Source of the DNA: a virus | Reading direction: 5' to 3' (one strand) | Length of the DNA stretch: 32,509 bases | Virus record (IMG/VR): IMGVR_UViG_3300038441_001254 | Location: 1-32,509 of that record | Shown: positions 1 through 32,509 of the stretch, one piece after another | How positions within the stretch are numbered: the first letter of the stretch is position 1 | Layout of the letters: each line of letters starts with the position of its first letter | Notes under the pieces: model-generated | Told to the model about the DNA's origin: nothing | The model's input: only the letters and a program-made list of their open reading frames with translations | The model's database searches: none | Position numbers and translations under genes: made by a program

Positions 1-114
1 GAAGTTCGTGTTGAGACTTTGGTGGAGGTCGATGGCCATTGGATTCGCATTGACCGATTCCAGGACGATGACGACCTAGTGGCCGCCATGACCAAAACTG
101 AGGTACTCCCATGA
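1..114 (+). CDS. 3' end of an unknown phage gene (partial)
   Basis: The first 37 codons are open in frame 1 and end at TGA 112-114. The visible tail (ending MTKTEVLP) is acidic, with a run of four Asp, and shows no motif I recognise. The stop overlaps the ATG of the next gene in an ATGA arrangement, which points to translational coupling in one operon. Since a scaffold and a coat gene lie downstream, the missing part is probably a head or packaging-module gene, but that is inference from position only. Confidence 0.6.
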   Translation, partial: EVRVETLVEVDGHWIRIDRFQDDDDLVAAMTKTEVLP

Positions 115-362
115 TGAAGCGCACCATTCTCGCCCTCACCCTCGTCGCCTGCACGCCTTCCACCTTCACCAAAGAGCAGGAGCTGTACGACGACGTCGCT
201 CGGTACGCGTGCTATGCAGCCGCCGGCCAGCGCGCCACGGAGTCGTTGCACGGTGGTTGTCCGGACCTGCTCCGAGACGCCAAGGCGGCCGTGAGCTGTC
301 CCATCATCGACCAGGTCGTCGCGGTTCTCCAGCGGGACCTGGAAGCCTGCGATGCAGAGTAG
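111..362 (+). CDS. small putative lipoprotein
   Basis: An 83-residue protein beginning MMKRTILALTLVAC. The short basic start, hydrophobic stretch and LVAC lipobox (Cys14) fit a signal-peptidase-II lipoprotein, with a mature part of about 70 residues holding four further Cys residues (Cys34, 50, 63 and 80) that could form disulfides in the periplasm. The start overlaps the stop of the upstream gene (ATGA); a second ATG at 114 is equally possible. Phage lipoproteins of this size include outer-membrane spanins and superinfection-exclusion proteins. It lacks the Pro-rich body of typical o-spanins and lies far from the endolysin, so I do not assign a function. Confidence 0.6.
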   Translation: MMKRTILALTLVACTPSTFTKEQELYDDVARYACYAAAGQRATESLHGGCPDLLRDAKAAVSCPIIDQVVAVLQRDLEACDAE

Positions 363-531
363 GCTGGTCTGGGTCGTCGACGCACAGGGCACGCGCCAGA
401 TGCCGTTGTACGACCTGACCGAAGACTTCGCCGCGTACAAAGCCTCCACCCCAACCCAAGAGACCTGGAATGCTCGCCATTATCAAGTTGCTTCTCACCT
501 TCGGGCCGGACGTGGTCCAGCTCATCGGTGA
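352..531 (+). CDS. small hypothetical protein overlapping its neighbours
   Basis: A 59-residue frame starting MQSRLVWVVDAQGTRQMPLY. It overlaps the lipoprotein gene by 11 nt and the next small frame by 62 nt. The N-terminal two thirds reads like a real compact protein (a hydrophobic strand, then an acidic helix with DLTEDFAAYKAS), while the last 15 residues are Arg/His/Gly-rich and look like run-through into the next gene's frame. No family recognised. The long overlap means this frame and the one starting at 470 cannot both be fully trusted. Confidence 0.4.
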   Translation: MQSRLVWVVDAQGTRQMPLYDLTEDFAAYKASTPTQETWNARHYQVASHLRAGRGPAHR

Positions 532-667
532 GACGATCAAACTGATCCAATCGTCTGGCGCCGGCAAGGACCGGAAGAAGGCCGAGCGGGTGATGTACGT
601 GGCGGCTTGGAAGCGAGCGCACAACCTGACGGGTCGGCCACCTGTGCCACCCCGCCCTGAGGAGTAA
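470..667 (+). CDS. small hypothetical protein with hydrophobic N-terminus
   Basis: A 65-residue protein starting MLAIIKLLLTF. It has a hydrophobic or amphipathic first helix, a basic middle (GKDRKKAERV) and a Pro-rich end (RPPVPPRPEE). No strong Shine-Dalgarno precedes the ATG, and the first 62 nt overlap the frame at 352-531. It lies just upstream of the scaffold gene. A membrane-associated or structural accessory role is possible, but no family is recognised. Confidence 0.45.
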   Translation: MLAIIKLLLTFGPDVVQLIGETIKLIQSSGAGKDRKKAERVMYVAAWKRAHNLTGRPPVPPRPEE

Positions 668-701
668 CAACCGGGGCATGGCCCCACATCAAGGATAGTG
701 C

Positions 702-1616
702 ATGGCACTGCGTGAATCGTACGAAGATATCGAGGAGATCCCTGAAGCATATCGACCCCTGTACAAGGAGGTCAAGGAAGGCGAGAGCACCAAGCACATC
801 TTCGACACGTCCCAGTTCGAAGGTGGCACGGTCATCGGTACCAAGGGACGCTTGAAGCTCCAGGAGGAGGCAGGCGGCTACCGAACCAAGCTCAAGGAAG
901 CCAAGACCACGTTGGACAAGTACACATCGCTGGGTACGCTCGAGGAGCTGACCGAGCGCATGGGGAAGTTCCCCGAGCTGGAAGCAGCGGCGGCTGCCAA
1001 CGGCTCCAAGTCCAAGGAAGCCGTCGACGCCCAGGTGAACACCCGGCTCGCGGGCGAGAAGACCAAGTGGGAGCGCGAGATTGCCCCCAAGCTCGCCGAG
1101 GGTGAGCGCAACGGTAAGCTCGTGGCTCACTACGAGCAAGCACAGATCACGCAGGCCGTGCGCGATGCAGCGCTGAAGGCCGTCAACGAGTTCAAGAAGG
1201 GGAAGCTCGACCCGGGTGCCATCGAGGACGCGCTCATGTACGCGGAGCGCCACCTCAGCGCCGAGGTGGAGCGTGATGAGGAGACAGGGCTTCTCAAGAT
1301 CGTCAGCATCCGCACCAAGGACGGTGTTGGCGTCACGCCCGATGTCGACGCGGACGTGTGGCTGCTGGAGATGCTCGGACGCAAGCAGCATTGGCTGCAG
1401 GGCTCCGAGGGCAGTGGCTCGAACGGCTCCAACCGCAACGGTCGTGTGGACCTGACCGGCAACCCTTGGACGTACGAAGGCTGGGACACCGCCAAGCAGG
1501 GCCAGATCCTCAAGTCAGACCGCAAGAAGGCTGAGGACATGGCGAAGTGGGCGGGAACCACCATCGGCGGCTTGCGTCCCAAGCCCAAGACGCCACAGAA
1601 GGCGGCTAATCGCTGA
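702..1616 (+). CDS. probable capsid scaffolding protein
   Basis: A 304-residue, highly charged protein with an AAGGA-type ribosome site about 8 nt before the ATG. Residues about 40-150 are rich in Lys, Glu and Ala with heptad-like spacing (LKEAKTTLDK, AAAAANGSKSKEAV), as in coiled-coil scaffolds. The middle (about 150-240) is more compact. The C-terminus is Gly/Ser/Asn-rich and then strongly basic (GGLRPKPKTPQKAANR), the pattern of scaffolds whose basic tail binds the coat protein. Placement a little before the major capsid gene is the standard scaffold position. The call rests on composition and synteny, not on a named motif. No protease signature (Ser/His S14 or S49 type) is visible in it. 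Confidence 0.6.
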   Translation: MALRESYEDIEEIPEAYRPLYKEVKEGESTKHIFDTSQFEGGTVIGTKGRLKLQEEAGGYRTKLKEAKTTLDKYTSLGTLEELTERMGKFPELEAAAAANGSKSKEAVDAQVNTRLAGEKTKWEREIAPKLAEGERNGKLVAHYEQAQITQAVRDAALKAVNEFKKGKLDPGAIEDALMYAERHLSAEVERDEETGLLKIVSIRTKDGVGVTPDVDADVWLLEMLGRKQHWLQGSEGSGSNGSNRNGRVDLTGNPWTYEGWDTAKQGQILKSDRKKAEDMAKWAGTTIGGLRPKPKTPQKAANR

Positions 1617-1795
1617 TGTTCGGCCGTAGCCACAGCCAGCTTGGGGTGTTCGGGACGTACGTTCTGGGCCATTTCTTCCTGCGCGGGAAGGACTGGCACA
1701 TGACGCATGGGTACTTACCACGAGGTGATGCTCGCTTCAGCGAATCTGTCATCATCAACCCAGCGTTCACGTTCCAGCGTCCCGCCGACCCCTGA
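1616..1795 (+). CDS. small hypothetical protein coupled to scaffold gene
   Basis: A 59-residue frame whose ATG overlaps the scaffold stop by one base (TGATG), a typical coupled start. The protein begins MFGRSHSQLGVFGTYVLGHF and is rich in aromatic, His and Gly residues, with no predicted transmembrane helix or known motif. Because it uses a coupled start and fills the gap up to the inverted repeat at 1806, I regard it as a likely real gene of unknown function. Confidence 0.45.
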   Translation: MFGRSHSQLGVFGTYVLGHFFLRGKDWHMTHGYLPRGDARFSESVIINPAFTFQRPADP

Positions 1796-1805
1796 CCCGT
1801 GTTGC

Positions 1806-1845
1806 TCGCTCCATGATCAGTAGTATATAACTGGTCATGGAGCGA
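1806..1845 (+). promoter_or_regulatory. 16-bp-arm inverted repeat covering a start codon
   Basis: TCGCTCCATGATCAGT (1806-1821) and ACTGGTCATGGAGCGA (1830-1845) pair over 16 positions, 15 Watson-Crick and one G-T, around the AT-rich loop AGTATATA. The ATG of the membrane protein gene (1837) lies in the right arm. No T-run follows, so it is not a classical intrinsic terminator. As RNA it would bury the start codon; as DNA it could be an operator over a TATATA box. Structure is seen; function is inferred. Confidence 0.6.
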
Positions 1846-2223
1846 CTGTCCAACCTGTGGGCTCCGGGTCTTGATCCCCGGACGGCTGCGCTGACCGTCA
1901 TCGCGCTGCTCATGGCGGGCGGCGTCGCTTGGGCGGTGTTCCACGTGATTCGCTGGATCTTGAACCTGATCATCCTCTGCCGCTCGGTTTACTTCGTGCT
2001 GGGCATGATTGAGAGGGACGTGAAGACCACGCGCGCCATGGTGGACCGGATCCAGTTTCAGCTGAATCGCGATGTGGACAGTAAGCCTCGTGTCAGCATT
2101 CCTCCGCCTCTAGATCTCAGTCCCCCGACGGTTGACGCGACAGATTGGGTAGATGATGACAAGAAAACGTCACATCACTTGCCTTCCACCGGGCGCTCCG
2201 TAATACTTGATCCTGATAGGTGA
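1837..2223 (+). CDS. small membrane protein upstream of capsid gene
   Basis: A 128-residue protein. Residues about 17-57 hold one long or two adjacent hydrophobic segments (TAALTVIALLMAGGVAWAVF, then WILNLIILCRSVYFVLGMI), followed by a basic/acidic helical stretch and a Pro-rich, Asp-rich cytoplasmic-looking tail (SIPPPLDLSPPTVDATDW). An in-frame TAA at 1828-1830 means translation cannot begin earlier than 1837. The ATG has no evident Shine-Dalgarno and sits inside the inverted repeat 1806-1845. Two-segment membrane proteins in phages can be holins or exclusion proteins. Here it lies between scaffold and capsid, away from the endolysin, so no role is assigned. Confidence 0.6.
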   Translation: MERLSNLWAPGLDPRTAALTVIALLMAGGVAWAVFHVIRWILNLIILCRSVYFVLGMIERDVKTTRAMVDRIQFQLNRDVDSKPRVSIPPPLDLSPPTVDATDWVDDDKKTSHHLPSTGRSVILDPDR

Positions 2224-2305
2224 GCTGCCCATGGTGGTGCTCCCGAACTGATTCCGAGCCTGTCATGGCACTAGGCTCCCTACCTAACCCCTAAGGAGAG
2301 CCATC

Positions 2306-3400
2306 ATGGCAACTGGAGCTACCCGACTCGCGGACGTCATCGTCCCCGAGATCTTCGATCCGTACATGCAGAACATCACGGAGGAGAAGACCGCAATCAT
2401 CAACAGTGGCGCCGTCGTCAACGACTCGGCGATCAGCGCACACCTGGCTGGTGGTGGTCTGACCTTCAACACGCCGTCGTGGCGCGACCTGGCGAACGAC
2501 GACGAAGACATCATGACTGATGACTACGATGACCAGTACGGTCATCCGACCTTCGGCGTCTCGGCACCCTACGCGGGCACCCTCGGCAACAGCATCCCGA
2601 AGAAGACCGGTTCGCTCATGGAAGTGAGCGTCCGGATGATGCGTCACCAGAGCTGGACCAGCGTCGAGCTGGCTGGCGTGCTGGCTGGCAGCGACCCCCA
2701 GGAGTCCATCGCCCAGCGCGTTGGTGCCTACTGGGCTCGTCGGCGCCAGGCCGCGTTCGTCGCCCTGATGAAGGGCGTGTTCGCGGACAACGCAGCGGCT
2801 CCCGTGGGCTCGGAGCACGTGCAGAACGACCTGACGTTCGACGCGTCTGGCTCGATCTTCCAGGCGGGCCTCACCGACTTCAACGCGGTGAACTTCCTGC
2901 GCGCGTGCTTGACGATGGGCGACAGCCAGAACGACCTGGGCATGGTCCTCATGCACTCGATCGTTTACCACAAGGCGCAGGTCAACAACCTGATCGACTT
3001 CCGTCCCGACGCCACCAACCCCGATGCGGAGGACGTTCCGTTCTTCCTCGGTCGGCGCGTGATCGTCGACGACGGTATGCCCACCACGGATGGAAAGGTC
3101 TTCGAGACCTGGCTGTTCGGTGCGGGTGCGGTCCGGTTCGGCACCGGTCCGGTTTCGCTGCCCAGTGAGACCGAGCGCCATGCTCGCGCTGGCGCGGGTG
3201 CTGGTCAGGACGTCCTCCACACGCGGGTGTGCTGGTGCTTCCACCCGGTCGGCCACAAGTACAACGGTACGGCGCCGAACGGTGGTCCGTCCAACGCCGC
3301 CACGGCCAACAACCTGGCGCACGCGGACAGCTGGCAGCGCGTCTTCCCCGAGCGAAAGCAGATCAAGATCGCTCGCCTCATCACCCGCGAATCCGCGTAA
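2306..3400 (+). CDS. major capsid protein (HK97 fold, Gp13-like)
   Basis: A 364-residue protein with a good ribosome site (GGAGAG) before the ATG. The N-terminus (TRLADVIVPEIFDPYMQNITEE...INSGAVV), the glycine-rich strand with W-R-D-L near residue 55, the ISQR-like spine-helix region (AQRVGAYWARRRQAAFVALM) and the late P-domain strand with RVIVDDGMP are typical of the Gp13-like/P22-like coat group of HK97-fold capsid proteins. It forms the icosahedral shell assembled on the scaffold encoded upstream. Length fits the family (about 330-400). A strong hairpin follows directly, separating it from the next head gene and perhaps setting its high expression relative to the genes after it. Confidence 0.85.
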   Translation: MATGATRLADVIVPEIFDPYMQNITEEKTAIINSGAVVNDSAISAHLAGGGLTFNTPSWRDLANDDEDIMTDDYDDQYGHPTFGVSAPYAGTLGNSIPKKTGSLMEVSVRMMRHQSWTSVELAGVLAGSDPQESIAQRVGAYWARRRQAAFVALMKGVFADNAAAPVGSEHVQNDLTFDASGSIFQAGLTDFNAVNFLRACLTMGDSQNDLGMVLMHSIVYHKAQVNNLIDFRPDATNPDAEDVPFFLGRRVIVDDGMPTTDGKVFETWLFGAGAVRFGTGPVSLPSETERHARAGAGAGQDVLHTRVCWCFHPVGHKYNGTAPNGGPSNAATANNLAHADSWQRVFPERKQIKIARLITRESA

Positions 3401-3407
3401 TGTGGTA

Positions 3408-3439
3408 CAACAGGGCTGGGTTCGCGCCCAGCCCTGTTG
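3408..3439 (+). terminator. strong hairpin after major capsid gene
   Basis: A perfect 13-bp stem (3408-3420 with 3427-3439, core CAGGGCTGGG/CCCAGCCCTG) around the loop TTCGCG, starting 7 nt after the capsid stop. No T-tract follows, and the next gene's GGAGG lies 8 nt downstream. It may be an attenuating or mRNA-end-stabilising hairpin that lowers downstream expression, rather than a complete terminator. Confidence 0.6.
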
Positions 3440-3455
3440 ATCCATTGGAGGAAAC

Positions 3456-3968
3456 ATGAGTCTCAAGTACTCGCTCGATGCTGCAGTCAAGGAAGGCAAG
3501 GTCCACGGACTGCTGACCATCGAGGTGAATCGTCTTCCGGTGACCGTAGCCGCTGCAGGTGCAGGCGTTGGCTTCGGCACTGCGGTGCTGGGCGCTCTCC
3601 CTACGGGCTTCCTGTGCATCACCCAGACCAAGGCCAGCCTGGCCTTCAGCACGTCCGACACCGACCTCGCGGCCACCTTCAACGGTGACTTCTCGGTCGG
3701 CTCAGCGCCGGACGCCGATGGTGCCTTGGCGGGTGCCGAGATTGATGTGGTCCCCAGCACCTCCATGGGTCCGGCCGTCGCCCGGGTCACTCCGGCCGCC
3801 ACTGGCCGACGCGCGGTGGGCTCGGGCGCGTTGTTCTTGGACAACACGGCTGGCTCGTTGGAGTTGAATCTCAACGTGCTGGTCGACGCCGCGGACATCA
3901 CGGATGCAACCAACGGCATCGTCTTGGTGACGGGCCTGGTGCAGCTGATGATCGGCGTGCTGCCGTAA
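3456..3968 (+). CDS. putative capsid decoration / minor head protein
   Basis: A 170-residue Ala/Gly/Val-rich, beta-strand-dominated protein directly after the major capsid gene, with a strong ribosome site (GGAGG, 6-7 nt spacing). It has few charged residues and many short hydrophobic strands (LPVTVAAAGAGVGFG, GSLELNLNVLVDAADI), resembling outer-surface cement or decoration proteins. The position between coat and neck genes is where such proteins are encoded. No specific family motif is recognised, so the call is by composition and synteny. A minor structural or fibre-base protein is the alternative. Confidence 0.45.
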   Translation: MSLKYSLDAAVKEGKVHGLLTIEVNRLPVTVAAAGAGVGFGTAVLGALPTGFLCITQTKASLAFSTSDTDLAATFNGDFSVGSAPDADGALAGAEIDVVPSTSMGPAVARVTPAATGRRAVGSGALFLDNTAGSLELNLNVLVDAADITDATNGIVLVTGLVQLMIGVLP

Positions 3969-3977
3969 GGAAAGAGC

Positions 3978-4613
3978 ATGGACATTCGAGGAGCACTCAG
4001 CAAGCTGGATCCCACCAACGATGACCAGTGGACCAACGATGGTCTGCCGCGGGTCGACGCGCTCCAGGCAATGGGCCTGAAGGACGTCACCCGCGGCCAG
4101 ATCACCGCTGCTTCCCCAAACTTCACCCGGTTCAACCGGAATCTTGAAGATCAGGAAGACCTTCCCGAAGGGCAGTTCAGTCCAGAGGTCGTGGAACCGA
4201 CGGCCGGCATGCCGGACGTGGAGGCGCCGAGGGAGGTCAGCTTGTTCGGCATGGAGTCGTCGGAGTTCGCCGGAGCTGCACCCGAGGAGCCGCCTCCTCC
4301 CCCGGCTCCGGTTGTCGACGTCGACGCAGCCAAGGCAGCCCTGGAGGCCGCAGACGAGGCCGTTCGCAAGGCCCAGGAAGCCGAGCGGTCGGCCAAGCAG
4401 GCGGCTGCCGAGGCGCAACGGTTGCGGGACGCCGCGGTGATCAACCTGGAGCGGAGCCGTACGCCGCAGGAGAGTCAGCAAGTTCTCATGAACTACCTGA
4501 ACTCGGTCAAGCCTCAGCAAGGCAAGACCGCGGAGATGGCACCGATCGATCGAGCCCACCAACGCCCCATGGGCTATGGCAAGGCTCGTCCTCAGTATCC
4601 AACCAAGCGTTGA
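3978..4613 (+). CDS. structural accessory protein, Pro hinge and Ala-rich coiled coil
   Basis: A 211-residue protein. The N-terminus carries a DPTNDDQWTNDGLPRVDAL segment, which I recall from many phage proteins of unknown function as a short N-terminal module. Residues about 105-115 form a Pro-rich hinge (PEEPPPPPAP), followed by an Ala/Glu/Lys-rich helix (about 118-165, AAKAALEAADEAVRKAQEAE) that should form a coiled coil. The C-terminus is basic (GYGKARPQYPTKR). It starts 9 nt after the preceding stop and lies between decoration-like and fibre genes, so it may attach or assemble the large fibre encoded next. Function is not established. Confidence 0.5.
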   Translation: MDIRGALSKLDPTNDDQWTNDGLPRVDALQAMGLKDVTRGQITAASPNFTRFNRNLEDQEDLPEGQFSPEVVEPTAGMPDVEAPREVSLFGMESSEFAGAAPEEPPPPPAPVVDVDAAKAALEAADEAVRKAQEAERSAKQAAAEAQRLRDAAVINLERSRTPQESQQVLMNYLNSVKPQQGKTAEMAPIDRAHQRPMGYGKARPQYPTKR

Positions 4614-4624
4614 GGTGACCGAGT

Positions 4625-7600
4625 ATGGCGGACGGGTTATCACTCGATCCGACCCCATTTGACCCCGGGCCGCTTGCGACTCGGGGTCAAGTGCATACGC
4701 CCAGTGGCACGAACATCGCCACGGTCGTGGGTCTGACCCCTGGATCCTTCGATCCCGTGGCAGGGCCGGTGTTCTTCGGCCTGAACGTCGCTGGCCCGCT
4801 GCCACCGTTCTTCATGACCACGGCCGAGTCGACGGCCATCCTGAACCTGTTCACACCCGTGCTGCAGGGCGTCGTGCCTGCTTCGGGTGGTGGCACGACC
4901 AACTTCCTCCGGGCGGACGGCACCTGGGCTTCTCCAGGAGCGAGCAGCGCCGGCTGGGATGACGTGTTGCTCATCGACCCGCATTCGGGCGCCAGCAACG
5001 CTTTCATCGATACAGGCCAGTACCTGTCGTTCGGCACCGCGGTGCCTGATGAGGTGACCGGTGACATCCGTTCGGATGGCAACTTGTTCATCCATCCGGA
5101 CGTGGGGTTCGAGCTACAAGCGCACGACACCATCTACATCCACGGTCCGGACACCATCCTCATTGAGAACACGGGTGGATCTCCGGTTCGGCTGCTCAGC
5201 TCCGTCACGGTCGAGCTGGAGAGCACGGGCGGTCCTGTCGAGCTGAACGCGAACACGTTCGTCGACGTGACCAACGGCTTCATCCTCATGCAGGAGCAGA
5301 CCTTCTCTACACCCGTACTGGGTGCTGGGAAGGGTCTGTTTTGGGTGCGCGACGATGTGCCGTGCATCCCGATGTTCACAGACGACACGAACGTCGACTT
5401 CAAGCTGTTGAAGGAGTTCGCGCTCATTGGTGACCTTCAGAACATCGCCACAGCGCGTATCCTCGGTCGCGTCACCGCTGGCTCCGGCGACATCGAGGAG
5501 CTGACCGGCACGCAGGCCACTACGCTGCTGGACACGTTCACTTCAAGCTTGAAGGGCTTGGCTCCCGCCAGCGGCGGTGGCACGACCAACTTCCTCCGGG
5601 CGGACGGCACCTGGGCAGCTCCTCCGGATACGAACACCGGACATGTGATCCGCGTCGATGGTGTGGCCCAGACGCAACGCGCGGCCATGAACCTGATCGA
5701 CACCACCGACATCTTGGTGGCGCCGACTGATGACGCTGGCGGCGGAGAGACGGAGCTACGCTGGACCTTCGCGCCGGTGGCAGCGAACACCTTTGCGGCG
5801 AACGCAACAGCAGGCAGCGCGGCGTATACGCCCGTCGCAGTGTCGGCTGAGTCCATTGTTGCACGTACCTCGGGCAACTTGGGGCAACTGACGTCCAGCG
5901 CCCAGTCTGCTCTAATCCGAGCTGCAGGATCCTTGTTCTTTGCTACGGCAGCAGCCGACCAGGTGCTCCGTCGCTCTGGCTCCGGCGACCTGGGCTTCGG
6001 TACGCTGGTCACTGGCAACATTGGCGATGACCAGGTCACGGATGCCAAGCTGCGGAACAGCTTGGCACTGAGCGTCATCGGTCGGTCAGCAGGCACTGCT
6101 GGTGATCCTGCTGACATAGTTGCGTCAGCTCTAACTGGTGCGGTGCTGCGCGAAGCGGGTTCCACCATCGGGTGGGGCACGGTTGCAACTGCAGGCATCA
6201 CGAACAACGCTATCACGAATGCCAAGATCCGTGATAGTGGAGCGCTGAGCGTCATTGGACGCTCTGCAAACAGCTCGGGCGACCCCGCAGACATCAGCGC
6301 TGTCGCTGCAAGCGGTGCCGTGCTGCGCGAGTCTGGCTCTACGATCGACTTCGGAACGTTGGCTACAGGCGCGTACGGAGACGGTACCGTCACCAACGCC
6401 AAGCTCGCCGATATGGCAGCCGGCACTGTCAAGGGACGACAGATCGATTCTGGCACCGGCGTGCCAGTGGATCTCACCGGGCTCGAGTTGGGTGAGAACG
6501 TCCGCTTTGAGACGACGCAGACTCACTCGCTGACTGGCGCTTCACAGACCGTTACGCTGAACGCGGATGCGACACTGCTTGTTAAGACAGGTGGTACTTC
6601 TGTCAGTATCGTTGGCATCACTGGCGGATCTGCCGGGCGAGTTTTGTTCTTGCGCCATACGTCCGGCGGTGGCTCGACGACCACTATCGAGCACGATGCT
6701 GGAACTGTAGCAACCGAAGGCATCATATGCCCTGGCAGCGTGGCGTTTCAGTTTGGATCTGGCTTCGGCAGCAGCCTTGCTGCGATGCTCATCTACAACT
6801 CTACTGCTCAGCGGTGGCTGTTGTTTGCATGTGGCATCAACCGCAATGAAGACGTGACGTGGGGCGACAGCCATACGTTCAACGGCTCCCTGTTTACGGT
6901 CAACGCTGGCACCTCAATTCGGCTGCTCACCGCTGCAACAGAGCGTCTGGAGATCGAAGCGGACGGTGCCTGGCAGCTGGGCGGAGACGCCGGCACGGAA
7001 GGCTGCGTGCTGGCTAGCCGTGGCGCCAGTGCTCCACCCGTGTGGCAGCTGGGCCGCAACAAAAACATTTGCGAGTGGTACGAAGACTTCGAGTATGTCA
7101 CCAACTCTTCGTTGGTAGGTCAGTTCTTCGGTGGCAGCAGCAACTGGATGACTACGGTTGCAGGCGCTGCAGGCGGCTCTACTGCTGCCATCTCCGCTGA
7201 AGCAGGCCACCCTGGCATCGTTAGGCTCCAGACGCACACGGTCTCGGGAACGTTAGTGTCGCTCTATAGGGGCAGCAACTCCACTGGCACACCCGTTGGT
7301 GCTGCGTGGGTTCGAGGCGACCAGATTCGTCGGTTCGAAGCTGTGGTTCGGCCCACATTGACCGAGACCAAGGGTCTACTGATTGGATTTGCAGAAGAAC
7401 TGGCGTCTGTTGCCATCACTGGCACCGGTCAGAGCCACATCATGGCGTTCATGTTTGATAGCGCCAACACGTCATTGGATGTCAACCTGCAGTGCGTTAC
7501 CCGAGAGTCGGACGGTACTGCTACAGTGACGGATAGCGGCATCTCCATGACCTCCGTGCACGGCACTTGGATCACGCTGGAAATCCTTCAGGACACACTT

Positions 7601-7777
7601 GGAACGGTGGAGTTTCTGATCAACGGGTCAGTGGTTGCAACCCACAATACACAGGTTCCAGATTCTGAGACCATGAACTGTGGATGCTGCGTTGTCACTC
7701 GCGCGGCTTCAGCCACCGCGCTGGACATCGATTACGTGTCCTTCATCAGCCAGCCACTTGACCGCACCGCGGGTTAA
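4625..7777 (+). CDS. large fibre protein (tail or head fibre) with repeats
   Basis: A 1050-residue protein with ribosome site GAGGTGA overlapping the upstream stop. It carries two copies of the phage-fibre signature TTNFLRADGTWA (residues about 92-103 and 321-332). Three repeats of about 58-60 residues centred on T-x-A-K follow (about 467, 525 and 585; NAKIRDSGALSVIGRS-like). The C-terminal domain from about 815 to 1045 is beta-rich and reads like a concanavalin/jelly-roll fold (HPGIVRLQTHTVSGTLVSLY, ITLEILQDTLGTVEFLINGS) likely to bind host-surface sugars. It is encoded inside the head cluster before the neck genes, so it could be a head-attached fibre rather than a tail fibre. The 3' half looks less GC-rich than its neighbours, as expected for an exchangeable receptor-binding gene. 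Confidence 0.75.
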   Translation: MADGLSLDPTPFDPGPLATRGQVHTPSGTNIATVVGLTPGSFDPVAGPVFFGLNVAGPLPPFFMTTAESTAILNLFTPVLQGVVPASGGGTTNFLRADGTWASPGASSAGWDDVLLIDPHSGASNAFIDTGQYLSFGTAVPDEVTGDIRSDGNLFIHPDVGFELQAHDTIYIHGPDTILIENTGGSPVRLLSSVTVELESTGGPVELNANTFVDVTNGFILMQEQTFSTPVLGAGKGLFWVRDDVPCIPMFTDDTNVDFKLLKEFALIGDLQNIATARILGRVTAGSGDIEELTGTQATTLLDTFTSSLKGLAPASGGGTTNFLRADGTWAAPPDTNTGHVIRVDGVAQTQRAAMNLIDTTDILVAPTDDAGGGETELRWTFAPVAANTFAANATAGSAAYTPVAVSAESIVARTSGNLGQLTSSAQSALIRAAGSLFFATAAADQVLRRSGSGDLGFGTLVTGNIGDDQVTDAKLRNSLALSVIGRSAGTAGDPADIVASALTGAVLREAGSTIGWGTVATAGITNNAITNAKIRDSGALSVIGRSANSSGDPADISAVAASGAVLRESGSTIDFGTLATGAYGDGTVTNAKLADMAAGTVKGRQIDSGTGVPVDLTGLELGENVRFETTQTHSLTGASQTVTLNADATLLVKTGGTSVSIVGITGGSAGRVLFLRHTSGGGSTTTIEHDAGTVATEGIICPGSVAFQFGSGFGSSLAAMLIYNSTAQRWLLFACGINRNEDVTWGDSHTFNGSLFTVNAGTSIRLLTAATERLEIEADGAWQLGGDAGTEGCVLASRGASAPPVWQLGRNKNICEWYEDFEYVTNSSLVGQFFGGSSNWMTTVAGAAGGSTAAISAEAGHPGIVRLQTHTVSGTLVSLYRGSNSTGTPVGAAWVRGDQIRRFEAVVRPTLTETKGLLIGFAEELASVAITGTGQSHIMAFMFDSANTSLDVNLQCVTRESDGTATVTDSGISMTSVHGTWITLEILQDTLGTVEFLINGSVVATHNTQVPDSETMNCGCCVVTRAASATALDIDYVSFISQPLDRTAG
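4889..4929 (+). repeat. 41-bp exact direct repeat, copy 1 (fibre gene)
   Basis: These 41 bases recur exactly at 5576-5616, both in frame, encoding GGTTNFLRADGTWA. Identity at wobble positions over 41 nt suggests a recent duplication or gene conversion rather than ancient domain repetition. Confidence 0.9.
5576..5616 (+). repeat. 41-bp exact direct repeat, copy 2 (fibre gene)
   Basis: Second copy of the 41-bp sequence at 4889-4929, 687 bp away (229 codons, so frame is kept). Recombination between the copies would delete 229 residues in frame, giving a built-in route to fibre length variation. Confidence 0.9.
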
Positions 7778-8352
7778 TCGCAGGGAGCCCAAGAGCTGGA
7801 GTAGCCTTTGCCAGGCGTCCATGTGATTGTCTGACACTGGTCCGGGTCCGGCTCTGGGTTGAAGCACCCACAATCGCGCATAGAGCACAGCCGGTTGAGC
7901 GTCTTCTCGCCGATGAACCACTCCATGGGGGTCACGTTCTCAACCATGACCTCTTTGGTGTCATGTAGCAGGCCCAATCGGTGACCCATTTCGTGCACCG
8001 CCACCCGCTCCTCCATGCGCTCATCATGATGTTCCATGACTACCCACAGCGGGTTCTCCAAGTCCGGTCCGGTCACGCCAGCCAGGCTGTTTTCCAACGG
8101 CTCCTCCGTGTAGTACCAGACCGTGCCAGAGCCAGACGTCACCTGCACGTCCAAGCAGCTTGCGGCGCGCCATCGTTCGGCCGCCTTGCCGACTGGGCCC
8201 ACCAGGCCCTCGTCAGCCAATTGGTTGCCAAACTCCGCTGTGGTCACGGCGCTCGGCATGGTTTCAAACACGGGCGCTGGATCAGCTTCGCCGGATGCGG
8301 AACAGGCGAACATCAATCCTGCGAGGGCGAATCCGTAGTAGACTTGGCTCAT
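7774..8352 (-). CDS. metzincin-type zinc metalloprotease lipoprotein
   Basis: The only minus-strand gene, 192 residues from ATG at 8352. Residues 1-17 (YYGFALAGLMFAC) form a signal peptide with a lipobox-like end at Cys17, so the mature protein is probably a lipid-anchored envelope or secreted protein. The zinc motif HEMGHRLGLLHD (120-131) matches the metzincin pattern HExxHxxGxxH: His120, His124 and His130 would bind zinc and Glu121 act as base. Met136 or Met143 could be the Met-turn. The C-terminus is Cys-rich (six Cys after residue 155). It is short for a metzincin. Its stop codon overlaps the convergent fibre stop by 4 nt. A possible upstream frame would need TTG at 8391 and lose the signal peptide. 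Position and orientation suggest a cargo (moron) gene. Its substrate is unknown. Confidence 0.8.
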   Translation of the reverse strand: MSQVYYGFALAGLMFACSASGEADPAPVFETMPSAVTTAEFGNQLADEGLVGPVGKAAERWRAASCLDVQVTSGSGTVWYYTEEPLENSLAGVTGPDLENPLWVVMEHHDERMEERVAVHEMGHRLGLLHDTKEVMVENVTPMEWFIGEKTLNRLCSMRDCGCFNPEPDPDQCQTITWTPGKGYSSSWAPCD

Positions 8353-8409
8353 AACCGGGTGTGTACCATTGAAAGGCAACCCGCGCAACAAGATTCGTGA
8401 GGTCGTGAG

Positions 8410-8922
8410 ATGGCATTCATTCTGGAGGACGGAACCGGGGTCATCGGGGCCAACGCCTATATAAGCGCGGCCGCCATGCGCTCCTACTGGAGCGACGTGG
8501 GCGTGACCTTTACCCAGACGGACCCCGAGCTGGAGATCTCAATCGTCAAGGCCACCCGGTATGTTGAGACTCGGTATCAGGGTCGTTGGAAGGGTCAAAT
8601 GGAGTTCCCTGAGACACCTCAGGGTCTCAGTTGGCCACGCCTGTACGTGCTGAAGGTCGACGCGGCCACCTGCGAGGACTACTACGAAGGTGTACCACCT
8701 CCGTTGCAGACCGCCATCGCGGAGTACGCGCAACGCGCGCTGACCACGACGCTCCTGCCGGATCCCACCCAGGATCCTTTCGTCACCAAGGAGCGCACCA
8801 AGGCAGGCCCCATCGAGGAAGAGGTCCAGAGGCTGCCCGGATTCCAGGTGTTCACCCCGCTGCCCATGGCGGACATGGCGCTGCGTCCGCTCATCTTCAC
8901 CGGCTCCTACACCATTCGGTAA
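8410..8922 (+). CDS. head completion / connector adaptor (DnaT-like fold family)
   Basis: A 170-residue protein. The start (FILEDGTGVIGANAYISAAAMRSYW) and the following helix (LEISIVKATRYVETRYQGRWKG), then QGLSWPRL and PPPLQTAIAEYAQRAL, match the phage family labelled putative DnaT-like ssDNA-binding protein, whose members in this gene position act as head-tail adaptor proteins docking under the portal. It opens the neck cluster (adaptor, head closure, tail terminator, tail tube) right after the inserted minus-strand gene. The divergent gap of 57 bp to the metalloprotease start could hold promoters for both, but no convincing pair is visible. Confidence 0.65.
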   Translation: MAFILEDGTGVIGANAYISAAAMRSYWSDVGVTFTQTDPELEISIVKATRYVETRYQGRWKGQMEFPETPQGLSWPRLYVLKVDAATCEDYYEGVPPPLQTAIAEYAQRALTTTLLPDPTQDPFVTKERTKAGPIEEEVQRLPGFQVFTPLPMADMALRPLIFTGSYTIR

Positions 8923-8925
8923 GCC

Positions 8926-9315
8926 ATGGCAGACTTCGTCAAGCTGGCCGTAACAGCCAAGCGCCTGGTGGACGGCAACGGTCGCACCATCACACTGGTC
9001 GCTTTGGACTTCGACACGCCCGACCCTGCCCAGCCCTGGTTGGGCCCAGAGAACCCACGATCCACCCCAGCGCGGCAGTTGGAGTTGATCGCGTCGTTCT
9101 TGCCGTTGGCCAGTACGGTCCGCCTGGGCTTGTCCAAGCAGACCATCGACCTGGCAAAGAAGGCGGACGCCACCTGCCTCATCGGATCCACTGAGGATCT
9201 GTCGGTCTTCCAGGAGCTGGTGGACTCCAACGGGGAACGGTACAAGATCACTCACATTGAGGAGCTGAAGCCGGCTGACGTTCGGCTGCTCAGCTTTCTG
9301 GTGTTGAACCAATGA
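8926..9315 (+). CDS. head closure / neck protein
   Basis: A 129-residue protein starting 3 nt after the adaptor stop and overlapping the next gene by 4 nt. It is beta-rich with a short insertion containing Pro-rich TPDPAQPWLGPENPR. The C-terminal part (ERYKITHIEELKPADVRLLSFLVLNQ) has the 'Y-I-x-x-x-x-L-x-P-x-x-x-x-L' look of stopper proteins that close the portal channel. Its place between adaptor and tail terminator supports the head-closure role. No exact family name is claimed. Confidence 0.55.
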   Translation: MADFVKLAVTAKRLVDGNGRTITLVALDFDTPDPAQPWLGPENPRSTPARQLELIASFLPLASTVRLGLSKQTIDLAKKADATCLIGSTEDLSVFQELVDSNGERYKITHIEELKPADVRLLSFLVLNQ

Positions 9316-9746
9316 CAGTTGCAAACCCCATGGAGGCGTACGGCGACGTCTATCAGCTGATCGTCGACGCCTGGGCTGACGAAGGGCCCATCGAGTTCTG
9401 GGACAAGCCCATGAACCCGAACGACACCGTTCCGCCCACGGACGGGAGGCCTTGGCTGCGCATCAAGATGAAGCAGACGGATGGCTTCCAAGCTACACTC
9501 GCGAATGAGGTGGGCCAACGCCGGTTCAGGAAGACCGGGTTCGTCTTGATCCAATTATTCACACCTCTCGGCACTTCCTTGCGAGAACCATCAAGGTTGG
9601 GCATACTATTGAACAACGCGCTGGAGGGTGCCTCCACGCCTCATGACGTGCTGCTCCGCAATGTGCGGATGGAGCCTATAGGGTCGGACGGACACTGGTT
9701 CCAAACCCAGATCCAGGCCGACTTCGAATACGACTCAATTCGGTAA
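9312..9746 (+). CDS. tail terminator (DUF4128-like)
   Basis: A 144-residue protein whose ATG overlaps the previous stop (ATGA). The layout (an N-terminal helix that packs on the fold, then a strand PWLRIKMKQTDGFQATL, the segment RRFRKTGFVLIQLFTPLGTS, a helix RLGILLNNALEGAST, and final strands GHWFQTQIQADFEYDSIR) matches the tail terminator/DUF4128 family related to lambda gpU. These proteins cap the completed tail tube and join it to the neck. It is immediately followed by the tail tube gene, as expected. Confidence 0.7.
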   Translation: MTVANPMEAYGDVYQLIVDAWADEGPIEFWDKPMNPNDTVPPTDGRPWLRIKMKQTDGFQATLANEVGQRRFRKTGFVLIQLFTPLGTSLREPSRLGILLNNALEGASTPHDVLLRNVRMEPIGSDGHWFQTQIQADFEYDSIR

Positions 9747-9758
9747 GGAGGCCATCCC

Positions 9759-11273
9759 ATGGCTCTGGTAAAGAAGATCGACAGCAGCGTCACCGGCCTG
9801 CGAATCGCCGAGGAAAGCGCCGACATCGGCGTTCTTCCCGGTTCTCCGGTGTGGCTGGCACAGGAACCCAACAGCTACGGCGACTTTGGTGTGGAGATCT
9901 CCACGGTCGCGCGCAATCCAATCTCTGATGACCGTCAGGCCAAGAAGGGCATGGTGGTGGACCTGGAAGCCAGTGGTGGCTTCGTCAGCGACCTCACTCA
10001 CGTCAACATTCAGGAGCCCCTCCAGGGGTTCTTCTTCGCGGACCTGCGGCGCCAGACTGAGTTCGGTGGAGCTGGTGAGATCACCAGCGTTACGACCTCA
10101 TACAACGCGGCGAGCGGTCTTACCTTCGCCATCAACGACCTCATCTTCGCCAGCAACTTCACCAACTCGCCCAACAACGGCTTCAAGCTGGTGACGGCCG
10201 CGAGCGGCACGGCGGTCACGGCCGCGGGCCTGGTGGCGGAGACGCCTGGTGCCACCGCCAAGCTCGTCCTCGTCGGCAAGCAGTACGCAGCTGGCGTGGT
10301 CGACGTCGACGCCTCGGGCACGCTTCCGGCGCTCACCGCGGCGAGCGGTCTGCCCGTGCTGCCGGCAGGCACGTGGGTGTACGTGGGTGGGGACGCGACC
10401 ATCACGCACTTCGCCAACGCGGTGAACAACGGCTTCAAGCGCGTGCTCACTTCGACGGCTACTCGTATGGAGTTCGACAAGTCTCTCACCACCATGGTGA
10501 CGGAATCGTCGACCACCGAGACCATCCAGATCTTCCTCCCGCGCGCTCTCAAGAACGAGGTCGGCTCTCTCATCAAGCGCCGCACTTACCAGCTGGAGCA
10601 GACGCTCGGTGCACCGGACAACGCTCTACCCTCGCAGATCCAGTCTCAGTACCTGATCGGCTGCGTGGCCAACACCATCGCCATGACTATCGGCGTCGCG
10701 GACAAGGTCACCTGCGACCTGGGCTACATGGGCTTGAACGGCGAGACGAGGACCGGCGCGGTGGGTGTGAAGTCGGGCAGTCGCCCCAACCTGGTGGAGC
10801 AAGACGCCTTCAACACCTCCAGCGACTTCTCCCTGATGCGGGTGAGCCCGGTGCCCACCAGCGGTGCAACCGCCACGGCGCTGTTCGGGTTCATGACGGA
10901 CGTGAAGCTCAACGTCAACAACAACGCCGAAGCCTGCAAGGCCATCGGTACGTTGGGCGGCTTTGAGGTCACGGTCGGCAAGTTCCAGGTGGACGGTGAG
11001 CTGACCGCGTACTTCACGGACGTCGCGGCCATCGAAGCAGTGAAGGCGAACGCCAGCGTCACCCTCGACATGGCCATGGTGAAGGACAACCGCGGCATTG
11101 TCGTGGACGTTCCTCTCATCACCCTCGGCAACGCTCGTCTCCAGATCGAGCAGGACCAGCCCATCAAGATTCCGTGCAGCTTCAACGCAGCCAGCGGCGC
11201 GCAGGTCAACGCCGCGCTAGACCACACGTTGTGGATGGGCTTTTTTGACTACCTGCCCGACGCAGCGGAGTAA
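9759..11273 (+). CDS. major tail tube protein with inserted repeat domains
   Basis: A 504-residue protein preceded by AAGGAGG at good spacing, one of the best ribosome sites in the window, fitting a highly expressed tube subunit. The N-terminus (VKKIDSSVTGLRIAEESADIGVLP) and C-terminus (QIEQDQPIKIPCSFNAASG...DYLPDAAE) belong to the Phage_tube_2-like fold. Residues about 105-250 contain two related segments with NNGFKLVTAAS and NNGFKRVLTST (about 138 and 224), each preceded by a hydrophobic strand and F-x-N/A-x-x-N-N. They look like duplicated surface domains that would decorate the tube exterior. Simple tube proteins are about 150-250 residues, so this is a large, elaborated version. Confidence 0.75.
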   Translation: MALVKKIDSSVTGLRIAEESADIGVLPGSPVWLAQEPNSYGDFGVEISTVARNPISDDRQAKKGMVVDLEASGGFVSDLTHVNIQEPLQGFFFADLRRQTEFGGAGEITSVTTSYNAASGLTFAINDLIFASNFTNSPNNGFKLVTAASGTAVTAAGLVAETPGATAKLVLVGKQYAAGVVDVDASGTLPALTAASGLPVLPAGTWVYVGGDATITHFANAVNNGFKRVLTSTATRMEFDKSLTTMVTESSTTETIQIFLPRALKNEVGSLIKRRTYQLEQTLGAPDNALPSQIQSQYLIGCVANTIAMTIGVADKVTCDLGYMGLNGETRTGAVGVKSGSRPNLVEQDAFNTSSDFSLMRVSPVPTSGATATALFGFMTDVKLNVNNNAEACKAIGTLGGFEVTVGKFQVDGELTAYFTDVAAIEAVKANASVTLDMAMVKDNRGIVVDVPLITLGNARLQIEQDQPIKIPCSFNAASGAQVNAALDHTLWMGFFDYLPDAAE

Positions 11274-11278
11274 TTATC

Positions 11279-11785
11279 ATGATGAAAACGGTACTAGCCA
11301 AGCTCGACTTCACGTTGGCCCAGCCCCTCACCGGGCTGGCCAACGCGGGCTTGGTGCGGCTGCTTATCAAATGCCCAGCAGTGGCAGCCAACTTTCAGGG
11401 TGCATGGTTGAAGGTTGAGGGGACAGTATTCGGTGCAACCGGAGCTGGCTCTTGCTTGATCGAAGTGTTCGAGACTCCCACACTCGTTACTGATGGGGTG
11501 GCGGCCACACCTCAGAACAGGAGCCGTATCGACACTCCCCCGGTATGCCCCGTTCCAGTGTTTGTCAATTCTGACATCGCTGTTGGTGGCACTGCTCTTG
11601 ATCGAGGCTATGCAGCCGTGTCCCAAGAGTGGTGCAGTGAGCACTGGCTCATGAAGCCAGGGGTCAACTACTTCGTTCGACTCACCAATCAGAGTGGAGC
11701 AGCGTTGACGGATGGTGCCTTGAAACTAAACCTTGGCATCGTTCCCGTGAACATCACAGACTACTTGAGAATCTTTGGAGGCTGA
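11279..11785 (+). CDS. unknown tail-module protein 1
   Basis: A 168-residue beta-rich protein that begins 5 nt after the tube gene; ATG 11279 or 11282 could start it, and both lack a strong ribosome site. It has a jelly-roll-like pattern of strands (ANFQGAWLKVEGTVFG, SCLIEVFET, VNYFVRLTNQSG) and ends LRIFGG. It lies between the tail tube and the chaperones, a place where phages keep tube-decorating or receptor-binding accessory proteins. The DNA looks less GC-rich than the flanking genes, hinting at later acquisition. No family recognised. Confidence 0.55.
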   Translation: MMKTVLAKLDFTLAQPLTGLANAGLVRLLIKCPAVAANFQGAWLKVEGTVFGATGAGSCLIEVFETPTLVTDGVAATPQNRSRIDTPPVCPVPVFVNSDIAVGGTALDRGYAAVSQEWCSEHWLMKPGVNYFVRLTNQSGAALTDGALKLNLGIVPVNITDYLRIFGG

Positions 11786-11786
11786 A

Positions 11787-12179
11787 ATGTCCCTGACTAC
11801 ACCACAGACAGATTGGTTGGCTGACTTCGATGCCAACGTAGCTGCGTTCCGCACAGCGGTAGAGGCTTCTATGGAAGCTGACAACGACCCCACTTCACTC
11901 ACGCTCGAAGCGGCGCAAGATCTGCACGATGACCTGCGGTCGAAGTTTGCGCTGTTGGTACTGAACCTGGGGTATGGAACCTCAGCCCCCAGCTACAACG
12001 TGACACCGGGTTCTGCACCTGCCTGCGTGCTGCCATCTGGCTTCATGTGGTACCGCACAGGCTCGTACCCTTCCTTCAGCTATGGTGAGGTGGGTCGTAA
12101 GTATCCACCGAATCAAAGCAATGGCTCACCACGAGCCTATGGCTTGCCGGTCATCACCCGGTTCAACTCGACGTATTGA
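11787..12179 (+). CDS. unknown tail-module protein 2
   Basis: A 130-residue protein. I choose ATG 11787 (MSLTTPQTDWL) because TGGAGG lies just before it at normal spacing; the in-frame ATG at 11775 would place that site inside the gene. The N-terminal half is helical and acidic (DFDANVAAFRTAVEASMEADND). The C-terminal half is Tyr/Pro/Gly-rich (PSGFMWYRTGSYPSFSYGEVGR). It seems paired with the preceding gene, with the same position and similar base composition, and may be its partner. Function unknown. Confidence 0.55.
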   Translation: MSLTTPQTDWLADFDANVAAFRTAVEASMEADNDPTSLTLEAAQDLHDDLRSKFALLVLNLGYGTSAPSYNVTPGSAPACVLPSGFMWYRTGSYPSFSYGEVGRKYPPNQSNGSPRAYGLPVITRFNSTY

Positions 12180-12201
12180 AAAGCAACTGAGGAGCAAACA
12201 C

Positions 12202-12642
12202 ATGGCACGTAATCTAAGGGCACTGTTCGAGACCGACAAGAAGCTCGAGAAGCAAGGCGTCGAAGTCGACTATGACTTCGCCGTTATCACCGTGGCTCGC
12301 GCAGGCGGGTCCAACAGCACGTACAAGAAGGCGCTGAACGACGCCATCCAGCCGTACCGGCAGGCCCTCCAAGCTGGGCTCATCGACGAGGCGAGCCTGC
12401 TGGACAAGTTCATCCGGCTGTTCGCCGACCACATCGTCCTAGATTGGAGGACGCGGCGTGCGGACGGGACGCTGGTGCAGGGCCTGGCCGAGGGCGACAC
12501 CGAGGGCCCTCTGCTGGAGTTCACGAAGGACAACGTCTTCAAGTACCTGCGCGAGTTGCCGGAGCTGTATGAAGACCTGGAGAAGCAAGCCTCCGGCCGG
12601 AAGCTGTTTCTCAAGGACCTGGAGGCAGCGGCGGGAAACTGA
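12202..12642 (+). CDS. tail assembly chaperone, upstream part (lambda gpG-like)
   Basis: A 146-residue acidic/basic helical protein from ATG 12202, which has TGAGGAG before it. A longer open frame back to 12082 is rejected because it reads through the previous gene in another frame. The last codons are GCG GGA AAC TGA, placing the heptamer G-GGA-AAC at the very end of the gene, directly before the stop. Lying between tail tube and tape measure, this is the expected place and design of a gpG-like chaperone, which keeps the tape measure protein soluble before the tube polymerises around it. Confidence 0.75.
   Translation: MARNLRALFETDKKLEKQGVEVDYDFAVITVARAGGSNSTYKKALNDAIQPYRQALQAGLIDEASLLDKFIRLFADHIVLDWRTRRADGTLVQGLAEGDTEGPLLEFTKDNVFKYLRELPELYEDLEKQASGRKLFLKDLEAAAGN
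12633..12639 (+). promoter_or_regulatory. programmed -1 frameshift site GGGAAAC
   Basis: GGGAAAC fits the X-XXY-YYZ rule in the frame of the upstream chaperone (G GGA AAC) and is followed at once by its TGA stop. A -1 slip gives GGG AAA C.. and enters the open frame that runs to 12962, bypassing the stop. The lambda G/GT site GGGAAAG differs only in the last base. Confidence 0.85.
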
Positions 12643-12962
12643 TTGCGGTCCTTCGCTTCACTCTGGAGCAAGGACCAATCATCAAGAAGCTCCTGCCGAA
12701 CATCATCAGGGCGCGCCTCCCGATTCCCAAAGCGATTCAGGAGGCGCCCGTCCTGCAAGCGGGCCTGGACTTCTACATGCAGGCCTACATCGACCTCGCC
12801 ACCTGCCGGGGTGGTATGGGAGACGGGCCCGTACCTTGGACAGCTGCCATGCAGTGGTCCAAGCGAAACGGGCTCAACAGGGACCAGACGGACGACCTCT
12901 GGTTCATCATCAGTCGGATGGATGAGTTTTGGTTGGAGTGGCGCGAGAAGAAACGTGGCTGA
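12639..12962 (+). CDS. tail assembly chaperone, frameshift-only part (lambda gpT-like)
   Basis: An open frame of 107 codons (LIAVLRFTLEQGPIIKKLLP ... WLEWREKKRG) in the -1 frame relative to the upstream chaperone. It has no good start codon near its beginning; the first ATG is at 12777, mid-domain and without a ribosome site. Joined at GGGAAAC it gives a fusion of 253 residues, the counterpart of lambda gpGT. The sequence contains helices with D-L-W and E-F-W-L-E-W, typical of these T-type extensions that contact tube subunits. It overlaps the next gene's GTG by 8 nt. Confidence 0.75.
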   Translation: MIAVLRFTLEQGPIIKKLLPNIIRARLPIPKAIQEAPVLQAGLDFYMQAYIDLATCRGGMGDGPVPWTAAMQWSKRNGLNRDQTDDLWFIISRMDEFWLEWREKKRG

Positions 12963-13356
12963 TCTCAAGAGCTTCCGCCGACGTATCGCCAAGCACGCGA
13001 AGAACGTTGAGACCAACTCCAACAAGAACATCATCCGGATGGCGGTCTTGATTGATCAAGTGGTCACAGTTGGCACGCCCGTGGATACTGGCCACGCGCG
13101 TGCCAACTGGCAAGCCACGATCGGTGCTGAAACCACCGAGGTGCTGGATGAGGAAGACCCCAGCGGCGCCACCGCCATGGCCAATGCCAGAGCGGTCCTT
13201 GAAGGACGTCAAACTGAACAGACGATTCATATCACCAACAACGTCAAATATGTGCCACGATTGAATGAAGGCAGCAGCGCCCAAGCGCCTGCCGGGTTCG
13301 TCCAGACCGCCGTCAACACTGCCGTCAGCGCGTTCAAGAGGATGAAGCTGCTATGA
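12955..13356 (+). CDS. HK97 gp10-like tail completion protein
   Basis: A 133-residue protein. The GTG at 12955 gives VADLKSFRRRIAKHAK and overlaps the chaperone extension by 8 nt; a longer frame from 12643 would begin with low-complexity shadow sequence and is rejected. The motif VTVGTPVDTGHARANWQ (about residues 40-56) is the hallmark of HK97 gp10/minor tail proteins (PVDTGxLRxSW). Such proteins sit at the head-tail interface or tail end. Members are normally encoded next to the neck genes, so its place after the chaperones and before the tape measure is slightly unusual. Confidence 0.7.
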   Translation: MADLKSFRRRIAKHAKNVETNSNKNIIRMAVLIDQVVTVGTPVDTGHARANWQATIGAETTEVLDEEDPSGATAMANARAVLEGRQTEQTIHITNNVKYVPRLNEGSSAQAPAGFVQTAVNTAVSAFKRMKLL

Positions 13357-16073
13357 GTACAGAACGCATTGATATCCAGATCACTGAGACCGGTGCACGG
13401 CGCGTCAAGCGCTCCATCGAGGACATCGGTGATGGCGCCGCGGGTGCCGAGCGTGCGCTTTCGCTCCTCAAGCGTGCACTCGGTGCCCTCGGCGTCGCAG
13501 CCCTGGCACGGAACGTTCTCCAGACGGCGGACGCCTTCACGACGATGCAGAACCAGCTCCGGCTGGTGACGGAGGGGACGGTCCAGCTCGCCGTCGTCAC
13601 GGATGAACTGTTTGGCATTGCCCAGAGGACCCGAGGATCGCTCGAGGGCACGGGAGAGGTGTACGTAAAGGTCGCGCGCCAAGCCGAAGCCTTGGGCCTC
13701 TCGCAGCGGCAGGTGCTCCAGTTCACCGAGTCCCTGAACCAGGCCATCGCCCTCAGCGGCGCCACCGCCCAGCAGGCGGAAGCCGGCATCCGGCAGCTCG
13801 GACAGGCCATCGGGTCGGGATCACTCCGCGGCGACGAGCTGAACTCCATTCTTGAGAACACCAGCGAGGTGGCAAAGGTCATCGCAGACGGGATGGGCGT
13901 CACCATCGGCCAGCTGCGCAAGCTGGGCGCCGAGGGCAAGATCACCGGCCAGGCCATCATCGATGCCTTCGAAAAGGCGCGCGAGTCGCTCAGCGAGCGG
14001 TTCGGTGAGACCGTGCCGACCGTGTCGCAGGCTGTCCAGGTTCTTCAGAACGCCTGGACCATGTTCATCGGCAAGCTGGACCAGAGCACGGGCGTCACGG
14101 CCGCGATTGCCAAGGGCATCATGTACGTGGCCGACAACCTGGAGACCTTAGGTCGAGTTGCAGCCGCGGTGGGCGGGACCATCCTCACCGTGCTGGTGGC
14201 GCGTGCGTTGCCAGCGCTCATGGCCTCCTTGGCTCAGCTGACCACCTGGATCTCGCTGAACCCGTTCGGCGCTGTCATGATTGCCATCACCGCGGCCACT
14301 GCAGCGCTGGTGGCCTTCAGTGATCAGATCTCCATCTCGGAAGACCGAATGGTCACGCTGGCGGACGCCGGCAACTACGCCTGGACGCTGATCAAGCGAG
14401 GCCTGAAGTTCCTGTACGACTTCACCGCCGACGTGTTCAAGGACTTCGTCACCTGGGCCAACGAGACCTTCGGTGCCATGATCGATGCAGGCCTCAGCTT
14501 CCCACGCACGATTGCTCGCGCACTGGACGGCCTGTGGCGCAACTTCGCCGGGTTCTTCACTGGGCTCGGGGCGGCCGCTGCCCAGCTGAAGGCGAACCTG
14601 GCCGGCACTACCGGCGTGTCCATTGGGCAGGCCTTCTCCAAGGGATTCGCCGACGGGGTCGAAGGCGTGGGTGGTAAGGGTCCACTGGAGAGCGCCATGG
14701 ACTCCTTCCTCAATGGCGCGCGCATGGTGGCCAACAGCCGCATCGAGCGCGAGGCAGCCGAGGCTGACGCGCGGCGCAAGGCCATGGAGGAGTTGAACCA
14801 GGACCCAGGTCCGGCCACGGTCACGGTCTCAACTGAGAAAGGGCCGACGTTCGACGAGCTTCTCAGGAACATGCAGCAGGAAGGGGACCTGCTACGGTAC
14901 AACGTCCATCAGCGGCGAGACCTGGCCGAGGTCCTGCGCTTTGAATCTCAGCTGAAGCGCCAGCTCAGCGAGGAAGAAAAGGGCTTGGTCATCACCCTGT
15001 CCGAGGAGATCCAGGCCATGGAGCTTCGAGCCCAGACCCTGGAGGACCTGCAGGGTCCGGCCATGGAGTACATCGAGCAGACCAAGGCTCTGAACGACGT
15101 CATGCGCGAGACGCCTGCGGCGACCTCGATGGTCCAGCAGTCGCTCGCGGAACTGGAGATCCAGTTCCTCAGCATGCAGCAGGGTGGCTCCTTCGTCGAT
15201 GGCTACGTTCGACAGCTGCGGATCATGCAGCTGGAGACGCGCAACGCCATGGCCGACATGGGTGCCAACATTGCTGCCATCTTCGGCCCTGGCGGCATGA
15301 TGGTCCAAGGAGTGGGCGATGCCGTCGCCGACTCCATTGTCAACTTTCAGGAGTATCGGTCCCAGATGGAGGAGGCCTTCCGCGACGCGGACGGCAACCT
15401 GACCCGGCATTTCACCTTCTGGGACGTGCTCGCCCAGAAGATCAAGGACGTCGCGTCCAGCATCATCGAGCAGGTCATCAGCGCGCTAGTGCAGATGGGC
15501 ATCAACATGGCCATCAACGCCGCGCTGGGCAACACCCTGGCGGCCACCGCTACCACGGCCAGCGTTGCGCAGGCGGCCATTATCGGCACCGCCTGGGCTA
15601 CTCCGGCCGCCTTGGTAAACGCAGCTACGTTCGGCGCTGGCGCGGCGGCAGGCACCACCGCCCTGGCTACCTCCGTCGGCGCGGCCAAGGGCCTCACCTT
15701 GCTCACCGGGTTCGACGAAGGTGGTTACACCGGCAACATGGGCCGAGCGTCTATCGCCGGCGTGGTCCACGGCCAGGAGTACGTCTTGAACGCGGACACC
15801 ACCCGTCGAATCGGCCGGAACAACCTGGACCGGATGAACGCTGGATACGGCATGTTCGGCCAGGCGCCGAACATGAACGTGACCGTCGTGAACCGCGACA
15901 TTCCTGGCGCTCAGTTCCAGGTCAACCAGCTCGGCCCTCATGACGTCGAGATCATCGCGCGGCGCATTGTCACCACCGAGGCGCCTACCGTCATCGCAAA
16001 CGACATGAGCAACCCCTCAGGACGCACCCGTCGTGCTATCGTAGGTAACACGACAGCGAAGAACGCCCGATGA
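13353..16073 (+). CDS. tail tape measure protein
   Basis: A 906-residue protein whose start overlaps the preceding stop (ATGA). Residues about 55-240 form the tape-measure N-terminal domain (TTMQNQLRLVTEG, ELFGIAQRTRGSLEGTGEVYVKVAR, GDELNSILENTSEVAKVIADGMG, ITGQAIIDAF). Hydrophobic segments lie at about 265-330 (VGGTILTVLVARALPALMAS, AVMIAITAATAALVAF) and 705-790. The C-terminus has FDEGGYTGNMGRASIAGVVHGQEYVLNADTT-type sequence, common to this family. At about 0.15 nm per residue it implies a tail near 135 nm. It is the ruler and DNA-ejection channel component inside the tube. Confidence 0.9.
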   Translation: MSTERIDIQITETGARRVKRSIEDIGDGAAGAERALSLLKRALGALGVAALARNVLQTADAFTTMQNQLRLVTEGTVQLAVVTDELFGIAQRTRGSLEGTGEVYVKVARQAEALGLSQRQVLQFTESLNQAIALSGATAQQAEAGIRQLGQAIGSGSLRGDELNSILENTSEVAKVIADGMGVTIGQLRKLGAEGKITGQAIIDAFEKARESLSERFGETVPTVSQAVQVLQNAWTMFIGKLDQSTGVTAAIAKGIMYVADNLETLGRVAAAVGGTILTVLVARALPALMASLAQLTTWISLNPFGAVMIAITAATAALVAFSDQISISEDRMVTLADAGNYAWTLIKRGLKFLYDFTADVFKDFVTWANETFGAMIDAGLSFPRTIARALDGLWRNFAGFFTGLGAAAAQLKANLAGTTGVSIGQAFSKGFADGVEGVGGKGPLESAMDSFLNGARMVANSRIEREAAEADARRKAMEELNQDPGPATVTVSTEKGPTFDELLRNMQQEGDLLRYNVHQRRDLAEVLRFESQLKRQLSEEEKGLVITLSEEIQAMELRAQTLEDLQGPAMEYIEQTKALNDVMRETPAATSMVQQSLAELEIQFLSMQQGGSFVDGYVRQLRIMQLETRNAMADMGANIAAIFGPGGMMVQGVGDAVADSIVNFQEYRSQMEEAFRDADGNLTRHFTFWDVLAQKIKDVASSIIEQVISALVQMGINMAINAALGNTLAATATTASVAQAAIIGTAWATPAALVNAATFGAGAAAGTTALATSVGAAKGLTLLTGFDEGGYTGNMGRASIAGVVHGQEYVLNADTTRRIGRNNLDRMNAGYGMFGQAPNMNVTVVNRDIPGAQFQVNQLGPHDVEIIARRIVTTEAPTVIANDMSNPSGRTRRAIVGNTTAKNAR

Positions 16074-16744
16074 CTGAGAAGCTTCCATTCCTACCCGAGC
16101 AGAACAGCTACGGCACCACCTTCGGCCAGGACGGCCTGATGGTGAAGCTCACTGGTGGCGTGCCCCGACTGCGCGCCGACCAGGTGGGCTCTTCCAGCCA
16201 GGTGGATGCCAGTTGGCTGTTGGAGGAGAAGGACTGGGCTACGTTCCAGGGCTTCTGGCACTTCACGGCGAAGCGAGGAACTGTACCGTTCCTCGCCGAC
16301 CTCATCGTCGACACTCCCTACCCGACTCAGTACAAGGTCTTCATGGTCCCCGGCACCTACAAGGTGGACCAGGTCAGAGGCCAGGCACGCCGTGTCAGCA
16401 TGACGCTGGAAGTGGAGCCAGTGGACTTCACCATCATCACTGCCCTGTTCAACGCCTCCGCGGACCAGGTCAGCGTCATCGCCCAACCGGTTGGAGCGCT
16501 GGATCTCCAGGTGTTGTTCACCGCTGGTGACACGGTTCAGATTCAGGGAGCAGGGGTCAACAACGGCGTCAATACTCCCATCGACCTTGACGGGCTCTAC
16601 GAGGTCTTGACCGTGCCAACGCCGGCCGTCATGGTGCTGGACTCTCCTGAGCTGGTCAATAGTGCCTGGACCACGCTCGGCACCTATCCCTCTAGTCTCA
16701 GTGGCAATATCGTTGGTGTTTGCTTGGTTCGGGTGCCATTATGA
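16070..16744 (+). CDS. distal tail tip protein (lambda gpM-like)
   Basis: A 224-residue protein with an ATGA overlap to the tape measure gene. The first about 125 residues carry the layout W-x-x-F-x-x-F-W ... KRGTVPFLADL ... QYKVFMVPGTYKV ... SMTLEVEPVDF, which resembles minor tail proteins (gpM/distal tail type) that form the ring after the tube. The remaining about 100 residues form an extra beta-rich domain (GDTVQIQGAGVNNGVNTPID, GLYEVLTVPTPAVMVLDSP), possibly a surface-exposed add-on. The order tape measure, this gene, DUF1833-like, NlpC/P60, hub reproduces lambda H-M-L-K-I/J. Confidence 0.65.
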   Translation: MTEKLPFLPEQNSYGTTFGQDGLMVKLTGGVPRLRADQVGSSSQVDASWLLEEKDWATFQGFWHFTAKRGTVPFLADLIVDTPYPTQYKVFMVPGTYKVDQVRGQARRVSMTLEVEPVDFTIITALFNASADQVSVIAQPVGALDLQVLFTAGDTVQIQGAGVNNGVNTPIDLDGLYEVLTVPTPAVMVLDSPELVNSAWTTLGTYPSSLSGNIVGVCLVRVPL

Positions 16745-17283
16745 GTGCTCTCACTGAGTTCTTCCTCTCCTCCTCGCCTGCCGTGCGCCAGCTCGACCTG
16801 CTGGAGATCACGCACCCCAACTTCACGCAGGACTACCGCATCGTGCGCAACGCCTACCAGCGCTTGACAGAGCTGGTGCCGGGCACACCCAGATTCGGAG
16901 TTACTGTTGACCACGAGTCCGGCGGTGGCACGTTCGAGTACGAGTACTGCCCCATGAGCGTGAAGCCCATGGGAGCTGGCGCCGACCTGACGCAGCAGCT
17001 GAGCGTCACGCTGGGCGACCTCGGCACCATCATCACCAAAGAGATTGCAGCAGTGACGCTGGCGAACAAGATGGATGTTCGCCCCACGCTGAAGTTCCGC
17101 TGCTACCGATCGGATGATCTCAGCGAACCGATCCTCGGACCGGTGACGCTGGAGCTGAAGGACGTGACTCGTTCGGCCCAAGGGACATCGTTCAACGCAA
17201 TCGCGCCTCTGTTGAACGTCTCGCGCACAGGGGTGCTCTATACTGTTGAACAGTTCCCCATGCTGCGAGGGTTCTTGAACTGA
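16741..17283 (+). CDS. tail tip protein, DUF1833-like (lambda gpL position)
   Basis: A 180-residue protein from ATG 16741, overlapping the previous stop by 4 nt; the in-frame ATG at 16720 would lie inside the upstream gene. It begins with SSSPAVRQLDLLEITHPNF...YRIVRNAYQ, the N-terminal pattern of DUF1833 tail proteins, and has paired strands typical of a tail-tip hub ring (FEYEYCPMSV, LSVTLGDLGTII). It is encoded directly before the NlpC/P60 peptidase. Unlike lambda gpL, no clear four-Cys iron-sulfur motif is visible: the only Cys residues are two. Confidence 0.65.
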   Translation: MSALTEFFLSSSPAVRQLDLLEITHPNFTQDYRIVRNAYQRLTELVPGTPRFGVTVDHESGGGTFEYEYCPMSVKPMGAGADLTQQLSVTLGDLGTIITKEIAAVTLANKMDVRPTLKFRCYRSDDLSEPILGPVTLELKDVTRSAQGTSFNAIAPLLNVSRTGVLYTVEQFPMLRGFLN

Positions 17284-17657
17284 TGTTCGACGATCTCCTT
17301 CTCAAGCGGTTCGACATCCGCACCTACAACTGCTGGGACCTGACCCGTGAGGTATGGCTACGACTCACGGGTCAGGACCTTGGCTCTCCGGAGCTGATCT
17401 ACTACACCCGCGAGGAGTTCGGCGACGTTGTGGAGGCGTGGCAGGATACGCGCTTCCTGCAGATTGAGGACAACCCCGCCCAGGCTTGCATTGTCCTCAT
17501 GCTCCGTCCTCGCATCATGCCCCACGTTGGCGTCTACTTGGGCCGGCGCGAGAACCGCGTCATCCACATCCGTCGAGCAGGCGTTCAGGTCCAGCCACCA
17601 CAGATTGCAACCATGGGCTTCACCAGCGTGAAGTATTACTTGCCATGCCAATTGTAA
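17283..17657 (+). CDS. NlpC/P60-type tail peptidase (lambda gpK-like)
   Basis: A 124-residue protein starting at TGATG overlapping the prior stop. YNCWDLTREVW places the candidate catalytic Cys at residue 17, and PHVGVYLG places His at 81, with ENRVIHI (His95) as the likely third residue. That is the Cys-His-His order of NlpC/P60 cysteine peptidases. In lambda-like phages this enzyme is part of the tail tip and cuts peptidoglycan peptides during DNA entry. It is shorter than gpK and lacks the JAMM domain, so it is a single-domain version. Confidence 0.8.
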   Translation: MFDDLLLKRFDIRTYNCWDLTREVWLRLTGQDLGSPELIYYTREEFGDVVEAWQDTRFLQIEDNPAQACIVLMLRPRIMPHVGVYLGRRENRVIHIRRAGVQVQPPQIATMGFTSVKYYLPCQL

Positions 17658-20600
17658 TGACCACCACCAACCCGCTGGATGCCAAGGCATGGCAGCGGAA
17701 CGACGTCGCCCACGCTGGGTACTTTCTGCGCGACCATTTCAACGGCGTGTGGCCGGAGACGGCGCGCCTGTACGACGGGCACATCTCCAAGAGCACGGAC
17801 GTGACGCCGTGGGATGAAGCCACAGTGGACCAACTTGAGCAGCTCAAGGGTCCATTGTGGTGCGTCGTCTACCCAGCCACTGGCGTGGAAGTGGCCATTG
17901 GTATTGGCGTCGTTGCTCTCATTGCCTCGGTGGCAGCCGTGCTGCTCATCCCGGACATCCCCAACATGCAGACTCCGCAGGAGCGGAGCCAACAGCTGGA
18001 TGGCGGCAGCCCCAACAACAGCCTGAACCGTCGCAGCAACGAAGCGCGTCCGTTGCAACGTATCCCTCTCATCATGGGTACAGTGAAGTCCATCCCGGAT
18101 GAGATCATGGTCCCGTACACTGTGTATGTGGACCACATCGAGCAGGAGATTGGGTACTACTGCATCGGGGAGAACGAGTACGACATCGACGTCGAGAACG
18201 TTCGGGACGGCGATTCCCGAGTGGACCAGATCCCTGGAGCGAGCGCGCACATCTATGGCCCGGGGGATGCACCGACGGGTGTTGGTGGGCCGTTCAGTGG
18301 AACACAGCTGGCCATCGGGGAGGCCATCGAAGATCCAGTCTTGAACGTGTTCCAGGTGAGCGCCGTGAACGGCCAGAGCCTGGAGCCAATCAACTCACGC
18401 ACCATCTATGGGGCGGTGAAGTTCAGCGACACCGATGGCGCCTACACCAACAGTGCAGCTGCCACCAACTATCAGGTGTTCTTCGGCGCCATGGCCATCC
18501 GGTACATCGACGCCACGCACGGCTGCATCCATGCTCCATCGTTCAAGAACCGCGCGTTCGTGTACGACCGAATCAATGTGGGGGATAGACTCTGGCTGTT
18601 TGCTCAGACCTACCTGGCCAGCAGCGCCACGGTTCCCAACCTGCAGTCGTCCGACGCGAACGACTTCGAGAACTGCCCCACGGTCACCTCCATGGTGGAC
18701 GATTCGGTCCTGAATCGAGTGCAGATCTTCATCGACATTCCACCAGCGCTGGCCGCAGAGTGGGCCTTGGTTCCAGCGTACGCCGCTGGCATCGGTATCC
18801 CCCAGACCACCCCGGGTGGCTTCGATGCGCCGTTCTTCGAGGTGACTCCGCTCACCAACCTGTACGTCGGTCCATTCTTCGTGGACATCGAGCACGACCC
18901 GGGAACGGCCGGGCACCAGGTCATCTGCAACTTCGTGGCCCCCAACGGGCTGTACGCGGACGACGGCGTCAGCATCCAGGTGCCGGAGTGTCGTTTGGGT
19001 GTGGAGTTAGCGCCAGCAGACCTGACTGGCCTGGCCACTGGTCCGTTCGTTGCCACGACGGTGGATCTCATCGGATCCGACGTCACGGACGGCCAGCGCG
19101 CCATCACGGCTCGCATTGACACGGGAGTAATCGCTGGTGGGCGCTTCTTGATCCGAGCGCGGCGCCTTACCAAGCGCGTTCGCCGCACCGAGCTGCCGAC
19201 CTTCGTCGAAGAGGTAAACTACCCGGCTCCCTCCGCCACGCCTCCAGGGCAACGCGCCTACACTGGACGCATCACGGACGAGGTGCGATGGACCCACTGC
19301 TACTCCGTCAGCCGTCCACCGAACATCTCGTTCGGCGACGTGACCACTGTGCACACCAAGACCATCGCTACGGCTGGCGCTGCACGAATCCGTCGACGTG
19401 AGCTGAACATCATCTGCACCCGCATGATCTTCACCTGGAACGGTGTCACCTTCGGCGGCCCGGCGGTGGCCAACGGTGATGCTGAGAACGTGCTCTTCAC
19501 TCTCATGAAGAACAGCACGGTGGGCAACCTGTCCGACGCCCAGATTGACTTCGCAGGGATTGCCAACGCCTTCGAAACGGTTCGCCAGTACTTCAACGAC
19601 TCGAACACTGGAGAGCGCGCGACCCTTGTTTCCATGACGTTCGACGATTACAACCTTTCCGCGGAGGAGACCTTCACGGCCATTGCCAACCTGGGCTTCT
19701 GCACCATCTATAGGCAAGGCAACGTCATCAAGTGCAACCCTGAGGTTGAAACTGACATCGCGGTCGCAGCCTTCAACCACCGCAACATCGTGCCGGACTC
19801 CCAGAAGATCACGGACACGTTCGGCAAGACCACCGAGAATGATTGCGTGGAAGTGGAGTACTCGGATCCCTTCAACGATCGATTGAACAAGGTTCGCTGG
19901 CCGCGCTTCGGAACCACGGTTGCTCCTCGGTCGCTCAGCATGAACGGGCTGCAAAGCCGCGTTCACGCCTTCTGGCACGCGGCCCGTGCCTTCCAGAAGA
20001 TGACGCAGCAACGCCAGTCGTTCGAGATGCAGACTTGTCAAGAGGCGGCACCGCTGGTTGCACGCCAACGCATCATGGTGTCCGACACGACCAAACTCGA
20101 CCGTCAATCTGGCAACGTGGTGACGGTGAGCGGTCTCAACCTGAGGTTGAGTCAGTCGCCGGACTTCTCCGCTCCCGGAGACTACACTATCTTCCTCATG
20201 CACCCGGACGGTACAGTCGAAGGTATCCCTGTCACTGGTGGTGGCGGTTCGTTCGACGTGGTGCTGGGCTCCGCGCCCAGCAACCCTCTGATCACGGACA
20301 CCAGCCTGGGTGTGCCGACGCTGTACAACATCGTCAAGGACGACGAGTCCATGCCGTTCGCTTACATGGTCAGCGAGCTGAGCGCTGAGAGCAACATGGT
20401 GTTCAACGTCAGCGGCATCAACTACAGCAACCTGTACTACCTGTATGACGGCATGAAGGTGTGGGTACAGAAGCAGTTCCGGGATGAAGGGGTGTACGAG
20501 CAGACGTTCGATGCGGACCATTCCTTTGGAACCGTGAGCGATGCAGTGCGTGGCACCATGCTGGTCGCGGATGGCACCAACGGCTGGTCTATCCCGTCGA

Positions 20601-21028
20601 CCACGCTGCAAAGCGACATCATCGACATTACCGGGGACTACGCCTGCGCCGTGTGGGTACGCCACAACAGCGACACCGGCAGCACCGAGCTGGTAGCCAC
20701 CACTGACAACGTGACGCGCTTCTTCGGGTTCTTCGACAACGACCTGGCCGCCGGCCACAACATGGGTACGTTCTCGGTGCAGGCGGCCTGTCCAGTGGGC
20801 GGTGACCCTGTTCACGTTGGTGTCAACTACCGCGTGTCTGATGGCCGAATGGGACTGTTCATCAACGGTGTTCTCGTGGATGTGGCCCTAGGAGTCGCAG
20901 CGCCCAGCACGCCGCTGGGCTTGAACTACATGCGCATCTTCGATGGCCGGTTCGACAACCTGATGGTTTGGAAGCGCTACGTCTCCGATCGTGCTATGAT
21001 GGAGATATGCCTCAAGACCAAGATCTGA
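17645..21028 (+). CDS. tail hub / host specificity protein (fused I-J-like) with LamG end
   Basis: A 1127-residue protein. I take ATG 17645, which overlaps the peptidase by 13 nt; ATG 17657 (TAATG overlap) is a close alternative. The N-terminal about 75 residues are soluble. A transmembrane-like segment spans about 80-103 (IGIGVVALIASVAAVLLI). Then comes a motif seen in J-like hubs, SPNNSLNRRSNEARPLQRIP followed by L-I-M-G. A large beta-rich hub body with fibronectin-like strands follows to about 980. The last about 135 residues (YACAVWVRHN ... VHVGVNYRVSDGRMGLFING ... FDNLMVWKRYVSD) read as a LamG/concanavalin-like lectin domain. The hub closes the tail tip; the lectin end likely binds the host surface. 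Confidence 0.8.
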   Translation: MPIVMTTTNPLDAKAWQRNDVAHAGYFLRDHFNGVWPETARLYDGHISKSTDVTPWDEATVDQLEQLKGPLWCVVYPATGVEVAIGIGVVALIASVAAVLLIPDIPNMQTPQERSQQLDGGSPNNSLNRRSNEARPLQRIPLIMGTVKSIPDEIMVPYTVYVDHIEQEIGYYCIGENEYDIDVENVRDGDSRVDQIPGASAHIYGPGDAPTGVGGPFSGTQLAIGEAIEDPVLNVFQVSAVNGQSLEPINSRTIYGAVKFSDTDGAYTNSAAATNYQVFFGAMAIRYIDATHGCIHAPSFKNRAFVYDRINVGDRLWLFAQTYLASSATVPNLQSSDANDFENCPTVTSMVDDSVLNRVQIFIDIPPALAAEWALVPAYAAGIGIPQTTPGGFDAPFFEVTPLTNLYVGPFFVDIEHDPGTAGHQVICNFVAPNGLYADDGVSIQVPECRLGVELAPADLTGLATGPFVATTVDLIGSDVTDGQRAITARIDTGVIAGGRFLIRARRLTKRVRRTELPTFVEEVNYPAPSATPPGQRAYTGRITDEVRWTHCYSVSRPPNISFGDVTTVHTKTIATAGAARIRRRELNIICTRMIFTWNGVTFGGPAVANGDAENVLFTLMKNSTVGNLSDAQIDFAGIANAFETVRQYFNDSNTGERATLVSMTFDDYNLSAEETFTAIANLGFCTIYRQGNVIKCNPEVETDIAVAAFNHRNIVPDSQKITDTFGKTTENDCVEVEYSDPFNDRLNKVRWPRFGTTVAPRSLSMNGLQSRVHAFWHAARAFQKMTQQRQSFEMQTCQEAAPLVARQRIMVSDTTKLDRQSGNVVTVSGLNLRLSQSPDFSAPGDYTIFLMHPDGTVEGIPVTGGGGSFDVVLGSAPSNPLITDTSLGVPTLYNIVKDDESMPFAYMVSELSAESNMVFNVSGINYSNLYYLYDGMKVWVQKQFRDEGVYEQTFDADHSFGTVSDAVRGTMLVADGTNGWSIPSTTLQSDIIDITGDYACAVWVRHNSDTGSTELVATTDNVTRFFGFFDNDLAAGHNMGTFSVQAACPVGGDPVHVGVNYRVSDGRMGLFINGVLVDVALGVAAPSTPLGLNYMRIFDGRFDNLMVWKRYVSDRAMMEICLKTKI

Positions 21029-21651
21029 TCAACTTCCAAGCAACACACGTCGACCACGAAGGCAAACCCTTGGTGGTCGACGGCGACGTCGGGCAGCGAA
21101 CCCGCTGGGCCATGGCCATCGAGGACCTGCCCAGTGAGCGGCGCAAGGCTGTGCTCACCGCGGTGGAGTGCGTTGGAATCAAGGAAACCCCTATGGGCTC
21201 CAACCGAGGCCCTGACATCGACTTCTGGCTGAAGCGCTGCGGCGTGCCAGTGCCGGAGGACAAGACCATCCCCATGCCGCAGAACGCGTGGTGTGCGGCG
21301 TTCGTCAGCTGGGTGCTCAGCTGTGCTGGCACCACTCAACGCAAGTTCGCGCGCGTGCACGACTGGGTCCACAAGTCAGGACTGACTGCAGTTTCGATTG
21401 AGAATGTTCAGGCTGGAGATCTTGGCTGTTTCCTGAGACCGGACGGCACGGGTCACATCTGGTTGATCATTGGCAAGCAGATGGGGTCCAAAGGCTGGGT
21501 CACCATGAACGTTGAGGGCAATACTGGGAATCAATGTCGCACCACGTTGAGAGAGCACACTCTCAAGACAATCTACTTGCGAACATTCAACCCAGCAATG
21601 CAGCCCGGAATCATTGACGAAACACCTTGGGCAGGTGACGCCACCCGCTAG
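21007..21651 (+). CDS. endolysin with peptidoglycan-binding start and CHAP-like domain
   Basis: A 214-residue protein from ATG 21007, inside the last codons of the hub gene (22-nt overlap), with GGAG just upstream. Residues 6-38 (LINFQATH...PLVVDGDVGQRTRWAM) match a short peptidoglycan-binding repeat. From about 48 on, the protein matches the CHAP-like TIGR02594 group: ECVGIKETP, then NAWCAAFVSWVLS with catalytic Cys96, GHIWLIIG with His150, and NVEGNTG (about 168-174). It should cut cell-wall peptide bonds at lysis. There is no signal peptide, so export needs a holin. It could instead be a virion-associated lysin, as it follows the tail hub without a gap. Confidence 0.8.
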   Translation: MPQDQDLINFQATHVDHEGKPLVVDGDVGQRTRWAMAIEDLPSERRKAVLTAVECVGIKETPMGSNRGPDIDFWLKRCGVPVPEDKTIPMPQNAWCAAFVSWVLSCAGTTQRKFARVHDWVHKSGLTAVSIENVQAGDLGCFLRPDGTGHIWLIIGKQMGSKGWVTMNVEGNTGNQCRTTLREHTLKTIYLRTFNPAMQPGIIDETPWAGDATR

Positions 21652-21706
21652 GGTCCTTGCCTTCCGGATCAGCGGATCGTAGCCTTCTTGTTCAAGGAGG
21701 CTCTCC

Positions 21707-21841
21707 ATGTCAAAGAAGAAAGCCGCTGTCCTGCTGGCAGCGTTACTGACCACCATCGCCGGGACCCTGTACGAATGCAAGGACGACGCACCGCTGCTGG
21801 GCGCGCCTGCACCCACCGCCGCTGACGCTGGCGCTCCGTAA
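21707..21841 (+). CDS. very small membrane-anchored protein
   Basis: A 44-residue protein with a strong ribosome site (AAGGAGG, spacing 6). It starts MSKKKAAVLLAALLTTIAG, a basic start and a hydrophobic helix of about 15-17 residues, followed by YECKDDAP and an Ala/Pro tail. It may be a signal-anchor peptide, and Cys24 is not in a good lipobox. Lying directly after the endolysin it could be a lysis accessory such as a spanin or small holin, but this is inference from place and shape. Confidence 0.55.
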   Translation: MSKKKAAVLLAALLTTIAGTLYECKDDAPLLGAPAPTAADAGAP

Positions 21842-21853
21842 TCGGGGGTCTCA

Positions 21854-22270
21854 ATGCAACCGTTCAAGCTCGTCAACGTGGAGGAAGAGGACGTGCCCGA
21901 TGAGCAACCGTTCGAACTCACCACCGCCGGCCAACGCCGGATCATGTCCGCGCTGGAGGAGGTGAAGAAGAGCTTGGACGCGGTGGTGGAGGGGCAGCAG
22001 ACGTTGGAGAAGGGTCAGGCGCGCCTGTTCATCGGGCAGACGGAGCTTACCACCGCCTTTGGGGCCCAGGCGAAGGAGCTGAAAGCCCTCATCCCTCGCG
22101 TGGAGCGCCTCGAGGCTGCGTCGCGGTGGAAGGTGTGGGCCGTGCGCGCGGCCAAGGCGGCTATCCCCATTGGTGCGGCTGCTCTGGGCCGCTACGCACC
22201 GGACCTCGCGAAGCATCTGCCCGACATACTTAAGTTCCTCGAGCCGTTTCTCGCGAACGCTCCTTTGTAG
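21854..22270 (+). CDS. coiled-coil protein with C-terminal hydrophobic helix (holin candidate)
   Basis: A 138-residue protein. Residues about 25-100 are a long charged helix with heptad pattern (IMSALEEVKKSLDAVVEGQQ, LIPRVERLEAAS). Residues about 105-120 form a weak membrane segment (AAIPIGAAALG), with a basic WKVWAVRAAK stretch before it. The layout, coiled coil then a single C-terminal membrane helix, is seen in XhlA-type haemolysin/holin helper proteins. It is the last gene of the lysis group and of the late transcript, ending 16 nt before the terminator-like hairpin. The holin role is plausible but unproven. Confidence 0.5.
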   Translation: MQPFKLVNVEEEDVPDEQPFELTTAGQRRIMSALEEVKKSLDAVVEGQQTLEKGQARLFIGQTELTTAFGAQAKELKALIPRVERLEAASRWKVWAVRAAKAAIPIGAAALGRYAPDLAKHLPDILKFLEPFLANAPL

Positions 22271-22297
22271 CTCGACCTCGCTCGACTTGCGCTCGAC
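22271..22297 (+). repeat. left hexamer array: three CTCGAC copies
   Basis: CTCGAC occurs at 22271-22276, 22281-22286 and 22292-22297, with starts 10 and 11 bp apart, that is, on one face of the helix. The third copy forms part of the terminator-like stem, whose other arm holds GTCGAG (22310-22315). A further CTCGAC lies at 22366-22371. See the opposite array at 22518-22554. Confidence 0.75.
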
Positions 22298-22320
22298 TGG
22301 CCACCACCAGTCGAGCGCAA
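22287..22320 (+). terminator. late-transcript terminator-like hairpin
   Basis: TTGCGCTCGACTGG (22287-22300) and CCAGTCGAGCGCAA (22307-22320) form a perfect 14-bp stem with loop CCACCA, 16 nt after the last lysis-region stop. The following CTTTC is a poor T-tract, so termination may be partial or bidirectional: the left flank read in reverse also lacks T's. The position between late and early genes supports a terminator role. Confidence 0.7.
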
Positions 22321-22404
22321 CTTTCATGTGCAATTACCGTCCCAAAAGCCCAGAAGAACGACTCCCTCGACTGGAACGACCCCCCATCGGATTGCTAGGC
22401 CAGC

Positions 22405-22478
22405 GGGGGACTAGGGGGACTGCCGTATTCTTCTCTCTCTCTCTCTCTCTAGTAGAGTAGAATAAGAGTAACGGCAGT
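22405..22478 (+). repeat. CT tract inside an imperfect palindrome, plus tandem GGGGGACT
   Basis: GGGGGACT occurs twice in tandem (22405-22412, 22414-22421). ACTGCCGT (22419-22426) pairs exactly with ACGGCAGT (22471-22478). Between them are ATTCT, an uninterrupted (TC)9T run (22432-22450), AGTAGAG, and TAGAATAAGAGTA, whose purines can pair with the CT run. The structure could extrude as a long imperfect hairpin or act as a melting element. TAGAAT (22458-22463) also resembles a -10 box, but no -35 lies at the right distance. Confidence 0.7.
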
Positions 22479-22517
22479 TCGACGTGGTAACCCTTACGGA
22501 TTGTCGTCTTGAGATTA

Positions 22518-22554
22518 GTCGAGGGTTAGTCGAGGGGTGGTCGAGGCAGTCGAG
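22518..22554 (+). repeat. right hexamer array: four GTCGAG copies
   Basis: GTCGAG occurs at 22518, 22529, 22540 and 22549 (start positions), with spacings of 11, 11 and 9 bp; the first two are within TTAGTCGAGGG. It is the reverse complement of the hexamer in the left array, so the two arrays point toward each other around the CT-tract palindrome. This resembles iterons or operator half-site arrays bound by one protein. Confidence 0.75.
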
Positions 22555-22619
22555 TAGGCAGAACATGATTGCGCCTGGGCTCGCGTGGCCCCATGCTGTG
22601 GTTCGAACCTTCCGATAGT

Positions 22620-22654
22620 ATCCCCGGGCAGGAAGGCTCAACCTGCCCGGGGAT
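22620..22654 (+). promoter_or_regulatory. 13-bp-arm GC-rich hairpin in leader of first early gene
   Basis: ATCCCCGGGCAGG (22620-22632) and CCTGCCCGGGGAT (22642-22654) are perfect inverted repeats around a 9-nt loop. They start one base after a GATAGT box (22614-22619) and end 4 nt before the conserved AGAAAAGGACAGAACC leader. It could act as an mRNA-stabilising 5' hairpin, an attenuator or a protein-binding operator. No T-tract follows on either strand. Confidence 0.7.
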
Positions 22655-22674
22655 GTTCAGAAAAGGACAGAACC

Positions 22675-23172
22675 ATGATCTTGTACATGCAACTCGGATA
22701 CACCTGCAAGCCAACCCCGGAACAGATCGCGGTGCTGAAGGAGATGGACCCGTCCTTCGATGTGTATCCTCCAGATGCGCAGTTCGAGTGGCAGCGTGGA
22801 ACGGCGCGCAGTGGGTTCCGCGTGGACCCGTTCGCCATCGTGCGGAACGAGGTTCTCAGGGGTCTTGACTTTCGCATCGATGGTGGCGCCATTGAGACCA
22901 GCACGTTCACCACGTTGGTGAACCATCTGGAGGACATGATCAAGCGCCACACTGGTCATACGCACCCCAACCAGTACAACACGCGCTGCGACGTTCACGT
23001 GCCCAACCTGGGCTTGCTGAAGGTCTCCAAGGTGGAGCTGCTCCAGGACGCTTGCACCGATGACTTGCAGGCCCACCTGGACCGTGGTTGGCGCATCCTC
23101 GCTATCTGCCCTCAACCCAACCAGCGCCGGCCGGACTACATTATCGGCTGCTGTGGTGAAGAGGACGAATGA
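22675..23172 (+). CDS. conserved early phage protein of unknown function
   Basis: A 165-residue protein from ATG 22675 with AAAAGGA upstream. An in-frame ATG at 22585 is rejected because translation would cross the GC-rich hairpin and give a low-complexity start. The C-terminal segment (DDLQAHLDRGWRILAICPQPNQRRPDYIIGC) is a pattern I have seen in other phage proteins of unknown role. The middle contains a helix followed by RCDVHVPNLGLLKVSKVELL. It is the first gene after the intergenic control region, so it is probably expressed first and might be a regulator or host-takeover protein. Confidence 0.65.
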   Translation: MILYMQLGYTCKPTPEQIAVLKEMDPSFDVYPPDAQFEWQRGTARSGFRVDPFAIVRNEVLRGLDFRIDGGAIETSTFTTLVNHLEDMIKRHTGHTHPNQYNTRCDVHVPNLGLLKVSKVELLQDACTDDLQAHLDRGWRILAICPQPNQRRPDYIIGCCGEEDE

Positions 23173-23540
23173 CCGATCGTTGCACTTTCGTCAAGGATGG
23201 TCGTCGGTGCTTGTACCGTCAGCACTCCTCGGAGGTGCGGCACTGCATGCTTGGCCAGTATGGTTGGGTGTTCGATCCTCCCAACGAGGAAAGACCCAAC
23301 CACCATCTGGAGATTCGTCAGCGGTTGGAGCAACGCATCGAACAGCAACGTGAGTCCAATCGCGGGCTGCATCGCTCCAACGCTGAGCTGACGGAGGCGT
23401 TTGCACAGTTTGTGTTCAAGCAGTTCGGCGGTTGGTGGCTGAACAACGACCCTATGAAGCCTTTGGCTGCAGATGGTCTACCACCGGCGGTGGAACGACG
23501 AGTCTTGGAGCTGGTTGAGGAGCACAAGAATGTACGTTGA
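23169..23540 (+). CDS. small protein with possible N-terminal zinc site and coiled coil
   Basis: A 123-residue protein whose start overlaps the previous stop (ATGA), with GAGGA upstream. The N-terminus has Cys5, Cys14, His19, His25 and Cys26 (TDRCTF...GRRCLYRQH...RHC), which could hold one zinc. The middle is a charged helix (LEIRQRLEQRIEQQRESNRG), then a hydrophobic stretch AFAQFVFKQFGGWWLNN. It overlaps the helicase gene by 11 nt, so it is co-translated with it and may be a helicase partner. No known family. Confidence 0.6.
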   Translation: MTDRCTFVKDGRRCLYRQHSSEVRHCMLGQYGWVFDPPNEERPNHHLEIRQRLEQRIEQQRESNRGLHRSNAELTEAFAQFVFKQFGGWWLNNDPMKPLAADGLPPAVERRVLELVEEHKNVR

Positions 23541-25017
23541 GAAGACCACCTCCCTGCGCCACCAGCGCGACGCATATGAGTTCTCGAAGGACCTCCAGGT
23601 GTACGCGCTGTTCTGGGAGCAGGGCGTTGGCAAGACCAAGCCCACCATCGACAAGTTCGGACACCTGTACCTCAGCGGCAAGGTCCAGGGCTTGTTCGTG
23701 GTGGCGCCCAGCAACGTTGCACCAAACTGGGTGAACGACGAGCTGCCGAAGCACATGCCTGATTCATTGTTGAGCCAGGCATGTGTTCACTTGTACCAAT
23801 CATCCAAGGCCAAACAGAAGCGCAACCTGCAGGCCAGACAAGAACTGCTCAAGGCCAAAGGCCCAGCAGTTCTTGTGATGTCGTTCGATGCCATACGCAC
23901 CAAGCTGGGGAAGGCGTACGCTCGCCGTTTCATGCTGAAGTTCCAATGCTTCGGCGTCGTGGACGAGAGCCAGCGCATCAAGAAGCCGAGCGGTAAGACA
24001 GCAGTCACTGTGGTGACTGCGGGGCGATACTTGCCATACAAGACCGTGCTCAGCGGCACACCAGTCACCAACGGTATCCTAGACCTGTACATGCAGGTGC
24101 GATTCCTGGACGAGAACTTCTGGGAGAAGCGCGGGCTGGAGCCATTCAGCGTCTTCAAGAAGCACTTCGCCATCATGCGCACTCGAGCTGAGGCTCTGGA
24201 GGAGGATGGGTGGGACCCCGGATACGACCAGGTGCTGGGCTACAAGAACATCGAGGAGATGGCCGGTTACATCAAGCTCATTGGCCACCGCCTGACCAAG
24301 GATTCCGCCGGCATCAAGCTTCCGCCCAAGGTCTACACCAAGCGTTACTTCGACTTGACGCCGGAGCAGATGCGCATGTACGTGGAGCTGGAGGAGGACC
24401 TCATCACGCACTTCCCTCGTATCAATGAGGAAGACGAGGAGAAGCTGGTCGAGGTGCTTGATCAGTTGACGCTCGGCACTCGACACGCTCAGATCACTTG
24501 TGGCTACATGCCGCCGGAAGCCGGCGAGCCAGTCATCATGATTGGAGATCGCAACCCTCGTCTGGAGTGCTTCAAGGAAGCAGTTAAGGACCTGGACGGC
24601 AAGTCCATCGTGTGGTGCCGGTTCAACACAGACGTGGACCTGGTCATGAGGACTCTCGTGGACATGGGTCGGAAACCTGTCCGCTACGACGGCCAGGTTT
24701 CAATCGACGAGCGTGAGGAGAACAAGCGCGCCTTCCAGGAGGGCGATGCAACGGACTTCGTTGCCAAGCAGTCCGCGGCGTCCGCTGGTGTTACGCTCCA
24801 TGCGGCCAAGTTCGTTCACTATTACAGCCAGTCCTACAACTGGGAGCATCGGGCGCAGTCTGAAGACCGTGCCCATCGCATCGGTCTTCAGCACTCTGTA
24901 CTGTACATCGATTACATCGCTAACGGCACCATCGACGGGAAGATACTCCGAGCGTTACGCAAGAACCACAAGTTCGCCCAGCAAGTGTTGGGGGACACAC
25001 CAACCGAATGGATATGA
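23530..25017 (+). CDS. SF2 helicase, SNF2/DEAD-like
   Basis: A 495-residue protein from ATG 23530. Motif Q-like TSLRHQRDAYEFS is followed by Walker A ALFWEQGVGKTK (Lys35), the Ia region LFVVAPSNVAPNWVNDEL, motif II VVDESQRIKK (DESQ, about 145), and motif III LSGTPVTNG. In the second RecA domain come SIVWCRFNTDVDLV (IV), ASAGVTLHAAKFVHYY (V) and RAQSEDRAHRIGL (VI, about 440-452). These are the seven SF2 motifs in SNF2-like form. It is short for SNF2 proteins and typical of phage versions. It likely remodels or unwinds DNA during replication or recombination. Confidence 0.88.
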   Translation: MYVEKTTSLRHQRDAYEFSKDLQVYALFWEQGVGKTKPTIDKFGHLYLSGKVQGLFVVAPSNVAPNWVNDELPKHMPDSLLSQACVHLYQSSKAKQKRNLQARQELLKAKGPAVLVMSFDAIRTKLGKAYARRFMLKFQCFGVVDESQRIKKPSGKTAVTVVTAGRYLPYKTVLSGTPVTNGILDLYMQVRFLDENFWEKRGLEPFSVFKKHFAIMRTRAEALEEDGWDPGYDQVLGYKNIEEMAGYIKLIGHRLTKDSAGIKLPPKVYTKRYFDLTPEQMRMYVELEEDLITHFPRINEEDEEKLVEVLDQLTLGTRHAQITCGYMPPEAGEPVIMIGDRNPRLECFKEAVKDLDGKSIVWCRFNTDVDLVMRTLVDMGRKPVRYDGQVSIDEREENKRAFQEGDATDFVAKQSAASAGVTLHAAKFVHYYSQSYNWEHRAQSEDRAHRIGLQHSVLYIDYIANGTIDGKILRALRKNHKFAQQVLGDTPTEWI

Positions 25018-25018
25018 C

Positions 25019-25378
25019 ATGAGTAACGTCTTCGCAACCCAGTGCCCGATGCACAAGAAGGGCAACCAACTGTTGCCCAAGTTCGACTTGAGCTCGACCA
25101 GCCAGGCTGGGCGCTCGCTGCGTCGGGACTATGGCAACCTGATCTGGCTGTTGGAGCCGACTGCTGCACCATGGTCGCGCGGCGTGTTCGAGAAGATGCG
25201 AGCAGGGCTCGTCAACTTCGACGGTGATCGGGACTTCCTGCTGTGTATCGGCAACCCCGTGCTCATGAGCATGATGGCAGTGTTCGCCGGCGAGTACAGC
25301 AACTCGCTGAAGTTCCTCCAGTGGTCGAACGGCGAGTACATGCCTCTCATTGTTACGCTCGAAGAGCCAATTGCCTGA
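25019..25378 (+). CDS. conserved phage protein of unknown function
   Basis: A 119-residue protein starting one base after the helicase stop, in the same operon. It begins MSNVFATQCPMHKKGNQLLP. The C-terminal half (DFLLCIGNPVLMSMMAVFAG ... LKFLQWSNGEYMPLIVTLEE) is hydrophobic and beta/alpha, as in a compact soluble domain. The series D-F-L-L-x-I-G-x-P is common to phage proteins encoded beside early helicases, in my recollection, but without a known role. The ribosome site is weak, consistent with coupling to the helicase. Confidence 0.6.
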   Translation: MSNVFATQCPMHKKGNQLLPKFDLSSTSQAGRSLRRDYGNLIWLLEPTAAPWSRGVFEKMRAGLVNFDGDRDFLLCIGNPVLMSMMAVFAGEYSNSLKFLQWSNGEYMPLIVTLEEPIA

Positions 25379-25406
25379 TTGCGGGAGCGTATCGGAGCAG
25401 TATAGT
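25379..25406 (+). promoter_or_regulatory. candidate sigma70-like early promoter
   Basis: TTGCGG (25379-25384), a 16-bp spacer and TATAGT (25401-25406) in the 51-nt gap between genes. It is followed by the conserved leader AGAAAAGGACAGAGCCATG (25414-25432). TATAGT matches the -10 consensus at 5 of 6 positions; the -35 match is weaker. Confidence 0.5.
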
Positions 25407-25429
25407 ACCAGGAAGAAAAGGACAGAGCC

Positions 25430-26002
25430 ATGGTGGAAAGAGACTATTCCAAGTACATCGAGGTGCCGGCTGGCAGTGACCTGCTGAACAGGATTGCTGC
25501 CACCGCAGCGGAGCAAGAGCGGCTCATGAACGAGCTGAACGATCTGGCTCGTTTGGTCAAGGAGAAGGAAGAGGAGCTGCGAGTGGTCAGCGACGGCACA
25601 TTGCCGGACCTGATGGACCAGGCCGGCTTGAAGGAGTTCGTAACGCTGAGCGGAACCAAGATCAAGATCCAGGAGCTGGTCACGGCGAGCTGCCCGGCGC
25701 CTTCCACGCGGGACCCCGAGCTGATGAAGCGTCGCAGCCGCATCTTCAAGTGGCTCGATGACAACGGCTACGGCAAGCTCATCAGCCGCGAGCTGAAGGT
25801 AGAGTTCGACCGCTCCCAGTCGGAGCAGGCGTTGGCGCTGGAGAAGGAGCTGCGCGACCAGAAGTACTCGGTGCAGCGCCAGTACGCCGTTCACCCGCAG
25901 ACCTTCAACAAGTTCGCGCGCGACATGTTGGCGGATGGCAAGGAGTTGCCCGAGGACTTCCACATCCATCGTCGCAACGTGGCGAAGATCGTCAAGGACT
26001 AA
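25430..26002 (+). CDS. conserved phage protein, helical, near SSB gene
   Basis: A 190-residue protein with AAAAGGA leader. Residues about 20-55 form a charged coiled coil (AAEQERLMNELNDLARLVKE), followed by LPDLMDQAGLKEFVTLSGTKIKIQELV, and a C-terminal part with IFKWLDDNGYGKLISRELKVEFDR and a segment like QRQYAVHPQTFNKFARDML. I recognise this layout from phage proteins that sit beside ssDNA-binding and recombination genes, but no function is fixed. It is followed 71 nt later by the SSB-like gene, so a role in DNA metabolism is likely by context. Confidence 0.6.
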   Translation: MVERDYSKYIEVPAGSDLLNRIAATAAEQERLMNELNDLARLVKEKEEELRVVSDGTLPDLMDQAGLKEFVTLSGTKIKIQELVTASCPAPSTRDPELMKRRSRIFKWLDDNGYGKLISRELKVEFDRSQSEQALALEKELRDQKYSVQRQYAVHPQTFNKFARDMLADGKELPEDFHIHRRNVAKIVKD

Positions 26003-26073
26003 GGACGCAACAGCGTCGGTAGCGCCTGGGCAGCGGAGGCGTAGTGTCCGCAGCAACCAACAAGGAAGCAAGT

Positions 26074-26928
26074 ATGGCAGCAGCAAAGAAGACAGCAGAG
26101 ACGGCAGCGACGCAGATGGAGAAGGCAGGCGTTTCGCCGACCGGCATCAGCCGTTACGGCGAGTATGGCACGAAGACCGGCTTCGAAGGCGTCACCAAGG
26201 AGGACCTGAAGACCCCCTTCATCAAGGTGCTACAGCCCATGAGCCCGGAGATCACGAACTCCGAAGTTGAGGGCGCCAAGCCAGGCATGTTCTACAACAC
26301 GGCGTCCGGTCAACTCATCCCCATGGAGCAGGGCATCGTCGTAGTCCCACTGGGCAAGAAGCACCACTTCGTCGAGTGGCGTCCTCGGGAGCAGGGTGGT
26401 GGCTTCGTGGGCACCCACGAGCCCAACAGCGCGGCCGTGCTTCAGGCGCAGAAGGCAGCGGGCAATAAGGTCGGCAAGCTCAGCATCCCCAGCGCTGACA
26501 ACAAGACACAGAACGAGCTGATCGAGTCGCACGACGTGTTCTGCCTCATCCTCTCGGACGATGGCAAGACCACACAGGGCGACTGCGCCATCTTCGCGTT
26601 CACCTCGACCAAGATCGGCGCGGTGAAGAACTGGTGGACGAAGATGTACATGGTCAAGCCTCGTCAGCCCATGTTCACCTTCCGCGTGAAGATCACAGGG
26701 TTCAAGGACCCACGCACCAACAAGGGCGTGTTCTTCAACGTCAAGACGGAAGCCTTCCCGGTTGCCGGCGACTTGAAGCTCAGCTCCATCGATCCGGAGA
26801 CCGAGAAGGACCTGCTGGACTCCGCGTACGCCATGTTCCAGGCGTTCGACTCCGGCGACATGAAGGGCGACTACAGCAAGATGGACGGGACCGAAGCCGC
26901 TGGTGGCGGCGAAGACGTGCCGTTCTGA
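26074..26928 (+). CDS. single-stranded DNA-binding-like protein with SSB tail
   Basis: A 284-residue protein from ATG 26074 (AAGGAAG at proper spacing; an upstream GTG at 26044 is less likely). The end is acidic, with Gly linker and hydrophobic tip: TEAAGGGEDVPF. It closely mimics the DDDIPF tail by which bacterial SSB recruits repair proteins. The core is beta-rich with aromatic and basic strands (HHFVEWRPREQGG, MFTFRVKITGFKDPRTNKGVFFNVKTE), plausible for an OB fold. It is encoded between two DNA-metabolism genes. I infer an ssDNA-binding role; the fold itself is not proven from sequence. Confidence 0.6.
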   Translation: MAAAKKTAETAATQMEKAGVSPTGISRYGEYGTKTGFEGVTKEDLKTPFIKVLQPMSPEITNSEVEGAKPGMFYNTASGQLIPMEQGIVVVPLGKKHHFVEWRPREQGGGFVGTHEPNSAAVLQAQKAAGNKVGKLSIPSADNKTQNELIESHDVFCLILSDDGKTTQGDCAIFAFTSTKIGAVKNWWTKMYMVKPRQPMFTFRVKITGFKDPRTNKGVFFNVKTEAFPVAGDLKLSSIDPETEKDLLDSAYAMFQAFDSGDMKGDYSKMDGTEAAGGGEDVPF

Positions 26929-26938
26929 ACAATTCTGT

Positions 26939-27011
26939 AGATGGTGGCTCAGTCCGTCAGCCATGGGGCGCATCCGGAGCCAACCTCGATTGGGCGCTGC
27001 AGTCACCATCT
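26939..27011 (+). repeat. inverted repeat in gap after SSB-like gene
   Basis: AGATGGTG (26939-26946) and CACCATCT (27004-27011) are exact inverted repeats in the 113-nt gap between genes. CAATTCTG also occurs just before the left arm and just after the right arm in direct orientation. The 57-nt loop makes a strong RNA hairpin doubtful; it may be a minor regulatory structure or chance. Confidence 0.35.
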
Positions 27012-27041
27012 GCACCAATTCTGCAACCTTGAGGAGCAGTC

Positions 27042-27278
27042 ATGAAACGAGAAGACATCATCAAGCAAGAGCTGAAGGCCCGCAAGGACCTGAAGCGACT
27101 CGCAGCCAGCCGAGCCAAGGGCTTGGTCACGGCGGAGCGTAACGTCCACAAGAAGTACAACAAGATGACCGAGGCCTACATCGCCGGGCTGCACCCGGAA
27201 GTTGCCAAGCAGCTGCAGGTGGAGGAAGAGGCCGTCACGGACGAACAGCTCGACGGCGACGTCGGCGAGGATGGCTGA
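27042..27278 (+). CDS. small charged helical protein
   Basis: A 78-residue protein with GAGGAG upstream. The first 45 residues are strongly basic and helical (REDIIKQELKARKDLKRLAA, NVHKKYNKM). The last 20 are acidic (EEEAVTDEQLDGDVGEDG). Such split-charge small proteins often bind nucleic acid or act as partners of larger enzymes. It ends 3 nt before the SF1 helicase gene, so it is probably co-expressed with it. No family recognised. Confidence 0.6.
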   Translation: MKREDIIKQELKARKDLKRLAASRAKGLVTAERNVHKKYNKMTEAYIAGLHPEVAKQLQVEEEAVTDEQLDGDVGEDG

Positions 27279-27281
27279 GAC

Positions 27282-28538
27282 ATGCAACTAGGCCCGCAAC
27301 AGCAAGAGGCGTATGACGCCATCGTGCAGTGGTTTGAAGGACCGGACCAGGTGTTCTACTTGGGCGGCTGGGCAGGGACGGGTAAGACCTCGATCGCCAG
27401 CAAGCTTGCTTCGGACCTCGTGGGCCTAGAGAAGACCGCGTTCGCTGCCTTTACCGGCAAGGCAGCGCTGCGGCTCCGGGAGTGTGGATGCCCCGGCGCA
27501 TCCACCATTCACTCCTGGATCTACAAGTCCAGAGCGCAGAGCAACGCCCACATCGAGGAGCTGAAGCAGGAGCTGCTGGACTTGCGGCGTGACCTGTACG
27601 TGGACGAGTACAGCGCAAAGGAGATTGACGAGCACCCCAAGGTCCAACACCTAGAGGGTCTCATTGCCCAGGAAGAGAAGGCGGCTCGCAAGCCAATCTT
27701 CATCCTGAACCACGAGTCTGTTGTCGGTGAGCTCCCCTTGGGCGTTCTGGACGAGGTGTCCATGGTCAACCAGGAGATGCGTGACGACTGGTGCTCCTTT
27801 GGTCGAAAGACGCTCGTGCTGGGCGACCCGTTCCAGCTGCCGCCTGTGGGTGGTGAAGGTGCCTTCACCAAGGACCGTCCCGCCTTCATGCTGACGCAGA
27901 TCCACCGGCAGGCCGAGGGGAACCCCATCATCGCGTTGTCCACCTCCATCCGGAACATGGAGTACCCACGTCCGAAGGAATGGGGCCAGGGGACCCGCGT
28001 TCTTCGGCGTTCTGACCTCAGCACCAATGTGCTCCGCGACATTGTGCTTGAGTCCGACCAGATCATCGTCGGCAAGAACGAGACGCGCCATTCCTTCAAC
28101 AACCGTATGCGCGTGCTCCTCGGGCACAAGGGCAAGTGGCCCGGCGAAGGCGAGAAGATTGTCTGCCTGCGCAACAATCATGAGAAGGGTCTTCTCAATG
28201 GAGCCCTATACCGTGTTGTCAAGACACCAGAAGTGTACGAGGACATTGAGCGGCTCGACATGGTCATCGAGCCCATCGAGGGAGGAGCCCAGCTGGAGGT
28301 GCACGCTCACACGCACCACTTCGTTGGCAAAGAGGAGCAGCTCAGGAAGCAGTGGTTCCAGCGCAAGGAAGCCGAGGAGTTTGACTATGGCTACGCGCTC
28401 ACCTGCCACAAGACCCAGGGCTCTCAATACCGGAACCCAGTAATCTTCGATGAGTCGTTCATCGCGAGAGACAAGCGGTACCAGTGGCTCTACACAGCTA
28501 CCACGCGCGCACAACAGAGCCTTACGCTCCTCGTGTAA
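27282..28538 (+). CDS. SF1 helicase, RecD/Dda-like
   Basis: A 418-residue protein. It opens with the Q-like motif QLGPQQQEAYDAIVQWF. Walker A is GGWAGTGKTS (about 28-37), Ia is AFAAFTGKAALRLRE with the RecD2-like STIHSW segment. Walker B is LDEVSMVN (about 156), motif III is VLGDPFQLPPVG (about 180), and IV is LTQIHRQAEGNP. Motif V is YALTCHKTQGSQYRNPVIF (about 370-390) and VI is WLYTATTRAQQSL. Together these are the SF1B 5'-3' helicase signature, as in Dda and RecD2. Residues about 80-140 are a charged helical insertion between Ia and II. It probably loads at forks or supports recombination. Confidence 0.9.
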   Translation: MQLGPQQQEAYDAIVQWFEGPDQVFYLGGWAGTGKTSIASKLASDLVGLEKTAFAAFTGKAALRLRECGCPGASTIHSWIYKSRAQSNAHIEELKQELLDLRRDLYVDEYSAKEIDEHPKVQHLEGLIAQEEKAARKPIFILNHESVVGELPLGVLDEVSMVNQEMRDDWCSFGRKTLVLGDPFQLPPVGGEGAFTKDRPAFMLTQIHRQAEGNPIIALSTSIRNMEYPRPKEWGQGTRVLRRSDLSTNVLRDIVLESDQIIVGKNETRHSFNNRMRVLLGHKGKWPGEGEKIVCLRNNHEKGLLNGALYRVVKTPEVYEDIERLDMVIEPIEGGAQLEVHAHTHHFVGKEEQLRKQWFQRKEAEEFDYGYALTCHKTQGSQYRNPVIFDESFIARDKRYQWLYTATTRAQQSLTLLV

Positions 28539-28577
28539 CGCGCTAGCATATACAGCTCGTAGCCTCCAAAGGAACAT

Positions 28578-30359
28578 ATGGGACCGACTCAGCCAGCCAG
28601 CCAAGCCATTCATGCGGAGAAGTATCGTGGACGAGGAGAAAGCTTTAGGGAAGCAGCAGGGCGGGTGGCGGGCGCTCTGCGAGACGATGACAAACACTAC
28701 CAAGCGTTTCGGGACATACTGCTGGACATGCGCTTCCTCCCTGCTGGGCGTGTACAGAGCGCAATGGGAAGCACCCGTAGCGTCACTCCTTACAACTGCT
28801 ATGTTAGCGGTACTATCGAGGACTCCTTTGTTGAGGGGCACGGCTCCATCATGTCCCGTGCCCTCGAAGCAGCCGCCACCATGCGACAAGGCGGTGGCAT
28901 TGGATACGACTTCTCCAGTCTACGCCCTCGCGGAGCGGCTATCAAGAAGCTGCAGTCCAACTCATCCGGTCCGGTTGCGTTTATGGACATCTTCGATGCC
29001 GTTTGTCGGTGCACAAGTTCCAGCGGTCATCGTCGCGGCGCGCAGATGGGGGTCCTGCGCGTTGATCACCCGGATATCGAGGAGTTCATCCGGTCCAAGC
29101 AACCCTCCGAGGAGATGCAAGCGCTCTGGCGCCTCGTTGAAGCTATCGAAGACGACGGAGAGCGAGCCGCGGCCCACTCCGCCCTCCAAGCCACCCTGCG
29201 CTTTAGCGGGTTCAACATCAGCGTCGGCGTGACCGACGAGTTCATGCAGGCCGTCAAGGACGGCTTGGACTTCGACCTACGCTGGGGTGGTTCCACCTAC
29301 AAGACCGTGGACGCGCGTGCCCTGTGGGACATGATCATGCGCGGCACCTGGGACTGGGCTGAACCGGGCGTGCTGTTCATCGACCGCATCAACCAGATGA
29401 ACAACCTGTGGTACTGCGAGAGCGTTGCCGCGACCAATCCGTGTGGTGAGCAGCCGCTGCCGCCGTACGGAGCGTGCCTACTGGGCTCTTTCAACCTGGT
29501 GAAGTATGTTCGGCCCAGGAGCGAAGGCGGGCACTGGCTGGACCTAAACCAGCTGCTCCAGGATGTAGAGCCAGTCGTGCGTGCAATGGACAACGTGGTG
29601 GACCGGGCTCGTTACCCGTTGTACGAGCAGGAGAAGGAAGCCAAGAACAAGCGAAGGATGGGCATTGGAATCACCGGGCTCGCCAACGCTTTGGAGGCCA
29701 TCGGTCATCCATACGGTAGCCAAGCGTTCTTGGACGTGCAAGAGGCCATTCTTTCGCGCATGACCAACGAGTGCTACAGGGTCAGCGCTTACTTGGCTCG
29801 GGAGAAGGGTGCCTTCCCGCTGTTCGACCGTGACCGGTATCTGGCTGGCAAGTTTGTCAATACGTTGGATGGAGATGTTCTGGACGTCATCCGTCGCTAT
29901 GGCATCCGCAACAGCCACTTGACGTCCATCGCGCCGACCGGAACCATCAGCTTCACGGCGGACTGCGTTAGCTCCAGTATCGAGCCACCCTTCGCGTATG
30001 AGTTCGACCGCAAGGTGCGGGGTGCAGACGGCGACATCACGTACTCCTGCACGGACTACGCTTACCGGGTATGGGGAGTGAAGGGTCGCACCACGGCAGA
30101 CGTCACGGTGGATGAGCATGTCAACGTGCTCCTGGCCTCCCAGAAGTACATTGACAGCGCTGTCAGCAAGACCTGTAACCTGGCTCCGGGCGCCAGCTGG
30201 GACGAGTTCAAGAGCGTCTACATGAAGGCGTTCGACGGCGGTGCCAAGGGCTGCACCACGTTCCGGCCCGACGGCAAGAGGATGGGGATCATCAAAGTCA
30301 AGCCGACCCAAGAGGTCAGCTGCACCATCGACGAAGCAGGGAGACGAAGTTGTGAGTGA
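28578..30359 (+). CDS. nrdJ: adenosylcobalamin-dependent ribonucleotide reductase (class II)
   Basis: A 593-residue protein with AAAGGA upstream. It reduces ribonucleotides to deoxyribonucleotides using a radical from coenzyme B12, feeding phage DNA synthesis. Features seen: RFLPAGRVQSAMGSTRSVTPYNCYVSG with Cys74; the catalytic loop ATNPCGEQPLPPYGACLLGS (Asn287, Cys289, Glu291); the phosphate-binding loop IAPTGTISFTADCVSSSIEP; and C-terminal Cys582 and Cys592 in SCTIDEAGRRSCE for re-reduction. Absence of an NrdA ATP-cone and of an NrdB-like partner nearby fits class II. A helical insertion of about 35 residues lies around residues 175-210. The start overlaps nothing, and the end overlaps the next gene by 8 nt. 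Confidence 0.88.
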   Translation: MGPTQPASQAIHAEKYRGRGESFREAAGRVAGALRDDDKHYQAFRDILLDMRFLPAGRVQSAMGSTRSVTPYNCYVSGTIEDSFVEGHGSIMSRALEAAATMRQGGGIGYDFSSLRPRGAAIKKLQSNSSGPVAFMDIFDAVCRCTSSSGHRRGAQMGVLRVDHPDIEEFIRSKQPSEEMQALWRLVEAIEDDGERAAAHSALQATLRFSGFNISVGVTDEFMQAVKDGLDFDLRWGGSTYKTVDARALWDMIMRGTWDWAEPGVLFIDRINQMNNLWYCESVAATNPCGEQPLPPYGACLLGSFNLVKYVRPRSEGGHWLDLNQLLQDVEPVVRAMDNVVDRARYPLYEQEKEAKNKRRMGIGITGLANALEAIGHPYGSQAFLDVQEAILSRMTNECYRVSAYLAREKGAFPLFDRDRYLAGKFVNTLDGDVLDVIRRYGIRNSHLTSIAPTGTISFTADCVSSSIEPPFAYEFDRKVRGADGDITYSCTDYAYRVWGVKGRTTADVTVDEHVNVLLASQKYIDSAVSKTCNLAPGASWDEFKSVYMKAFDGGAKGCTTFRPDGKRMGIIKVKPTQEVSCTIDEAGRRSCE

Positions 30360-30678
30360 GCACGAGGCAATCCGTCGCGCGGACGACACGAACGTGTGGG
30401 TAGGCGTAAAAGAGCTGCAGGACCGGGTCGTGCAGCTCGAGGCCGAGTTGAAGCGGCTCGCCGAGCCCAAGGAGACCATCGACCGACTCGAGCGTGAGCT
30501 GGCCGAGGCCAAGAAACAAGCGGAGAGCACCGATGTCTGCTGGCACTGCAATTGTTTGCTTGAACCGGTCCTGCCACACTGCGACGACTGCCCTTCCACC
30601 GACCAGGGCTGCGACGAGGACGGCTGCGATGAGCCAGGATGTGTCGAGCTGGGTGCTGCACCCTCGTCGGACGCCTGA
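30352..30678 (+). CDS. coiled-coil protein with Cys-rich zinc-ribbon-like domain
   Basis: A 108-residue protein. I choose GTG 30352 (VSEHEAIRRADD), which has GGGAG upstream and overlaps the reductase end by 8 nt; an ATG at 30241 would lie deep inside the reductase. Residues about 20-62 are a Leu-heptad coiled coil (LQDRVVQLEAELKRL). Then CWHCNC...PHCDDC gives a C-x2-C, C-x2-C zinc-ribbon pattern, followed by a further Cys/Asp-rich tail (GCDEDGCDEPGC). It may bind zinc and nucleic acid or act as a small regulator. Function not known. Confidence 0.6.
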   Translation: MSEHEAIRRADDTNVWVGVKELQDRVVQLEAELKRLAEPKETIDRLERELAEAKKQAESTDVCWHCNCLLEPVLPHCDDCPSTDQGCDEDGCDEPGCVELGAAPSSDA

Positions 30679-30751
30679 GAACGAACTGCTCATTGGGCTC
30701 CTGTTCGTGGCCTGCATCATGATCATCAGTGGGAGGTGGCGTGCCCGCTAA
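30629..30751 (+). CDS. 40-residue single-pass membrane protein
   Basis: ATG 30629 follows GAGGA at about 8 nt spacing. The protein starts MSQDVSSWVLHP and carries one strong transmembrane helix, LLIGLLFVACIMII, ending in SGRWRAR. This positive-inside end predicts the C-terminus in the cytoplasm. The frame overlaps the preceding gene by 50 nt and the next by 11 nt. Its clear hydrophobic helix and ribosome site make it a probable real small gene. Possible roles are exclusion or lysis timing; none is shown. Confidence 0.5.
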   Translation: MSQDVSSWVLHPRRTPENELLIGLLFVACIMIISGRWRAR

Positions 30752-31118
30752 GTGGATCAACAAGCGCCGTCGCGCTCGAATCTACGAGCGCGACGGGTGG
30801 AGATGCGCGTACTGCGACCAGGCCGAGCGGCCTGGGGAGGCGGGCCTGCTCAGCCTGGACCACCTACGGCCGCTCTCCAAGGGCGGGAGCAACCGGACCG
30901 ACAACCTGGTGACCGCCTGCAAGAGCTGCAACTCGGCGCGCCAGAACCGCTCCCTGCGCTCGTTCTGCATCGCGGTGGGCGCCTACACCCAGCAGGACTG
31001 GAGGGTCATCCTCGCACGCGTAAAGGCGGCCAGGCGCAGGGCGCTACCTCGCCCCGTAGCGGAACGCCCCGTGATTCGTGTCATCCCAGCCCCGAACGAT
31101 GTGATTCCGGACTTTTAG
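30741..31118 (+). CDS. HNH endonuclease
   Basis: A 125-residue protein. GTG 30741 (VPAKWINKRRRARIYERDGW) is preferred because GGGAGG lies directly before it. The HNH motif is complete: WRCAYCD (first Cys pair), LLSLDHLRPLSKGGSNRTDNLVTACKSCNSARQ, with catalytic DH near residue 38, the Asn of DNL, and the second Cys pair KSCNSARQ after AC. It could be a free-standing homing enzyme, since it follows nrdJ, a common neighbourhood for such genes, or a DNA-processing nuclease. The C-terminal basic arm (RVKAARRRALPRPV) likely binds DNA. Confidence 0.85.
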   Translation: MPAKWINKRRRARIYERDGWRCAYCDQAERPGEAGLLSLDHLRPLSKGGSNRTDNLVTACKSCNSARQNRSLRSFCIAVGAYTQQDWRVILARVKAARRRALPRPVAERPVIRVIPAPNDVIPDF

Positions 31119-31148
31119 CAGAATCGTACGCGCCGAGCAGATTCGTGG

Positions 31149-31177
31149 TTGCCTTTTGGTGGCCGGCGCTCAATACT
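31149..31177 (+). promoter_or_regulatory. candidate sigma70-like promoter
   Basis: TTGCCT (31149-31154), a 17-bp spacer and AATACT (31172-31177), in the 102-nt gap after the HNH gene. A small hairpin (GCCGGG 31187-31192 with CCCGGC 31198-31203) and the conserved leader AGAAACGGAGATAACAATG (31205-31223) follow. Each hexamer matches consensus at four positions. Confidence 0.45.
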
Positions 31178-31220
31178 GATTCTGTGGCCGGGGGTGACCC
31201 GGCGAGAAACGGAGATAACA

Positions 31221-31898
31221 ATGAGCACTGCAACGAATCTGCGAAGCCTGAAGTCGTCCGAGCTGGTCAACCTGTACAACACTGCGGCGTCCAAGCTGGG
31301 TGTTCGCCCGGTCAACAAGTTCAGCGACAAGGAAACGGCCATCTCCCGCACTCGCGCCATCATGGCAAAGGTCGGCACCGAGGTAACCGCCGAGGAGGTC
31401 CGTCGCAGCTCCTTCCCGCCTCCTCCGGTAGTTTCTCCGGCCGATGGCGTGGGTGGGGACTTCTTGGCGGAGCGCTACCCGGAAGAAGCCAAGCCGAAGA
31501 AGGCTTCCCTGCCGCCTCCGGCGCCCGTCGCCGGCCCGGGTAAGGGTCGCATGCCCAAGCCGGAGAAGGCGTCCAAGGTCGCTACGACGACGGGCCTGGA
31601 GGGCCTGCCCAAGGTCGGCGTGCGGATGTCCTTCGCCTTCAAGGCTCGCAGCGACGCCCACGCCCCCAAGGGTACCCAGGTCACCCTCCGCTCCCTGTGC
31701 TACGACCGCATGCTCAAGGGATGCACGCTTCTCGACGTGATCAACCTGATCAAGGAGTTCGACGCCGGTCGGGGCAAGGGTAACTCGAACACGGTGGAGC
31801 GACGGGCGTACGAGCTGGTCCGGATCATGCACTACACCCTGGGCTTCGGCATCAACCACGACGAGGAGACTGGGCTGCTGAAGCTGACGACCAAGTAA
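31221..31898 (+). CDS. two-domain protein of unknown function, possible DNA-binding
   Basis: A 225-residue protein with ACGGAG upstream. Residues 5-45 (LRSLKSSELVNLYNTAASKL ... FSDKETAISRTRAIM) form a helical module. A long Pro/Ala/Lys linker (about 62-130, FPPPPVVSP, LPPPAPVAGPGKGRMPKPEK) follows, then a C-terminal domain (VTLRSLCYDRMLKGCTLLDVINLIKEF ... VERRAYELVRIMHYTLGFGI) with a helix-turn-helix-like spacing. The linked two-domain build and basic linker suggest a chromatin-like or regulatory DNA-binding protein, but no named family is assigned. Confidence 0.55.
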   Translation: MSTATNLRSLKSSELVNLYNTAASKLGVRPVNKFSDKETAISRTRAIMAKVGTEVTAEEVRRSSFPPPPVVSPADGVGGDFLAERYPEEAKPKKASLPPPAPVAGPGKGRMPKPEKASKVATTTGLEGLPKVGVRMSFAFKARSDAHAPKGTQVTLRSLCYDRMLKGCTLLDVINLIKEFDAGRGKGNSNTVERRAYELVRIMHYTLGFGINHDEETGLLKLTTK

Positions 31899-31920
31899 TC
31901 GCAAAGTGGGTGGGGAACCG

Positions 31921-31942
31921 GGGTGGCTGCTTATAGTCACCC
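31921..31942 (+). promoter_or_regulatory. inverted repeat over a TATAGT box
   Basis: GGGTGGCT (31921-31928) and AGTCACCC (31935-31942) are inverted repeats matching at 7 of 8 positions, and the -10-like TATAGT (31932-31937) overlaps the right arm and spacer. The conserved leader with ACGGAG follows at 31956-31975. No -35 box is seen. It fits an operator that would block the promoter, or a transcribed hairpin. Confidence 0.4.
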
Positions 31943-31972
31943 CCTTCTGGACGGAAGAAAACGGAGAGAACC

Positions 31973-32509
31973 ATGACGATCTATGCAGTTGGCGGTGATT
32001 GGGAACACAACATGCGTGACGATAGCGACTGGCACCAGTGCGGCTACGACACGGAAACCAAGAAGATCAAGCGGTACGAGATCGGCTCCACACGCTACCC
32101 GGGCGGAGTCAAGAACCTGCCGGAGCCGCCCGCCGAGATGATCCCCGAGATCAAGCACTGCCTGTACGTCATGTGGTGCAACCGCATCGCATACAGCCAC
32201 TACGCGGCCGTGGAGCATCCCACGAAGGACAGCGTGGTTGGACGCGTGGTCGAGCTGAAAGACAAGTGCTACAACAAGGCGCGCGTCACCGAGCCCTGCC
32301 GCAAGTGCAAGGACGCGAACGGAGTGTCCACCGGCAAGTGGGTCAACCCTAAGCGCCCGTCGGACGTCCGGCCCTGCTTCAGCTGCGACGGCTCCGGTAC
32401 CTGGACTGGGCCGGCCACCAAGGGTGCGATGGTGGAGCGCCCTGCTGGGCTACGGGGCAAGGCGGTTCGTGCAGATGAGCGCCGTTCCATGTACGGCACC
32501 TGGAGCTAC
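31973..32509 (+). CDS. protein with C-terminal double CxxC zinc motif (partial)
   Basis: The frame is open for 179 codons from ATG 31973 to the window's end, so the 3' end is missing. The start is MTIYAVGGDWEHNMRDDSDW. A helical middle (PAEMIPEIKHCLYVMWCNRI) precedes a zinc-finger-like region at about 108-145, CRKC and CFSCDGSGTW separated by about 20 residues, similar to a DnaJ-type CxxC/CxxCxGxG unit. The gene has the ACGGAG leader shared with three other early genes. A zinc-binding regulator or replication accessory is possible; no family is recognised. Confidence 0.6.
   Translation, partial: MTIYAVGGDWEHNMRDDSDWHQCGYDTETKKIKRYEIGSTRYPGGVKNLPEPPAEMIPEIKHCLYVMWCNRIAYSHYAAVEHPTKDSVVGRVVELKDKCYNKARVTEPCRKCKDANGVSTGKWVNPKRPSDVRPCFSCDGSGTWTGPATKGAMVERPAGLRGKAVRADERRSMYGTWSY

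Follow-up and report, generated by a model that had tools for sequence, protein, structure and literature searches.

Classical iterons are about 17-22 bp long, usually share one orientation and lie on one side of the unwinding element. Paired origins are known from Bacillus phage SPP1, whose oriL and oriR are two gp38-bound origins situated ~13 kb apart (PMC6316719). Each SPP1 origin consists of direct repeats and an AT-rich unwinding element, and one phage protein reads both; one origin lies with the replication genes and the other between genes of the late region (PMC6316719). Arrays of short sites are also found in alphaproteobacterial phages, where dense CtrA sites, i.e. sites of a host regulator, occupy a large intergenic region (PMC9437464). 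For the Mesyanzhinovviridae (YuA, PaMx11, Ab18 and kin) and the Pam3-like phages, no replication origin was found in the open-licence papers searched, of which one mentions the non-coding regions of these phages solely for their low GC.

The window, i.e. the whole stretch of 32,509 nucleotides that was analysed, is a 32.5-kb phage fragment. Its large non-coding gap is flanked on the left by head, tail and baseplate-type genes and on the right by genes for a SNF2-type helicase, Pam3 gp32/33/34-like proteins, a Dda-like helicase and ribonucleotide reductase (Table 1). The gap separates the late operon from a replication/recombination operon, in agreement with the placement between late and early genes given in the initial annotation. 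A comparable replication/recombination module is present in Mesyanzhinovviridae (Abidjanvirus, Epaquintavirus, Yuavirus, Vojvodinavirus) and in the unclassified phages Pam3 and RHph_TM26. All of these, as well as many IMG/VR contigs, have the same gap with the same design: repeat arrays of opposite polarity flanking a CT- or AT-rich palindromic core. We lean towards reading this element as a phage replication origin, one of a pair in each genome, with a tandem-HTH protein as its likely binder.

As in SPP1, direct-repeat arrays stand beside an unstable element, and there are two copies per genome in nine of eleven near-complete relatives and in a relative with the CTCGAC word (L083/L256); the window is a fragment without the terS region, and both a second copy and the binder gene would fall outside it. 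Unlike in SPP1, the arrays flank the core at opposite polarity with a period of 9-11 bp, the core is palindromic and often CT-rich, and neither copy lies inside an initiator gene. A gp38/gp39-type protein was not identified, and the downstream machinery here comprises a phage primase-helicase together with an enzyme of the DNA polymerase I type. The element shares with iteron origins (lambda O/ori, Rep plasmids) short repeats at near-helical spacing, an unstable element and replication genes, although its units are 9-11 bp long and mirror-arranged. In packing short sites densely into a large intergenic region, the element resembles the CtrA arrays of phages (PMC9437464), but the word tracks the phage lineage rather than the host and a paired unstable core is present.

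Table 1. Features of the non-coding gap and its flanking genes (window coordinates)
Feature	Position	Strand	Description
Final late-operon gene	21854-22270	+	138 aa, without family match
Non-coding gap	22271-22674		404 bp, between late operon and replication/recombination operon
Left array	22271-22297	+	CTCGAC at 22271, 22281, 22292; direct-repeat family
Perfect 14-bp hairpin	22287-22320	+	Arms TTGCGCTCGACTGG/CCAGTCGAGCGCAA; contains the 22292 and 22310 hexamers
Lone left CTCGAC	22366-22371	+	Closer to core
GCTAGGCC	22394-22401	+	Left of core
GGGGGACT tandem	22405-22421	+	Period 9 bp
Core	22412-22471	.	Lowest-stability 60-mer of the window; proposed unwinding element
Right array	22518-22554	-	GTCGAG at 22518, 22529, 22540, 22549; polarity opposite to left
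TGATTGCGCCTGGGC	22566-22580	+	Identical at the matching place in Pseudomonas phage Epa43
GC-rich hairpin, 13-14 bp	22620-22654	+	Ends 20 bases 5' of the 22675-23172 start codon
First gene past the element	22675-23172	+	165 aa, phrog_8380/4796, function unknown
SNF2-type helicase	23473-25017	+	phrog_62, PF00176/PF00271

Nine copies of CTCGAC or GTCGAG lie within 284 bp (22271-22554), all at the sites and on the strands first reported. In 150 order-3 Markov genomes, used as the null for clustering, the maximum per 284 bp was 4 for CTCGAC and 7 for any 6-mer, and the clustering of nine hexamers is far outside chance. The chance expectation, given initially as 0.14, becomes ~0.27 per 284 bp once the composition of the window is used. 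Only the clustering is notable, as had been remarked: CTCGAC is not enriched window-wide (33 found vs 30.6 expected). The reported spacing of 9-11 bp was recovered within the arrays (10 and 11 bp on the left, 11, 11 and 9 bp on the right), but the copy at 22366 stands alone. The arrays indeed face each other, the left on the plus and the right on the minus strand, except that the copy at 22310 breaks this polarity because 22292 and 22310 form the two arms of one hairpin; these two copies are therefore not independent sites. Between the arrays, the CT run annotated as (TC)9T is in fact (TC)10T at 22432-22452. The imperfect palindrome (ACTGCCGT/ACGGCAGT) was located at 22419-22426/22471-22478, and the copies of the tandem repeat at 22405-22412 and 22414-22421. 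The core sits within this CT-rich palindrome (22419-22478).

The left array begins directly after the stop codon of the last late gene (22268-22270). The perfect hairpin starts 16 bp past that codon and is terminator-like with a weak T tract. By eye, the octamer GCTAGGCC was also found left of the core in both copies of Pam3, and variants of it in RHph_TM26 and further relatives. The segment at 22566-22580 is possibly the promoter region of the downstream operon; a scan covering the sigma-70 class only gave no -35/-10 pair at standard spacing in 21500-23500. The GC-rich hairpin is a possible attenuator of the same operon. An Rfam search of the region gave no match. In the relatives, the SNF2-type helicase is the head gene of the matching operon. 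The C-terminal ~60 residues of the 22675-23172 product match small proteins in >400 phage records, many of them from Pseudomonas and Vibrio phages.

The repeat word of the pre-helicase gap changes from phage to phage: CTCGAC in L083, GTATGGTCA in L091, AAGTTAAGT-type in L086, LKO4 and FP1, AGTAGAGTCA in L085/L089/L093, CAACCTCCC in L067, GAGTAAA/TACTCCC in L046 and ACCCGAGTA in Epa43. The layout, for which no phage counterpart had been known to the initial annotation, is thus shared by related phages whose repeat words differ, and these would go unnoticed in a search for the hexamer alone. A blastn search of the region against phage records gave no match because the word varies between phages. 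A motif-blind measure was applied to 51 helicase-bearing loci; in 22 of them the 350-bp stretch richest in repeats is that before the helicase, the best stretch overlapping an adjacent gene in a few of the 22. Relatives without conserved spacing had been named as evidence that would count against a function of the arrays; instead, spacing peaks sharply at 9 bp. When 21 gaps were pooled, exact 6-mer self-matches peaked at lag 9 (101 vs 2.9 expected, z 42), with echoes at lags 18 and 27, a family-wide period of 9 bp vs 9-11 bp in the window. Polarity is conserved over 14 elements (55 forward vs 34 reverse motifs left of the core, 9 vs 49 right of it), the Fisher P of 2.6e-8 being only indicative because motif words and core positions were picked by eye.

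Gene trees give no support for the common word CTCGAC as a sign of close kinship: the window and L083 are not supported as sisters, and L083 is placed inside a supported clade whose other members carry other words. A pattern scan of IMG/VR for CTCGAC arrays returned 64 stretches, many apparently intragenic repeats, from which L256 was chosen for its paired opposite-strand arrays around a core. Of its hexamers, 15 are packed into 375 bp ahead of terS and 3 are spread over the remaining 19 kb. L083 and L256 seem to be two contigs from a single phage: both come from the same metagenome sample, and the first 71 bases of one encode, within terL, 23 residues that recur unchanged at the start of the other. 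IMG/VR 3300008107_000271 and 3300008107_000948 look like pieces of one phage, with a terL overlap (L271 1-71, L270 start).

The pairing was assessed in 11 near-complete genomes (Pam3, PaMx11, Epa43, RHph_TM26, LKO4, FP1, G013, G015, G016, G017 and G019). A second copy of the pre-helicase gap is significant in nine of them (E 5e-16 to 6e-75), lies 22-33 kb away and precedes terS wherever that gene is annotated. It is inverted in PaMx11 and Epa43. In an all-tile control, the gap pair was the strongest distant repeat in each of the nine genomes. G013 and G017 have only scattered motif copies at the place of the second copy.

The stability of 60-mers was computed from nearest-neighbour energies. 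Within the window, no 60-mer is less stable than the core, and in eight of the 11 genomes (Pam3, PaMx11, Epa43, RHph_TM26, LKO4, FP1, G015 and G019) the two cores have the lowest stability of all 60-mers in the genome. One of the two cores is the genome minimum in G013 and G017, G016 being the exception. Such instability fits a duplex-unwinding element; an operator would not require it. The GC-skew analysis suggested initially lends weak support to an origin role: the detrended cumulative minimum falls ~1 kb or less from the gap in G015, G016, G017 and G019, but the gap is unmarked in the other seven genomes. Skew splits the window best at 22500, with a shallow contrast. Third-position skew proved unreliable, as antisense frames had been picked as ORFs in genomes of high GC.

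Sequence comparison points to a reader of the repeats that is encoded by the phage: the words differ within one host (PaMx11 and LKO4, both on P. aeruginosa) and agree across hosts (LKO4 on Pseudomonas, FP1 on Bordetella). The best candidate is a small tandem-HTH protein encoded beside the primase gene. In LKO4 (LKO4_0025) and FP1 (gp23) this protein has ~105 residues and two HTH domains, resembles XRE/Cro-type regulators and is annotated 'repressor'; the two are 78% identical and their phages have the repeat word in common. In eight of the 11 near-complete genomes, a single homologue is encoded immediately 5' of the primase gene, and one more was found in L067/L044. The search returned none in Pam3 and RHph_TM26, which are the only ones among 17 records to carry an orphan DnaA domain IV protein (PF08299). 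A universal DnaA domain IV binder was rejected because of this restricted distribution. Neither candidate was recovered from G017 by this search. The orphan protein Pam3_55 (L277 19165-19458) is encoded directly upstream of DNA polymerase I, its RHph_TM26 counterpart being in L279.

From the arrays, their polarity and period, the instability of the core, the pairing, the conserved position and the distribution of the candidate binder, we infer the following mechanism. A phage DNA-binding protein, most likely the tandem-HTH protein beside the primase, would bind the arrays of ~9-11-bp repeats; in Pam3 and RHph_TM26, the orphan DnaA domain IV protein would take its place. Since the arrays are oriented towards one another on either side of the core, the complexes would face inward and would melt this core, the weakest duplex in the genome, at which the phage primase-helicase and polymerase could then load. 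One origin would precede the helicase/early operon and the other terS, as with oriL and oriR of SPP1. The DNA had initially been described as a protein-bound origin, partition site or looping operator, of which the position and the protein-bound-array design stand. An origin is favoured because of the core stability minimum, the two copies per genome, the independence of orientation and the neighbouring replication/recombination genes, which the element adjoins. A partition site is unsupported, no ParA/ParB match being found among the scanned proteins of the window fragment. No DnaA box (TTWTNCACA) occurs in 22200-22700.

Several observations speak against an origin. Both copies are upstream of major operons, as regulatory regions are, the cores of G013, G016 and G017 are not both among the least stable sites, the candidate binder is XRE/Cro-like and named 'repressor' in two records, and the spacing in the window is 9-11 bp instead of a strict 9 bp. 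These are partly the grounds for the main rival reading, a paired operator or enhancer, in which a phage regulator such as the tandem-HTH 'repressor' would bind the arrays and so switch the helicase (early) and terS (late) operons, possibly through a loop that joins the two copies. The two copies stand directly upstream of the two main operons, the annotators of LKO4 placed promoters between the arrays and both genes, the candidate has XRE-type HTH domains, and arrays of regulator sites are known in phage intergenic regions, e.g. for CtrA (PMC9437464). Nevertheless, we regard an operator as somewhat unlikely: it accounts neither for the palindromic cores of both copies being the weakest DNA of the genome nor for the inversion of the second copy, relative to its operon, in some phages, and the region of the window has no sigma-70 promoter match. 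Operator and origin functions could coexist in one element.

The copy immediately before terS recalls packaging sites, which are usually near that gene, and headful packaging has been inferred for the family (PMC11946847). A pac or concatemer-processing site bound by TerS is still very unlikely, as the window copy is far from terS and ahead of the helicase operon, the terS-adjacent copy is seen only in relatives and a duplicate pac in mid-genome would be odd. Host regulators such as CtrA could be invoked for the TTAA-containing repeats of RHph_TM26 and L086, which resemble CtrA half-sites, and CtrA arrays do occur in alphaproteobacterial phages (PMC9437464); the differing words of PaMx11 and LKO4 in one host and the common word of LKO4 and FP1 in two make an array of host-regulator sites highly improbable. 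Slippage could produce a CT microsatellite and tandem repeats in non-coding DNA, but functionless low-complexity or recombinational debris is hardly credible when position, period, polarity, pairing and core instability are conserved over divergent phages.

Beyond a replication origin as such, the element may represent a class of paired origins hitherto undescribed, a proposal that we put forward tentatively. It would combine mirror 9-bp arrays, a palindromic unwinding core and a tandem-HTH initiator, with a word rewritten in each lineage and a swap to an unrelated DnaA domain IV protein in one branch. The origins of related phages would then be mutually incompatible and would form a ready series for the study of initiator-origin co-evolution. 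Coordinates are proposed here for two origins per genome, together with a candidate initiator gene. Turnover of the repeat word under a constant architecture constitutes a natural experiment in how a DNA-binding protein and its target co-evolve, and it makes sequence searches miss homology.

The window is a mosaic, with head genes close to the Alteromonas R7M/PaMx25 type and an early module that resembles those of Mesyanzhinovviridae and Pam3. The major head protein shares 57-60% identity with those of Alteromonas R7M, PaMx25 and similar phages; in IMG/VR relatives picked by this protein, the helicase was not found by protein search. The gene-34-type (26044-26928) and gene-33-type (25430-26002) proteins were also considered as binders and set aside, their folded models giving no PDB fold match at the available model quality. 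The last residues of the Pam3 gp34-like protein at 26044-26928 (phrog_2402, PF23977) are GEDVPF, those of its relatives ..PPF or ..PVF. Such C-terminal ends resemble the acidic tail of single-strand DNA-binding proteins, and this protein may be the SSB of the phage.
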